64,000 bases of DNA from Minwuia thermotolerans (GTDB lineage Bacteria; Pseudomonadota; Alphaproteobacteria; Minwuiales; Minwuiaceae). Location of the stretch: contig NZ_PIGG01000040.1 of the NCBI RefSeq assembly GCF_002924445.1, forward strand, positions 1-64,000, in the 5' to 3' direction. The position numbers were made by a program, and so were the translations under genes. Positions 1-64,000 of the stretch are shown here, piece by piece (positions within the stretch are counted from its first letter, which is position 1; each line of letters opens with the position of its first letter). The notes beneath the pieces are model-generated. The model did not search any database. It was not told the origin of the DNA and saw nothing but the letters and a program-made list of their open reading frames with translations.

Positions 1-183
1 CGGCTCAGCAAGCGTCGCCTGAAGCGCGGCGTGTTCCATTCGCTGGTCGACCTGCAGGCCGCCATCAATCGCTTCGTCGCCGAGCACAACCAGGAGCCCA
101 GGCCGTTCGTCTGGACCGCCGATCCCGACAGGATCATCGAAGCCGTCAAACGCGGGCACCAAGAGTTAGATTCGCTCCACTAG
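1..183 (+). CDS. IS630-type transposase, C-terminal end (partial)
   Basis: The reading frame is open from the first base and ends in TAG at 181-183, giving the last 60 residues of a protein whose start lies left of the window. The end of the chain ([18 protein letters not shown]) is the usual C-terminus of IS630-family DDE transposases, where the phrase W-T-x-D-P-x-x-I is very common. The stop codon shares bases with the stop of the convergent glutaryl-CoA dehydrogenase gene, so there is no room for the terminal inverted repeat that normally follows an IS630 transposase. I infer a right-truncated, probably immobile copy. Whether the left part is intact cannot be seen. Confidence 0.8.
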
Positions 184-1382
184 AAGAACGCCTGGATGCC
201 GGTCTGGGCGCGGCCCAGGATCAGCGCGTGGACGTCGTGCGTGCCCTCATAGGTGTTCACGGTCTCCAGATTGATGGCGTGGCGCAGCACGTGATATTCC
301 TCGTGGATACCGTTGCCGCCGTGCATGTCGCGGGCCATGCGCGCGATATCGAGCGCCTTGCCGCAGGAATTGCGCTTGATGAGGGAGATCGTCTCCGGCG
401 GGCAGCGGCCTTCGTCCTTCATCCGGCCGGCGGCGAGACAGGCCTGCAGGCCGATGGAAATCTCCGTCTGCATGTCCGCCAGCTTCTTCTGGACCAGCTG
501 GTTGGCCGCCAGCGGGCGGTCGAACTGCTTGCGGTCGAGGACGTATTCCCGCGCCCGATGCCAGCAGAACTCGGCCGCTCCGAGCGCACCCCAGGCGATG
601 CCGTAACGGGCGTTGTTGAGGCAGCTGAACGGCCCGCGCAGGCCCTGCACGTGGGGCAGCAGGTTCTCCTCGGGCACGAAGACGTTGTCCATGGCGATCT
701 CGCCGGTGATCGACGCCCGGAGCGAGAGCTTGCCCTGGATCTTCGGCGCCGTGAGACCTTCCATGCCCTTCTCGAGCACGAAGCCGCGGATCTTGTCGTC
801 GTCGGTCTTGGCCCAGACGACGAAGACGTCGGCGATCGGCGCGTTGGAGATCCACATCTTGGAGCCGCTGACGCGGTAGCCGCCGTCCACGGACTTCGCC
901 CGGGTCTTCATGCCGCCGGGATCGGAGCCGTGATCGGGCTCGGTCAGGCCGAAACAGCCGACCCACTCGCCGCTCGCCAGCTTCGGAAGGTACTTCTCGC
1001 GCTGGGCCTCGGTGCCGAAGGCGTGGATCGGATGCATCACCAGCGAGGACTGCACGCTCATCATCGAGCGGTAGCCGGAATCGATGGCCTCGATCTCGCG
1101 CGCGATCAGGCCGTAGGTGGTGTAGTTGGTGCCGGCGCAGCCATAGCCGTCGATGGTGGAGCCGAGCAGGCCCAGTTCGCCCATCTCGTTGAAGATCGCG
1201 CGGTCGGTCTTCTCCTCGCGGAAGGCCTCGATGACCCGCGGCAGCAGCTTCTCGCGGGCGTATTTCCGCGCCATGTCGCGGACCATCACCTCGTCTTCGG
1301 TAAGCTGCCCGTCCAGGTCGAAGGGATCCTCCCAGTTGAAGCTCGCCTCGGGCTTCCGGGTCGGCGTGGTGTCCGCGTTCAT
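180..1382 (-). CDS. gcdH: Glutaryl-CoA dehydrogenase
   Basis: 400-residue acyl-CoA dehydrogenase that oxidatively decarboxylates glutaryl-CoA to crotonyl-CoA in lysine/tryptophan breakdown, using FAD and passing electrons to ETF. It has the subgroup marks: [18 protein letters not shown] with the substrate-binding Arg, and [20 protein letters not shown] with the catalytic Glu in YEGT. Length matches the mature enzyme. The ATG at 1382 is preceded by GGGAG about 8 bases upstream. A longer frame upstream is only open shadow sequence. It lies 26 bases behind the RidA-like gene on the same strand, so the two are probably co-transcribed. Its stop overlaps the transposase stop from the other strand, yet the C-terminus looks complete. 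Confidence 0.93.
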
Positions 1383-1408
1383 GTCATTCACTCCCGTCCG
1401 GGCCGTCC

Positions 1409-1804
1409 TCAGTCGGGGACGACCGCCGTTGTCTCGATCTCGATCTTCGCGCGGTCCTCGACCAGCGCCGTGACTTCCACCACCGCCATGGCGGGGAAGT
1501 TGCGGCCGAAGACGTCCCGGAAGGCCTGGCCGACCTCCCGGGCATTGTCGAGATATTCGCGCTTGTCGGTGACGTACCAGGTCTGGCGCGCCATGTGCTC
1601 GGGCGACGCGCCGCCTTCGCTGAGCACCGCCAGCGTGTTCTCGAAGGCCTGACGGGCCTGGCCCGCGAAGTCGTCGGTCTCGAAGACCCCTTCGGGCGTC
1701 CAGCCGATCTGGCCGGCGACGAAGACCATCGTCCCGCGCGCGGCCACGCCATTGGCGTAACCCTTGGGCCGGGGCCATCCCGGCGGCTGCAGCAACCTGT
1801 TCAT
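1409..1804 (-). CDS. RidA/YjgF family protein
   Basis: 131-residue single-domain Rid protein. The family forms trimers, and the RidA branch hydrolyses reactive enamine/imine intermediates. Seen here are [16 protein letters not shown], the central [18 protein letters not shown] and the closing [22 protein letters not shown]. In true RidA the strand VEVARLP carries the catalytic Arg. Here the matching stretch is VEVTALV, with Ala at that place, so classical imine deaminase activity is doubtful and another Rid subfamily is likely. It is followed on the same strand by gcdH, suggesting a link to acyl-CoA or amino-acid catabolism. The ATG at 1804 is the only sensible start. Confidence 0.85.
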
Positions 1805-1849
1805 GGGCTGGTTTTAGCCTCTGCCGCCCGGGGCGGCAAACGGCTTCGC

Positions 1850-2188
1850 TCAGGCGGAGCGCTGGGCCAGTTCCGACAGCGTCAGCGCCAGGCGTTCGCC
1901 CTCGTGGGCGTCGACGAACTGCAGGCCCGTGCCCTGCTTGCGATGGCCGGCAACCCGGGCCATGACGCCGTGGGCGACATCGCCGATGTCGAGCGCCAGT
2001 TCGCCGCCGGGCGCCACGTGCGCCTGCGCCGGCGCGATCAGCATGCCGCCTGTCGAGATGTTGATCGCCATCGCTTCCGTGACACGGCCTTCCCGGTCCC
2101 GGATCCTTACCGGCATCCGGATGGGGAAACGGGGTGCGGCGCGCCGCTCGCTGAAGCGCAGGACGCCCTGCGCGCTCATCTGGTTCAT
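1850..2188 (-). CDS. PilZ domain protein
   Basis: Small protein of about 112 residues that is essentially one PilZ domain, the usual cyclic-di-GMP receptor fold. The RxxxR-type motif is seen in [16 protein letters not shown] and the D/NxSxxG motif in [13 protein letters not shown], so the ligand-binding set appears intact. I use the ATG at 2188. A second ATG at 2179 and a TTG at 2221 are in frame, and none has a strong ribosome binding site. It stands alone, 45 bases upstream of the RidA-like gene on the same strand. The diguanylate cyclase at 37.8 kb could belong to the same signalling network, but nothing local ties it to a target. Confidence 0.82.
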
Positions 2189-2311
2189 GTCGGGTGAGGC
2201 CTTCGCATTCGACCGTGGCAACCAATTACCTACGGTAGCGTGCGCAGGGTTAACGAACTCTCAACGCTCGGCGGAGCCCCGCCGCAGGTGTGACGGCAAC
2301 CACACGGCGCC

Positions 2312-2333
2312 CGACCGCCCCGGCTGGCGGTCG
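2312..2333 (-). terminator. Stem-loop downstream of the diiron protein gene
   Basis: Perfect 8-bp inverted repeat CGACCGCC/GGCGGTCG with a 6-base loop, 28 bases beyond the stop of the ferritin-like gene. There is no T-run, so it is at most a weak terminator or an mRNA-end structure. The remaining sequence between 2189 and 2360 shows no gene. Confidence 0.35.
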
Positions 2334-2360
2334 TCCCAGTAGGGCATTGGCTGGCGGGCG

Positions 2361-3443
2361 CTACTCCGCCGCCGCAATCTGGCCGCTGACGCCGTCCCTG
2401 ACGAACTGCTTCGCGTCGAAGTCCTCGGCCACCTTGTTGTCAGCGTCGAGCAGCGCCTCGGCGTCGATCTCGGAGAACTGGATCACGCCCATGTCCTGAT
2501 AGGCCTTGCGCACGCGCTCGCCCCACAGGCCGATGTCCTTGACTGTCGGAACGATGCGGGTGAACAGCCGCTGGCGGAACTGTGCCATCACCTCGCTGGT
2601 GCCGACGGCGTCGGCGATCTGTTCCCGGGAGAAGCCCAGGTTCTCCCAGACCTCGATCTGGTTGAAGCGGTCGCGCATGTGGTAGCAGGCCTCGACCACG
2701 AACTCCTCCCGCTCGTCGCGCTCGGCCTCGGTCAGTTCCGGATAGAAATCGCGCAGCGCCAGCCGGCCGAAGGCGACGTGGCGCGCCTCGTCCTGCATGA
2801 CATAGGCGTTGACGGCCTGGACGAGATCGTTGCCGGAATGGTCGCGCTGACGCTGGAAGGCGGCGAGCGCCAGCCCCTCGATCAGGATCTGCATGGTCAG
2901 ATAGGTCATGTCCCAGCGGCGGTCGCTCAGCCCCTGCTCCAGCAGGGACTTCAGCCCCGGCGTGATGGGATAGGCCAGCTGAACCTTCTCGTGCAGCAGG
3001 CGCGAGAACGCCTCCACGTGGCGGGCCTCGTCCATCACCTGGGTGGCGGCGTAGAACTTGGAATCGGCGTCCGGCACCGTGGCGACGATCTTGGATGTGG
3101 CGATCAGCGCGCCCTGCTCGCCGTGCAGGAACTGGCTGAGGGTCGCGCCCTGGAGATGGCGGCGCAGCTCGGCGCGCTCGTTCTCGTTCATCTTGTTCCA
3201 GGCGTCGGTGCCATAGATCGGGATCTGCTCGTCGGGCAGCGCCATCGGATTGGCCCAGTCGACCTCCTGGGTCCAGTCGATCCGCTCCGCGGCGTCCCAT
3301 TGCTGCTTCTTGCCCTTGTCGTAGAGCGCCAGCAGGGCGGCGCGTTCGTCATCGTACTCCCAAGTGAAACTGATCTCGGTCGCGCCGTCGAACTCCCAGC
3401 CCGTCTGCTCGACCGGCATCGCGTAAAGGTGTTGGGTCGCCAT
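2361..3443 (-). CDS. Ferritin-like diiron protein (R2/AurF-type fold)
   Basis: 360 residues. Two DEARH motifs give Glu139/His142 and Glu219/His222. Together with Glu109 (HGEQGAL) and Glu189 (LIEGLAL) they form the six-ligand carboxylate-bridged diiron set of R2-like/AurF-like ferritin-superfamily oxidases. The substrate is unknown, and the protein is not a normal class I R2 because no radical-tyrosine context or R1 partner is nearby. The chromosome also carries a class II nrdJ. The start at 3443 is chosen for the strong GGGAGGA 6 bases upstream; an ATG further out at 3476 lacks one. A TTGACC -35-like element and the palindrome at 3507-3519 lie just upstream, suggesting repressor control. Confidence 0.75.
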   Translation of the reverse strand: MATQHLYAMPVEQTGWEFDGATEISFTWEYDDERAALLALYDKGKKQQWDAAERIDWTQEVDWANPMALPDEQIPIYGTDAWNKMNENERAELRRHLQGATLSQFLHGEQGALIATSKIVATVPDADSKFYAATQVMDEARHVEAFSRLLHEKVQLAYPITPGLKSLLEQGLSDRRWDMTYLTMQILIEGLALAAFQRQRDHSGNDLVQAVNAYVMQDEARHVAFGRLALRDFYPELTEAERDEREEFVVEACYHMRDRFNQIEVWENLGFSREQIADAVGTSEVMAQFRQRLFTRIVPTVKDIGLWGERVRKAYQDMGVIQFSEIDAEALLDADNKVAEDFDAKQFVRDGVSGQIAAAE

Positions 3444-3506
3444 CCGTTTCCTCCCGGCCATGGCATGCATTCGCATTCTTGTTCGAATGGCAGTCTGTTA
3501 CCTAAA

Positions 3507-3519
3507 TGACCGCCGGTCA
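3507..3519. promoter_or_regulatory. Operator-like palindrome TGACCGCCGGTCA
   Basis: Perfect 5-bp half sites TGACC/GGTCA around a 3-base centre, in the divergent region between the diiron-protein gene and the pseudokinase gene. One half site forms part of a minus-strand TTGACC (3515-3520) that could be the -35 element for the diiron-protein gene. The form resembles sites bound by TetR-family repressors. No regulator gene is adjacent, so the identity of the binder is inference. Confidence 0.5.
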
Positions 3520-3547
3520 ACAATCGCGGGCTTAACGCTTCCTTCAG

Positions 3548-3576
3548 GACAATATTGTCGAATACAGGCGGTATTC
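3548..3576. promoter_or_regulatory. Two abutting palindromes before the pseudokinase gene
   Basis: GACAATATTGTC (3548-3559) is a perfect 12-base palindrome. It is followed without a gap by GAATAC-AGGCG-GTATTC (3560-3576), a 6-bp inverted repeat. The pair ends 19 bases before the GTG start of the next gene. It is locally AT-rich in very GC-rich surroundings. It may be a tandem operator or an mRNA hairpin near the ribosome binding site. Confidence 0.45.
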
Positions 3577-3595
3577 CTGGACAAGTGACGGCGCC

Positions 3596-5626
3596 GTGTC
3601 GGGAAAGAAGCACACACAGAACGCACCCTATATCGACGACGGACGGGGCCTGATCCTGGGCGACCGTTTCCGCCTCGACGTCGGCAGCGCGTTGCCGCAT
3701 CTGTCCCTGCCCGGCGCCGACGCGGTGGCCGTCACCGACCAGCTCAGCGGCGCCGACGAATACTACGCCCTGCTCTGCAAGCCCGGGGTCCATGTCCGTC
3801 AGTCCGCCGCCGACACACTGATGACCAAGGAGCCGCGCAACATGCGGCTGCCCCAGGCGTCCGGCACGGTGATGCTGAACGACGGGCGTCACTTCTTCGC
3901 CATCGTCTTCGACCGGCGCAATGCCGTCCCCATCCTGTCGCGCTATCCCCGGAGCGGCGTGCCGGAAAAGGACCTGATCCAGACCGTCCTGCCCGCGGTA
4001 ATCGGCGCCATGGTCGACATGAAGGCCCGTGCGGTGCTGCACCGCGCGATCCGCCACGACACCATCCTGGTCGACCGCGGAGGCGACGTCATCCTGGACC
4101 AGTGCGTGGTGAACCTGCCGGGCGAGCAGCAGCCCATGGTCTACGAGCCGATCTCCTCCGCGCTGGCGACCGAAGGCGCCCGCGGCGAAGGCGTCGCGGC
4201 CGACGATTGCTACGCGCTGGGCGTCGCGGCGCTGCATCTGCTGACCGGCGAGATGCCTTGCAAGGGCATGAGCGCGCAGGAGATCCTGTCCACGAAGGTG
4301 ACGCGCGGATCCTACGAATGCCTGCTCCAGCGCCGCAAGTTCGCGGCGGCGCTGCAGTCGCTGTTCGCCGGCACGCTGACCGACGAGGCGATCATGCGAT
4401 GGTCCAGTGAGGAACTGAAGAGCTGGGCCGCCGGCAGCTGGGACGCGCCGCGCCCGACCATCGGCGGCCGCCGCGCCATCCGCCCCTTCCTGTTCCGCGA
4501 CCGCGACTACTACAGCCCCGAACTGCTTGCCTGGGCGCTCTATACCTATCCCGAGGACGCCATGGCCTGCATCGAGGCCGGGCGGCTGCTGAAATGGACG
4601 CGCAACGTCCTGGACGACAACACCGCCGCCGACCTGATCCAGACGGCGGCCCTCTCCGGCGAAGCGACAAGGGAGGGTCCCGCCGCCGACCGTCACGAGA
4701 TCATCGCCCGCGTGTGCATCGCGCTCGACCCCAACGGGCCGCTGCGTTTCCGCGATGTGGTGGTTACGCCGTCGGGCATTCCGGGCGCGATCTGGACCGC
4801 CTTCCGCAATGGCAACAAGGACCGGATACGGACCCTGAACCAGTTGCTGTCCTCGCCGCTGCTGGAGGAGTGGAGCAACATGGGCTCCCGCGCGGTGCGG
4901 GCGGCCCTGCCCGGCTTCGTCACCAGCACGATCAAGTCGATCATGCGGGAGGAGCAGAAGCGCGGCTACGGCCTGGAACGCGTGCTCTACGAAATGCTGC
5001 CCAGAACGCCCTGCATCGGCGAAAGCGTTCTGGACGCCATCGTGCGTTCGCCGGCGGAGATGATGCTGGCGCTCAACCGCCGCGCCGAGAAGAACCCGCA
5101 GACGGGCCTGGAGATCGGCCGCCACGAGGCCGCCTTCATGGCCGCCCAGGACAAGAACATCGAGAAGGAGGTGCGCGCGCTCGACGCCAGGCACACGACC
5201 AGGACAGCGGAACTGGTCTCACTGGTCGAGTTCTACGCCTCGGTCCAGCGCAGCCACTACCGCCACCCGATGCCCGGCATGACGCGGGCGTTCGTCGCAG
5301 TCCTGGCGCCCGCCGCCTCGGAAATCCGCAGCCGGCTGCGCCGCATGGTGGTGGAGAAGAAGGTCGAAAGCCTTGCCAAGCGCGGCGACATGGCGGCCAT
5401 GCTGGAAGAACTGGACCTCAACCGCACGCTCGAACAGGACCGCGTCGAGTTCGAGCGCGCGAAGGACCGACTGCAGCGGCTGGACAATCTGATCGCCATC
5501 GTCTCCGCCAACGGCCCGGCCCAGGCCATCCTCGCCAAGCGCCGCGGCTACCGCTACGCGCGCCTGCTCAGCATGTCGCTCGCCTTCCTGACTGGGTTCT
5601 ACTTCACCATGATTGAACTGCTGTGA
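3596..5626 (+). CDS. Membrane-anchored protein kinase-like (pseudokinase) protein
   Basis: 676 residues; I do not recognise a named family. Residues about 55-225 read like a degenerate Ser/Thr kinase. EYYALLCKPG has a Lys at 62 where the beta-3 Lys would sit. HRAIRHDTIL (149-158) matches the HRDxKxxN loop, but the catalytic Asp is Ala and the Asn is Thr. ILDQC (166-170) stands at DFG and keeps only the Asp. DDCYALGVAALHLLTGEMP (203-221) matches the helix-F region. A long, mostly helical middle, a charged coiled-coil-like stretch (about 575-640) and one C-terminal hydrophobic helix (about 655-675) follow, suggesting a cytoplasmic protein anchored by its tail. The GTG start has only a weak ribosome site. 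Its stop overlaps the start of the next gene. Confidence 0.6.
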   Translation: MSGKKHTQNAPYIDDGRGLILGDRFRLDVGSALPHLSLPGADAVAVTDQLSGADEYYALLCKPGVHVRQSAADTLMTKEPRNMRLPQASGTVMLNDGRHFFAIVFDRRNAVPILSRYPRSGVPEKDLIQTVLPAVIGAMVDMKARAVLHRAIRHDTILVDRGGDVILDQCVVNLPGEQQPMVYEPISSALATEGARGEGVAADDCYALGVAALHLLTGEMPCKGMSAQEILSTKVTRGSYECLLQRRKFAAALQSLFAGTLTDEAIMRWSSEELKSWAAGSWDAPRPTIGGRRAIRPFLFRDRDYYSPELLAWALYTYPEDAMACIEAGRLLKWTRNVLDDNTAADLIQTAALSGEATREGPAADRHEIIARVCIALDPNGPLRFRDVVVTPSGIPGAIWTAFRNGNKDRIRTLNQLLSSPLLEEWSNMGSRAVRAALPGFVTSTIKSIMREEQKRGYGLERVLYEMLPRTPCIGESVLDAIVRSPAEMMLALNRRAEKNPQTGLEIGRHEAAFMAAQDKNIEKEVRALDARHTTRTAELVSLVEFYASVQRSHYRHPMPGMTRAFVAVLAPAASEIRSRLRRMVVEKKVESLAKRGDMAAMLEELDLNRTLEQDRVEFERAKDRLQRLDNLIAIVSANGPAQAILAKRRGYRYARLLSMSLAFLTGFYFTMIELL

Positions 5627-6162
5627 GCGCCGCGGCCGCCGAAACCGGGGAGAAGACCGGCGCGCGACCCGCCCGCGCCGCCGGCGGGCGTTCCACCATG
5701 GTCATGATCTTCGCCATGGCCGGCCTGCTGATGCCGATCGCGCCCGCCAGCTTCACCGTCGTAGCCGTCTATCTCTCGCCGACATTCATCATGGGCTGCT
5801 TCCGCGGCCTTCAGGCGCCGGGCGCAATCTCCACCGTCGCCGGGTTCAATATTGCCGGCCTGCTGCCGGCGCTCTATCACCTCTGGCACAGCGGTAACGA
5901 CTTCGATACTGCCCTGGCGCTGTTGTTCCACAGCGAATTCCTGGTGATCAACTTCGCCGCCGCCGGGCTCGGCCTGTCGTTGCTGGTGATCGCACCGTTC
6001 ATCGCCCGTACATGGGTCGATATCGCCGGTCAGCGCCTGCTGCGCCGCGCCGAGGCGGAAAGGCGCAAACTGCTCGACGAATGGGGCGAGGCGCTGGAGC
6101 AGCAGAACAAGGAATCCTCGTCCGGCGCCAAGGCATCGGAGAAGGCCGCCGCGCGCGATTGA
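5623..6162 (+). CDS. Three-helix membrane protein, partner of the pseudokinase gene
   Basis: 179 residues, unrecognised. The start is GTG in GTGA, overlapping the upstream stop by 4 bases, so translation is probably coupled. A polar, Ala/Gly-rich N-terminus of about 24 residues is followed by hydrophobic segments near residues 26-52, 66-88 and 105-130. The tail is strongly charged and helical (RRAEAERRKLLDEWGEALEQ) and probably cytoplasmic. Together with the upstream gene it looks like a two-protein membrane complex: a pseudokinase with one C-terminal anchor and a small multi-pass partner. The function is unknown. pgsA follows 46 bases later with its own start region. Confidence 0.6.
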   Translation: MSAAAAETGEKTGARPARAAGGRSTMVMIFAMAGLLMPIAPASFTVVAVYLSPTFIMGCFRGLQAPGAISTVAGFNIAGLLPALYHLWHSGNDFDTALALLFHSEFLVINFAAAGLGLSLLVIAPFIARTWVDIAGQRLLRRAEAERRKLLDEWGEALEQQNKESSSGAKASEKAAARD

Positions 6163-6208
6163 CGCGGAAGCGGTTTCGCAGCGGCCGAACTTGCTCTACC
6201 TATCGGGC

Positions 6209-6790
6209 ATGGCTGAAACAGCGGCAAATGGCGGCTTGCGCCGCCACGTTCCCAACCTGCTGACGGCGACGCGGATCGCGGTGATCCCGCCGCTGGTCGC
6301 CGCCTTCTACCTGCCGGACCCCTGGCGGGCATGGCTGCCGCTCGCGCTGTTCGTCTTCGCCTCGGTCACCGACTGGTTCGACGGCCTGCTGGCGCGCCGC
6401 TGGCAGGCCGGCTCCAAGCTGGGGCAGTTCATGGACCCGATCGCCGACAAGCTGCTGGTCGTCGCCGTGATCCTGATGCTCGCCGCGGACGGCCGGCTGG
6501 AAGGCGTCCACGTCATCCCGGCCATCGCCATATTGTGCCGCGAGATGTTCGTCTCCGGTCTCCGCGAGTTCCTTGCCTTCCGCGGCGCGGAGATGCCCGT
6601 CTCCAACCTGGCCAAGTGGAAGACCGCGACGCAGATGGCCGCGCTCACCATCCTGCTGCTGCCGGCGCCCGAGGCCGGTGCGCCGGGCCTGGTGCTGTTC
6701 TGGATTTCCGCCGCGCTGGCGGTGCAGACCGGCTGGGCCTATGTGGGCGCGGCGCGGCCGCACTTCCGGGAGGAGGAAGACACGCCATGA
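6209..6790 (+). CDS. pgsA: CDP-diacylglycerol-glycerol-3-phosphate phosphatidyltransferase
   Basis: 193-residue integral membrane enzyme making phosphatidylglycerol phosphate from CDP-diacylglycerol and glycerol-3-phosphate, the first committed step to phosphatidylglycerol and cardiolipin. The CDP-alcohol phosphotransferase signature D-x2-D-G-x2-A-R-x8-G-x3-D-x3-D is complete, from DWFDGLLARRW to GQFMDPIADK. Four or more hydrophobic segments fit the family. I take the ATG at 6209; an in-frame TTG at 6191 would add six residues. The stop overlaps the mobB start (ATGA), placing a phospholipid gene at the head of a molybdenum-cofactor operon. Confidence 0.92.
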   Translation: MAETAANGGLRRHVPNLLTATRIAVIPPLVAAFYLPDPWRAWLPLALFVFASVTDWFDGLLARRWQAGSKLGQFMDPIADKLLVVAVILMLAADGRLEGVHVIPAIAILCREMFVSGLREFLAFRGAEMPVSNLAKWKTATQMAALTILLLPAPEAGAPGLVLFWISAALAVQTGWAYVGAARPHFREEEDTP

Positions 6791-7296
6791 AGGTGCTGGG
6801 ACTGGCGGGTTGGAGCGGTTCGGGCAAGACCACGCTGATGGTGGCCCTGATCCCGCTGCTGCGGCGGCGCGGCCTGACCGTCTCCACCATCAAGCATGCC
6901 CATCACCGCTTCGACGTCGACACGCCGGGCAAGGATTCCTGGCGCCACAGGGATGCGGGCGCCAGCGAGGTCATGGTGGCCTCGTCCCAGCGCTTCGCCC
7001 TGATGCACGAACTGCGCGGCGCGTCGGAGCCGACGCTGGACGAACTCCTGGCGCGGATGGCCCCGGTTGATCTGGTTCTGGTCGAAGGCTTCAAACGCGA
7101 GGGGCACAGCAAGATCGAGGTCCATCGCGCCGCCACCGGCAAGCCGCCGCTCTATCCCGACGACCCTGCCATCGTCGCCATCGCTTCGGACATGCCGATC
7201 GAAGCGGGCGAACTGCCCCTTCTGGACCTCAACGACGCCGAGGGCATCGCCGAGTTCGCCGCGCGCTTCGCACGCCGGCCGGGACGGGCCGCATGA
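6787..7296 (+). CDS. mobB: Molybdopterin-guanine dinucleotide biosynthesis protein B
   Basis: 169 residues. The P-loop GWSGSGKTTLM lies near the N-terminus, followed by TIKHAHHRFDVDTPGKDSWR and LVEGFKREGHSKIEVHR, both typical of MobB. MobB is a GTP-binding accessory protein that assists MobA in attaching GMP to Mo-molybdopterin. The start overlaps the pgsA stop by 4 bases and its stop overlaps the moeA start, so it is clearly within one operon. No mobA is seen in the window. Confidence 0.92.
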   Translation: MKVLGLAGWSGSGKTTLMVALIPLLRRRGLTVSTIKHAHHRFDVDTPGKDSWRHRDAGASEVMVASSQRFALMHELRGASEPTLDELLARMAPVDLVLVEGFKREGHSKIEVHRAATGKPPLYPDDPAIVAIASDMPIEAGELPLLDLNDAEGIAEFAARFARRPGRAA

Positions 7297-8549
7297 GCCA
7301 GATCACCGACGACTGCTTCGCCTTCGGCGGGCCGCTGATGCGGGCGGCGGAAGCCTTGGAACTGATCCGGACCCGCACACCGGCGGTGACCGGACCGGAC
7401 ACGCGCCCGCTGGCCGACGCCGCCGGCCATGTCCTGGCGGAGGACATCACCGCCCTCTCCGCCTCGCCGCCGCAGGACAATGCCGCCGTGGACGGCTACG
7501 CCTTTCGCGGTGCGGATCTCGACCCGGACGGCGAGACCGCACTGACGCTCAGAGGCCGGGCGGCCGCCGGCCATCCCGAGGCCCGGCCGCTGGAACCGGG
7601 CGAGGCGGCGCGCATCTTCACGGGCGCGGCGATGCCGCGCGGCGCGGATACCGTCGTCATGCAGGAAGACGTGACGCTCGCCGAGGGCCGCGTCGTGGTG
7701 CCCGCCGGCCTGAAATCCGGCGCCAACCGCCGCCGGGCCGGCGAGGACGTCGCAGCTGGCCAGACGCTGCTGAAGGCTGGCATCCGCCTGGGACCGGCCG
7801 AGCTGGCCCTGGCCGCCGCCGGCGGGATCGCGCATCTGCCGGTGCGGGCGCGGCCACACGTGGCCCTGCTCTCGACCGGCGACGAGATCCGGCCCGCCGG
7901 CTCGCCGCTCGACCACGGCGACGTTCACGACGCCAACGCGCCGATGCTGATGGCGCTGTTGAGGCGCATCGGCATCGAAGCGCATCATCACGGCATCGTC
8001 GCCGACAGTCCCGCAGCCGTGCGCGAGGCGCTGGAACGGGCGGCCGAGGGCGCCGATCTGGTGATCACCTCTGGGGGGGCGTCCACGGGCGACGAGGATC
8101 ATGTGCGCGACGCCGTCGGCGCGCTGGGCGCCGTGCATCTCTGGCGGCTGGCGATCAAGCCCGGCCGGCCGCTGGCCTTCGGCCATGTTCGCGGCACGGC
8201 TTTCGTCGGGCTGCCGGGCAACCCGGTCGCGGTGATGGTCTGCTTCCTGATGTTCGTGCGGCCCCTGCTCGATCGTCTGGAAGGCGCCGAAGCGGCGCCG
8301 CTGCGGCGCTGGCCGGTGACGGCGGGATTCGAAATGCGCTCCAAGGCCGACCGCCTGGAATGGCTGCGCGGCACGCTCCGCCAGGGGGAGAACAACGAAA
8401 TGATCGCCGACCGCCATCCGCGCCAGGGATCGGGCATCATCCATTCCCTGACCGACAGCGACGGCCTGATCGAAATACCCGAGGCGACGACGGCGGTCCG
8501 GCCCGGCGACAGACTGGGATTCATTTCCTTCAGGGAGGCGCTGTCTTGA
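7293..8549 (+). CDS. moeA: Molybdopterin molybdotransferase
   Basis: 418 residues. MoeA inserts molybdate into adenylylated molybdopterin. Characteristic stretches are PQDNAAVDGYAF near the N-terminus, the MPRGADTVVMQED region, LLSTGDEI and TSGGASTGDEDHV in the MoCF/MogA-like domain, and the FVGLPGNPVAVMVCF loop, ahead of a C-terminal beta-barrel. Start and stop overlap mobB and moaD by 4 bases each. Length is normal for the family. Confidence 0.95.
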   Translation: MSQITDDCFAFGGPLMRAAEALELIRTRTPAVTGPDTRPLADAAGHVLAEDITALSASPPQDNAAVDGYAFRGADLDPDGETALTLRGRAAAGHPEARPLEPGEAARIFTGAAMPRGADTVVMQEDVTLAEGRVVVPAGLKSGANRRRAGEDVAAGQTLLKAGIRLGPAELALAAAGGIAHLPVRARPHVALLSTGDEIRPAGSPLDHGDVHDANAPMLMALLRRIGIEAHHHGIVADSPAAVREALERAAEGADLVITSGGASTGDEDHVRDAVGALGAVHLWRLAIKPGRPLAFGHVRGTAFVGLPGNPVAVMVCFLMFVRPLLDRLEGAEAAPLRRWPVTAGFEMRSKADRLEWLRGTLRQGENNEMIADRHPRQGSGIIHSLTDSDGLIEIPEATTAVRPGDRLGFISFREALS

Positions 8550-8803
8550 AGCTGCTCTATTTCGCCTGGGTCCGCGAACGCACCGGCATCCACGAGGAGG
8601 ACTACGACCTGCCCGACGGCGTCGCCACGGTCGCGGACCTGGTCGAGCACCTCAGGGGCCGGGGCGACGGCTTCGCCCGCGCCTTCGCCGACACGGGCCA
8701 GATCCGCGCGGCGGTGAACCAGGAGACAGCCGGCCCCGGCGACGCCGTCGCCCAGGGCGACGAGGTCGCCTTCTTTCCGCCCATGACCGGAGGCCGGGCT
8801 TGA
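8546..8803 (+). CDS. moaD: Molybdopterin synthase small subunit, with extended C-terminus
   Basis: 85-residue ubiquitin-like sulfur carrier. The frame begins MKLLYFAWVRERTG from a TTG that overlaps the moeA stop, and it runs to VAFFPPMTGGRA. The family normally ends exactly in Gly-Gly, whose C-terminal carboxylate is adenylylated by MoeB and converted to the thiocarboxylate. Here Arg-Ala follows. The overlap with the moaE start (TTGA) produces these two extra codons. Either they are trimmed, or the chain end is tolerated, or one base is wrong. The rest of the protein is ordinary. Confidence 0.88.
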   Translation: MKLLYFAWVRERTGIHEEDYDLPDGVATVADLVEHLRGRGDGFARAFADTGQIRAAVNQETAGPGDAVAQGDEVAFFPPMTGGRA

Positions 8804-9258
8804 GCGTCAGCGTGCAGCGCGGGGACTTCGACCCGGGGCGCGAGCTCGAATCGCTGCTGGAAGGCCGGCGCGACATCGGCGGCGTCGTCAGCTTCGTCGG
8901 ACTTGTCCGCGACTTCTCGGAGGGGAGCGGCGTCGGAGCGCTCACTCTGGAGCACTATCCGGGGATGACGGAGAAAGCGCTGGAGAAGATCGAACGCGAG
9001 GCCCATGACCGCTTCGACATCGACGCCACGCGGATCGTCCACCGCCACGGCCGGATGGAGCCGGGCGAGCGGATCGTGCTGGTGATCGCCGCCTCGTCCC
9101 ATCGCGGCGAAGCCTTCCGGGCCTGTGAGTTCCTGATCGACTGGCTGAAGACGAAGGCCCCGTTCTGGAAAAGCGAGGAGACGCCCGAAGGCGCCCGTTG
9201 GGTCGAGGCCCGCGGCAGCGACGAGAACGCGACGCGGCGCTGGGACGACGAGGGCTGA
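8800..9258 (+). CDS. moaE: Molybdopterin synthase catalytic subunit
   Basis: 152 residues. With MoaD it converts precursor Z (cPMP) to molybdopterin. Family marks are GGVVSFVGLVRDFSEG, LEHYPGMTEKAL, the HRHGRMEPGE stretch, ASSHRGEAFRACEF and the lysine-bearing KTKAPFWKSE active-site segment. The start is TTG overlapping the moaD stop by 4 bases. It ends the operon. About 100 bases of unremarkable sequence separate it from the exoD pair. Confidence 0.94.
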   Translation: MSVSVQRGDFDPGRELESLLEGRRDIGGVVSFVGLVRDFSEGSGVGALTLEHYPGMTEKALEKIEREAHDRFDIDATRIVHRHGRMEPGERIVLVIAASSHRGEAFRACEFLIDWLKTKAPFWKSEETPEGARWVEARGSDENATRRWDDEG

Positions 9259-9359
9259 CTCCCGGCACTTGATCCAGTCCCTCCCCGACACGATCTCCCT
9301 CAACAGCCGGTCCACGGCCCGTACAAGAACAAGATCCGCAAGGGACGGGGGAGCAAGTC

Positions 9360-10001
9360 GTGAGTTCCAATACGTACCAGTCGGAGGGTCAGGCGCGGCG
9401 TGATCCTTCCGGAGACGAGGGCGGCGAAGGCCTGACGACTGTCTTCCAGAGCCTGACAGAGCAGGCCGATCACCACGAGAAGGTCTCGGTCGGAAGCCTG
9501 CTCGAAGCGTTCAGCCATCGCGGCTTTGCGCCGCTTCTGCTGATCCCGGCGGTCATCATCATCACGCCGCTTGGGGCGATTCCGGGCATCTCGGTGACGG
9601 CCGGCGCAATCTACATCCTGATCGGGGGCCAGATCCTGTTCGGGCGGAATCACCCCTGGCTGCCCGGACGCCTGCTGCGCATGACGCTGCCGGCGCAGAA
9701 ACTGAGAAAGATCATTGAAAAGTCGCTGCCGGTGACGCGGTTCGTCGACCGCCTTCTGGCACAGCGGATGGAGTACATGACCCGCGGGGTCTACGGCCGC
9801 GCGGGCGGACTGCTGTGCGTGCTTATGGGGCTGCTGATGTTCCCGCTGGCTCTGATGCCGATCGGCGTCGCCGCGCCTTCCGCGGCGGTGGCCGTCTACA
9901 GTCTCGGACTGGTGGCGCGGGACGGCGCATTCGTCACCGCCGCCTATCTGCTTGGCGGTGTGAGTGTCGGCGTCGCCTTCTGGCTCGGCGGAATCCCATG
10001 A
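9360..10001 (+). CDS. ExoD family membrane protein, first copy
   Basis: 213 residues. The ExoD domain shows SVGSLLEAFSHRGFAPLLLIPAV, TPLGAIPGIS and NHPWLPGRLLRMTLP, then hydrophobic helices including LLCVLMGLLMFPLALMPIGVAAPSAA. ExoD was named for an effect on exopolysaccharide production in rhizobia, and its biochemical role is not settled. The GTG start is well placed behind GGGGGAG. The gene overlaps the second exoD-like copy by 4 bases. Confidence 0.85.
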   Translation: MSSNTYQSEGQARRDPSGDEGGEGLTTVFQSLTEQADHHEKVSVGSLLEAFSHRGFAPLLLIPAVIIITPLGAIPGISVTAGAIYILIGGQILFGRNHPWLPGRLLRMTLPAQKLRKIIEKSLPVTRFVDRLLAQRMEYMTRGVYGRAGGLLCVLMGLLMFPLALMPIGVAAPSAAVAVYSLGLVARDGAFVTAAYLLGGVSVGVAFWLGGIP

Positions 10002-10654
10002 CGATGGAGGCGGCCTCTCCCGGCAGGGCGCGCGGCCGCGCGGCGGGCGGCGGCGAACCGGAATCCCTGACCGAGGTGCTGGACCGACTGCTCGATCATG
10101 CGGACGGCAGACAGGTTTCCGTCGGCGAGATGCTCGACGCCTTCGACAAGCGCGCCTTCGCCCCGCTGCTGCTGGTGCCCGGCCTGGTGGCGCTGGGCCC
10201 CACGGGCGCGATCCCGGGCGTGTCGATCGCGACGGCCACCATCATCGTCCTGGTGGCCCTGCAGATGCTGGTCGGCGCGGACCATCCCTGGCTGCCCGAC
10301 CGGGCGCAGCGTGTTCGCTTTCCCAAGAGCAAGCTGCAGACACTCGTGCAGAAGTCGCGGCCCGTGGCGCGCTTCATCGACCGTTTCCTGAAGCACCGTC
10401 TGACCACCCTGACCGACGGCATATTCGGCCGCCTGGGCGCCATATTCTGCATCGCCATGGCGGCAACGATGTATCCACTGGCGCTGGTGCCCTTCGGCGT
10501 CGCCCTTCCGTCGGCGGCGATCGTGGTCTTCAGCCTCGGGCTGGCCGCACGCGACGGCGTCATGGTGATTCTCGCCAACGCGCTCGGGCTTGGCGCCCTC
10601 GGCCTGGCCGGCTGGTTCGTGATGAACGGCGCCAGCCAGGTGGCCAGCGGCTGA
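9998..10654 (+). CDS. ExoD family membrane protein, second copy
   Basis: 218 residues, a clear paralogue of the gene before it. It repeats the [32 protein letters not shown] and [15 protein letters not shown] blocks and the terminal [32 protein letters not shown] segment. The start ATG overlaps the upstream stop (ATGA). The two proteins keep the same layout but differ at many positions, so the duplication is not recent. They may act as a heteromer, which is inference. The gene converges on gltD with only 6 bases between the stops. Confidence 0.85.
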
Positions 10655-10660
10655 GACGGA

Positions 10661-12087
10661 TCAGCGCGGCAGCAGGGAACTGCCCATCAGATACTCGTCA
10701 ACGGCGCGGGCGCACTGCCGGCCCTCGCGGATGGCCCATACCACCAGCGACTGGCCGCGGCGCATGTCGCCACAGGCGAAGACCTTGTCGACCGAGGCGC
10801 TGTAGCTCTCGGTGTCCGCCAGGACGTTCTTGCGCTCGTCCAGCGCAACGCCGAGGTTCTCGATCATGCCCTCGAGCACCGGGTGGACAAAGCCCATCGC
10901 CAGGAGAATGAGATCCGCCTTCAGTTCGAATTCGGTGCCCTCGATCCTGGCGAACCCCTTGTCCGGCCCCTCGCAGCGGGCGCATTCGATCGCGGTGACA
11001 TGGCCGTTCTCGCCCTTGATCTGAGTGGTCATGACCGAGAAATCGCGCGTGGCGCCTTCGGCCTGGCTGGAAGAGGTGCGCATCTTCAGCGGCCAATTGG
11101 GCCAGGTCAGGCCCTTGTCTTCCTTCTCCGGCGGCGCCGGCATGATCTCGAGCTGGGTCACCGACTTCGCGCCCTGGCGGAAGCTGGTGCCGATGCAGTC
11201 GGAGCCGGTGTCGCCGCCGCCGATGACGATGACGTGCCTGTCGGTGGCCAGGATCTCCTTGTCCACGTCCAGCCGCTCCTTGCCGACGCGGCGGTTCTGC
11301 TGCGGCAGGAAGTCCATGGCGAAGTGCACGCCGTCGAGTTCGCGGCCCGGCACCGGCAGGTCGCGCGGATGCTCGGCGCCGCCGGCGAGGATGACGGCGT
11401 CGTACTTCGCCATCAGCTCCTCGACCGGCTTGGAGACGCCGATGTTCATGCCGCCGAAGAAGGTCACGCCTTCCGCCTGCATCTGGGAGATGCGCCGGTC
11501 GATGAGGTGCTTCTCCATCTTGAAGTCCGGAATGCCATAGCGGAGCAGACCGCCCATGCGGGCGTTCTTCTCGTAGACGTCGACCTTGTGGCCGACGCGC
11601 GCGAGCTGCTGCGCGGCCGACAGTCCGGCCGGGCCGGAGCCGATCACGGCGACGGACTTGCCGGTGCGGTGCGCCGGGATCTGCGGCTCCACCCAGCCCT
11701 CCGACCAGGCGCGGTCAGCGATGGCGCACTCGATCGACTTGATGGTCACGGGGTTGTCGTCGATGTTCAGCGTGCAGGCCGCCTCGCACGGCGCCGGGCA
11801 GATGCGGCCGGTGAACTCCGGGAAATTGTTGGTCGAGTGCAGAACCTCGGTCGCCTCGCGCCAGTCGCCGCGATAGACCATATCATTCCAGTCGGGAATG
11901 ATGTTGTTGATCGGGCAGCCGGTGTGACAGTACGGAATGCCGCAATCCATGCAGCGTGCGCCCTGGATCTTCAGCTCGTCCTCCGGCAGGGGGACGACGA
12001 ACTCCTTGAAATGGCGGATGCGCTCTTCGACGGGACGGTAGACCCTGTCCTTGCGCTGGTACTCCTTGAAGCCGGTAATCTTGCCCA

Positions 12088-12088
<1 letters not shown>
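10661..12088 (-). CDS. gltD: Glutamate synthase (NADPH) small subunit
   Basis: 475 residues. GltD takes electrons from NADPH and feeds them through FAD and Fe-S centres to GltB. Cysteine clusters [14 protein letters not shown] and CPAPCEAAC lie near the N-terminus. [17 protein letters not shown] is the FAD dinucleotide fold, [13 protein letters not shown] the NADPH fold, and [18 protein letters not shown] closes the FAD site. It starts one base into the gltB stop codon (TGATG), so the pair is co-translated. Confidence 0.96.
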
Positions 12089-16698
<4,610 letters not shown>

Positions 16699-17063
16699 GC
16701 AAACTCCGTCATCTTCCTTCGACTGCCTTGCTCGACGGGCCTGGCGTGCCTGTTCGAGCACGGCCGTCGTCGGCCCGACGGCGGTCGCAACTTATGCGCT
16801 TGATATGACAGGGGTGCTTCGACACGAGGCGGCGGCGTCCTGGCCACCGACTCATCCGACCTATCCCGCCCCCCTGCGCAGGCGCGTCTTGCACGCCTGC
16901 GGACGGCGGACTATGGCGATGCCCGCGCCGATTGGCAAGCACCCTGTTGTTTCTCTTCCATATACCGCCGGAGCAATATACGTCAATATTGTTGACGCGT
17001 TTGGGCAACACCCTTGCCCGCCGCCGCATCCCGGCGAGGGTGGAATTTCACGCTCCGGGCAGC
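16699..17063. other. Gene-free region upstream of gltB
   Basis: 365 bases between the gltB start and the stop of the epimerase-like gene, both on the minus strand. It holds the gltB promoter described separately and a leader of about 250 nt. The leader can form short stems, for example GCAGGCG/CGCCTGC and GCCGTCG/CGACGGC. I see no convincing ORF, riboswitch motif or T-run terminator. Open frames here have no ribosome binding site or family signature. Confidence 0.6.
16959..16997 (-). promoter_or_regulatory. gltBD promoter with overlapping inverted repeat
   Basis: On the minus strand TTGACG (16981-16986) and TATATG (16959-16964) stand 16 bases apart, a good match to a housekeeping -35/-10 pair. 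The -35 is one arm of CGTCAA-TATTG-TTGACG (16981-16997), and a second repeat CAATAT/ATATTG overlaps it. This is the form expected of a regulator binding over the -35. The predicted transcript start leaves a leader of roughly 250 nt. Confidence 0.55.
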
Positions 17064-18014
17064 TCAGCCGACATCGAGGGAGCGGATACGGCCGCCGCGG
17101 GCGTAACGCTGCAGATAGGCCGGGGCCACCGCCTCCATCAGGCTGAGATCTTCGATGCCGAGTTCGCCGAAGCCGGGATTGCCGCCCTCCACGACATTGT
17201 CGCCTTCCAGCGACTTCACCTGATCCAGCGTCAACGGCGGCGAGGGCAGCAACTGCAGCAGCGCACCCTGGATGCGGGCCACGCCGAAGGGGATGGGAAC
17301 CAGCAGGCGCCGCCGTCCCGTCGCCTGCATGATGAATTCGAGGATTTCCTTGAAGGTGTAGATCCTGGGTCCGCCGAGGTCATAAGCCGCACCCGGTTCG
17401 CCCCGGCCCTGCAGCAGGGCCATGAAGGCGTCCGCGACATCGCCGACGAACACCGGCTGAAAGCGCGTCGTCCCGCCGCCGATGAGCGGCAGCACGGGCG
17501 AAAGCCGCGCCATCGCGGCGAAGCGGTTCAGGAAAGTGTCCTCCGGCCCGAAGATGACCGACGGCCGCACGATGGTCGCCGTCGGCACGGCTTCCAGCAC
17601 CGCGGCCTCGCCGGCGGCCTTGGTGCGGCCGTAGAGCGAGGGACTGTCGGTGGAAACGCCCAGCGCCGACATCTGCACGAAGGTCTCGATGCCGGCCGCC
17701 GCCGCGGCCTCGGCGATGTGCTTCGGGCCCATGGCGTGCGCGGCGGCGAAGGACTGTTCACCCTGATGCAGGACGCCGACGAGATTGACCACCATGTCGG
17801 CGGTCTCCACCGCGCGCTGAACCGTCTTCGGCTTGCGGATGTTGGCGTAGAGCGGGGTGATCTGGCCGACATCGCCCATCGGCTTCAGGAACAGGGCGGC
17901 CTCCGGGTCGCGCACGGCCACCGTGACCTGGGCGCCGGCCTGAGCCAGTCGCCTGACCAGATGCCGTCCCACGAAACCCGATCCGCCGAATACCGCGACC
18001 CGCTTGCCACGCAT
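17064..18014 (-). CDS. NAD(P)-binding epimerase-like protein (complex I NDUFA9 type)
   Basis: 316 residues, atypical SDR. The Rossmann glycine motif VAVFGGSGFVGRHLVRRL is at the very N-terminus, followed by MVVNLVGVLHQGEQSF, SALGVSTDSPSLYGRTKAAGE with the Tyr-x3-Lys pair, and TIVRPSVIFGPEDTFLNRF. This pattern fits the NDUFA9-like group, which in alphaproteobacteria is linked to respiratory complex I or to quinone or lipid biology. The exact substrate is unknown. It is divergent from RNase D and lies downstream of the gltB region without obvious co-regulation. Confidence 0.8.
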   Translation of the reverse strand: MRGKRVAVFGGSGFVGRHLVRRLAQAGAQVTVAVRDPEAALFLKPMGDVGQITPLYANIRKPKTVQRAVETADMVVNLVGVLHQGEQSFAAAHAMGPKHIAEAAAAAGIETFVQMSALGVSTDSPSLYGRTKAAGEAAVLEAVPTATIVRPSVIFGPEDTFLNRFAAMARLSPVLPLIGGGTTRFQPVFVGDVADAFMALLQGRGEPGAAYDLGGPRIYTFKEILEFIMQATGRRRLLVPIPFGVARIQGALLQLLPSPPLTLDQVKSLEGDNVVEGGNPGFGELGIEDLSLMEAVAPAYLQRYARGGRIRSLDVG

Positions 18015-18175
18015 TGCCCACTCCCGCCGTCAGGCCCTTGTTTCTCCGGCCCGGTCTACATCCACGCGCGCGCCTTGGCAATCGGGCCGCCGCCCTCTGC
18101 GGCGCTTGGCCCGGCGGCCGCCGCCATGCTATGGCGATGCCGCCGCCGATCACCGAGCCGTCAGGAGTCCGAGCC

Positions 18176-18790
18176 TTGGCCATCCACCTGCACCGCGACG
18201 ACCTGCCCTCCGACATCAGCTTCGGCGACAGCGTCGCCATCGACACCGAGACCATGGGCCTGAACCCCATGCGCGACAGGCTCTGTCTGGTGCAGCTCTC
18301 CGCGGGCGACGGCGACGCGCATCTGGTCCAGATCCGGCCGGGCGGGCCGGAGGCCATCCATCTCAAGGCGCTGCTGTCCGACCGCTCCGTGCTGAAGATC
18401 TTCCATTTCGCCCGGTTCGACATCGCAGCGCTGCGTCAAGGCCTCGGCGCCGAGACGGCGCCGGTCTTCTGCACCAAGATCGCCAGCCGGCTGTGCCGCA
18501 CCTATACCGACCGCCACGGCCTGAAGGATCTCTGCCGCGAGCTGCTGGGCGTCGACATCTCGAAGCAGCAGCAGTCCTCCGACTGGGGCGCGGAAGAACT
18601 GACCGAGGCGCAGATGGAGTACGCAGCCTCCGACGTGCTGCATCTGCATCGGCTGGTGGCGGCGCTGAGGCCGATGCTGGCGCGGGAAGGGCGGGCCGAT
18701 ATCGCCCAGGCCTGTTTCGACTTCCTGCCCGTGCGCGCGGCGCTGGACCTTGCGGGCTGGCCGGAGACCGACATATTTGCCCATTCATGA
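18176..18790 (+). CDS. rnd: Ribonuclease D, short form
   Basis: 204 residues, a 3'-5' exonuclease for tRNA and structured RNA maturation. The DEDDy residues are visible: AIDTETMG (Asp/Glu), HFARFDIAAL (Asp) and YAASDVLHLHRL (Tyr-x3-Asp). It lacks the HRDC domains of the E. coli enzyme, as is usual for the short alphaproteobacterial form. I choose the TTG at 18176 because AGGAG stands 8 bases before it and MAIHLHRDDLP is a natural N-terminus. ATGs at 18131 and 18137 are in frame but lack that site. Confidence 0.88.
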   Translation: MAIHLHRDDLPSDISFGDSVAIDTETMGLNPMRDRLCLVQLSAGDGDAHLVQIRPGGPEAIHLKALLSDRSVLKIFHFARFDIAALRQGLGAETAPVFCTKIASRLCRTYTDRHGLKDLCRELLGVDISKQQQSSDWGAEELTEAQMEYAASDVLHLHRLVAALRPMLAREGRADIAQACFDFLPVRAALDLAGWPETDIFAHS

Positions 18791-18902
18791 AGCAGACAGC
18801 TTCATCGGCAATCCATTGCCATGGCCAGCAATAGTCGCCATTATTGGCATGAATCTTGACTAGCGTCCGCCAACGGCGCGGGGACATGGAGTAGCTGATC
18901 GC

Positions 18903-19898
18903 ATGGCCGATCAGACAAGGCCCGGAATTCCGGCAGCATCCGAGGATATCGTCGACGTCGGCCGCCGGGTCATCGAGACCGAGGCTGCTGCGCTTTCGGC
19001 CCTGGCCGATTCGCTGGGCCAGCCGTTCCGGAAGGCTGTCGGCCTCATCCTCGAGACCCAGGGCCGGGTGATCGTCACCGGCATGGGCAAGAGCGGCCAT
19101 GTCGCGCGCAAGATCGCGGCGACCATGGCGTCGACGGGCACGCCGGCCTACTTCGTCCATCCCGGCGAGGCCAGCCACGGCGATCTGGGCATGGTCACGG
19201 CCGCCGACATCATGATCTGCCTCAGCAATTCCGGCGAGACCAGCGAGCTGGCCGACATGCTGGATTTCGCCGCACTAAACGACATCAGCGTCATCGCCAT
19301 GGTCGGCCGCGAGAAGAGCTCGCTGGGCGACGCGGCGGACGTGGCTCTGGTGGCGCCGCCCGTCGAGGAGGCCTGCCCCAACCGGCTGGCGCCGACCACC
19401 TCGACCACCATGATGCTGGCGCTGGGCGATGCGCTGGCGGTGGCGTTGCTGGATCAGCGGCGTTTCACCGCCGACGACTTCCGCCGCTTCCATCCCGGCG
19501 GCAAGCTTGGCCGCAAGCTGCTGAAGGTCGACGACCTGATGCACACCGGCGAGCGCATGCCGTTGGTGGAGGAGGGCACAGGCATGTCCGACGCCCTGAT
19601 CGTCATGACTCGGAAGAGCCTGGGCTGCGTCGGCATCGTCGACGGCGAGGGCGTCCTGAGCGGGCTGATCACCGATGGCGACCTGCGCCGCGGCATGGAG
19701 GAGAAGCGAGATCTGCTGGCCTGCCGGGTGGAGGACGTGATGACGCGCAATCCTCTCACCCTGCCGCTCGGGGCCATGGCCGCCGAGGCTGTGGGCCACA
19801 TGAACCGCCGCAAGATCACCAGCCTGTTCATCGTCGATGGCAGCCGGCCGGCCGGTCTGGTCCACATACACGACTGCCTGCGGACGGGCGTACAGTGA
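18903..19898 (+). CDS. kdsD: Arabinose-5-phosphate isomerase
   Basis: 331 residues, KpsF/GutQ type. The N-terminal SIS domain carries VTGMGKSGHVARKIAATM and CLSNSGETSELADML. Two C-terminal CBS domains start near DDLMHTGERMPLV and VEDVMTRNPLTL. It converts ribulose-5-phosphate to arabinose-5-phosphate for Kdo, the inner-core LPS sugar. Its stop overlaps the lptC start, tying Kdo supply to LPS transport. A GG-rich element 18845-18861 upstream recalls a sigma-54 site but fails at the -12 position. Confidence 0.93.
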   Translation: MADQTRPGIPAASEDIVDVGRRVIETEAAALSALADSLGQPFRKAVGLILETQGRVIVTGMGKSGHVARKIAATMASTGTPAYFVHPGEASHGDLGMVTAADIMICLSNSGETSELADMLDFAALNDISVIAMVGREKSSLGDAADVALVAPPVEEACPNRLAPTTSTTMMLALGDALAVALLDQRRFTADDFRRFHPGGKLGRKLLKVDDLMHTGERMPLVEEGTGMSDALIVMTRKSLGCVGIVDGEGVLSGLITDGDLRRGMEEKRDLLACRVEDVMTRNPLTLPLGAMAAEAVGHMNRRKITSLFIVDGSRPAGLVHIHDCLRTGVQ

Positions 19899-20560
19899 CC
19901 GATTCCGTCCTGGATCGGCAAAGACCGAAGCGCCACTGGACCGCGCAGCCGCGCCAGGATCAGGTGGGGGCGCCGTCGGCGCGCCGCAGCCGCCGGGTCG
20001 CGCTGCTGAAATACCTCCTGATCGGCGTCTCCCTGGCCTTGGTGGCGACGATCATCATCTGGCCCCAGTTCACCGAACGCCGCAACGGCCTGCCCATCGA
20101 CTTCGCCGATGTCGACGTCAGCTCCCAGAGCTCCACCATGACCAACGCCCGCTTCGTCAGTGGCGGGGAACGGTCGTTCAACGTCACCGCCGACAAGGTG
20201 GTGCAGGATCCGGAGGTGCCGACGATGGTCCATCTCTCCGCCCTGGAGGGCGACACCACCACGGACGGCGGCGTCTGGATGCACATGTCGGCCCGTTCGG
20301 GCGTCTTCGACCGGGCGGCCGACCGCCTCGACCTTACGGGCGACGTTTCGCTCTATACCGACCAGGGCAACGAGATCCACAGCCCGAAGGCGACCATCGA
20401 CATGGGCCGCGGCGAAGTCCGGGGCGACGACCGGGTCGCCGGCCACGGTCCCTATGGCCGCTTCCGGGCCGACAGCTTCGAGATCCTCGAGGAAGGTAAC
20501 GTTCTGTTATTGCGCGGTAACGTTCAATTGGTGGTCGAGCCCAATGGAGAGAAGAATTGA
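19895..20560 (+). CDS. lptC: LPS export ABC transporter periplasmic protein LptC
   Basis: 221 residues. The GTG start overlaps the kdsD stop. A basic N-terminus is followed by one membrane helix (LLKYLLIGVSLALVATIIIW) and then the LptC/OstA-like periplasmic beta-jellyroll. LptC links the LptB2FG extractor to LptA. Placement between kdsD and lptA is the standard order and is the main support, since LptC is poorly conserved in sequence. Confidence 0.88.
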   Translation: MTDSVLDRQRPKRHWTAQPRQDQVGAPSARRSRRVALLKYLLIGVSLALVATIIIWPQFTERRNGLPIDFADVDVSSQSSTMTNARFVSGGERSFNVTADKVVQDPEVPTMVHLSALEGDTTTDGGVWMHMSARSGVFDRAADRLDLTGDVSLYTDQGNEIHSPKATIDMGRGEVRGDDRVAGHGPYGRFRADSFEILEEGNVLLLRGNVQLVVEPNGEKN

Positions 20561-21060
20561 GTTGGCGTCCTCTCTCATTGCTTCTGGCGCTGACGCTGCT
20601 GTCGTCGCCCCTGGCCGCCCAGCAGGCGCTGCAGCGCGATCCCGACGCCCCGATCGAGATCGAGGCGGACAACCTGGAGGTCCGGCGTGATCAGCAGATC
20701 GCCATCTTCACCGGCAATGTGGATGCCGTGCAGGGCGGCATGACCCTCAGGACGGACGAGCTGCGCGTCAGCTACCGCGAGGGCGACTCCGGCGGCGCGG
20801 ATGTCGGCGGCGCCATCTCGAAGCTCGAGGCCGTGGGCAGCGTCGTGGTGCTGACCTCGCGCGAGCGCGCGACCGGCCGCCGCGGCGTCTACGACGTGGA
20901 CGCCGGCCGCATACGGCTGGAAGGCGGCGTGCAGCTTTTCCGCGAAGACAACGTCCTGACCGGCCAGACCCTGGTGATGGACCTGAACACGGGCGTCTCC
21001 ACCCTCGACGCCGAGCGCGGCGGCCGGGTCAAGGGCATCTTCCGGCCTGAGGGGGATTAG
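20557..21060 (+). CDS. lptA: LPS transport periplasmic protein LptA
   Basis: 167 residues with a clear Sec signal (PLSLLLALTLLSSPLAAQQ). The OstA/LptA beta-jellyroll begins at DAPIEIEADNLEVRRDQQIAIF, and RATGRRGVYDVDAGRIRLEG is also typical. LptA forms the periplasmic bridge that carries LPS to the outer membrane. The TTG start overlaps the lptC stop by 4 bases. lptB follows 9 bases later. Confidence 0.92.
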   Translation: MSWRPLSLLLALTLLSSPLAAQQALQRDPDAPIEIEADNLEVRRDQQIAIFTGNVDAVQGGMTLRTDELRVSYREGDSGGADVGGAISKLEAVGSVVVLTSRERATGRRGVYDVDAGRIRLEGGVQLFREDNVLTGQTLVMDLNTGVSTLDAERGGRVKGIFRPEGD

Positions 21061-21069
21061 CTCCACGTC

Positions 21070-21843
21070 ATGGCGACCCGCAACGACATCGATCAGGAAC
21101 GGCCGCGTCTGGTGCACCAGAACCCGGGACTCAGCGCCCGTAATCTGGGCAAGCGCTACAAGAAGCGCCCGGTGCTGCGTGACGTTTCCATCGGTGTGCA
21201 GCGCGGCGAGGCGGTCGGCTTGCTGGGCCCCAACGGCGCCGGCAAGACCACGTGCTTCTACATCATCACCGGCCTGATCTCGGCCGACTACGGCCAGATC
21301 AGCCTGGATGGCCACGACATCACCACCCTGCCCATGTACCGCCGGGCGCGGCTGGGGATCGGCTACCTGCCCCAGGAGGCGTCGATCTTCCGCGGCATGA
21401 CCGTGGAGGAGAACATCCGCGCCGTGCTCGAGGTGGTGGAACGCGAACGCGATCAGCGCGAGCAGATGCTCGAGGATCTGCTGGCGGAGTTCACCCTGAC
21501 CCATCTGCGGCGAACGCCGTCGGTGGCGCTGTCGGGCGGCGAAAGACGTCGCGTGGAGATCGCCCGCGCCCTGGCCTCGCAGCCGTCCTTCATGCTGCTC
21601 GACGAGCCCCTGGCCGGCATCGACCCCATCGCGGTGGGCGAAATCCGCGACCTCGTCTTCCACCTCAAGGATCGCGGCCTCGGCGTGCTGATCACCGACC
21701 ACAATGTCCGCGAGACCCTCGATCTGATCGACCGCGCCTACATCCTGCATGACGGCCGGGTCCTGATGGAGGGAACGCCCGACGACATCGTCAATCATGA
21801 CGACGTGCGCCGGGTCTATCTCGGCGAACGGTTCCGCCTCTAG
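21070..21843 (+). CDS. lptB: LPS export ABC transporter ATP-binding protein LptB
   Basis: 257 residues, the ATPase of the LptB2FGC extractor in the inner membrane. Walker A is GPNGAGKTTCF, the Q-loop region is YLPQEASIFRGMTVEENI, the signature is LSGGERRRVEIARAL and Walker B is FMLLDEPLAGIDP, followed by the switch His in ITDHNVRETL. The N-terminal extension of about 25 residues before the first strand is slightly long but common in this group. rpoN starts 11 bases downstream. Confidence 0.95.
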   Translation: MATRNDIDQERPRLVHQNPGLSARNLGKRYKKRPVLRDVSIGVQRGEAVGLLGPNGAGKTTCFYIITGLISADYGQISLDGHDITTLPMYRRARLGIGYLPQEASIFRGMTVEENIRAVLEVVERERDQREQMLEDLLAEFTLTHLRRTPSVALSGGERRRVEIARALASQPSFMLLDEPLAGIDPIAVGEIRDLVFHLKDRGLGVLITDHNVRETLDLIDRAYILHDGRVLMEGTPDDIVNHDDVRRVYLGERFRL

Positions 21844-21854
21844 GATTCCGCGCG

Positions 21855-23426
21855 ATGGCCCTCTCCACGCGACTCGAGCTCCGGCAGAGCCAGAATCTGG
21901 TGATGACGCCGCAGCTGCAGCAGGCGATCAAGCTGCTGCAGCTCAACAACATCGAGCTGAGCGCCTTCGTCGAGCAGGAGCTGGAGCGCAATCCGCTGTT
22001 GGACGACTCGGGCCCCGATGCGCCGGAGCCGGACAACCGACCCGAGTCCGATTCGGCGGACGCCGGCGGCGACGGCTTCGGCGACGAGCCTCTGAGCGAG
22101 ATGTCGATCGACGCGGAGAAGGGCGGCGGCGCGGAGGCGGAGTCTGCCCTCGACGCCGGCTATGACGACGTCCATGGCAACGACAGCCCCTCCGACCGGT
22201 TGAGCGAAACGCCCGCCGGCGGCGGCGATATCGGCGACAGCGGTGGCGGAAGTCTCGGCCAGATCGGCGGCGGCGGCTCGCACAAGTTCGACGACATGGA
22301 TCTGAGCCTGGAGAACACGCTCAGCAATTCCGAATCGCTCCGCGACCACCTCACGGCGCAGCTCAACCTGGCGCCGGCTTCGGTCGAGGCGCGGCTGATC
22401 GCGGCGGCGATCATCGATTCCATCGACGAGGACGGCTATTTCCGCGAGGACATCGAGGAAATGGCCGAGCGGCTCGGCTGTGCGCCCGCGGCGGTCGAAG
22501 ACGCGCTGGCGCTGGTGCAGGCCTTCGACCCCACCGGCGTCGCCGCCCGCGACCTCGCGGAGTGTCTGGCGCTGCAGTTGCAGGAACTCGACCGCTACGA
22601 TCCGGCGATGAAGGCCCTGGTCGGCCGTCTCGACCTGCTGGCCAGACAGGACTACCCGGCGCTGTTGCGCGAATGCGGGGTCGACGGGGAAGACCTGACG
22701 GACATGATCCGGGAACTGAAACGCCTCGACCCGCGACCCGGGCGGCAGTTCGAGACCGAAGAGGCGCAGACGGCGATCCCCGACGTCCTGCTGCGCCAGA
22801 AGCCCGACGGCGGCTGGCAGATCGAACTCAACCCCGAGACCCTGCCCAGGGTGCTGGTCAACAACCGCTACTACGCCGAGATCAGCGCCGCCACCAGGAC
22901 AGCGCAGGACAAGACCTATCTGACCGACTGCTTCAACAACGCCAACTGGCTGGTGAAGTCCCTGGAGCAACGGGCCAACACGATCATGAAGGTGGCGACC
23001 GAACTGGTGCGCCAGCAGGATGGATTCTTCGCCCACGGCGTCCAGCACCTCAGGCCGCTCAACCTGCGCACCATCGCCGACGCGATCGGCATGCACGAGA
23101 GCACGGTCAGCCGCGTGACCTCGAACAAGTACATCGGCACGCCACGCGGCATCTTCGAGATGAAATACTTCTTCACCGCCTCGATCCCGGCGACCGACGG
23201 CGGCGCATCCCATTCCGCCGAGGCCGTGCGTCACCGCATCAAGGACCTGATCGAGGTAGAGACGCCGGAGGCCGTGCTTTCCGACGACCGGATCGTCGAG
23301 ATACTGCGCGCCGACGGCGTCGACATCGCCCGGCGTACGGTGGCAAAATACCGCGAAGCCCTGCGGATTCCGTCGTCGGTCCAGCGGCGCCGGATGAAGC
23401 GGATGCAGCTCGACATGGCGCGCTGA
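21855..23426 (+). CDS. rpoN: RNA polymerase sigma-54 factor
   Basis: 523 residues. The glutamine-rich activator-contact region I is at the start (LELRQSQNLVMTPQLQQAIK). An acidic, Gly-rich region II spans about 50-150, followed by the core-binding domain, the helix-turn-helix segment RTIADAIGMHESTVSRVTSNK, and the RpoN box ARRTVAKYREAL near the C-terminus. It directs transcription from -24/-12 promoters with bacterial enhancer-binding proteins. Position after lptB and before hpf and ptsN is the conserved order. Confidence 0.96.
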   Translation: MALSTRLELRQSQNLVMTPQLQQAIKLLQLNNIELSAFVEQELERNPLLDDSGPDAPEPDNRPESDSADAGGDGFGDEPLSEMSIDAEKGGGAEAESALDAGYDDVHGNDSPSDRLSETPAGGGDIGDSGGGSLGQIGGGGSHKFDDMDLSLENTLSNSESLRDHLTAQLNLAPASVEARLIAAAIIDSIDEDGYFREDIEEMAERLGCAPAAVEDALALVQAFDPTGVAARDLAECLALQLQELDRYDPAMKALVGRLDLLARQDYPALLRECGVDGEDLTDMIRELKRLDPRPGRQFETEEAQTAIPDVLLRQKPDGGWQIELNPETLPRVLVNNRYYAEISAATRTAQDKTYLTDCFNNANWLVKSLEQRANTIMKVATELVRQQDGFFAHGVQHLRPLNLRTIADAIGMHESTVSRVTSNKYIGTPRGIFEMKYFFTASIPATDGGASHSAEAVRHRIKDLIEVETPEAVLSDDRIVEILRADGVDIARRTVAKYREALRIPSSVQRRRMKRMQLDMAR

Positions 23427-23434
23427 TACCCAGC

Positions 23435-23463
23435 TTGACTTGTCATGCGGCCCTACCTAAGGT
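23435..23463 (+). promoter_or_regulatory. Possible hpf promoter
   Basis: TTGACT at 23435-23440, a 17-base spacer and TAAGGT at 23458-23463 lie in the 106-base gap between rpoN and hpf. The -35 is good and the -10 is weak. It could allow hpf-ptsN to be expressed separately from rpoN. Confidence 0.4.
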
Positions 23464-23532
23464 CCGCGCCGCTTCGAGCGCCGGCTCCGACCATCGAGTT
23501 CGACAGACCTGTACCGGCCAAGAAGGGGTACC

Positions 23533-24111
23533 ATGCACATCACCATTCAGGGCAAGCACATCGACCTTGGCGACGCGCTCCGCCAGCGCGTGACCGAGCG
23601 GCTGGAAGCCGCCGTGGGGAAGTATTTCGGCGACGCCATCGAGGGCAGCGCCACCTTCGCCAAGGACTCGGGCGATATCCGCGTCGACTGCCAGGTGCAC
23701 GTGGGCCAGGACATTTATCTGAAGAGCCGCGGCAGCGCCGCCGACGCCCACAGCGCCTTCGATGACGCCGCCAACAGGATCGAGAAACAGCTTCGGCGCT
23801 ACAAGCGCCGCCTGCGCGACCACCACGCCCGCCAGCATCAGCTCGGGCAGCCGGCAAGAGCCGCACAGGACTACGTCATCGCCGCGCAGACGGAAGACGA
23901 GGAGCCCGAGGCCGACCGCGGCGAACATCCCGCCGTCATCGCCGAGACCCGCGCCTACATTCCCTCCTGCACGGTCAGCGACGCCGTCATGCGCATGGAC
24001 CTGGCCGACAGCCCCGTGATGATGTTCCGCAATCTCGGCAATGACCGGCTGAACGTCGTGTACCGCCGCCCGGACGGCAATATCGGCTGGATCGATCCCA
24101 GCGACGGCTGA
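23533..24111 (+). CDS. hpf: Ribosome hibernation promoting factor, long form
   Basis: 192 residues. The N-terminal HPF/RaiA domain (MHITIQGKHIDLGDALRQRV and following) binds the 30S decoding site. A charged linker leads to the C-terminal dimerisation domain (AVMRMDLADSPVMMFRN to PDGNIGWIDP). The long form drives 100S ribosome dimers in stationary phase. Start ATG at 23533, in the usual position between rpoN and ptsN. Confidence 0.94.
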   Translation: MHITIQGKHIDLGDALRQRVTERLEAAVGKYFGDAIEGSATFAKDSGDIRVDCQVHVGQDIYLKSRGSAADAHSAFDDAANRIEKQLRRYKRRLRDHHARQHQLGQPARAAQDYVIAAQTEDEEPEADRGEHPAVIAETRAYIPSCTVSDAVMRMDLADSPVMMFRNLGNDRLNVVYRRPDGNIGWIDPSDG

Positions 24112-24156
24112 CGGGCCCGTTTCCGGCCTTCGCCTCGACAACACAAGGTGAGCGTA

Positions 24157-24621
24157 GTGGATATCTCCGATATTCTGGTTTCAGACGCCGTGGTCATCGA
24201 CCTCAGGGCAGGCAGCAAGAAGCACGTGCTTCAGGAACTCGCCCGACTGGCGGCCGGCCAGACAAACCTGCACGAGCGGCGCATCTTCGACGTGCTGCTG
24301 GAACGCGAACGTTTGGGAACGACCGGCGTCGGCGACGGCGTCGCCATTCCCCACGGTCGGATCGGGGAGGTCGACCACATCACCGGCCTGTTCGCCCGTC
24401 TGAAGGAACCGGTCGATTTCGACGCCGTCGACGGCAAGCCTGTCGACCTGCTGTTCCTGCTGCTGGCGCCGGAGCAGGCCGGCGCCGACCACCTGAAGGC
24501 GCTGTCGAAGATCTCGCGTCTGTTGCGCGACAAGGACAAGTGCGAGAAGCTTCGCGGGGCGAAGTCGGCGGACGCGGTCTACGCGGTCCTGGCCAGCGGA
24601 TCGGCCTCCCAGGCGGCCTGA
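24157..24621 (+). CDS. ptsN: Nitrogen-regulatory PTS EIIA protein
   Basis: 154 residues. The phosphoacceptor His lies in GVGDGVAIPHGRIGEV (His66 from this start). EIIA-Ntr takes phosphate from NPr and regulates K+ transport, nitrogen and carbon balance. I prefer the GTG at 24157, because AGGTGA stands 5 bases before it. A GTG at 24148 would add three residues but sits on that ribosome site. A 7-bp stem GCGGATC/GATCCGC at 24629-24648 follows the stop without a T-run. Confidence 0.93.
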   Translation: MDISDILVSDAVVIDLRAGSKKHVLQELARLAAGQTNLHERRIFDVLLERERLGTTGVGDGVAIPHGRIGEVDHITGLFARLKEPVDFDAVDGKPVDLLFLLLAPEQAGADHLKALSKISRLLRDKDKCEKLRGAKSADAVYAVLASGSASQAA

Positions 24622-24667
24622 AGCAGCCGCGGATCCCGCGCGATCCGCCAGATCGCGTGAGGTGTGC

Positions 24668-25663
24668 ATGATCGGTCGGCTTCTTCTTCTCCTCGGCCTG
24701 GCGGCGGCGCCCGCGTTGGCGGCGGCCGCGGATGAACCGACGCTGGGGCTGCCGTTGCGTTGCGAACTCAACCGCACCTGTTTCATCCAGCAGTTCATGG
24801 ACATCGATCCCGGCCCGGATGCGGCCGACTACACCTGCGGTCCGCTCACCTATGAGGGCCACAAGGGCACGGATTTCCGGCTGATCGACCGTCAAGCCAT
24901 GCGCGACGGCGTCGAAGTCATCGCCGCGCTGGGCGGCGTCGTCCGCGGCACGCGCGACGGCATGGCCGATATCGACATCGCCTCGATCGGCGGCCGCGAG
25001 GCGGTTCAGGGTCGCGAATGCGGCAACGGCGTCGTCATCGACCACACGGGCGGCTGGCAGACCCAGTACTGCCACATGCGCGAAGGCTCGCTCAGGGTCC
25101 GCACCGGACAGCGCGTCGAGAAGGGCCAGACGCTCGGCCTTGTCGGCATGTCCGGCGCCGCGCAGTTCCCCCATGTCCATCTGGCGGTGCGCAAGGACGG
25201 CGCCGATGTCGACCCCTTCCGCGGCGTCGAGCCGGAGATTCAGTGCGGCGGCGACTACAACGGACTCTGGGATCGGGAACTCACCGCCCAGCTCGACTAC
25301 CGTCCGGGCGGCATTCTGAGCGCCGGCCTCTATGGCAATGCGCCCCAGTACATCGACGTCAAGGAGGGCCGCGCCAAGGTGGCCCGGATCGAGCCGGGCA
25401 GCCCTGCGCTGGTGGTCTGGTTCCACGTCTTCGGCATCCGCGAGGGCGACGTCATGCGCTTGCAGATCGAAAGCCCGGATGGCGGCGCCTTCCACGATGA
25501 CACCCGCCCCGCGCACCCCAAGAACCAGGCGCAGTACTTCGCCTTTTCCGGCCGCCGCGCGCCCGACGGCGGTTTGAAACCCGGCGTCTACAGCGGCCGG
25601 GTCCAGATGCTCCGCGACGGCCGCGTCTACGACGCACGCCAGGTCTCGGTCGAGGTGCGCTAG
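24668..25663 (+). CDS. Secreted M23 (LytM-type) metallopeptidase
   Basis: 331 residues with a Sec signal peptide (IGRLLLLLGLAAAPALAAAAD). The M23 zinc site is complete: HKGTDFR gives the HxxxD motif and HVHLAV the HxH motif. A beta-rich C-terminal extension of about 130 residues follows the peptidase domain. Such enzymes cut peptidoglycan cross-bridges or act in cell division and envelope growth. The start ATG at 24668 has a GAGG ribosome site. Its TAG stop shares the CTAG tetramer with the stop of the next, convergent gene. Confidence 0.85.
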   Translation: MIGRLLLLLGLAAAPALAAAADEPTLGLPLRCELNRTCFIQQFMDIDPGPDAADYTCGPLTYEGHKGTDFRLIDRQAMRDGVEVIAALGGVVRGTRDGMADIDIASIGGREAVQGRECGNGVVIDHTGGWQTQYCHMREGSLRVRTGQRVEKGQTLGLVGMSGAAQFPHVHLAVRKDGADVDPFRGVEPEIQCGGDYNGLWDRELTAQLDYRPGGILSAGLYGNAPQYIDVKEGRAKVARIEPGSPALVVWFHVFGIREGDVMRLQIESPDGGAFHDDTRPAHPKNQAQYFAFSGRRAPDGGLKPGVYSGRVQMLRDGRVYDARQVSVEVR

Positions 25664-27048
25664 GCGGCCAGGCGCGCCATTTCCGCCCGCGCGGCACGCG
25701 CGCCCTCGGCGTCGCCGCAGAGGTCCAGCGCGTCGGCGTAGCGCCGCCAGCCATAGGCGCTGGTCGCCTTGGCGTCGACCCGCTCGGCCGCCAGCGCCCG
25801 CGCCAGCGCCCCCTTGCCGGCCGCCAGCGCGCTTTCCAGCAGCGTGCGTTCGAAGACGTCGCGCTGGGCGTGGCTGCCACCCACCAGCGCGATGTCCTCG
25901 CGGACCGGCAGCAGCGTGTCCAGCACCTGCTGGTGGCGACCGGCTCGGGCGGCCACAACCGCCTCTGCCAGCGGCAGGCCGATCCGGCGGTAGACCTCGC
26001 CCTGGCTGGAAAAGTCGCCGTCAGAAGCGTCGCGCATGGCCGCGATCATGTCCTTCGCCTCGGCCTCGCGCCCGGCGGCGGCCAGCGCCATGACATAGTG
26101 CATGTCGGCAAAACACAGGATGTGGTCGTGGACGCGCTCCGCGGAGCGGTCGGCAAGTTCGTCCCAGCGGCCGCCGACGTTCACGCCCTCCTGCTCCAGC
26201 CGCCAGAGCATGGCGACGCCGTTGGTGATGTCGAGATACTCATCGGTGCTCTCGGCCCTCACGGCCCGGTCGTAGAGCGCCAGCACCTCGTCGTGCTCGC
26301 CCAGCTCCAGATGGTAGAGGCAACGGTGCCACCAGACATGGAAGCGGAAATTGTTGGTCCGGTTCCAGTCGGCCTCGTTGGCGCGGATCCACCCGATGCC
26401 CTCGCGGTGGCGGCCCTGCATCTCCATGGCGTGGGCGACGGCGTGGGTCGCCCAGATGTCGGCCGGATTCATCTCCACGGCCATGCGGCCGTGTCGCTCC
26501 GCGTTCGCATAGTCGCCCGATTCTTCACAGGAGAAGGCGTGGACGCCGTGGATGAAGCCCGCGCCGGGCAGATCCCGCCCGGCCCAGTCGCGGATGACGC
26601 GCGCTGACTGCCGGCGCATGGCCGTGCCGCCGCGCATGTAAAAGCTGGTGTAATGCGCCAGACGGATTGCCATGGGATCGAACGGCCAGTCGAGCATGAC
26701 CGCTTCCCAGGCGTCGTTGGCGCCCTGCATGTCGCCGTCGACCCAGAGATCGAGGGCGCGGAAATGAAGCCTCTCGCGGGCGTTGAGCGCGCCGCCTTCG
26801 GCCATCGGCAGCAACCGCTCGCGGGTCTCGGCCGCCTTGCGCGCCAGCGCCGGATGACAGAACAGAAGGAAGAAATAGCCGCGGTAGATCAGCGCCAGCG
26901 GCATCTCCGGATCGGCGGTCAGCGCCGCCTTCAGATGCGCGCCGGTGTCGAGGCGGAATCCCATATAGGCCAGCGCCGTCTCGTCCAGCGCCCGCGCCGC
27001 CTCAGCGCTCGCCGCGGTGACCGCGTTGCCCCAGGCATCCTCTTCCAT
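25660..27048 (-). CDS. TPR protein, TTC38-like
   Basis: 462 residues, mainly helical tetratricopeptide-like repeats. Runs such as ADIWATHAVAHAMEMQGRHREG, FRFHVWWHRCLYHLELGEHDE and SSQGEVYRRIGLPLAEAVVA match the TTC38/StaR-like group. The function in bacteria is unknown. I place the start at 27048, where GGGAGG precedes the ATG; the open frame further upstream runs through a palindromic repeat and is not coding. No signal peptide or membrane helix is seen. Confidence 0.75.
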   Translation of the reverse strand: MEEDAWGNAVTAASAEAARALDETALAYMGFRLDTGAHLKAALTADPEMPLALIYRGYFFLLFCHPALARKAAETRERLLPMAEGGALNARERLHFRALDLWVDGDMQGANDAWEAVMLDWPFDPMAIRLAHYTSFYMRGGTAMRRQSARVIRDWAGRDLPGAGFIHGVHAFSCEESGDYANAERHGRMAVEMNPADIWATHAVAHAMEMQGRHREGIGWIRANEADWNRTNNFRFHVWWHRCLYHLELGEHDEVLALYDRAVRAESTDEYLDITNGVAMLWRLEQEGVNVGGRWDELADRSAERVHDHILCFADMHYVMALAAAGREAEAKDMIAAMRDASDGDFSSQGEVYRRIGLPLAEAVVAARAGRHQQVLDTLLPVREDIALVGGSHAQRDVFERTLLESALAAGKGALARALAAERVDAKATSAYGWRRYADALDLCGDAEGARAARAEMARLAA

Positions 27049-27130
27049 CGCACCCTCCCAGCTGCCGAACGCTTGCAGCCTAGTACATCGGTCGACCATG
27101 CGGAACAGAGGGGACGATCCCCCGCCCCAT

Positions 27131-27187
27131 CCCTCCCCCTTGGTCAAGGGGGAGGGGTGTTTCCACAACAGTGGAAACGGGAGGGGG
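27131..27187 (+). repeat. Palindromic intergenic repeat, family 1, copy A
   Basis: CCCTCCCCCTT-GGTC-AAGGGGGAGGG (27131-27156) is followed by a second hairpin GTTTCCAC-AACA-GTGGAAAC and then GGGAGGGGG (27179-27187). The same layout recurs near 46.4 and 50.6 kb. This copy lies between divergent genes. The rest of 27049-27261 holds no gene. Confidence 0.75.
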
Positions 27188-27261
27188 TTCTCAGCATTGC
27201 CGCCATGCATGACCGGGATTCGTGATGACACGCCGCGGGCGAGCGGCGAGACTTCCCGCCC

Positions 27262-28188
27262 ATGACTGCCGCCGCCGATCCACCCGACGTCCTGCACCGG
27301 GTCCTGCCCCATATCGCGCTGTTCTTCGCCGTGGTCTTCCTCGGCACATCCTTCGTCGCGGCACGCGCGATCATGGCGGACCACGAAGGACCGGCGACGC
27401 TGGGGCTCGCGCGATATGTCCTGGGCGCCCTGACGCTGCTGCCCTTCGCGCTCGCGCTCTCCAAATGGCGGATCGGCCCGAAGGCGCTGGCCCTGTCGCT
27501 CGTCCTCGGCATGCTGCAATTCGGCCTTTTCCACCTGTTCGTGAACACGGCGCTGCAGCAGATCCCGGCGGCGCGCGGCGCGGTGATCTTCGCGCTGATC
27601 CCGATCCTGACCATGCTGATCGCCGCCGCCGGCGGGCGCGACCGGCTGTCATGGGTAATGACGGCCGCCGCCGTCCTCTCCTTCGCCGGGGTGGCGCTCG
27701 CGGTGGGGGAGGCGGCATTCCGCCCCGCCGTCGGCGGCCACAGCTTCCTGGGCGAGGCGCTGTTCTTTCTCGCCGTCTGCTGCGGCGCGACCTACAACGC
27801 CTTCTCCGCGCGGCTCTACCAGAACCATTCCCTGTTCGCGATCTCGATCCTGACCATGACCGGCGGCTGCCTGTTCCTGCTGCCCTGGTCGCTGGCCGAG
27901 GGACCCGCGGACGTGCTCGCGACCTACACGGGCGACGACTGGCTGTGGTTCGCCTGGCTCGCCGTCTTCGGCGGCGCCGGCTCCATGGGCCTGTTCAATT
28001 ACGGCCTGAGACGGCTTTCACCCACCCGCGCGGCCATCTACGTGCCACTCAGCCCCATCGCCGCGACCGCCGCGGGCGCCGTGCTGCTGGGCGAGACCAT
28101 CACGCCGCTGTTCCTTGTCGGTCTCGCCTGCGCCGTCGCCGGGCCGTTCCTGGTCGCCTATAGTCGGAGAAGGGAGGCGCGCACATGA
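27262..28188 (+). CDS. EamA/DMT family transporter
   Basis: 308 residues, ten predicted membrane helices in two EamA repeats of five. Typical segments are FFAVVFLGTSFVAARAI at the start, AARGAVIFALIPILTMLIAA, the second-repeat start FFLAVCCGATYNAFSARLYQ, and SPTRAAIYVPLSPIAATAAGAVLLGE. Substrates of this family are usually small metabolites or amino acids and cannot be read from sequence. Its stop overlaps the start of the SDR gene, suggesting a functional pair. Confidence 0.88.
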   Translation: MTAAADPPDVLHRVLPHIALFFAVVFLGTSFVAARAIMADHEGPATLGLARYVLGALTLLPFALALSKWRIGPKALALSLVLGMLQFGLFHLFVNTALQQIPAARGAVIFALIPILTMLIAAAGGRDRLSWVMTAAAVLSFAGVALAVGEAAFRPAVGGHSFLGEALFFLAVCCGATYNAFSARLYQNHSLFAISILTMTGGCLFLLPWSLAEGPADVLATYTGDDWLWFAWLAVFGGAGSMGLFNYGLRRLSPTRAAIYVPLSPIAATAAGAVLLGETITPLFLVGLACAVAGPFLVAYSRRREART

Positions 28189-29024
28189 ACACATCGGAGA
28201 ACAAGGTCGCCATCGTCACCGGCGCGGCCCGCTATCGCGGCATCGGGCGGGCCATTGCGCTCCGGCTGGCGCAGGACGGCTTCGACGTCGTGGTCTCGGC
28301 GCGCAAGGCCGATCCGTCGACCTTTCCGGAACACGAACGCGCCATGGACTGGCAGGGCGCCGAGAGCCTGGCCGAGGAAATCCGGGCGATGGACCGGCGG
28401 GCGCTGGCCGTCGACTGCGACGTCACCAACCAGAAGCAGGTCGACGCCATGATCGCGGCGACCCTGACAGAGTTCGGGCGGCTCGACGCCGTGATCAACA
28501 ATGCCGGCGTGCCCAGCGGCGCGGGCGACACGCCGATCCTGGAGATCGACGACGCCGAATGGCTGCGGACGGTCGACGTCAATCTGAACGGCGTCTACCG
28601 GGTCTCGAAGGCCGCGGCGCAGGCCATGGTCGAGGCGGGCAACGGCGGCGCCATCGTCAACCTGTCGTCGACCGCCGGCCGGGTGGGGATGCCGAACTAC
28701 GGCGCCTACAGCGCCACCAAGTTCGCCGTGATCGGCCTGACCCAGCAGATGGCAGTCGAGCTGGCGCCCCACGGCATCAGGGTGAACTGCATCTGCCCGG
28801 GCTCGACCGACACCGACATGATGGACGGCACCTTCCGCCGCACCGCCGGCCGCGCCGGCACCGAGTTCGAGCGGATCAAGAAAGGCGTGCGCCGCCAGAT
28901 CCCGCTCGGCCGCCAGGGCGACGTCGCCGAGCAGGCTTCGGCCGTGTCGTTCCTCGTCGGCCCGGACGCCAGCTACGTCACCGGACAGACGCTGAACGTC
29001 GACGGCGGGCTGAGAATGGATTGA
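28185..29024 (+). CDS. Short-chain dehydrogenase/reductase
   Basis: 279 residues, classical SDR. The nucleotide motif VTGAARYRGIGRAIAL fits TGxxxGIG with a short insert. NNAGVPSG and the catalytic Ser (NLSSTAG) and Tyr-x3-Lys (YGAYSATKF) are present. The C-terminal GQTLNVDGG is typical of the FabG-like branch. Probable NAD(P)H oxidoreductase of unknown substrate. It overlaps the EamA gene by 4 bases and is followed within 15 bases by the GFA gene, so a three-gene unit is likely. Confidence 0.88.
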   Translation: MNTSENKVAIVTGAARYRGIGRAIALRLAQDGFDVVVSARKADPSTFPEHERAMDWQGAESLAEEIRAMDRRALAVDCDVTNQKQVDAMIAATLTEFGRLDAVINNAGVPSGAGDTPILEIDDAEWLRTVDVNLNGVYRVSKAAAQAMVEAGNGGAIVNLSSTAGRVGMPNYGAYSATKFAVIGLTQQMAVELAPHGIRVNCICPGSTDTDMMDGTFRRTAGRAGTEFERIKKGVRRQIPLGRQGDVAEQASAVSFLVGPDASYVTGQTLNVDGGLRMD

Positions 29025-29038
29025 GGGGGGCAGGAGAG

Positions 29039-29455
29039 ATGAAGATCGACGGCGGCTGCCTCTGCGGCCATATCACCTACGAGGCGGATATCGACCCGGA
29101 AAAGGTCGGCGTCTGCCACTGCACCGACTGCCAGATCAACTCCGGCACGGCCTTCCGCGTCGCGGTCATGGTGCCGCGGGAGAACCTGCGCATTCTCACC
29201 GGCGAGATGAAGGTCTACGTCAAGACCGCCGAGAGTGGGAACAGGCGCGCGCTGTCCTTCTGCCCCGAATGCGGCACCTCGATCCACGGCGGCAATGTCG
29301 ACGGCACGGGGCCGGTCTCGCTGCGCATCGGCACGTCGCGGCAGCGCGCCGAACTGCCGCCGCGGACGCAGATATGGTGCCGCTCCGCCCTGCCCTGGGT
29401 CGACGATCTGGGCGCGGTGCGGAAGATCGAGATGCAGGGCCGCCCGCCCCGCTGA
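29039..29455 (+). CDS. GFA family zinc protein
   Basis: 138 residues. GFA (glutathione-dependent formaldehyde-activating enzyme-like) fold with the zinc cysteines GGCLCGHITYEA, CHCTDCQ and CPECGTSI. Most members have no proven activity, and true S-hydroxymethylglutathione synthesis is not implied. The ATG at 29039 is closely preceded by GGAGAG. Confidence 0.85.
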   Translation: MKIDGGCLCGHITYEADIDPEKVGVCHCTDCQINSGTAFRVAVMVPRENLRILTGEMKVYVKTAESGNRRALSFCPECGTSIHGGNVDGTGPVSLRIGTSRQRAELPPRTQIWCRSALPWVDDLGAVRKIEMQGRPPR

Positions 29456-29525
29456 CGGCGTTTGGCCCCGCTTCCGCAATCGTCTACCCTGATGCCGCCG
29501 GGGAAAGCGATTGGGGAGCCATGCC

Positions 29526-29984
29526 ATGAAACCGTCGATACTCGAAGCCACCAAGATCCAGGCCAGGATGCTCATTCCAGTGGTGAAAAGGCTGGAACAG
29601 GAACTCGGCAAGGAAGAGGCGCACCGCATCGTCGGCGAAGCCATCGCCCAGAATTATGTCGCCTGGCGCGAGAAGCTGGGTTTTGTCGAGGACAGCCATC
29701 CTTCAGAAGAACACGGCGAAGGCGGCAATGCGCCGGCCTTCCCCGTCGAGCAGGAAGTGGTCGAGAATACGCCCGACGCCTATGGCCACAACATCACCGG
29801 CTGCGCCTTCGCCGACTGGTTCCGCGCGATCGGGGAGCCCGAGATCGGCGCGCTGATGACCTGCGGCGTCGACTTCGCTGCGGAAGAACGCATCCGGCCG
29901 GGCTGGGAATTCACCCGCACCCAGACCCGGATGCAGGGCGCGCCGCACTGCGACTTCCGCTGGCGGCGCAAGACGGCCGGATAA
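29526..29984 (+). CDS. L-2-amino-thiazoline-4-carboxylate hydrolase-like protein
   Basis: 152 residues, compatible with the ATC hydrolase family. A helical N-terminus (IQARMLIPVVKRLEQELGKE) leads to the conserved ITGCAFADWFRAIGEPEIG and MTCGVDFA segments. Many members are annotated by similarity only, and the natural substrate here is open. The ATG at 29526 has GGGAG 8 bases upstream. It converges on the hexapeptide-repeat gene with 6 bases between. Confidence 0.65.
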   Translation: MKPSILEATKIQARMLIPVVKRLEQELGKEEAHRIVGEAIAQNYVAWREKLGFVEDSHPSEEHGEGGNAPAFPVEQEVVENTPDAYGHNITGCAFADWFRAIGEPEIGALMTCGVDFAAEERIRPGWEFTRTQTRMQGAPHCDFRWRRKTAG

Positions 29985-29990
29985 GCGCGC

Positions 29991-30599
29991 TCAACCTACC
30001 TCGACGTCATCGCGATGGCCGGCGAGGCGGGCGGCATATTTCGGCATGACGTCGGGCATCATCGATCCGCCCGGCGGCGGCCGGCCGACGCCGAACACCA
30101 CCTTCGGAAAATCCAGATCCTTCTGGACTGCCCAGATGGCGTCATGCTCCACCGGCGGCAGGATCCGGGCCGGATCGCCGACCGCCACCCAGCCGATGGG
30201 GACGGTCGCGCCCTCGGCCAGCACCGTGCGGATGTGGACCACGCCGTTGATGCGGACCTCCGCGCCTGCGCCGATCACCGCGCCGTTGAAGACCGATGCC
30301 CCCGTGGCGATGAAGACGTTGTGGCCGACCCGGCAGCCGGTCAGACAGGCGCGCGGGCCGACGAGGACGTTGTCGCCGATGACGAGGGCCGCGCCGCGCA
30401 CGCCGCGCAGCACAGCGGTATCCATGATCACGCAGTTGGCGCCGACGGCGATCGGGCCCGATTCGGCGGTCAGCACCGCACCGAAGCCGACGGAGGTGTT
30501 GGCGCCCACGGTGACGTCGCCGCAGATGACGGCATTCGGTGCGATCCGCGCCAAGGGATCGATCCGGGGCGCCTTGCCCTCGTGCTCCAGCAGCGTCAT
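29991..30599 (-). CDS. Gamma-carbonic-anhydrase-like hexapeptide protein
   Basis: 202 residues, left-handed beta-helix of hexapeptide repeats (for example IAPNAVICGDVTVGANTSVGFGAVL). The general form is that of gamma carbonic anhydrase/PaaY proteins. Of the three zinc histidines I can see at most one, in CRVGHNVFIATGASVFNG. The canonical second His of the GHxxxxH pair is replaced, so carbonic anhydrase activity is doubtful. The start overlaps the smc stop (ATGA). A C-terminal extension of about 40 residues is outside the helix. Confidence 0.75.
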   Translation of the reverse strand: MTLLEHEGKAPRIDPLARIAPNAVICGDVTVGANTSVGFGAVLTAESGPIAVGANCVIMDTAVLRGVRGAALVIGDNVLVGPRACLTGCRVGHNVFIATGASVFNGAVIGAGAEVRINGVVHIRTVLAEGATVPIGWVAVGDPARILPPVEHDAIWAVQKDLDFPKVVFGVGRPPPGGSMMPDVMPKYAARLAGHRDDVEVG

Positions 30600-33500
30600 G
30601 CGGACTCCCTGAGCGCCGCCGCCTGGGCGAGGTCGACGGAGACCAGCTGGCTCACGCCGCGCTCGGCCATGGTGACGCCGAACAGCCGGTCCATCCGCGC
30701 CATGGTGATCGGGTTGTGGGTGATCACCAGAAAACGCGTGCCGCCATGGCCGGCGAGTTCATCCAGCAGGTCGGCGAGGCGCTCCACATTGGAATCGTCC
30801 AGCGGCGCGTCGATTTCGTCGAGCACGCAGATCGGCGCCGGGTTGGTCAGGAAGACCGCAAACAGCAGCGCCGTCGCCGTCAGCGCCTGCTCGCCGCCCG
30901 AGAGCAGGGTCAGGATCTGCATGCGCTTGCCCGGCGGGCTCGCCATGATCTCCAGCCCGGCCTCCAGCGGATCGTCGGCCTCGGTCAGGGCCAGCCGCGC
31001 CTCGCCGCCGCCGAAGACCCGGCGGAACAGCTTCTCGAAATGCTTGTTGACGGTCTCGAAGGCTTCCAGCAACCGCGCCCGGGCTTCCCGGTTCAGACTG
31101 CCGATGCCCTGGCGCAGGCGCTGGATCGCGCCTTCCAGGTCGGCCCGCTCGGCGGCCAGGGTGTCCAGCTTCTCCTGCACCTCCTGGGATTCGATCTCGG
31201 CCCGCAGGTTCACCGGACCCATGTTCTCGCGCTCCCGGCGCAGCCGCTCGATCTTCCGCTCGCAGTCGTCCAGCGGCGGCAGTTCGGCGTCGGGCTCCAG
31301 ACCCGCGACCTCGAGCACCTTCTGCGGCGGGCACTCCATGGCCTCGCGGACTTCCCGGGTCAGACGCTCGATCGCCTCGCGGGCATGTTCGGCGGCGGCT
31401 TCGCGGCGGACCAGGTCCTCGCGCGCCGCCTGCACCGTCGCCTGGACCTGTTTCAGCGCCCGGTCGGCCTCGGCCAGTTCGGTCTGGGCGGCGGCGAGGC
31501 GCTCGACGGCGCCGGCCCGCGCCTGCTCCGCCTCGGTGATCCTGCCCCCCAGTTCCACGCGCCGGGCGGCGATCTCCTCGGGACGATGCTTCAGATCCTC
31601 GATCGCCTGTGCGGAGGCATCGCGGCGCTCGGCGAGTTGCGCCATGCCCCGGGCCGCCTCGTCGGCGCGCTTCTGCCAGTCCTCCCGATCGCGGACGATC
31701 TCCTCAAGCCGGCGGCGGCGGAAGCGGCGTTCGCGCTCGATTCGATCCTGGGTCTGGCGCGCCTGATCAAGCGCTTCGCGGGCCTGCCGGACAGCCTCGC
31801 GGCGTTCGTTCGATTCCCGTTCGGCCGTATCGACCGCCGGCAGGCCGGCCATCTCCTTCTGCAGCGCAACACGGGAGCCGGCGGCCTCGGCAAGTTCGGT
31901 CTTCAGCGCTTCGAGCATGGAGCCCAGCCGGTCGCGCTTCTGGCGCTCGGCCTCGGCCTGCCGGCGCAGCACATCCAGTTCCCGCCCCGCCTCCGTGAAG
32001 CGGGCCTCGGCGTCCTTGCGTCTGGCCCGGGCAGCCCGCTCGGCCTCGATGGCGCGGGCGACGGCGTTGCGGGCGGTGTTCATCGCGGCTTCGGCCCCGG
32101 TCACCGCCTCGGCGGCGGGTTGGCGGTCGGTCTTCAGGGCCGCCAGCCGGTTCTGCTGCTCCAGCCGGATGGCGCCGGCGGCCTGCTTGCCCGCGCGGCG
32201 GCGGTAGCCGTCCCACCGCCAGAGATCGCCCGCGCGGCTCACCAGCCGCTGACCGGGTTTCAGTTCCGCCGCCAGTGCTTCGCCGGCTTCGATATCCTGC
32301 ACAACGCCCGTTGCCGCCAGCCGCCGCGCCAGCGCTGCCGGTCCCTCGACCTCTTCAGCCAGCGCCGGGACGCCGCCGGGCAGCGAGCCCGCGTCCAGAG
32401 GGGCCATCTCGTCCCAGCGTGATGCGGCCTCACGCTCCAATCCTCCGTCCACGCCTTCGCCCAGCGCCGCGGCGAATGCGTTCTCGAAGCCGGCGGCGAC
32501 CTTCACCAAGTCGATGATGCGCACATGGCTCGACGGCTTCTCCTTCGCCAGCAGCCGCTCCAGCGTCGCCATCTCCGTTTCCAGCGCCGACAGCCGCCCC
32601 CTGGCCGCGCGCTCGGCCTCGGCGGCGCCATCAAGCCGCTTCTCCGCTTCTGCACGGGCTGTCTCGGCATTCTCGGTATCTGCGCCCGCACCGTCGGCGA
32701 TCGCCCGCTGCTCGGCCTGAACCTTCTCCAGCGCGTCAAGCCGCTCGTCGAAGCCGCCGGTGACGGCCTGTGCCAGGTCGCGATCGGCATTGGCGATGCG
32801 GCGATCAAGCTCGCCCTTGCGGCGGCCCTGCTCGTCGAGCTGCCGCGCCAGCGCACCGCGCCGCGCCTTCAGTTCGGCCAGGCGCTCGGTCGCCTCGGCC
32901 AGGCCCGCTTCGGCGGCTTCGACGGCCTGAGCGGCATCGCGGGCCTTCGCCGCCGCGGCCTCCAGCGCCGCGTCCTCGCCCTCCGAAGCGTCCTTCAGGT
33001 CTTCCGCTTCCCGGTCCAGTTCCTTCAGCCGGTCGAGCGCATCCTGGCGGCGGGCTTCCTCGCGGGCGATATCGCCGTCGGACTGCGCGAGACGGTCCCT
33101 GAGATTGGCCACTGTCTCGTTGAGCCGCGCTTCCTCGTCATCGAGCTTTTCGCGCCCCGCCAGCAGCCGCTGCAGTGCGGCCGCCGTCTCCGCCTCCCGC
33201 TGGCGCAGCGGCTCGATCCGTGCGGCCTGCTCGGCCTGCACGGCGCTGGCGGCAGCCGCGCTCCGCGTCGCCTCGTTGACCGCGCGTTGCGCGTCTTCCA
33301 GCGCGCTGCGGGCCGCGTTCATCTCTTCCAGGGCAGCCGTGAAGCGCAGGTGATGGATCATACCCTCAACCTGGCGGATCTGCGCCGAGAGGTTGCGGTA
33401 GCGCGAGGCCTGCCGGGCCTGCTTCTTCAGATTGCCGAGTTGCTGCTCAAGCTGGCTGGTGACGTCGTCCAGCCGCTCGAGGTTGGTCTCGGCTCCCCGG

Positions 33501-34051
33501 AGACGGAGTTCCGCTTCATGCCGCCGCGAATGCAGCCCGGTTATGCCGGCGGCCTCCTCCAGCAGCAGGCGGCGTTCCTGCGGCTTGGCGCCGATCAGCG
33601 CCCCGACCCGGCCCTGGCTGACGATCGCGGTCGAGCGCGCACCGGTCGCCATGTCGGCGAACAGGAGCTGCACGTCCTTGGCGCGCACCGGCCCGCCATT
33701 GATGCGGTAGTCCGAGCCGTGCTCGCGGGTGATCTTCCGCGTGATGGCGAGTTCGGGATGCTCGGCGTAGTCGGGCGGGCCGTCGCGGCCTGCATTGTCC
33801 AGCGTGACCTGCACTTCCGCCTGGTTGCGCGCCGGCCGCGTCGCCGAGCCGGCGAATATGACGTCGTCCATCTCGCCGCCGCGCATGTTCTTGGGCGAGG
33901 TCTCGCCCATCACCCAGCGCAGGGCCTCGACCAGGTTGGACTTGCCGCAGCCATTGGGGCCCACCACGCCGGTCATGCCCGGCGCGATGGAGAGCTCCGT
34001 CGATTCGACGAAAGACTTGAATCCGACCAGTCTGAGCTTGGTGAATTGCAA
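30596..34051 (-). CDS. smc: Chromosome segregation protein SMC
   Basis: 1151 residues. The head Walker A (VVGPNGCGKSNLVEALRW) is near the N-terminus. Two long Ala/Glu/Arg-rich coiled coils flank a hinge near the middle (from about SHVRIIDLVKVAAGFENAFA). The C-terminal head has LLSGGEQALTATALLF and ICVLDEIDAPLDDSNV. SMC dimers with ScpAB compact and resolve newly replicated DNA. It sits 27 bases after the dsbA-like gene and overlaps the hexapeptide gene, so all three are likely co-transcribed. Confidence 0.96.
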   Translation of the reverse strand: MQFTKLRLVGFKSFVESTELSIAPGMTGVVGPNGCGKSNLVEALRWVMGETSPKNMRGGEMDDVIFAGSATRPARNQAEVQVTLDNAGRDGPPDYAEHPELAITRKITREHGSDYRINGGPVRAKDVQLLFADMATGARSTAIVSQGRVGALIGAKPQERRLLLEEAAGITGLHSRRHEAELRLRGAETNLERLDDVTSQLEQQLGNLKKQARQASRYRNLSAQIRQVEGMIHHLRFTAALEEMNAARSALEDAQRAVNEATRSAAAASAVQAEQAARIEPLRQREAETAAALQRLLAGREKLDDEEARLNETVANLRDRLAQSDGDIAREEARRQDALDRLKELDREAEDLKDASEGEDAALEAAAAKARDAAQAVEAAEAGLAEATERLAELKARRGALARQLDEQGRRKGELDRRIANADRDLAQAVTGGFDERLDALEKVQAEQRAIADGAGADTENAETARAEAEKRLDGAAEAERAARGRLSALETEMATLERLLAKEKPSSHVRIIDLVKVAAGFENAFAAALGEGVDGGLEREAASRWDEMAPLDAGSLPGGVPALAEEVEGPAALARRLAATGVVQDIEAGEALAAELKPGQRLVSRAGDLWRWDGYRRRAGKQAAGAIRLEQQNRLAALKTDRQPAAEAVTGAEAAMNTARNAVARAIEAERAARARRKDAEARFTEAGRELDVLRRQAEAERQKRDRLGSMLEALKTELAEAAGSRVALQKEMAGLPAVDTAERESNERREAVRQAREALDQARQTQDRIERERRFRRRRLEEIVRDREDWQKRADEAARGMAQLAERRDASAQAIEDLKHRPEEIAARRVELGGRITEAEQARAGAVERLAAAQTELAEADRALKQVQATVQAAREDLVRREAAAEHAREAIERLTREVREAMECPPQKVLEVAGLEPDAELPPLDDCERKIERLRRERENMGPVNLRAEIESQEVQEKLDTLAAERADLEGAIQRLRQGIGSLNREARARLLEAFETVNKHFEKLFRRVFGGGEARLALTEADDPLEAGLEIMASPPGKRMQILTLLSGGEQALTATALLFAVFLTNPAPICVLDEIDAPLDDSNVERLADLLDELAGHGGTRFLVITHNPITMARMDRLFGVTMAERGVSQLVSVDLAQAAALRESA

Positions 34052-34078
34052 CGCCTTCCGCAGACCTCCGTTCAGACT

Positions 34079-34732
34079 CTAGGACGAGAGGCCCCGAAGC
34101 GCCTCGGCCACGCTCTCGTAGTCGTTGCCGCCCTCGTGCTTCTCGCCGTTGATGATCAGCGTCGGCGTACCCTGGACACCGAACTTCTCGTGGCCGGTCA
34201 GGCGCGACTCCAGGATCATGTCCTGCAGTTCCTCGCTGGCCAGGCAGCGGTCGAACGCCTCCGGCGAGACGCCGCCCAGAGTGGCGATCCGGCGCAGTTC
34301 CGCCATCGGATCCTGCGCGCGCGTCCACTTCTCCTGCTGCTTGAACAGGATGTCGATGAAGGCGAAAAAGCGCTGCTCGCCGCCGCAGCGCGCCAGCATG
34401 GCCGCAGCGAGGCCGGGCCGGTCGAAGGGAAACTCCCGGAAGATGAAGCGGACCTTGCCCGTGTCGATCCAATTTTCCTTCAGCTTCGGCCAGGTGGCGT
34501 GATGGAAACTGGCGCAGTGCGGACAGGTCATCGAGGCGTATTCGATCACCTCGATCGGCGCGTCCTCGGCGCCCATCGTCATGTCGCCGGTGGCCCAGGG
34601 CTTGTCCTCGGCCAGCGCCGGCGCGAACGGAAGCGCCAGTCCCAGGGCCGCCCCGCCGATCATCACCTGTCGCCGTGATAGTGTCATCACCGCCTCGCGC
34701 ACACCAGATATAGTGTCAGTATAGGTGGGCAT
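34079..34732 (-). CDS. DsbA-like thioredoxin-fold protein with Tat signal
   Basis: 217 residues. The twin-arginine signal LSRRQVMIGGAALGLALPF ends near ALAED, so the mature protein is periplasmic. The redox site is CPHC at 70-73 and the cis-Pro loop is GVQGTPTLII, matching the DsbA/DsbG-like thioredoxin group. I choose ATG 34732 because GAGGAG lies 6 bases upstream. An ATG at 34687 just before the twin Arg is possible and has a weaker site. Presence ahead of smc is a familiar alphaproteobacterial arrangement. Confidence 0.85.
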   Translation of the reverse strand: MPTYTDTISGVREAVMTLSRRQVMIGGAALGLALPFAPALAEDKPWATGDMTMGAEDAPIEVIEYASMTCPHCASFHHATWPKLKENWIDTGKVRFIFREFPFDRPGLAAAMLARCGGEQRFFAFIDILFKQQEKWTRAQDPMAELRRIATLGGVSPEAFDRCLASEELQDMILESRLTGHEKFGVQGTPTLIINGEKHEGGNDYESVAEALRGLSS

Positions 34733-34876
34733 GATGCTCTCCTCAATCTCTAAAAGCCGCTGCAATGGATGATGGGGAATATGGCCTGAATTGGGCCTGA
34801 CGGATCATCCCACGATCACGTGAGCAGTGATATAAACACCGCCCGTCCCATCGCCAGCCCCCCATGGAGCGACGCC

Positions 34877-36016
34877 ATGCAACTGACCGAAGATCAGAAA
34901 CTGATTCGCGATGCCGCGCGCGCCTTCTGTCTGGGCGAACTGGCCCCGGGCGCCATGGAGCGCGACCGTACCGGCGAACCGCCGATGGCGCTGCTGCGGC
35001 AGATGGGCGAACTGGGCCTGATGGGCATGACCGTGCCCGAGGAGCTGGGCGGGGCCGGCGCGGACATGACCGCCTACGTGCTGGCGCTGATGGAGGTCGC
35101 GGCCGCCGACGGCGCGGTTTCCACCATCATGAGCGTCAACAACTCGCCCTGCTGTGCGGCGCTGCTGCGCTACGGCACCGATGCGCAGAAGGCGCGCTGG
35201 CTGAAACCCATGGCCGCGGGCGAGATCATCGGCGCCTTCTGTCTGACCGAGCCGCAGGCGGGCTCCGAAGCCTCCAACCTGAAGACCCGGGCCGTACGCA
35301 GGGGCGACAGGTGGGTGATCAACGGCACCAAGCAGTTCATCACTTCCGGCTCGATCGGCGGCGTGGCCCTGGTCTTCGCCATGACCGATCCGGACAAGGG
35401 CGCCAAGGGCATCTCCGCCTTCCTGGTGCCCACGGACACGCCCGGCTACCGCGTCGCCTCCAGGGAGGAGAAGCTGGGCCAGCGCTGCTCCGACACCTGT
35501 CAGATCGCCTTCGAGGACTGCGAAATCCCGGCGGAGAACCTGGTCGGCGAGGAAGGCCGCGGCTACGCCATCGCGCTCGCCAACCTGGAGACCGGCCGCA
35601 TCGGCATCGCCGCCCAGGCCATCGGCATGGCGCGCGCGGCCTACGAGCGGGCGGCCGCCTACGCCCGCGAGCGGACCGCCTTCGGCAAGGCCATCGTCGA
35701 GCATCAGGCCGTGGGCTTCCGGCTGGCCGACATGAAGACGCGGATCGAGGCCGCCAGCCAGATGACGTTCCACGCCGCCGACCTGAAGCAGCGCGGCGAG
35801 CCCTGCCTGCAGGAGGCGTCGATGTGCAAGCTGTTCGCCTCGGAGATGGCCGAGCAGGTCTGTTCCGACGCCATCCAGATCCACGGCGGCTACGGCTATG
35901 TCGCCGACTACGACGTCGAGCGCATCTACCGCGACGTCCGGGTCTGCCAGATCTACGAAGGCACCTCGGACGTGCAGCGACTGGTCATCGCCCGCCAGAT
36001 CGCCGCCGGGGCGTAG
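34877..36016 (+). CDS. Acyl-CoA dehydrogenase
   Basis: 379 residues. The full ACAD plan is visible: N-terminal helical domain, [19 protein letters not shown] at the FAD/substrate site, [18 protein letters not shown], and the C-terminal catalytic Glu in [18 protein letters not shown]. It most resembles short/branched-chain enzymes using ETF. The ATG at 34877 has GGAG 8 bases before it; an earlier frame opening at 34820 looks non-coding. It converges on purK with 3 bases between the stops. Confidence 0.92.
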
Positions 36017-36019
36017 CGA

Positions 36020-37122
36020 TCACGGCAGTTCGCTGTCCTTCGGCGGCCAGGCGGGGCGGTCGGGCGCGTAGAGTTTCGTGACATGCCCCATCTTGCGGCC
36101 GGGCCGGACCTCCGCCTTGCCGTAGAGGTGCAGGCTGACGTCGCCGGCGGCGAGCCGGGCCCAGTCCTTCGCATCGTCGCCAATCAGGTTGCGCATTACC
36201 GCGCGGTGGTGGAACCCGGGCGCGCCCAGCGGCAGGCCTGCGGTGGCGCGCACCTGCTGCTCGAACTGGCTGACGCGGCATGCCTCGATGGTCCAGTGAC
36301 CGGAATTGTGCGGCCGGGGCGCCATCTCGTTGAACAGCACGCCTTCCTCGGGGGTCACGAAGAACTCGACCGCCAGCAGGCCGATCACGTTCAGCGCCTC
36401 GATCAGCGCGCGCGTCGCCTCCTCGGCCAGCTTCGAGGCGGCCGAGGGCCCCGGCGATGGCGCGATGGTCAGCGAGAGGATATGATTGCGGTGGCGGTTC
36501 TCGACCGCCGGATAGCAGCGCACCTCGCCGTCGACGCCGCGCGCCGCGATCACCGAGATCTCCGATGTGAAGTCGACGAAGGACTCCAGGATCGCCGCGG
36601 GCCGGCCCAGCTCGGCGAACGCGGCGGCCGCATCTGCCGCCTCGCGGATCATCCGCTGGCCCTTGCCGTCATAGCCCTCGCGCCGGGTCTTCAGCACCGC
36701 CGGCGCGCCGATGGCCGCGATCGCGTCCGCAAGGTCGGTGTCGCTGGTCACCGGCTCGAAGGGCGCCACCGGCACGCCGAGTTCCCGCGCCACGGTCTTC
36801 TCCCGAAGCCGGTCCTGGGCGACCGCCAGCACTATGGCCCCGGGGCGGACAGGGACCTTTTCCGCCAGCCTCTCGACGGCCGATACCGGCACGTTCTCGA
36901 ATTCAAGGGTCACGGCGTCGACCTGATCAGCGAAGGCGTCCAGCGCGCCCAGATCGTCCCACCGGGCCACGGTCGCCGCCGCCGACACCTGGGCGGCGGG
37001 GCTGTCGGCTTCCGGCGTGAAAACATGCACGCGGTAACCCAGCCGCGCGGCGGCGAGCGCCATCATCCGGCCGAGCTGGCCGCCGCCCAGCACGCCGATG
37101 GCCGAACCTGGTGGCAGGGCCG

Positions 37123-37126
<4 letters not shown>
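36020..37126 (-). CDS. purK: N5-carboxyaminoimidazole ribonucleotide synthase
   Basis: 368 residues, ATP-grasp enzyme that adds bicarbonate to AIR in purine synthesis. [21 protein letters not shown] opens the chain, [14 protein letters not shown] is the ATP-grasp loop, and [20 protein letters not shown] the conserved metal/substrate region. The start overlaps the purE stop by 4 bases. Standard purEK order. Confidence 0.96.
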
Positions 37127-37623
<497 letters not shown>

Positions 37624-37790
37624 GTCGTCTTTCGCCCTCAGTGCGTTCGGCGGGAAAAGAAAGCGGCGGAGTATAGGCGGCGCGCCCCCCGAGGCAAGCG
37701 GGGAAAGCCGGAGAGGCCGGGAAAGCGTTTGTTAACATTCCTGCATCAGACTACCTCAGACAAGCACCGAGGCCCGACCGGGAGCAACCC

Positions 37791-38531
37791 ATGAAGATCG
37801 GCGGATATCCGTCTGTCCAGAATGTCCGCCCGACCGAAAGGAAGCACCCGGCCTCGCGGTCCTCGGCGTCGACGCCTGCCGATTCCAGTGGAATCGGCGA
37901 GATCCGCGACACCGCCGAGCTGTTCGGCGTGCCGGATGCGGAACTGACGCCGAAGGTGCGCCAGGCCTTCCTGAACCTGATGGCGGAAGTCGAGACCCTG
38001 CGCCAGGAGCTGCATGCGTCCCAGCGCCGCGTCGGCGAACTGGAGAAGCTGGCCGACCAGGATCCGCTGGCGCCGGTTGCCAACCGCCGCGCCTTCGTCC
38101 GCGACATGAGCCGGATGATGTCCTACACGGATCGGTACGGCGTGCCGTCCAGCCTCGTCTTCTTCGACGTCAACGGACTGAAGGACATCAACGACCGCTA
38201 CGGCCACGCCGCGGGCGACCGTGCGCTGCTGAACGTGGCGCAGGCGCTGCTGGAGAATACCCGCGAATCGGACGTCGTGGGCCGGCTGGGCGGCGACGAG
38301 TTCGGCGTCATCCTGGCCCAGGCCACCGACGAGGTGGCGAACGCGAAGGCGGAGGAACTGGCCGAGAGCATCCGCGCCCGGCCGGTGGTGACGGAAAACG
38401 CCACGGTCCCGCTGGATGTCGCCTACGGGGTCTTCCCCTTCCGCGCCGAAGAGGACGCATCCGAAGCGCTGGCCGAGGCCGACCGGCGCATGTACGAGAA
38501 GAAGCGGCAGATGAAGGCCGACGCGGCCTGA
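37791..38531 (+). CDS. Diguanylate cyclase (GGDEF)
   Basis: 246 residues. A low-complexity N-terminus (1-40) and a helical coiled-coil-like linker (about 52-90) lead to a GGDEF domain. The active motif is intact (GRLGGDEFGVIL, 167-171), and an inhibitory RxxD site (RESD, 158-161) lies the canonical five residues before it. DVNGLKDINDRYGH holds the metal/GTP residues. The loop DPLAPVANRRAF replaces the usual DPLTGLxNRR. There is no membrane helix or sensory domain, so it is a soluble enzyme. GGGAG precedes the ATG. Confidence 0.9.
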   Translation: MKIGGYPSVQNVRPTERKHPASRSSASTPADSSGIGEIRDTAELFGVPDAELTPKVRQAFLNLMAEVETLRQELHASQRRVGELEKLADQDPLAPVANRRAFVRDMSRMMSYTDRYGVPSSLVFFDVNGLKDINDRYGHAAGDRALLNVAQALLENTRESDVVGRLGGDEFGVILAQATDEVANAKAEELAESIRARPVVTENATVPLDVAYGVFPFRAEEDASEALAEADRRMYEKKRQMKADAA

Positions 38532-38544
38532 CGAACCGTCAGGC
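38526..38544. terminator. Bidirectional hairpin containing both stop codons
   Basis: GCCTGACG-AAC-CGTCAGGC is a perfect 8-bp stem with a 3-base loop. The left arm holds the TGA of the diguanylate cyclase (38529-38531) and the right arm the TGA of the minus-strand YdcH gene (38539-38541). There is no T-run on either side, so termination strength is uncertain. Confidence 0.5.
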
Positions 38545-38754
38545 GATGATGTCGGGCTCCAGCAGCACTTCCAGCTTGCGGATCTCGTCGCGGACCTGAA
38601 GCTTGCGCCGTTTCATGCGCTGCATCTGCAGATCGTCATAGGCGCCGCGCTGGCTGAGCGCGTCGATAGCCGCATCCAGATCGTTGTGCGCGACCCTGAG
38701 TTCGGCCAGCCGCCCTTCGATCCTTTGCCGATCCGCGCCGACGACTTCCGTCAT
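38539..38754 (-). CDS. YdcH/DUF465 family small protein
   Basis: 71 residues, one helical hairpin: IEGRLAELRVAHNDLDAAID then LQMQRMKRRKLQVRDEIRKLE, the typical DUF465 shape with the basic turn MKRRKL. The function is unknown. GGGAG lies upstream of the ATG. A second member of the family is at 39.7 kb. Confidence 0.82.
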   Translation of the reverse strand: MTEVVGADRQRIEGRLAELRVAHNDLDAAIDALSQRGAYDDLQMQRMKRRKLQVRDEIRKLEVLLEPDIIA

Positions 38755-38936
38755 GGCATTCGCTCCCGCTGGTCAATGATGCCGATCGAACGGCTCGATC
38801 ACAGCCGCTTTGCGCGTGGCGGCGCTTCTGGCATAGTCCGCCGGCGCCGAACGGCCGTGGCCGGGAAATTCTATCACGGGTCCGGCGCGCAATCACGGTT
38901 TTGAGCCTGGAAGGGCGTGCAGCGGGAGCGAATTCT

Positions 38937-39551
38937 ATGGCGGTGTTCTCCGCAGGCGTCTTTCCTCCGAATGAATTGTGGGACTACACGACCCGCGTCT
39001 ATGCGCGCGGGCGCGCCAAGGACGCCTGTCTGACCCTGCAGGAGCGCGTCGGGCTGGACGTCAACGTCGTTCTGTACTGCTGCTGGGTCGCATCGAGCGG
39101 CCGCGGCGCCTTCCGGAAGGACGAACTGGAAGGTGCGCTGGACGCCGTCGCCGAGTGGCGCGTTCATGTCGTCGAAACGCTGCGCGAACTGCGCCGGCAG
39201 CTGAAGGGCGGCATCGGCGAGGCGCCCCGGCCGCTTTCCGACGACCTGAGGCGCGTGGTCGTCGAGTGCGAACTCCATTCCGAACATGTCGAGATCCTGA
39301 TCCTGCACAGGTCGATGGCGCGCCCCGGCACGGGAACCTTCGACCGCTACCAGCAGATTGAGGATTCGATCGCCAACCTGCTGCGCTACCTGACCGTTAT
39401 GGAAGTGGAGCCGGAGGACGCGGGCTTCGAAGAACTGGTCGAGGTGCTGGCGGCGGCCTTCCCCGAGGAAAACCCCCAGCGGATCGCCTCGATGTGTCAG
39501 GGGATGGCCTTCCGGCTCACGGCGGGCGACGAGGGCGTACTCGGCCGCTGA
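38937..39551 (+). CDS. TIGR02444 family protein
   Basis: 204 residues. FPPNELWDYTTRVYARGRAKDACLTLQERVGLDVN with VVLYCCWVASSGRG is the hallmark of this conserved, uncharacterised proteobacterial family. The rest is helical and acidic. The start ATG at 38937 has GGGAG 9 bases before it; a TTG at 38901 is less likely. It is followed by a stem-loop and T-run. Confidence 0.8.
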   Translation: MAVFSAGVFPPNELWDYTTRVYARGRAKDACLTLQERVGLDVNVVLYCCWVASSGRGAFRKDELEGALDAVAEWRVHVVETLRELRRQLKGGIGEAPRPLSDDLRRVVVECELHSEHVEILILHRSMARPGTGTFDRYQQIEDSIANLLRYLTVMEVEPEDAGFEELVEVLAAAFPEENPQRIASMCQGMAFRLTAGDEGVLGR

Positions 39552-39565
39552 AACGGTGATCGCGC

Positions 39566-39598
39566 GGCCGGAAGTTGTCCGGCCGACGTCACTTTTTT
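39566..39598 (+). terminator. Rho-independent terminator after the TIGR02444 gene
   Basis: GGCCGGA-AGTTG-TCCGGCC forms a perfect 7-bp stem, and six T follow after an 8-base spacer. It begins 15 bases past the stop codon. The spacer makes it imperfect but plausible. A weak TTGAAC/CAACAT pair at 39610-39638 downstream could be the promoter of the next small gene. Confidence 0.55.
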
Positions 39599-39702
39599 GC
39601 AATCGGCGCTTGAACCCTGCGCTTCCGAATCTCAACATTGCATTTGGATGACAGCCGTGTTCGCGGCTGCCGCGTCACTCAACCTGAACAAAGGGGAAGC
39701 AC

Positions 39703-39876
39703 GTGACAGCGAAGCATGAATTCCAGCAGTTGAAGAAGAAGCACGCGGACCTGGACGAGGCCCTGCGGCGCGAAGAAGCGCGTCCGTTGCCGGACGAGGC
39801 CCTGATTACCCGACTGAAGAAGCAGAAGCTCATGCTGAAGGACGAGATGGCCGCTCTGGAGTCCAGCGCCGCCTGA
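39703..39876 (+). CDS. YdcH/DUF465 family protein, 57 residues
   Basis: Begins at GTG behind AGGGGAA and reads MTAKHEFQQLKKKHADLDEA and onward, ending ...KLMLKDEMAALESSAA. The pattern of an N-terminal helix, a turn with LITRLKKQKL and a second helix matches DUF465. It is bounded by terminator-like stems on both sides and so looks like an independent single-gene transcript. The function is unknown. Confidence 0.75.
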   Translation: MTAKHEFQQLKKKHADLDEALRREEARPLPDEALITRLKKQKLMLKDEMAALESSAA

Positions 39877-39901
39877 CCCCTCTTCGAGGCTCAAGCGCAG
39901 G

Positions 39902-39933
39902 AGGCCCTGTCTGAACGGCGGGGCCTTTTGTTA
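39902..39933 (+). terminator. Rho-independent terminator after the 57-residue gene
   Basis: AGGCCC and GGGCCT arms flank a 13-base loop, and TTTT then GTT follow directly. It starts 26 bases after the stop. The next gene begins only 11 bases later. Confidence 0.65.
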
Positions 39934-39943
39934 TTCTGACCCC

Positions 39944-40957
39944 ATGGAACAGGAAAACGACCTCGGCCCCCGCCTCGCCAGGGCCTTTGACAGACGGTTC
40001 GGCGTTGGCCACGCGGTCGAGCGTCTGGAACGCCTGTCGGCCGGCGCGTCCCGCGAATCCTATATCTTCGAGGTTCTCGCCCCCAAAGGCGGGCGGCAGT
40101 CCCTGATTCTCAAACGCGATCCTCCTGGCGCGGTCCACGACGAGGACGACCCCGACAACCGCTTCGGAGCCGACCGGCCGGCGGAGGCTGCGATCGTCGC
40201 CGCCGCCCATGCGGCAGGCGCCCACGCCCCGGCGATGATCTTCTGCGCCGACGATGATGACGGCCTCGGCGCAGCCTTCGTCATGGAGGCGCTGGAGGGC
40301 GAGACCCTGCCCCAGAAGATCCTGCGCGATCCGGCGCTGGCCGGGGCGCGGGCGCGCCTGCCCGCGGAAATGGGCGCGGCGCTGGCGCGCCTGCACGCGG
40401 TGCCGAGGCGGGAATTGCCCCGGCTGCGCACGTTCCGCCTGGATGATCACCTGGCCGCCTTCCGGGCCATTCTGGACGGGTACGGCCAGCCGCAACCGGG
40501 CTTCGAATACGGTCTGCGCTGGCTGGAGAAGCATCGCCCACCCGACGAACCGCCGGTCTTCGCCCATGGCGACTTCCGGATGGGCAACATCATCGTCGAT
40601 ACGCAGGGCCTGGCCGGCATTCTCGACTGGGAGGTCGGCCACCTGGGCGACCGGCATGTCGACCTGGCCTGGCCGTCCGTTCGCGCCTGGCGATTCGGGC
40701 GCGACGACCGTCCCTTCGCCGGCGTCGGGCCACGCGAGACGTTTTTCGAGGCCTACGAGGCAGCCGGCGGCGCCCCGATAGATCCCGAAATCGTGCGCTA
40801 CTGGGAAGTGCTCGGCACGCTGCGCTGGGGCGTCATGTGCATGACCATCGGCCAGCGGTTCACCTCCGGCCGCGAGGCCTCGGTCGAGAAGGCTGTCATC
40901 GGGCGGCGGGTCGCCGAGACCGAACTCGACTTCCTGGACCTGATCGACGCCCTGTGA
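39944..40957 (+). CDS. APH-type phosphotransferase family protein (ACAD10/11-like)
   Basis: 337 residues, aminoglycoside-phosphotransferase/choline-kinase fold. The catalytic loop VFAHGDFRMGNIIVD and the metal motif GILDWEVGHLGD are intact. The N-terminal LSAGASRESYIFEV is the nucleotide-binding hairpin. Such proteins in acyl-CoA-metabolising bacteria resemble the kinase domain of ACAD10/11, which phosphorylates 4-hydroxyacyl-CoAs. The acyl-CoA dehydrogenase 4 kb upstream may be relevant, but they are not adjacent. Antibiotic resistance is not implied. Confidence 0.82.
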   Translation: MEQENDLGPRLARAFDRRFGVGHAVERLERLSAGASRESYIFEVLAPKGGRQSLILKRDPPGAVHDEDDPDNRFGADRPAEAAIVAAAHAAGAHAPAMIFCADDDDGLGAAFVMEALEGETLPQKILRDPALAGARARLPAEMGAALARLHAVPRRELPRLRTFRLDDHLAAFRAILDGYGQPQPGFEYGLRWLEKHRPPDEPPVFAHGDFRMGNIIVDTQGLAGILDWEVGHLGDRHVDLAWPSVRAWRFGRDDRPFAGVGPRETFFEAYEAAGGAPIDPEIVRYWEVLGTLRWGVMCMTIGQRFTSGREASVEKAVIGRRVAETELDFLDLIDAL

Positions 40958-41009
40958 CCCCGCGGCCGCCGCGAAGGCGGAACAGCCCGGGCAAATGCCG
41001 CCGCGTGGC

Positions 41010-41816
41010 CTACTGGCAGAGGCGGTAGCCGCGCCTGCGCACCTTCACGTCCAGATGCAGGTGGTCGGCGTGCGCCGCATCGGTGCCGGGTCCGATCACG
41101 GTCGTGAAGCTCAGGCAGGCGGCGGCACGAACGGCCTGCTGGAACGCCTCTTCCGCGTCGCCCTCCCCCTCGCGCGGCTCGACCGTCAATCCGTCGCCGC
41201 CGGCGAAGCGGAACCCCATGACGTCGACCGCGTTGCCGAACGCATGTTCGGAAAGCCGCCCGCTGCCCGAATTGTTGCGCCGGCGGCAGACATAGACCGA
41301 GCCGTGATCCAGACCGGTCAGCCGCCTCCGGTCCGGAAGATGCGTGGCGGCCGGGACGACGAAGCCCGATACCCACTCCGCCAGGGCGCGCGCCGTCTCG
41401 CAACGCATGCGGGCGGCGGGACGCAGCACGACGCCGGGAACGATCTCCGTCACACGGAGCGGCCGGACGACGCCGCAGCCGGCGTCCGCGTTTTCGATCC
41501 GGTCGGCGATCTCGTAGGCCGCGCCATATACATCCAGCGCCGCCCGACAGGCCGCGAACTCGACGTCGGATTCGGCAAGGCGCTCCGGCGCCGGGGTCGG
41601 CGGCGGTTCGGGTCCCGGCGCACGCGTGATTTCCGCTTCGGCGGCCTCGGTCCTGTCTGTGGCATCGGGTGGCGGCGAGGATGGCGTTTCCGCCGGTCTG
41701 GGCGGCGGCAACGGGGGCGGCTCGCCGTTCCCATCGCCCGTGTCCTGCGCCAGGACGGACACCGTCAGCCCCGCCAGCAGCGCCATGCCCGCCATGATCG
41801 TGCGGATACGTTCCAT
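41010..41816 (-). CDS. Extensin-like secreted protein
   Basis: 268 residues. Signal peptide IMAGMALLAGLTVSVLAQ, then a Pro-rich linker of about 60 residues (PPPLPPPRPAE and similar), then the extensin-like C-terminal domain from about residue 95: CGVVRPLRVTEI, MRCETARALAEW, LSEHAFGNAVDVMGF and HADHLHLDVK. The His/Asp pattern resembles M15-type zinc peptidases, so a peptidoglycan role is plausible. The start at 41816 is chosen for the signal peptide; the frame is open further upstream. Confidence 0.85.
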   Translation of the reverse strand: MERIRTIMAGMALLAGLTVSVLAQDTGDGNGEPPPLPPPRPAETPSSPPPDATDRTEAAEAEITRAPGPEPPPTPAPERLAESDVEFAACRAALDVYGAAYEIADRIENADAGCGVVRPLRVTEIVPGVVLRPAARMRCETARALAEWVSGFVVPAATHLPDRRRLTGLDHGSVYVCRRRNNSGSGRLSEHAFGNAVDVMGFRFAGGDGLTVEPREGEGDAEEAFQQAVRAAACLSFTTVIGPGTDAAHADHLHLDVKVRRRGYRLCQ

Positions 41817-41942
41817 CGTCCCTTCCGCCTGTCGCCATCGCGCGCGCCCGGGCAACGCGGCTGGACGGTCAGATGGGTTCGGCGAAAGGGGACGCAAGCG
41901 GCCCGAAGGTCGCGGGCCTCAGATGCGAACGGAGGGGAAAAA

Positions 41943-42018
<76 letters not shown>

Positions 42019-42061
42019 ACCGGGGGCACGAGCCGCGGCCCGTGCCTTCGAGGAAGCGGGT

Positions 42062-42089
42062 TTTATGCAAGCCCCGAAGGGATTGCAAG
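42062..42089 (-). promoter_or_regulatory. Possible tRNA-Ala promoter
   Basis: On the minus strand CTTGCA (42084-42089), a 16-base spacer and CATAAA (42062-42067) stand about 45 bases before the tRNA. It is the only reasonable -35/-10 pair between the TIGR02300 stop and the tRNA. Confidence 0.45.
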
Positions 42090-42102
42090 CCCGGATTGGA
42101 CC

Positions 42103-42552
42103 TTACCGTTCCTCGTCGTCCTCATCGTCGGTGACGGCGGTATCGTCTTCCTCGTCGTCGTCGGAATCCGAATCCGAATCCAGCGGATCGAGGATGACCT
42201 CCTTCTCCTCGTCGAGGTCCATCGGCTCGTTGTTATCCTCGCTGTCGACGTCGGAGGACGCGGTGTCGTCCTCGTCATCTTCGTCGTCGTCGTCCTCGAT
42301 GAGGGCCTCGTCCTCGTCGTCATCCTCCAGAAGCGTGCCGTCATCATCGTCGTCGTCGACTTCCTTCTCGACCTTCTTCGGAGCCGGCTTCTTGACCTTC
42401 TCCTCCTGCGTCGGACGGCGCTGCTTGAACACGACGACGGGCTGATTCTCCGTGCCGCAGCTCGGGCAGACCAGTGGCGTCTTGTTGAAGTCGTAGAATT
42501 TCGTGCCGCAATTGCTGCAGCTATGCTTGGTGCCCCATTCGGGTTTCGCCAT
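42103..42552 (-). CDS. FYDLN-acid (TIGR02300) family protein
   Basis: 149 residues. The N-terminal zinc-ribbon-like part has two CxxC pairs (CSNCGTKFYDFNKTPLVCPSCG) including the family's FYDLN-type motif. A short basic stretch (RPTQEEKVKKPAPKKVEKE) leads to a tail of almost only Asp and Glu from about residue 65. The family is typical of alphaproteobacteria and its role is unknown. GGAG is upstream of the ATG. The plus strand opposite reads as a Ser-rich shadow ORF. Confidence 0.88.
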   Translation of the reverse strand: MAKPEWGTKHSCSNCGTKFYDFNKTPLVCPSCGTENQPVVVFKQRRPTQEEKVKKPAPKKVEKEVDDDDDDGTLLEDDDEDEALIEDDDDEDDEDDTASSDVDSEDNNEPMDLDEEKEVILDPLDSDSDSDDDEEDDTAVTDDEDDEER

Positions 42553-42663
42553 GACGGCAGCTCCGCAATTGTTCGGTGTCAACCATGGATTCTCGGACGG
42601 CGGTCAATAGCCACTGTCCGGCAGGGATGTCAAAGCATGTTTGACCCGCGCCCCGCCCGCCGG

Positions 42664-43692
42664 TCACCAGCCCGCGCGCCAGCGATACAGGACCACCCGT
42701 ATGCGCCAGAGCAACCTGCCCGTCGCCGCATAGCGCCAGGTGTTTGCGATCCGCCGCCAGGCCGTGCGTCCGGCAAGGCGGAAACGCTGCGCCAGAAGAT
42801 TCACGCGGCCGGCGCGGCGTCCGGCCGTCATGTCGGGTTCGTATCCCTTCTTCGCAAGCATCTCGCCGGCGCCCTGCTGGGTCAGCGCGATCTCCACGTC
42901 GGTGAGTTCCTGCCGCCAGGCCTCGATGCGGTCGGCCTTCGGCTTCTCGGCGAGGTTCCCGTGCAGATGACGCTGATCCTCGGGAATGCGCGCCAGATAG
43001 GCGTCGCCTTGCGGTCCGGCGGCGTTACCCAGCGGCGGCAGGTCCGCACGGCTGACAAAGCGGCGAACCGCCGCCATGGTAGCGTCATAGGCGGTGATCA
43101 GGTCTTCGTAGCGGACCTCCATCAGGTCCGGGCCCGCCACCCGGTCCACGCGCCGCGCATTGGCCGCCCAGCGCCGTCCGGCGTCCAGCGGGTCCTCGTT
43201 CATCGCCCGCGCGGTGTAGGAGCCGACGGACTGTTTCTGGCTGCCGAAGACGCCGCGGGGATCTCGGATGATATGGAGGAATTTCGCCGACGGTATCTCC
43301 CGTCTGAGACGGGAGATGTGGTGGGTCAGACGCGTCCCCTTCACCAGGTAGCAGGGCGCCGCCGCGCCGGCGAAATGCAGGTCCAGAACGGCGCGGACGA
43401 TCGCCTCGAAAGGCGCCGGCATGGCGAGTCCCGCCAGCCGCGCGCGCAGTTCCTCGCGCCCGACGCCCCATTGGCCGAACTTCTCGTCGCCGAAGAACGT
43501 CTCCACCACCCGGTCGACGTCCGCCGCCGAACGGATCGCCGGACCTGTTTCCAGCAGATCCGCGAAGGCCTCCGTCTCGATGGTAACCGCGACTTCCTCA
43601 TGCTTGTCGAGGCGGCTGGCGAGAAAGGTCGAGCCCGACCTGTTCTCGTACATCAGGAAGACGATCTGGCGCTGTTCGAGGGGGACGGTCAT
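42664..43692 (-). CDS. Sulfotransferase family protein
   Basis: 342 residues. The 5'-PSB loop-like MYENRSGSTFLASRLDKHEE is at the N-terminus and the 3'-PB-like FLHIIRDPRGVFGSQKQSVG in the middle, so PAPS-dependent sulfotransfer is likely. WAANARRVDRVAG and LMEVRYEDLI are also typical. The C-terminal 50 residues are basic and may contact the membrane. The start overlaps the flippase stop, suggesting that a sulfated glycan or lipid is made and exported by this pair. Confidence 0.82.
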   Translation of the reverse strand: MTVPLEQRQIVFLMYENRSGSTFLASRLDKHEEVAVTIETEAFADLLETGPAIRSAADVDRVVETFFGDEKFGQWGVGREELRARLAGLAMPAPFEAIVRAVLDLHFAGAAAPCYLVKGTRLTHHISRLRREIPSAKFLHIIRDPRGVFGSQKQSVGSYTARAMNEDPLDAGRRWAANARRVDRVAGPDLMEVRYEDLITAYDATMAAVRRFVSRADLPPLGNAAGPQGDAYLARIPEDQRHLHGNLAEKPKADRIEAWRQELTDVEIALTQQGAGEMLAKKGYEPDMTAGRRAGRVNLLAQRFRLAGRTAWRRIANTWRYAATGRLLWRIRVVLYRWRAGW

Positions 43693-44951
43693 CGCCGGCG
43701 CAGGATAGACCGCAACGCGCCGAAGGTCAGCGTCTTCGGGTCGGGCAGCGATAGCGCGCCGGTCAGCCGCCAGGCAAAATAGGTATGCAGGGCCATGCGC
43801 GCGGTGATGGTCAGCGCCGTGACCACGGCGACGCCGGTCGCGCCGTGCTGCTCCACGACCAGGATATTGGCGATCACGTTCACGGCCAGCGCGCCCAGCG
43901 TCAGCGCCGACATCAGGTTCTGGTGCCCGGCCATCTGCAGCATCATGCCGGGACTGCCGACCACTGCGCTGACCACATGGCCGGCCGCGAGGATGATGAG
44001 AACCGTCGCCGCCTCGCCGTAGGGGGCGCCGAACAGCAGATCGAGCATGGGTTCGGCGAACAGCACGATCAGCACGAAGACCGGCACCGAGACGACCGTC
44101 GACCAGGTGGCCGCGATCCGCGCCATGCGCTCGAAATCGCGGATACGCCCCTCCGCATGCAGCGCGGCGAGAAGCTGCGGCAGGGCCATGTTGATGACCG
44201 ACAGGCCGAAGATCACCAGGTTGGTGACCCGGATCGCGGCGCCATAGAGCGCGACTTCCGTGGCGTCGCGGTAGAGGCTGAGGATCCAGACGTCGGTCGC
44301 CTTCAGCACCAGCGCGCCGGAGGAGTGCAGCAGCATGGGCGCGGACAGCATGGCGAGATGCCGCGCGCCGAATGCCTCGTCCGCCGGCGGGCCGCCGCTG
44401 TGCCGCGCCACGAAACGCAGGCACAGCGCCATGGTCAGCAGCGCGATCAGGGCCGACGCGGCGGCGTAGATCTCGACCACCGCCCAGACGCCGGCGGCCT
44501 GGCCGCCGGCCAGCAAGGCGAGGGCCGCGAGAAACACCAGCCCCTCGCGCGGCGCCGACAGCAGCAGGGCGCCCGACCGCACCCGTCCGACACCGCGCAG
44601 GAAGGCTGAGCCGATCTCCTCGGCCGCACGGGTCAGGATCACCACGGCGATGAGGCCGGCCATCAGCCAGCCCAGTTCGCGCTTGAACAGCGACGCCTCC
44701 ATCGCTGGCCAGAGACCGAGCAGCACCGCGGTCAGCGCGATGCCGACGGCCGCGAAAATCAGCGCCGTCGCCTTCAGGATCGCCCGCGCCCGGTCCCACG
44801 CCCCCGCCCCACCGGCGATCCCGGCGAGCTTGGTGACGCCGGTCTGCATGCCGAAGCTCTGGAGCATGGCGCCGACGGCGACGATCTGTGCGAACACCGT
44901 GTAGAAGCCGAAATCCGCCGGACTCAGCAGCCGGGTGAGCACCATGGCCAC
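43689..44951 (-). CDS. Polysaccharide flippase (Wzx/MATE-like), start uncertain
   Basis: 420 residues from the first normal start codon, with about a dozen hydrophobic helices, of the oligosaccharide-flippase/MurJ-like superfamily (LLSPADFGFYTVFAQIVAVGA, then repeated TM pairs). The GTG at 44951 cuts into the first helix. The same frame continues upstream without a stop to 45075 and encodes a natural N-terminus (RRLRAGALFGLVNRAALGFL) but contains no ATG, GTG or TTG. The true start is therefore unclear. It would flip a lipid-linked glycan, fitting the overlapping sulfotransferase gene. Confidence 0.78.
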   Translation of the reverse strand: MAMVLTRLLSPADFGFYTVFAQIVAVGAMLQSFGMQTGVTKLAGIAGGAGAWDRARAILKATALIFAAVGIALTAVLLGLWPAMEASLFKRELGWLMAGLIAVVILTRAAEEIGSAFLRGVGRVRSGALLLSAPREGLVFLAALALLAGGQAAGVWAVVEIYAAASALIALLTMALCLRFVARHSGGPPADEAFGARHLAMLSAPMLLHSSGALVLKATDVWILSLYRDATEVALYGAAIRVTNLVIFGLSVINMALPQLLAALHAEGRIRDFERMARIAATWSTVVSVPVFVLIVLFAEPMLDLLFGAPYGEAATVLIILAAGHVVSAVVGSPGMMLQMAGHQNLMSALTLGALAVNVIANILVVEQHGATGVAVVTALTITARMALHTYFAWRLTGALSLPDPKTLTFGALRSILRRR

Positions 44952-45146
44952 GGCGATATTGAGAAAGCCCAGCGCGGCCCGGTTGACCAGGCCGAAGAGC
45001 GCCCCCGCCCTGAGGCGTCGGTTATGGCGGCCTTGGTCGGCGATGGCGGGGCCCCGTTGCTGCGGATCGGCGAATCAGACGCTCACGACGCCGGACCGGC
45101 GATTCTTAGAGCGAATCCGCGCGCCCGCCAACGCGGGAAAGCGGCG

Positions 45147-45521
45147 TCAGAGCCAGCGCCGCGCCGCGTTCACCGTGTCTTCGGGACCCGTGTTGAAGCA
45201 GATGTTCGCCGTGGGCGCATGCTCGTGCACCAGATTGAGGACCTTCTCGAACAGCGGGAACCGCTCGTCGTCCGCGCGCAGGCCCGCGTCGATCACCACG
45301 CAATCATAGGGCCGCCGATCCAGCGCCTCGGTCACGGCCTCGGAAGCCGTGCGGCCGCTGTCGACGAGACAGAGGGCGGCGTCGACGCCCTCCTCCTCGA
45401 GAGCATGCTTCTGCTCCTCCAGCTGCCGGCGCAGCCGGTCCGCGTCCAGCCCCGGCCAGCGCCGGTAGTTCACCGCGTCCGGGTGCAATGCGATCAGGAC
45501 GACATTCTTCTTGTTCGTCAT
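45147..45521 (-). CDS. Conserved small protein of unknown function
   Basis: 124 residues. NVVLIALHPDAVNYRRWPGLDADRL and LEEEGVDAALCLVDSG, then RPYDCVVIDAGLR and PTANICFNTGPEDTVNAARRWL, suggest an alpha/beta Rossmann-like or receiver-like single domain with alternating strands and helices. No catalytic motif is recognised. I recall similar ORFs in other proteobacteria but no function. The flanks at 45522-45595 and 45078-45146 hold no gene. Confidence 0.6.
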   Translation of the reverse strand: MTNKKNVVLIALHPDAVNYRRWPGLDADRLRRQLEEQKHALEEEGVDAALCLVDSGRTASEAVTEALDRRPYDCVVIDAGLRADDERFPLFEKVLNLVHEHAPTANICFNTGPEDTVNAARRWL

Positions 45522-45595
45522 TCGGTCGCTCCATCATGTCCTGCCGGCTTCTGAGGTGGGGGGATCGGGCAATTCCGGCAAGACCGGGCAGGAAC

Positions 45596-46387
45596 TCACC
45601 CGGTCAGCCGGTCCAGACGGATGCGGTGGCGGCGGTCGGAAAGCCGCCAGGCCGCACCCCACAGGGCCACGACTAGTCCGATGCCGGTCGCGCCGGCGAT
45701 CAGGAACATGACCAGGATCTGGTAGCGCACGGCCTGCTCAGGGTCGGCGCCGGCCAGGATCTGTCCGGTCATCATGCCCGGCAGGGAGACCACGCCCGTC
45801 GCGGCCATGGCGTTGATGATCGGGATCAGGCCGGCCCGCGCCGCGCGGCGCATGGACGGGGCCAGCGCCTGCCAGCGCGTGGCGCCGGTCAACAGGTGGG
45901 CCTCTACCGCCGCGCGGCGGCTGGCCAGGTCGTTGGCGAGCGCATTCAGGCCGATGGCGATGCCCGTCATGGCGTTGCCCAGCATCATGCCGAACAGCGG
46001 AATGGCGTAGCGCGGGTCGTACCAGGGATCGGGGCGGATGGTGACGTTGAGCGCGAACAGCATCACCACGGACGCGCCAAGCAGCATGGTCGCCGCGCCC
46101 AGACCATAGCCCCAGACCCCCTTCAGCCGCCGTTCCTGCCGCGCCATGACCTCGTAGCCGGCAACCGCCAGCATCACCGTCGCGACCAGCGCCGTCAGGC
46201 CCGGCGACTTCGTGGTCAGGATCACCTTCAGCACCAGGCCGATCAGCGCCATCTGCACCACCATGCGCAGCGCCGCGACCGTCATCTGCCGCACGAAGCC
46301 GAGATTCAGCGCCAGCGACAGTCCCGCGTTGATCACCAGGAACACCGCGGCGAGCAAGACCTCCCAGTTCTCCGGGTCGATGGTCAT
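45596..46387 (-). CDS. fetB: FetB-type ABC transporter permease
   Basis: 263 residues, UPF0014/FetB family, about seven membrane helices: VLLAAVFLVINAGLSLALNL, then RMVVQMALIGLVLKVIL, and the conserved IPLFGMMLGNAMTGIAIGLN and VVSLPGMMTGQILAGADPEQAVRYQ. With FetA it is thought to export iron and protect against oxidative stress. The ATG at 46387 has a GAGG site. It is separated from fetA by 112 bases that contain a palindromic repeat. Confidence 0.88.
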   Translation of the reverse strand: MTIDPENWEVLLAAVFLVINAGLSLALNLGFVRQMTVAALRMVVQMALIGLVLKVILTTKSPGLTALVATVMLAVAGYEVMARQERRLKGVWGYGLGAATMLLGASVVMLFALNVTIRPDPWYDPRYAIPLFGMMLGNAMTGIAIGLNALANDLASRRAAVEAHLLTGATRWQALAPSMRRAARAGLIPIINAMAATGVVSLPGMMTGQILAGADPEQAVRYQILVMFLIAGATGIGLVVALWGAAWRLSDRRHRIRLDRLTG

Positions 46388-46430
46388 GGAGACACCTCGT
46401 CCCGGACAGCGGGATCGACCCGCACCCTGT

Positions 46431-46487
46431 CCTCCCCCTGGCAGGGGGAGGGTGATCGAGCGGCAATGCCGTGAGATCGGGAGGGGG
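46431..46487 (+). repeat. Palindromic intergenic repeat, family 1, copy B
   Basis: CCTCCCCCTG-G-CAGGGGGAGG (46431-46451), then a tail hairpin GATC..CGGCA-A-TGCCG..GATC, then GGGAGGGGG (46479-46487). It lies inside the fetA-fetB operon, in the same orientation on the plus strand as copies A and C. Confidence 0.75.
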
Positions 46488-46499
46488 TCAGGCGCGAAT

Positions 46500-47120
46500 T
46501 CATTCTGCCTCCGCCACCCGGCCGTCCTGCATGCGCAGGACGGCCAGTCCCAGCCGTCCCACCTGCGCGGGGTCATGGCTGGCGATGAGCAGCGCCGCGC
46601 CGCCGGCCAGCATCTCCAGGATCGCGTCCTCCACATCGCCGCGATTGGCCTCGTCCAGCGCCGAGGTCGGTTCGTCCAGAAGCAGAACCTGCGGCGCGCG
46701 GGCGAAGGCCGCGGCCAGGGCGAGACGCTGGCGCTCGCCGGTGGAAAGCGACGCAACCGGCTTTCCCAGAAGCGCCGGCGCAAGCCCGAGCCGCTTCGCC
46801 ATCGCCGCGCCGCCTTCGGGCAGGTGCTCCCCTGCGGTCTCCAGCCACCAGGCCGGCTCGGCCGGCACATAGGCGACGCGCCGGCGCCACTCCGGGGCCG
46901 GCATGCGGCTGCGCGCCTCGCCGGAAAGCAGCACCTCGCCCTCGTTCGGATCGAGGTCGGCGATGGCGCGGAACAGGCTGGTCTTGCCGCTGCCCGAAGG
47001 GCCGGTGACGGCCAGCCCCTCACCGGGCCCGAGACGGAGCGAGACGTCGCGGATGACGGCCGAACCCAGCCCGCGGACCTCGAGTCGGGACACCCCTTCG
47101 CCATTGTCCTGCGATCCCAT
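46500..47120 (-). CDS. fetA: FetA-type ABC transporter ATP-binding protein
   Basis: 206 residues. Walker A GPSGSGKTSLFRA, a Q-loop-like VAYVPAEPAWW, signature LSTGERQRLALAAAF, Walker B VLLLDEPTSALD and the switch His in LIASHDPAQV. The short, single-domain ATPase next to a UPF0014 permease defines FetA. The signature has Thr instead of the second Gly of LSGGE, a known variant. Its stop is 112 bases from the fetB start. Confidence 0.88.
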   Translation of the reverse strand: MGSQDNGEGVSRLEVRGLGSAVIRDVSLRLGPGEGLAVTGPSGSGKTSLFRAIADLDPNEGEVLLSGEARSRMPAPEWRRRVAYVPAEPAWWLETAGEHLPEGGAAMAKRLGLAPALLGKPVASLSTGERQRLALAAAFARAPQVLLLDEPTSALDEANRGDVEDAILEMLAGGAALLIASHDPAQVGRLGLAVLRMQDGRVAEAE

Positions 47121-47240
47121 TCCGCAACGATAGGAGGGGCAGGTGAGACCGGCAATCGGCTTCGCCCGTCATCCGCACCGACGCGCGCCGCTTGACGGCT
47201 CGAAGGCGGGGCGATAGCGAACGGCCTCGAACCTCAGGTC

Positions 47241-47283
47241 CGGCTTGCCGGCGTTCCGCGCTGCTGGGCGGCGGGGATGACAA
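47241..47283. repeat. Partial copy of palindromic repeat family 2
   Basis: Contains GCTGCTGGGCGGCGGGGATGAC, closely similar to the reverse complement of one arm of the element at 48549-48580, but without the opposite arm. It lies in the argG leader. A weak TTGACG element stands at 47192 in the same gap. Confidence 0.4.
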
Positions 47284-47303
47284 CATGATTGCGGGGGCCG
47301 CAA

Positions 47304-48515
<1,212 letters not shown>

Positions 48516-48548
48516 GGGCGGCGATACCCCCGCGGCCTCTTCCATGTC

Positions 48549-48636
48549 ATCCCCGCCGCCGCGCAGCGGCGCGCGGGGATCGGGACGATGCCGGGCTTGA
48601 TCGTCCCTACGTCCGATGCCCGCTCAAGGCGGGCAT
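48549..48636. repeat. Palindromic repeat family 2, two hairpins
   Basis: First hairpin 48549-48580: ATCCCCGC and GCGGGGAT outer arms with an inner CGCCGC/GCGGCG stem. Second hairpin 48616-48636: ATGCCCGC-TCAAG-GCGGGCAT. Together they fill most of the 216-base gap between argG and the transporter gene. They may also act as a terminator for argG, although there is no T-run. Confidence 0.65.
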
Positions 48637-48731
48637 GACGACCCATGGCGCCCCCGCGGCGTAGCCCTTCATGTCCTGCTTGATTGCGGCGCGCGGACGG
48701 GCGAAGGGTGTCCGCGAGGAGCCCGAAGACG

Positions 48732-49715
48732 ATGAGCGCAACGGCAACGACGGACGAGAGCAACCGGCCGCTGGTCGGCATCTTCTTCATCCTGCTCGGC
48801 ATGGTGGCGATTTCCGCCAACGACATGCTGGTGAAGTACCTCTCCGACGGCTATCCGCTGCACCAGATCGTCTTCATCCGCTCCGGCATCGGCATCGCCA
48901 TCAGCCTCGCCCTGGTCCAGTTCGAGGGCGGCTGGGCGATCCTGAAGACCCGGCGGCCCGGCCTGCACATCCTGCGCGGCCTGCTGATCGTGGTCGCCAA
49001 TCTCTGCTTCTTCATGGCGTTGGCGGTGATGCCGCTGGCCGAGGCGACGGCGATCTTCTTCGTCGCGCCTCTGTTCATCACCCTGCTGTCGATCCCGCTG
49101 CTGGGCGAACCTGTGGGCCCGCGCCGCCTGATCGCCTGCGTCGTCGGCTTTGCCGGCGTACTGGTCATGCTGCGCCCGTCCGCCGCCGGCGAGGGGCCGG
49201 GCCTGCTGGTGTCCCTCCTGCCGGTGCTGGCGGCGCTCTGCTACGCGCTGTTCCAGATCATGACCCGGCGCCTCGGCGGCCTCTCCAAGGCGTCCGCCAT
49301 GGCGGTCTACCTGCAGGGGGTTTTCATGGCGGTCAGCCTGGCATTCTTCGCGGTCGCCGGCGACGGCCGCTTCGCCGAGGGCGTCGACAACCGCAGCCTG
49401 GTATTCCTGTTCCGCGCCTGGACCTGGCCGACGGCGGACGACTGGCTGCTGTTCGCGGCATTGGGCATCGCCTCGGGCGTCATCGCCTACGCGCTTTCCC
49501 AGGCCTACCGCTCGGCCAGCGCCGCCACCGTGGCGCCGTTCGAATATGTCGCCCTGCCGCTCGCCGGCCTGTGGGGCTTCCTGATCTTCGGCGAGATTCC
49601 GGACCTGAGGGCGCTGGCGGGTATCGCGCTGATCCTGGGCGCGGGCCTCTACGTCCTTGCCCGCGAGCGCGCGCGCGACCGTCCCCGCCGCGATGCGCGG
49701 CCCATCCGGCGCTAG
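48732..49715 (+). CDS. EamA/DMT family transporter
   Basis: 327 residues, ten hydrophobic helices in two EamA halves: LVGIFFILLGMVAISANDML, then IVVANLCFFMALAVMPLAEATAIFFVAPLF, then SASAATVAPFEYVALPLAGLWGFLIFGE. It resembles the RhaT/SAM-transporter-like drug/metabolite group; the substrate is unknown. The ATG at 48732 follows GAGGAG at a slightly long spacing. Not closely related to the EamA protein at 27.3 kb. Confidence 0.87.
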   Translation: MSATATTDESNRPLVGIFFILLGMVAISANDMLVKYLSDGYPLHQIVFIRSGIGIAISLALVQFEGGWAILKTRRPGLHILRGLLIVVANLCFFMALAVMPLAEATAIFFVAPLFITLLSIPLLGEPVGPRRLIACVVGFAGVLVMLRPSAAGEGPGLLVSLLPVLAALCYALFQIMTRRLGGLSKASAMAVYLQGVFMAVSLAFFAVAGDGRFAEGVDNRSLVFLFRAWTWPTADDWLLFAALGIASGVIAYALSQAYRSASAATVAPFEYVALPLAGLWGFLIFGEIPDLRALAGIALILGAGLYVLARERARDRPRRDARPIRR

Positions 49716-49785
49716 TTTGCGTTTCCAGCGCCCCCGCGGTGCGCTAGATCAGGAACAAGGTTCCGAAAACGCAGGGGAGGCAATC

Positions 49786-50583
49786 ATGGCGGATCTGGAA
49801 ACCACCATCGAGAACGGCATCGCGCGGGTGGTGATGAACCGGCCCGACGCGCGCAACGCGCTGTCGATGGACATGCGGGCGATGATGTCGGAGACATTCC
49901 ACGAACTGGAAAAGGACGACAGCGTGCGCTGCGTCGTGCTGGAGGGCGCGGGCGACCACTTCATGGCCGGCGGCGACGTCAAGAACATGCACGAATATCT
50001 CAAGACCGCTTCCGGTCCGGAGATCGAGAACTACTTCGTCAACCGCATCCACAACCTGCATCCGATCATGTTCGCCATGCGCCGGATGCCGAAGCCGATC
50101 GTCGCCAAGGTGCGCGGCGCGGCCGCCGGCGCCGGCGTCTCGGTCGCCGCGGCCTGCGACCTGATCATCGCCGCCGAAAGCAGCTTCTTCACGCTGGCCT
50201 ATGTCCACATCGGCACGACGCCGGACGGCTCCGCCAGCTTCCACCTGCCGCGCGCCATCGGCATCAAGAAAACCATGGAGATGACGCTGCTGGGCGACCG
50301 CTTCACGTCGCAGCAGATGGCCGATCACGGGCTGGTCAACTTCGTCGTGCCCGACGCGGAGCTGGACGACGAGACCGACCGTCTGGCCACGCGCCTCGCC
50401 AATGGCCCGACCTTCGTCTACGGCCAGGCCAAGAAGCTGATGTACCGCAGTCAGCAGAACGAGTTCGAAAGCCAGCTGCAGATGGAGGGCGAGATGTTCG
50501 CCTCCTGCGCCAGCCGCCAGGACTACCGGGAGGGCGTCGCCGCCTTCGTCGAGAAGCGCAAGGCGAAGTTCACCGGCAAGTAG
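49786..50583 (+). CDS. Enoyl-CoA hydratase/isomerase family protein
   Basis: 265 residues, crotonase fold. The oxyanion-hole segments HFMAGGDVKNM and VRGAAAGAGVSVAAACDL are present. The two hydratase glutamates are not: the stretch that normally reads GGGCE has GAGVS, and FGQPE is LAYVHIGTTPDGS. The Asp in PDGS recalls the PaaG-like isomerase group. I therefore expect isomerase or another crotonase activity rather than classical hydratase. GGGGAGG lies before the ATG. Confidence 0.85.
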   Translation: MADLETTIENGIARVVMNRPDARNALSMDMRAMMSETFHELEKDDSVRCVVLEGAGDHFMAGGDVKNMHEYLKTASGPEIENYFVNRIHNLHPIMFAMRRMPKPIVAKVRGAAAGAGVSVAAACDLIIAAESSFFTLAYVHIGTTPDGSASFHLPRAIGIKKTMEMTLLGDRFTSQQMADHGLVNFVVPDAELDDETDRLATRLANGPTFVYGQAKKLMYRSQQNEFESQLQMEGEMFASCASRQDYREGVAAFVEKRKAKFTGK

Positions 50584-50620
50584 CGTATGGCGGAATTCCG
50601 CGACCCCGCCCCCTCCCCTT

Positions 50621-50676
50621 CCCTCCCCCTTGGCCAAGGGGGAGGGTGGTCGAGCGAGAGCGAGGCCGGGTGGGGG
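50621..50676 (+). repeat. Palindromic intergenic repeat, family 1, copy C
   Basis: CCCTCCCCCTTGG and CCAAGGGGGAGGG make a perfect 26-base palindrome (50621-50646). A 21-base tail with a weak GGTC/GGCC stem follows, then GGGTGGGGG (50668-50676). It lies between the convergent crotonase and amidase genes. Confidence 0.75.
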
Positions 50677-50686
50677 ATGGACCGCC

Positions 50687-52150
50687 CTACTCGTAGCCCT
50701 TCGGGACCTGAACGCCGCCGAAGGCCTGCTCCAGCAGGTGGGCGAAGCGGATGGTCGTCAGGTCGCCCATGTACGGCCCGACGATCTGCACGCCCAGCGG
50801 CAGGCCGCTCTTCGCGCCGAGGCCGATGGGCGCGACCGTGCCCGGCAGATAGACCGCGCCCGAAATGCCGGCCCAGAAGAGCTGGTCGTTGTAGCCGGCC
50901 TTGCGGCCGTTGATCTCGAGCTCCCGCACCTCCCTGGGCTGGTCCTCGTTCCGCGGGAACGCGGCGGAGGCGGCCTGCGGGCAGAGCAGCAGGTCGAAAT
51001 CGCGGAAAAACGCCGCCCACTTGTCACGGTAATCGTAGCGGCGCCGGTCGGCCGCAGCCCAGTCGTAATAGGTGATCGTGCCCGCCCGGGCGTTCATGGC
51101 GAAGTAGCTGTCGTCATCGTCCTTCAGGTTGGCGACCAGTTCCTGGAATTCGCGATAGGCGTCCAGGGGCAGGCGGCTGTGGGTGACCGGGCGGAACAGC
51201 CGGAAATAGTCGAGGTGATATTCGAACCAGTCGACGTCGATCGGATCGCGTTCCTCGACCGTCGCGCCCGCGGCCTCCAGCCGCCCGGCCAGATCGCGCA
51301 GCGCGTCCTGGTACTCCTGCTCCACGTCCGAGACCGGCGAGGTCGTCATCAGGCAGACGCGGAAGTCGCCCAGATCGTCCTTCTCCGGCTTCGGCAATTC
51401 GAGCTTCCAGCCCGCGCCGTAGACGGGGTCGTCGCCGGCGACAGCGAGCAACGCCGCCTTCAGGTCCCGGGCCGAGCGCGCCAACGGGCCGCAGACCGCA
51501 ATATCGGAGGGCGCCATGGACGGCGCCTTCCAGTGCCCGCGCTTGGGCACGATGCCGTAGGTCGGCTTGTGGCCGAAGACGCCGCAGAAATGCGCCGGAT
51601 TGCGCACCGACGCGCCGATGTCGGAACCGAACTCCAGCCCGGTCAGGCCCGCAACGAGCGCCGCCGCCGAGCCGCCCGAGGATCCGCCGGGCGTCCGCGA
51701 AGGATCCCAGGGATTGCCGCAACTGCCGTAGACCGCGTTGTAGGACTGCCAGTCGGTGAGATTGAGCGGCACGTTGGTCTTGCCGAAGACATTGGCGCCG
51801 GCGCGCTTGATGCGCTCCACGACCACCGAGTCCGCTTCGGCCACGTTCTCCGCATAGGCCGGGTCGCCCCAGGTCGTCCGGAAACCGGTGAGGTCGTAGC
51901 TTTCCTTCACCGTCATCGGCACGCCGTGGAAGGGGCCCAGGGAATATCCGCGGCGCTGCAGCCGGTCGAGCCCTTCCGCCGCGTCCCGCGCGCCATCGAA
52001 GTCGTCGGCGATGACGGCGTTGATCACCGGGTTGAGCCGCTCGACGCGGTCCCTGAAATGCTCCAGCGCCTCCACGGCGCTGGTCCGGCCCTCGCGGATG
52101 TCCTCGGCAATTCCCAGCGCGTCGCGGCGATGCAATGGCGTGGCGGCCAT
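50687..52150 (-). CDS. Amidase
   Basis: 487 residues, amidase-signature family. The Ser-cisSer-Lys triad is visible: MTVKESYDLTG (Lys), RTPGGSSGGSAAAL (cis-Ser), GSDIGASVRNPAHFCG (nucleophile Ser). It is not GatA, because gatB and gatC are absent. The substrate amide is unknown. No signal peptide. Divergent from hpnB. Confidence 0.9.
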   Translation of the reverse strand: MAATPLHRRDALGIAEDIREGRTSAVEALEHFRDRVERLNPVINAVIADDFDGARDAAEGLDRLQRRGYSLGPFHGVPMTVKESYDLTGFRTTWGDPAYAENVAEADSVVVERIKRAGANVFGKTNVPLNLTDWQSYNAVYGSCGNPWDPSRTPGGSSGGSAAALVAGLTGLEFGSDIGASVRNPAHFCGVFGHKPTYGIVPKRGHWKAPSMAPSDIAVCGPLARSARDLKAALLAVAGDDPVYGAGWKLELPKPEKDDLGDFRVCLMTTSPVSDVEQEYQDALRDLAGRLEAAGATVEERDPIDVDWFEYHLDYFRLFRPVTHSRLPLDAYREFQELVANLKDDDDSYFAMNARAGTITYYDWAAADRRRYDYRDKWAAFFRDFDLLLCPQAASAAFPRNEDQPREVRELEINGRKAGYNDQLFWAGISGAVYLPGTVAPIGLGAKSGLPLGVQIVGPYMGDLTTIRFAHLLEQAFGGVQVPKGYE

Positions 52151-52249
52151 GCGGCTCCCTCCCGTGTTCTTCTTCTACCGGGCGGCAGTTTCGGCGATTT
52201 GCGCAGGGCGCGATAGCCCGTCCCGCGCGCCCCTGCTATCAAGCCGCGC

Positions 52250-53389
52250 ATGGACGCTCTCGCCCTCATCGTCGGCCTTTCCGCACTCGCCTGGCTTTAC
52301 CTGCTGGCGTTTCACGGCCGCTTCTGGCGCGCCGCCGAACGGTTGCCGGACGATATCGAGACGCCGGGTGCCTGGCCCCCGGTCGCGGTCGTCGTGCCGG
52401 CGCGCAATGAGGCCGATGTCGTTGGCGAGACGGTGCGGCGGCTGGCGGCGCAGGACTATCCGGGCGCCTTGCGGATCGTCGTCGTCGACGACCGCTCGGA
52501 GGACGGCACCGGCGAGGCTGCCCGCGCCGCCGCCGACACACGTACCGCGGTCCTGCGCGCCGGGGAACGGCCGGCAGGCTGGGTGGGCAAGGTCTGGGCA
52601 ATGGAACAGGGCCTCAGGCATCTGCGCAGCCTGTCCGAACAGCCCGACTGGATCCTGTTTACCGACGCCGATATCCATCACCCGCCGGATTCGCTCCGCC
52701 GCCTCGTCGCCTTCGCCCTGGACGACGACCGCGATCTCGTCTCCCTGATGGTGAAGCTGAAGGTCGCGACATTCTGGGAGCGGCTGCTGGTTCCGGCCTT
52801 CGTGTTCTTCTTCGCCAAGCTCTACCCCTTCGCCCGGGTCAACGATCCGGCGGACGGGACGGCCGCCGCTGCCGGCGGCTGCATGCTGGCGCGGCGGACA
52901 ATTGTCGAGAAGGCGGGGCTGATGGAGAGCATTCGTGACCGGCTGATCGACGACTGCGCCCTGGCGCGCGCGGTGCATCACGCCGGGTCGGGGCGAATCT
53001 GGATTGGCCTGACCGAAACCGTCGAAAGCGCCCGACCCTATGACGGCCTGAAAGGCGTCTGGCAGATGGTGGTGCGTTCGGCCTTCACGCAGCTCCGCCA
53101 TTCGCCGCTGCTGCTGGCCGGCACGGTGATCGGCATGGCTTTTCTGTATCTCGCCGGACCCGTGGCGCTGGCGGTCGCGGGCGCCGGCACCGGCCTCGCC
53201 GCCTGGGGCCTGATGGCATTGGCCTTCGTGCCCATGCTCCGGCTCTACCGCCAGCCGGTCTGGTTCGCCCCCCTTCTCCCGCTTGCAGGCTTCATGTACA
53301 CGCTAATGACCATCGACAGCGCCGCCCGGCACTGGCGCGGCAGGGGCGGCGGCTGGAAGGGCCGCTATCAGGCGAGGAAGAAGGCGTGA
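52250..53389 (+). CDS. hpnB: Hopanoid-associated glycosyltransferase HpnB
   Basis: 379 residues. An N-terminal membrane helix (LALIVGLSALAWLYLLAF) is followed by a GT2-type domain (AVVVPARNEADVVGET, VVDDRSEDGT, WILFTDADIHHPPDSL) and three to four C-terminal helices. HpnB is regularly found at the head of squalene/hopanoid operons and its exact sugar substrate is not proven. It overlaps hpnC by 4 bases. Confidence 0.9.
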   Translation: MDALALIVGLSALAWLYLLAFHGRFWRAAERLPDDIETPGAWPPVAVVVPARNEADVVGETVRRLAAQDYPGALRIVVVDDRSEDGTGEAARAAADTRTAVLRAGERPAGWVGKVWAMEQGLRHLRSLSEQPDWILFTDADIHHPPDSLRRLVAFALDDDRDLVSLMVKLKVATFWERLLVPAFVFFFAKLYPFARVNDPADGTAAAAGGCMLARRTIVEKAGLMESIRDRLIDDCALARAVHHAGSGRIWIGLTETVESARPYDGLKGVWQMVVRSAFTQLRHSPLLLAGTVIGMAFLYLAGPVALAVAGAGTGLAAWGLMALAFVPMLRLYRQPVWFAPLLPLAGFMYTLMTIDSAARHWRGRGGGWKGRYQARKKA

Positions 53390-54237
53390 GCATGGCTGCG
53401 GTAGAGACGCCGTCGGGCAAGGGCGCGGGGGACGAGAACTTCCCCGTCGGTTCCTTCCTGCTGCCGAAGCCGCTCCGCCCGCATGTCGCCTGCTTCTACA
53501 CCTTCGCCCGCGCCGCAGACGACATCGCCGACAACCCGGCGCTCACCCCGGAGCAGAAGATCGCGCGCCTGGACGCCTTCGACCGGGCGCTGGTGCAGGG
53601 TTCCGGCGATCCGGACCTCGCCAGGGCGGACCGGCTGCGCGACAGCCTGGCCGCCTCGGGCGTGGCGGATGTCCATGCCCGCGATCTGCTGCGCGCCTTC
53701 AGGCAGGACGCGGTCAAGACGCGCTACGAAAGCTGGGACGACCTGATGGCCTATTGCCGGCTGTCGGCCTCTCCGGTCGGGCGCTATCTGCTCGACCTGC
53801 ACGGCGAGGACCCGGCGGATTACGCCGTCTCCGATCCGCTCTGCGACGCGCTGCAGGTGATCAACCATCTGCAGGACTGCCAGGACGACTACCGTGAGAT
53901 GAATCGGGTCTACCTGCCGCAGGACTGGCTGGCCGAGGCCGGGACGGACGTCACGGCGCTGGATGCGCCGGCCACAAGCCCGGCGCTGCGGCAGGTGCTG
54001 GACCGGTGCCTCGACGGCTGCGAGGAACTCATGGACCGCGCGCGGTTGATGCCGGGGCAGTTGAAGTCCCGCAGGCTGGGCGCGGAATCGGCGGTGATCG
54101 TCGCGCTCGCCGACCGCCTGACAGGGGAGCTGCGCCGCCGCGACCCGCTGGCCAAACGCGTCGCCTTCGGCAAGCCGCGAATGGCGCTGATCGCGCTGGG
54201 CGCGCTGGCGCGCTTCCACCTGGGCGGGCGCAGATGA
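53386..54237 (+). CDS. hpnC: Hydroxysqualene synthase HpnC
   Basis: 283 residues, trans-isoprenyl diphosphate synthase fold. The Asp-rich motifs ARAADDIADNP and QDCQDDYREMNRVYLP are present. In the three-enzyme bacterial route HpnC converts presqualene diphosphate to hydroxysqualene. The GTG at 53386 overlaps the hpnB stop; an ATG two codons later is equally possible. Its stop overlaps hpnD. Confidence 0.92.
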   Translation: MSMAAVETPSGKGAGDENFPVGSFLLPKPLRPHVACFYTFARAADDIADNPALTPEQKIARLDAFDRALVQGSGDPDLARADRLRDSLAASGVADVHARDLLRAFRQDAVKTRYESWDDLMAYCRLSASPVGRYLLDLHGEDPADYAVSDPLCDALQVINHLQDCQDDYREMNRVYLPQDWLAEAGTDVTALDAPATSPALRQVLDRCLDGCEELMDRARLMPGQLKSRRLGAESAVIVALADRLTGELRRRDPLAKRVAFGKPRMALIALGALARFHLGGRR

Positions 54238-55088
54238 ACGAGGAGGAATTGCGCGCGGCGCAGGCGCACGCCGAGCGGATCGTCAAGGCGTCCGGCACGT
54301 CCTTCGGGCTGGGGATGCGGGTGCTCCCGGAAGCCGAGCGCCGCGCGATGTACGCCGTCTACGCCTTCTGCCGGGAGATCGACGACATCGCCGACGAGCC
54401 GGGCGAGGAACAGGCCAAGCGCGACGCCCTGGACGAATGGCGCCGCGAGATCGACGCCCTCTATCAGGGCCACCCCACCCGCCCCACGGCGCAGGCGCTG
54501 CTGCCGGCGGTGGACGCCTACGAACTGCCCCACGGGGAGTTCGTGGAACTGATCGAGGGCATGGTGATGGACGTCGACATGGACTTCCGCCGCCGCACCT
54601 GGCTGGACCATGACGGCCTGCATCTCTATTGCCGGCGCGTCGCGGGCGCCGTGGGCCTGCTGTCGGTGCGCATCTTCGGCGAGCCGGACGCGACACAGTT
54701 CGCGCTGGCCATGGGCGATGCGCTGCAGCTCACCAACATTCTCCGCGACATCGGCGAGGACGCCGCCGAGGGCCGGCTCTACCTGCCCATCGAAATGATC
54801 CGCGAACAGGGCATCACCGCCGAAGAACCGTCGGAAATCGTCCGCGACCCGCGCCTGAAACCCGTCTGCGAAGCGATCGCCGGGGAAGCCAAACAGCGCT
54901 TCCGCGACGCCGACGAACTGCTGGCCCGCCATGACAGGCGCAAGCTGAAACCGGCGCTGATCATGGGATCGGTCTATCGCGGCTATCTGGAACGGCTCGA
55001 GACGCGCGGCTTCGGCGACCCGGCCGCGCCGGTCCGCCTGTCGAAATTCGCCAAGGCGGGCCGGGCGCTGCGCGCCTGGCTGGGATGA
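54234..55088 (+). CDS. hpnD: Presqualene diphosphate synthase HpnD
   Basis: 284 residues, a paralogue of HpnC in the same fold. FCREIDDIADEPG and LTNILRDIGEDAAEGRLYLP are the two Asp-rich motifs that bind Mg-diphosphate. YCRRVAGAVGLLSVRIFG is the conserved central helix. HpnD condenses two farnesyl diphosphates to presqualene diphosphate. ATGA overlaps at both ends. Confidence 0.94.
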   Translation: MNEEELRAAQAHAERIVKASGTSFGLGMRVLPEAERRAMYAVYAFCREIDDIADEPGEEQAKRDALDEWRREIDALYQGHPTRPTAQALLPAVDAYELPHGEFVELIEGMVMDVDMDFRRRTWLDHDGLHLYCRRVAGAVGLLSVRIFGEPDATQFALAMGDALQLTNILRDIGEDAAEGRLYLPIEMIREQGITAEEPSEIVRDPRLKPVCEAIAGEAKQRFRDADELLARHDRRKLKPALIMGSVYRGYLERLETRGFGDPAAPVRLSKFAKAGRALRAWLG

Positions 55089-56362
55089 CCGCCGCCCGCG
55101 CCCACGTCGTCGGCGCCGGCCTGGCCGGTCTGGCGGCGGCGCTGTCGCTCTCGGCGGCGGGACGGCAGGTCACGATTCACGAGACCGCGAGCCGCGCCGG
55201 CGGGCGCTGCCGCAGCTATCACGATCCCTTCCTCGACCGGGTGATCGACAACGGCAACCACCTGATGATGTCGGCCAACGCCCACGTCTTCGCCTATCTC
55301 GACGAGATCGGCGCGCGGGATCGCGTCGAGGTGACCAGGCCCGCCCGCTACCCCTTCGTCGACGTCGCCACTGGCGAACGCTGGACGCTCAGGCCCAATG
55401 CCGGCCGCCTGCCGTGGTGGATCCTGAAGCGCTCGCGCAGCGTGAAGGGCGCGCGCCTGGGCGACTGGCTCGACGGCCGGAATCTGCTCGCCGCCGGCCC
55501 GGAGGCGACGGTCGCCGATTGCCTGAAGACCGACACCGTGCTCTGGCGGCGCTTCTGGGAGCCGCTCACGGTCGCGGCGCTGAACATCGCGCCCGACGAA
55601 GGCGCGGCGGCGCTGCTGGCCGAAGTCTACCGCCGTACCTTCGCGAGGGGCGAAAAACACGCCCGGCCGGTCTTCGTCCGCAACAACCTGGCCGAGGCGC
55701 TGGTGGAGCCGGCGCTCGCCGAACTGACGCGGCGGGGCGTCGAGATCCGCTACCGCACCCGAGTGCGCGGGATGGAAGCGGACGGGAACCGGGTCGTCGG
55801 CCTGAGCGCCGGCGACGACCGGCTGGAGATCGGCGCGAAGGATGCGGTCGTGCTCGCCGTGCCGTCCTGGGCCGCTTCGGACCTGCTGCCCGGCCAGGCG
55901 GTCCCGGCGGGTGCCCGGATGATCCTGAACCTGCATTTCCGCCTCGATGCGCCGCCGGACCCCGGAATTCCGCCGATCACCGGTCTGACCGGCAGCCTGG
56001 CGCAGTGGCTGTTCATCAAGGGCGACATCGCCTCGGTGACGGTCAGCGCCGCCGACGCCTTCGCCGACACCCCGGCCGAGGAGATCGCGCGCCGGATCTG
56101 GCCGGAAGTCGCGGTGGCGCTGGGCCGTTCCGGCGCGGCCGAGCCGCCCGGCCGGGTGGTGAAGGAGAAGCGGGCGACCTTCGCCGAGACGCCGGCCAAC
56201 GAACGCCTCAGACCGGGGCCCCGGACCCGGTACGACAACCTCGTTCTCGCCGGCGACTGGACCGCCACCGGCCTGCCGGCGACGATCGAAGGGGCGATCC
56301 AGTCCGGCCGCGCCGCGGCGGACGTTCTGACGGCCGGTCATGCGCCCGGCAATCTTGCCTGA
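55085..56362 (+). CDS. hpnE: Hydroxysqualene dehydroxylase HpnE
   Basis: 425 residues, FAD-dependent amine-oxidase-like protein. AHVVGAGLAGLAAALSLSAAG is the dinucleotide motif at the N-terminus, NGNHLMMSANAHVFAYLDEIG a family block, and NLVLAGDWTATGLPATIEGAI the C-terminal FAD contact. HpnE reduces hydroxysqualene to squalene. It starts within the hpnD stop (ATGA) and ends 28 bases before the shc start used here. Confidence 0.93.
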   Translation: MTAARAHVVGAGLAGLAAALSLSAAGRQVTIHETASRAGGRCRSYHDPFLDRVIDNGNHLMMSANAHVFAYLDEIGARDRVEVTRPARYPFVDVATGERWTLRPNAGRLPWWILKRSRSVKGARLGDWLDGRNLLAAGPEATVADCLKTDTVLWRRFWEPLTVAALNIAPDEGAAALLAEVYRRTFARGEKHARPVFVRNNLAEALVEPALAELTRRGVEIRYRTRVRGMEADGNRVVGLSAGDDRLEIGAKDAVVLAVPSWAASDLLPGQAVPAGARMILNLHFRLDAPPDPGIPPITGLTGSLAQWLFIKGDIASVTVSAADAFADTPAEEIARRIWPEVAVALGRSGAAEPPGRVVKEKRATFAETPANERLRPGPRTRYDNLVLAGDWTATGLPATIEGAIQSGRAAADVLTAGHAPGNLA

Positions 56363-56390
56363 ATCCGGCTTTGCTGCTACGCAGCATCCC

Positions 56391-58346
56391 ATGGCGGACA
56401 CGGCTCTGAAACAGGCGGAGAACGGGCCGCGCGTCGACCTGGATGCGCTGGAGGATCTGATCGCGGATACGCGGTCGGAATACCTGAAGCTGCAGCGTGA
56501 CGACGGTCACTGGATCTTCGAGTTCGAAGCGGACGCGACGATCCCGGCCGAGTACGTCATGCTCAATCATTATCTCGACGAGATCGACGATCCGCTGGAA
56601 GCGAAGATCGGCGTCTATCTGCGCCGTATCCAGTCGGACGAGCACGACGGCTGGCCGCTCTACCAGGACGGCGCGATGGATCTCTCCTGCACGGTGAAGG
56701 CCTATTACGCCCTGAAGCTGATCGGCGACGATCCGGATGCGCCGCACATGCGCCGGGCGCGCACGGCGATCCTGGCCGCCGGCGGGGCGGAGCGCGCCAA
56801 TGTCTTCACGCGGATCGCGCTGGCCTTGTTCGACCAGGTGCCGTGGCGGGCCGTGCCGGCCATGCCGATCGAGATCATGCTGTTGCCCGAGTGGTTCCCG
56901 TTCCACCTGTCGAAGGTGAGCTACTGGTCGCGCACGGTGATCGCGCCGCTGCTGATCATGATGGCGAAACGCAAGCTGGCGGCGAACCCGCGCGGCGTCG
57001 ACATCCGCGAGTTGTTCCGCACCCCGCCCGAGGACGTCCGCGACTACAACGTCAACCCGACCGGATCACCCGTCGGCAGCTTCTTCCTCAGCCTGGACAA
57101 GCTGGTCCGGCGTGCGGAGCCGCTGTTCCCGAGGAACAAGCGCGAAAAGGCGCTGCAGGAGGCGCTCGCCTTCATCAAGCCGCGGCTGAACGGCGAGGAC
57201 GGGCTGGGCGGCATCTTCCCCGCCATGGCCAACACGGTGATGGCGTTCGAGGCTCTGGGCATCCCGAAGGACGACCCGGACCGGAAGATCGCCCGCGCGG
57301 CGGTGGACAAGCTGATTCTCGACCGCGGTTTCGAGGCCTATTGCCAGCCCTGCCTGTCGCCCATCTGGGACACGTGTCTGGGGATGCATGCGCTGCTGGA
57401 AGCCGGCGAGGCGCCGGACAGCGGACCGATGCTGCAGGCCGCCGACTGGCTGCTGGAGCGGGAGATCACCGACGTCGTCGGCGACTGGGTCTGGAAACGC
57501 CCGGACCTGAAGCCCGGCGGCTGGGCCTTCGAATACTGGAACGACCACTACCCGGACGTCGACGACACGGCCGTCGTCGTCATGGCGCTGCACCGCATGG
57601 ACGCCGAACGCTATCGGGGAGCCATCGGGCGGGCGGCGGAGTGGGTCATCGGCATGCAGTCGTCCAATGGCGGCTGGGGCGCCTTCGACGCCGAGAACGA
57701 CCGCCAGTACCTCAACGCCATTCCCTTCGCCGACCACGGCGCGCTGCTCGACCCGCCGACCGTCGACGTCACCGCGCGCTGCGTCTCCATGCTGGCGCAG
57801 ATCGGTCATGACATCGGCAGCCCGCCCGTCGCCCGCGGGCTGAAATTCCTGCGCCGCGAGCAGGAGAAGGACGGCAGCTGGTACGGCCGCTGGGGCGTCA
57901 ACTACATCTACGGCACCTGGTCGGCGCTTTCGGCGTTCAACGCCTGCGGCTACGACATGAGCCGCCATTTCGTCCGCCGCGGCGTCGACTACCTGCTGTC
58001 CATGCAGCGCGACGACGGCGGCTGGGGCGAGGGCTGCGAGAGTTACGAGGCGGGCGGCCGCGGCTTCGCGCGCGGCAGCACGCCGTCCCAGACCGCCTGG
58101 GCCCTGCTCGGCCTGATGGCGGCCGGCGAGGTGGATCACCCGGCAGTCGCCCGCGGCATCGGCTATCTGATGCAGGCGCCGCGCGACGGCGCAAAATGGG
58201 ACGAGGATCTCTATACCGGCGTCGGTTTTCCGCGGGTGTTCTATCTCCGCTATTACGGCTACAGCGCCTATTTCCCGCTCTGGGCCATCGCGCGCTACCG
58301 CAATCTGAAGCGGAAGAACGACCGCAAGGTGGCGTTCGGCATCTGA
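56391..58346 (+). CDS. shc: Squalene-hopene cyclase
   Basis: 651 residues. It cyclises squalene to hopene/hopanol in the membrane. The catalytic DVDD acid motif is at 389-392 (PDVDDTAVV), and several QW-type repeats are visible (QRDDGHW, QSSNGGWGAF, QEKDGSWYGRWG, QRDDGGWGEG). The ATG at 56391 gives the usual length. An ATG at 56340 inside hpnE would add 17 residues with no clear ribosome site. It closes the hopanoid run; hpnA/F/G/H genes are not in the window. Confidence 0.96.
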   Translation: MADTALKQAENGPRVDLDALEDLIADTRSEYLKLQRDDGHWIFEFEADATIPAEYVMLNHYLDEIDDPLEAKIGVYLRRIQSDEHDGWPLYQDGAMDLSCTVKAYYALKLIGDDPDAPHMRRARTAILAAGGAERANVFTRIALALFDQVPWRAVPAMPIEIMLLPEWFPFHLSKVSYWSRTVIAPLLIMMAKRKLAANPRGVDIRELFRTPPEDVRDYNVNPTGSPVGSFFLSLDKLVRRAEPLFPRNKREKALQEALAFIKPRLNGEDGLGGIFPAMANTVMAFEALGIPKDDPDRKIARAAVDKLILDRGFEAYCQPCLSPIWDTCLGMHALLEAGEAPDSGPMLQAADWLLEREITDVVGDWVWKRPDLKPGGWAFEYWNDHYPDVDDTAVVVMALHRMDAERYRGAIGRAAEWVIGMQSSNGGWGAFDAENDRQYLNAIPFADHGALLDPPTVDVTARCVSMLAQIGHDIGSPPVARGLKFLRREQEKDGSWYGRWGVNYIYGTWSALSAFNACGYDMSRHFVRRGVDYLLSMQRDDGGWGEGCESYEAGGRGFARGSTPSQTAWALLGLMAAGEVDHPAVARGIGYLMQAPRDGAKWDEDLYTGVGFPRVFYLRYYGYSAYFPLWAIARYRNLKRKNDRKVAFGI

Positions 58347-58446
58347 CCGGCGCATGGCGGCTCCCGCCGGGCGCCGCTTTCGCCCCGCCCACCGTTCCGA
58401 TAAACAGTCGGCGTCGTCCGATGCGGACCGACCAGGGGAGACATCC

Positions 58447-59916
58447 GTGATCACGCCGATGCTGGCCGATTTCCTGAAGGCGCTGCGCGAGGCCGATGTG
58501 CCGATCTCGCCCGCCGAGACGCTGGAGGCGCACCGCGCCATCGACATCGTCGGCTGGGGCGACCGCGACCTGCTGAAGGACACGCTGGCCGTCACGCTGG
58601 CCAAGTCCGAGTTCGAGAAGGAGCGCTTCGACGACTGCTTCGAGCGGTTCTTCGCGGTCGACGAATTCGACACCGACGAGGCCGAGCGCCAGCCGGCGAA
58701 CGACGACGACCACGAGCCGTCAGAGGACTCCGCGGGGTCCGGCCTGCCGGGCGAGGGCGGCGGCGAGGGCGGCGAGGGTGAAGGCGGCGGCGGTGGCGCG
58801 GGCGGTCAGCCTGGGGAAACCCCGGGGGGTGCCGCACCGGGCGAGCTCTCCGAACTGTCCCGCATGCTGCTGGAGAACGACCGCCCCGGCCTGGAGACCC
58901 GCATGGCTCAGTCGGCGGAGGTCTCGGGCGTACGCGATATCGTGTTGTTCACCCAGATCGGCCAGTTCACCCGCCGCATCGCCGAGGGCATGGGGCTGCA
59001 GGAACTGGACGACGATCTTTCCGAACTGCGCGACGCAGGACTGGCCGGCGACGGACGGGCCGAGGCGCTGGGCCAGCGGCTGAACGCGCTGCGTGGACGG
59101 ATGATGGAACGCATCCGCGACTACGTCGAACAGCAACTCGCCCTGCAGGCCGCCAACAAGAGCCGCCGCGTGCGCGAGGAACTGCTGGAACAGATGCGCC
59201 TGACCAATGTGGAGCGGCGCGACTACCTGGTCATGCAGAACCTGGTGCGCAAGATGGCCAGGAAGCTGGTCGTGCTGCATTCCCGGCGCAAGAAGAAGTC
59301 CCACCGCGGCCAGCTCGACATCCGCCGCACGCTGCGCAAGAACCGCGGCTATGACGGCATGATCGTGGAGCCGCAATGGCGGCGGACCAGGATCGACCGC
59401 CCGGACGTGCATGTGCTCTGCGACGTTTCCGGCTCGGTCGCCAATGTCGCGCGCTTCCTGCTGATGTTCCTCTATTCGCTGCAGGAGGTGTTGCCCAAGG
59501 TCCGCGCCTACGCCTTCGCCGGCGAACTGCGCGAGGTCACGAAGCTGTTCGAGACGCGGCCCATCGAGGAGGCGGTGGCGAGCGTGCTGGAGGATTTCGC
59601 CTACATGCCGACGGACTACGGCCGGTCGCTGATGGATTTCCGCGACATCGGGCTGGACGACGTCGACTACCGCTCCACGGTGATCATCCTGGGCGATGCC
59701 CGTTCCAATTACTCCGATCCGAAGACGGAGGTGGTGCGCACGATCTACGACCGGTCCAAGCGGCTCATCTGGCTCAATCCGGAAGGCCGCAACCAGTGGG
59801 GCACCGGCGATTCGGAGATGCTGCGCTATGCGCCCAACTGCCACCAGGTGGAGGTCTGCAACTCGCTGCGCCATCTGGAACGGATCGTCGACCGGGTGCT
59901 GCGTTCCGCCCTCTGA
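58447..59916 (+). CDS. VWA-domain protein, CoxE-like
   Basis: 489 residues. An N-terminal helical domain (ADFLKALREADVPISPAETLE) is followed by a Gly/Glu-rich low-complexity linker (about 90-130), the basic SRRKKKSHRGQLDIRRTLRK segment typical of CoxE-like proteins, and a VWA domain with the MIDAS motif DVSGSVA. These proteins usually work with a MoxR-type AAA+ ATPase in metal-cofactor insertion or complex assembly. None is encoded beside it here. The GTG at 58447 has AGGGGAG 7 bases upstream; the frame is open further upstream. Confidence 0.82.
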   Translation: MITPMLADFLKALREADVPISPAETLEAHRAIDIVGWGDRDLLKDTLAVTLAKSEFEKERFDDCFERFFAVDEFDTDEAERQPANDDDHEPSEDSAGSGLPGEGGGEGGEGEGGGGGAGGQPGETPGGAAPGELSELSRMLLENDRPGLETRMAQSAEVSGVRDIVLFTQIGQFTRRIAEGMGLQELDDDLSELRDAGLAGDGRAEALGQRLNALRGRMMERIRDYVEQQLALQAANKSRRVREELLEQMRLTNVERRDYLVMQNLVRKMARKLVVLHSRRKKKSHRGQLDIRRTLRKNRGYDGMIVEPQWRRTRIDRPDVHVLCDVSGSVANVARFLLMFLYSLQEVLPKVRAYAFAGELREVTKLFETRPIEEAVASVLEDFAYMPTDYGRSLMDFRDIGLDDVDYRSTVIILGDARSNYSDPKTEVVRTIYDRSKRLIWLNPEGRNQWGTGDSEMLRYAPNCHQVEVCNSLRHLERIVDRVLRSAL

Positions 59917-60028
59917 GGCGGCCCGACATTCAAAAACACCATTACTTTCTGTGAGTTACCGGTCGCCAGGGTTGGATGGCCGCGCCTGCACTCCCATCTG
60001 TCGGGGACAAGGAAGAAAGGAGTGGACC

Positions 60029-60157
60029 ATGACCTCCGAAAAACTGAATGTCGAAGAGGCCCGTCAGGGTGAGACGTCGGGCCATGTCCGCGCCATGCTT
60101 GTCGGCGGCGTCGCCGGCGCCGTGATCGCGCTGGCCATCGCCTGGGCCTTCTTCTAG
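60029..60157 (+). CDS. Small single-helix membrane protein
   Basis: 42 residues: a polar head (MTSEKLNVEEARQGETSGH) and one C-terminal membrane helix (AMLVGGVAGAVIALAIAWAF). AAGGAG stands 7 bases before the ATG, one of the best ribosome sites in the window. The 112 bases upstream, including an AT-rich stretch at 59933-59955, have no other gene and could hold its promoter. The function is unknown. Confidence 0.65.
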   Translation: MTSEKLNVEEARQGETSGHVRAMLVGGVAGAVIALAIAWAFF

Positions 60158-60174
60158 GGCAATCCCCGGATCCG

Positions 60175-60627
60175 TCAGAGATCGAGCTTCATGCCGGCAT
60201 GGGAATGGACGAAGCCCAGCCGCTCGTAGAAACGGATGGCATCGGCGCGCCTCAAATCGGACGTGAGTTGCGCCAGCGCCGCGCCGTCCGCGCGCGCCCG
60301 CTCGATCGCGTGACGCAGCATCCGCTCGCCCAGTCCCTGCCCGCGCGCCGCGCCCGCCACGCGCACGCCCTCGATCTGGGCGCGCAGCATGCCGCTCCGT
60401 GAGAGCCCCGGGATCAGCGTGTACTGAAGACAGCCCATGACCGCGCCGCCCTCGTCGACGGCGAGGATGTAGTCGTTGCCGGTCTGCGCCTGCATGGCCC
60501 TCAGCGCCGCGCGATAGGGTTCGAGATCGGACGGGGTCTCCCGCGCCCTGCCCAGCCCGTCATCGGCCAGCAGCGCGGCTATGGCGGCGAGGTCGTTCTC
60601 GACGGCGCTGCGGAAGGATATGTTCAT
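60175..60627 (-). CDS. GNAT family N-acetyltransferase
   Basis: 150 residues. The acetyl-CoA loop is VAGAARGQGLGERMLRHAI (Q/RxxGxG/A), followed by LTSDLRRADAIRFYERLGF, the motif B region. The substrate is unknown. The ATG at 60627 is the only reasonable start. It lies downstream of nrdJ on the same strand, but a terminator separates them. Confidence 0.88.
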   Translation of the reverse strand: MNISFRSAVENDLAAIAALLADDGLGRARETPSDLEPYRAALRAMQAQTGNDYILAVDEGGAVMGCLQYTLIPGLSRSGMLRAQIEGVRVAGAARGQGLGERMLRHAIERARADGAALAQLTSDLRRADAIRFYERLGFVHSHAGMKLDL

Positions 60628-60636
60628 CGCCGGCCC

Positions 60637-60675
60637 TCAAAAAAGGGAAACGGCGCCACCCGTGAGGATGACGCC
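60637..60675 (-). terminator. Rho-independent terminator of nrdJ
   Basis: On the minus strand GGCGTCATCC-TCAC-GGGTGGCGCC forms a 10-bp stem with two G-T pairs, followed by GTTTCCC and six T. It lies 26 bases past the nrdJ stop. Confidence 0.6.
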
Positions 60676-60701
60676 GCATTCCGTTCATCCGTCCCCGAAG
60701 G

Positions 60702-63700
60702 TCAGGAGCAGCCCGTGGTCGCGCCGCAGGTGTCGCATTTCAGGCAGGTGCCGTTGCGCACCAGGGTGAAGTTGCCGCACTCGTCGCAGCTGTCGCCCTC
60801 ATAGCCTTTCATGCGCGCGACCGCGGCCTGCTGCGCCCGCCCGTCGCCGCCGCGCACCACCGCCGGCGATTCGCCGGAACCGATGGCGACCTCGGTATAG
60901 GTCGATGTCGCCATCGCGGCCGCGCCGCCCGCGGCGCTGCCGGCGGCCCACATCGCCTCGGCAGTCTGCTCGACCGCCTGCGTCGTCTGTTTCCGCTTGT
61001 CGGGATTGAGCACGTAGAGGTTGGAGCGGACATAACCGGTCGAGGCGACTTTCATCACCGCTTCCAACGCCTCGTCGGTGGCCCGGACCTCCTTCGCCGC
61101 GGTCGCGGGCAGCTCGCCCTCGTGGGCGCCCTGGCCCAGCGCATCGGCGCGCAGATCGTTCGGCTCCACATGGGCGAGATCGTTGCGCCCCATGTAGCTC
61201 ACCGCCAGCTCCCTGAAGACGTAGTCCAGGATTGAGGTAGCGTTCTTGATCGCCTCATTGCCCTGAACGATGCCATTGGGCTCGAAGCGCGTGAAGGTGA
61301 AGGCCTCGACGAACTCCTCCAGCGGCACGCCGTACTGCAGGCCGATGGAGATGGCGATGGCGAAGTTGTTCATCAGGCTGCGGAAGGCGGCGCCTTCCTT
61401 GTGCATGTCGATGAAGATCTCACCCAGCTCGCCGTCGTCGTACTCGCCGGTGCGCAGGTAGACCTTGTGGCCGCCGACCAGCGCCTTCTGGGTGTAGCCC
61501 TTGCGCCGGCCGGGCAGACGCCGGCGTTCGTGCACCAGCACCTTCTCGACGATGCGCTCGGCCACCACCTGCGCCTTCTCCGCCAGCGGCGCATCCGCCA
61601 GGGTTTCTTCCAGGCTCTCGCCGTCCTCCTCGAGCGCGATCGCGCTCAGCGGCTGAGAGAGCTTGGAGCCATCGCGGTAGAGGGCGTTCGCCTTCAGGCC
61701 CAGCCGCCAGGACAGCATGTAGGCTTCCTTGCAGTTCTCGACCGTCGCCGAGTTCGGCATGTTGATGGTCTTGGAGATGGCCCCGGAGATGAACGGCTGG
61801 GCCGCCGCCATCATCCGGATGTGGCTTTCCGCGGACAGGTAGCGCTTGCCGATGCGGCCGCAGGGATTGGCGCAGTCGAAGACGGGCAGATGCTCGTCCT
61901 TCAGATGCGGCGCGCCCTCCAGTGTCATCGCCCCGCAGACATGGGTGTTGGCGGCCTCGATGTCGGCCTTGGAGAAGCCCAGCGCCGAGAGCACGTCGAA
62001 GCTGAAGTCATCGAGCTGTTCAGGCTCGAAGCCCAGCACGCGCAGGCAGAAATCTTCGCCGATGGTGTACTTGTTGAACGCGAAGCGGATGTCGAAGGCG
62101 CTCTGCAGCCCCTCCTCGATGCGCTCCAGCACCGCCTCGTTGAAGCCCTTCTGCATCAGGCTTTCGAAGTTCACGCCCGGCGAACCGTCCAGGGTGCCGT
62201 GGCCCACGGCGTAGTTGATGATGTCCTCGCACTCCGACTGGCTGTAACCCAGCTTCGCCAGGGCCGCCGGCACGGTGCGGTTGATGATCTTGAAGTAGCC
62301 GCCGCCTGCGAGCTTCTTGAACTTCACCGTGGCGAAGTCGGGCTCGATGCCGGTGGTGTCGCAGTCCATGACCAGACCGATCGTGCCGGTCGGTGCGATC
62401 ACGGTCGCCTGGGCATTGCGGAAGCCGTTGATCCTGCCCAGATCAAGCGCCCGGTCCCAGGCCCGGCGCGCCGCCTCGACCAGATCCTGTTCGGGGCAGT
62501 CCGCCGCTTCCAGCGGCACCGGCGCGATGGCCAGATCCTCGTAGCCGTCGGTTTCGCCATAGGCGGCGCGGCGGTGATTGCGGATCACCCGCATCATCGC
62601 GTCCGCATTGTTGGCGAAGCCCGGGAACGCGCCCAGTTCGCCCGACATCTCGGCGGATGTGGCGTAGGATTCGCCGGTCATCAGCGCGGTGATCGCGGCG
62701 CAGATCGCCCGGCCCTCGTCGGAATCGTAGGCCAGACCCATGGACATCAGCAGCCCGCCGATATTGGCGTAGCCGAGGCCCAGGGTGCGGTACTTGTAGC
62801 TCAGCTCCGCGATCTCCTTCGACGGGAACTGCGCCATCAGCACCGAGATTTCCAGTGTCACGGTCCAGAGACGGACGGCGTGCTCGAAGGCGGCGATATC
62901 GAACCGGCCCTCGGCGTCGCGGAACTGCATCAGGTTGAGCGACGCCAGATTGCAGGCCGTGTCGTCGAGGAACATGTACTCAGAGCACGGATTGGAGGCG
63001 TTGATCCGCCCGTCATTGGGGCAGGTGTGCCACTCGTTGATCGTGGTGTCGTACTGGACGCCCGGATCGGCCGAGGCCCACGCGGCGTAGCAGACCTTCT
63101 CCCACAGTTCCTCGGCCGGCAGCGTGCGCGCGACCTCGTCCACGGTGCGGTATTTCAGCTTCCAGTCGCCCTTCTGCTGGACCGCGTTGAGGAAGGCGTT
63201 GGGGACGCGCACGGAGTTGTTGGAGTTCTGGCCGGAGACCGTCAGATAGGCCTCCGAGTCCCAGTCCTTGTTGTAGACCGGGAAGTCGATTTCGCGGTAG
63301 CCCTGACCGGCGAACTGGATGACGCGCTGTATGTAGTTTTCCGGGATCACGGCCTTGCGGGCGGCGATGATCTCGGACTTCAGCGCCGCGTTCTCCTTCG
63401 GATCCAGGCGGCGCTTGTCGTCGGGCGCGAAAGCGTCGTTCCAGCACGCGGCGATGATCAGGTTGAGGTGCTTGTTGGCGAGCGTCGAGCCGGAGACCAG
63501 CGCGGCCACCTTCTGCTCCTCGACCGCCTTCCACATCACGTATTCCTCGATGTCGGGATGATCGAGGTCCACGGTAACCATCTTGGCGGCGCGGCGGGTC
63601 GTGCCGCCGGACTTGATGGCCCCGGCGGCGCGGTCGCCGATCTTGAGGAAGCTCATCAGGCCCGAGGACTTGCCGCCGCCCGACAGGGGCTCGTTGGCGG

Positions 63701-64000
63701 CGCGGACAGACGAGAAATTGGTGCCGGTGCCGGAGCCGTACTTGAACAGGCGCGCTTCGCGGACCCAGAGGTCCATGATGCCGCCCTCGTTCACCAGATC
63801 GTCGGAGATCGACTGGATGAAGCAGGCGTGGGGCTGCGGGTGTTCGTAGGCGCTGCGGGACTGGGTGAGCTCACCGGTCTGGAAATCGACGTAGTAATGG
63901 CCCTGGGCGGGGCCGTCGATGCCATAGGCCCAGTGCAGGCCGGTATTGAACCACTGGGGCGAATTGGGCGCCGCCATCTGCCGGGCCAGCATGTAGCGCA
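60702..64000 (-). CDS. nrdJ: Adenosylcobalamin-dependent ribonucleotide reductase (partial)
   Basis: About 1,099 C-terminal residues; the start lies beyond the right edge. [16 protein letters not shown] begins the visible catalytic barrel. [22 protein letters not shown] holds the active-site Asn, radical Cys and Glu (NxCxE) and, ten residues on, a redox Cys. [10 protein letters not shown] carries the partner Cys. A long C-terminal extension ends in two CxxC pairs (CDECG and CDTCG), probably a zinc ribbon. It makes dNTPs without needing oxygen, using vitamin B12. Confidence 0.95.

Follow-up and report, generated by a model that had tools for sequence, protein, structure and literature searches.

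What is known of bacterial pseudokinases comes mainly from classifying sequences on a large scale, and by experiment they are still largely unexplored (PMC12599244). The kinds nearest to the protein reported here, A, are EssB/YukC and the GLW pseudokinases, the latter being set apart by their motif description. EssB is a component of type VIIb secretion in Bacillota and carries a further segment past the membrane. EssB/YukC resembles A in placing a cytoplasmic pseudokinase on a membrane-spanning helix, in a structural rather than enzymatic role. However, A has at most 11 residues past its anchor, its head and anchor are set apart by a large helical domain, and its partner is a different one. 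EssB/YukC was not among the matches listed in Foldseek and VIA-align searches with A. In GLW pseudokinases the motif GLW replaces HRD and poly-Leu occupies the beta-3 Lys site, as described in PMC12599244. Compared with that description A lies outside the family, its site reading HRA in the window protein and H[RG][ASG] in most homologues. CP1 pseudokinases are linked to a COG3899 domain and are without transmembrane regions according to the same source (PMC12599244), whereas A ends in a hydrophobic anchor, and Pfam gave it no second domain above threshold. The available portion of that text makes no mention of alphaproteobacteria, Rhodospirillales or Azospirillum. MAD6 and PD-T4-6 show weak similarity to A in the kinase core alone and differ from it in architecture and gene context. 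PknB/PknA-type Ser/Thr kinases share the fold of residues ~15-283, including the alpha-F Asp and the C-lobe Arg, but A has lost the catalytic residues. Those kinases have the usual receptor layout, in place of which A has a helical domain and a tail anchor. DivL is a pseudokinase of the CtrA pathway and is of the histidine-kinase type. If the CtrA reading given below is true, DivL and A would both be kinase-like membrane proteins of the CtrA network that lack catalytic activity, although A has a Ser/Thr-kinase fold. Pfam and NCBIfam yielded no curated model for A or for B as such, although generic kinase-core models touch A, and among open-licence papers no description of the A-B pair was found.

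The window is the whole stretch of DNA analysed, bases 1-64,000 of one of the 82 contigs that make up a 4.9 Mb genome. Gene A (3596-5626 including the stop codon, + strand, GTG start) encodes a putative tail-anchored pseudokinase of 676 aa, and gene B (5623-6162, + strand, GTG start) a predicted small polytopic membrane protein of 179 aa. The 4-base overlap of the two genes given in the initial annotation is the GTGA at 5623-5626. Because both genes are conserved across the class, the observation of A with B goes beyond chance.

The initial annotation had called A kinase-like, and structure prediction bears this out. An AlphaFold2 model, with a 32-sequence alignment as input, reached a mean pLDDT of 89.1 and a pTM of 0.84. 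Its head, approximately residues 15-283 (3638-4444, + strand), has the predicted two-lobed fold of protein kinases. Foldseek against the PDB returned kinases throughout the best 50 rows, with PknB at the top (E 6.6e-9), and VIA-align with model residues 15-281 matched WNK3 over 253 residues (Z 24.3, 2.7 A). The A-family profile, aligned to solved kinases, matches MK2 at 1.5e-13. Pfam Pkinase scores the single A sequence weakly, at 15.9 bits with a cut-off of 31.7, and matches 28 of 32 A-family members at E <= 0.1. The alpha-F Asp (D204) and the C-lobe Arg (R268) are kept in all 32 sequences of the family alignment, which has 21 invariant positions at about 25% identity to the window protein.

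Residues 284-676 are helical by prediction (pLDDT 89.2) and comprise a helical domain and stalk (residues 284-655; 4445-5560, + strand) and the C-terminal anchor (approximately residues 656-676; 5561-5623, + strand). Searched against the PDB, this C-terminal domain gave no fold match; the best values were E 0.64 with Foldseek and Z 5.3 with VIA-align, the latter to a designed protein. A profile of the domain matched 8 of the 299 genomes sampled from the phylum, and each of these eight belongs to the class of the window's genome. Invariant residues of the A family include G457, G459, E461, R462, Y465, C473, Q551 and D615. A weak internal repeat, 288-348 against 372-440, was picked by eye (hhalign probability 16%, P 0.0016). 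The single membrane anchor said to end A is present as one C-terminal hydrophobic helix at 657-675. In 30 of the 32 family members the most hydrophobic 19-residue segment is likewise C-terminal, with at most 11 residues beyond it, and A therefore looks tail-anchored.

B has three hydrophobic stretches, at about 27-58, 72-88 and 100-128; its N-terminus carries positive charge, and its charged C-tail contains a conserved WG. The first stretch is long enough to form a hairpin and has positive charge at both flanks, and therefore three or four crossings are possible. An earlier description of B as a three-helix protein with a charged tail thus stands for the three stretches and the tail, whereas the helix count may be four. 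Window B matched no Pfam or NCBIfam family. When 23 B homologues were scanned, two Pfam and two NCBIfam models were each touched by one member (E 0.002-0.0094). One lineage (G022/G154) has three extra B copies per genome with no A nearby, an observation that counts against a strict A-B module.

All 9 genomes of the window's taxonomic family carry A, and the sample for the order consists of the same nine. In the class, 102 of 289 genomes match A at E <= 1e-3, of which 98 have E below 1e-20; the four weaker matches were left out of later counts, so that A-positive means these 98. The finding extends, then, to many bacteria of the class, with A in 98 of the 289 genomes sampled. In a phylum sample, 46 of 398 genomes match at E <= 1e-3; outside the class the hits are weak and partial, none better than 5.7e-7, and most of them fall on the kinase core. 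Among the carriers are Azospirillum, Skermanella, Elstera, Oceanibaculum, Marivibrio and Fodinicurvata. A is mostly present in one copy per genome. Five Azospirillum plasmid records also hold A, two of them annotating it as a serine/threonine protein kinase.

B is almost always next to A. Of the 98 A-positive genomes, 92 yield B in a search with a single sequence, and the remaining six have B beside A by profile. In 56 of 58 genomes (54 genera) that we chose from those fetched, B is the next gene after A and shares its strand; co-occurrence of the two genes beyond the window, proposed earlier as a check, is thereby borne out. G178 and G225 have A and B on different contigs. In a set of 117 distinct A sequences, to which Azospirillum contributes many, B lies within 1.5 kb of 116, and in all but three of these at most 200 bases separate A from the matched part of B. 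In a 75-locus comparison the common neighbours are what we take to be hisZ-purA upstream of the pair and rpoH on the opposite strand. In the window the gene downstream of the pair is pgsA, as named by NCBIfam. Some Azospirillum loci have upstream what is presumably a polyhydroxyalkanoate-synthase-like gene. The neighbours vary between loci, and thus the A-B pair stays together while its surroundings change. The gap from purA to A, counted from the longest possible A start, is 43-254 bases in 35 of 38 loci and 446, 852 and 1680 in the other three, a variability that leaves a purA operon including A unsupported. There is good support for A as a membrane-bound pseudokinase that has its own dedicated neighbour in the membrane.

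Two palindromes had been noted before the pair. They are real and they do abut (3548-3576, unstranded): the first, GACAATATTGTC at 3548-3559, is perfect and the second, GAATAC-5-GTATTC, occupies 3560-3576. In the 4.9 Mb genome the 12-mer palindrome has one exact place and one place with 1 mismatch, and a reversed-pattern control has none. Their conservation fails outside the window species and a 97%-identical sister; they were absent from five other members of the genus and from two other genera looked at. Being confined to two near-identical relatives, they are species-specific and so no part of the module, and we rejected them as a regulatory element on this absence.

A putative CtrA-type box, TTAACGCTTCCTTCA (3532-3546, + strand), lies 64 bases before the start of A. 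The consensus of the CtrA box is TTAA-N7-TTAA (PMC9437464), and the window element contains TTAA-N7-TTCA, one mismatch away. All six members of the genus that were aligned agree at every specified base of a core CTTAAC-NN-TTC-N-TTCAG, and a sister genus (G002) has an exact TTAA-N7-TTAA box upstream of A. CtrA has reportedly been studied in Magnetospirillum (Greene et al. 2012). Across the 58 genomes the box is exact in six, or 4 of 54 genera, three of these six belonging to one genus; it is within one mismatch in 21 (18 of 54 genera). Upstream of A, 15 of 66 sequences have a box within one mismatch versus 39 of 556 control upstreams from other genes of the same loci, and four versus two, respectively, have an exact one. 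With the near-duplicates L129, L131, L144 and L146 removed, a smaller set gave 10/17 versus 23/210 (Fisher p 1e-5); most of these enrichment tests reuse the sequences of motif discovery, and related species are not independent. Spacing between the TTAA halves in 72 non-redundant upstreams peaks at N7, with six exact cases against at most three at any other spacing, and 16 against at most ten when one mismatch is allowed. Among 18 loci fetched after the motif idea, six have a box within one mismatch and none an exact one (p 0.016 and 0.0015 against one and the other control set; the stretch searched was shorter here). In the window genome TTAACN6TTAA has four exact places, or five strand-wise hits, barely more than the three of the reversed control. 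One of the four is between ctrA (NF045991, 423 bits, cut-off 350) and fliI, two come shortly before the genes of a histidine kinase and a PAS-domain protein, and the genes next to the fourth show no evident link. The box, which the initial annotation does not mention, is a first hint of a pathway for the A-B pair, in which CtrA, the cell's regulator of motility and cell cycle, may bind upstream of A.

The same membrane pseudokinase docking module could instead be a housekeeping one that is independent of CtrA and acts in envelope or metabolic homeostasis, TTAAC being an ordinary promoter feature. TTAAC alone stands upstream of A in 33 of 66 cases versus 53 of 556 controls, as a promoter element would, and most genomes have a degenerate box or none, with at least two mismatches in 37 of 58. 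That reading does not sit well with the conserved N7 spacing, with the genus footprint or with the exact site that the window's genome has at ctrA/fliI. It does agree with the presumed housekeeping neighbours, hisZ-purA and rpoH, in many loci. FliG_C occurs in 91 of 98 A-positive versus 79 of 191 A-negative genomes, a difference that speaks against independence from CtrA and that phylogeny confounds. FliG is absent from seven A-positive genomes, and three of these seven still have a box within one mismatch. A is thus not strictly tied to flagella, and its retention there favours the housekeeping explanation, which we judge to be possible although on the unlikely side.

What the head of A could do depends on its active site, where the initial annotation saw a catalytic loop with both Asp and Asn lost and a DFG site reading DQC. 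HRAIRHDTIL begins at residue 149 and DQC is indeed at residues 168-170. Profile alignment to solved kinases puts the HRD Asp site at residue 151 and the DFG Asp site at residue 169, and a register with Asp168 as the DFG Asp was rejected, since the alignment places Gln169 there. The DQC reading was thus one residue off, in a register that is itself alignment-based. The window protein has Ala151, Gln169, Leu60 and, at the site of the catalytic-loop Asn, Thr156. The beta-3 Lys of kinases falls opposite a gap in the A profile, and the neighbouring position 60, an approximate equivalent, is hydrophobic. Judged on HRD Asp, beta-3 Lys and DFG Asp together, window A is not an active Ser/Thr kinase; it belongs with the bacterial pseudokinases in the broad sense, having a kinase fold with catalytic residues missing family-wide.

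We compared 114 aligned homologues, setting aside at each position the 15 or 16 that are gapped there, nearly all of them loci with the C-terminal part only. In 97 of 98 the HRD Asp is missing, the sole keeper being Skermanella aerolata (L082), so that the loss of this residue across homologues, anticipated from the window alone, holds. Lys at position 60 is absent in 97 of 98 as well, kept by L155 alone. With both residues nearly always absent, the A family therefore is without a catalytic base and an ATP-anchoring Lys. Loss of the catalytic-loop Asn, on the other hand, is a trait of the window's genus (7/7 members) and of two of the 91 other homologues; 89 of 98 keep it. Likewise, residue 169 is acidic in 85 of 99 homologues and Gln in all seven genus members. 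By this alignment the loss in the active site is graded: metal-site-like residues are kept in most members and lost in the window genus, where the pair is retained. Since Asn and the acidic residue 169 persist in most homologues, some chemistry or nucleotide binding may persist.

Those kept positions raise the alternative that A is an atypical enzyme, or a nucleotide or ligand sensor, with R-P-x-N and G-[ED]-C lining the cleft for binding or for transfer of something other than phosphate and with B relaying a signal through the membrane. SelO and SidJ are kinase-fold proteins that transfer something other than phosphate. The retention of Asn and the acidic 169 although the base is lost would fit, as would that of Arg153 (86 of 98 homologues) and, within the 32-member family, of Arg68 (32/32), His149 (31/32) and Cys170 (30/32). 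The beta-3 Lys and HRD Asp, however, are each absent in 97 of 98, and all seven members of the window genus keep the pair with neither the Asn nor the acidic residue. We regard this alternative as rather improbable. A role in anti-phage defence, like that of the PD-T4-6 and MAD6 kinases, is very improbable: the PADLOC PD-T4-6 profile (E 1.5e-7) and NCBIfam MAD6 (E 4.9e-7; 29 of 32 family members at E <= 0.01) do match, but the MAD6 score (NF047741) is 28.6 bits, far under the curated cut-off of 460 and thus outside that family, the match is confined to the shared kinase core at residues 131-271, and A is mostly single-copy in a context conserved in many loci. Decay into a functionless kinase gene, suggested by the lost catalytic residues and the further loss in the window genus, is hardly credible and already contradicted by the conservation of A, with open frames free of internal stops in all nine genomes of the taxonomic family, the 21 invariant positions and the conserved pairing with B.

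Taken together, our results suggest that the A-B pair is probably no enzyme but a docking site at the membrane. The fuller version, a catalytically dead, tail-anchored docking module with a membrane partner, perhaps in the CtrA network, we hold to be about as probable as its opposite. It draws directly on the predicted fold, the residue loss, the pairing and the conservation of the box, from which we infer A-B contact, topology, docking, CtrA binding and pathway. A and B would form one inner-membrane module, the head of A being in the cytoplasm on its helical stalk and held by the C-terminal tail anchor. Phosphate transfer by the ordinary kinase mechanism would be beyond this head, whose degenerate cleft and surface may serve instead for binding or docking. 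B, from the overlapping next gene, may pair with the anchor or stalk of A and so position or stabilise it. The box in the promoter region, found in the window's taxonomic family and scattered other families, would perhaps bring the pair under CtrA, and A-B might then act in the network for motility, polarity or the cell cycle in these Alphaproteobacteria. We tentatively suggest, at less than even confidence, that A-B is an undescribed CtrA-controlled membrane signalling module in a large Rhodospirillales-like part of Alphaproteobacteria, in which a tail-anchored Ser/Thr-type pseudokinase and a polytopic partner take part in motility, polarity or cell-cycle control.

A is mostly single-copy and near-strictly paired, it occurs in culturable bacteria such as Azospirillum and it has a candidate regulator, which makes a non-catalytic role for a bacterial Ser/Thr-type pseudokinase directly testable. 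It offers a defined membrane neighbour and a helical domain with no detected fold match. If the CtrA reading is true, these bacteria would have a Ser/Thr-type pseudokinase in a network whose known pseudokinase input, DivL, is histidine-kinase-like.

The aspartate of the catalytic loop is found at the HRD site in a single one of the 98 homologues of gene A, the tail-anchored pseudokinase. This exception comes from Skermanella aerolata (locus L082), where the motif reads HGDIRPTN. Despite having the HRD aspartate, the Skermanella protein lacks the ATP-anchoring beta-3 lysine.

Upstream of A in the window lies a divergently transcribed gene of 371 amino acids (2361-3476, minus strand), for which no NCBIfam match was obtained at 1e-5. 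Among the open reading frames of other genus members, a similar gene is also located upstream of A.

Two alphaproteobacterial copies of gene A (L077 and L078) are on contigs that carry the label Candidatus Paceibacterota, and these contigs probably represent a mixed or mislabelled metagenome bin. In genome G562, the match to A (G562:C110:74-1997) is divided between two adjacent open frames, with locus L177 covering its downstream part, reflecting either a real break in the gene or a sequencing error.

Genome G140 has three copies of A (L157, L158), two of them arranged in tandem in the order A-B-A-B. Gene B, encoding the small polytopic membrane protein, is present in three further copies in each of two genomes, G022 and G154, with no A close by (L149-L154). 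One of these extra copies, at L151, adjoins a long sensor-like ORF and a response-regulator-like ORF, both named by eye.
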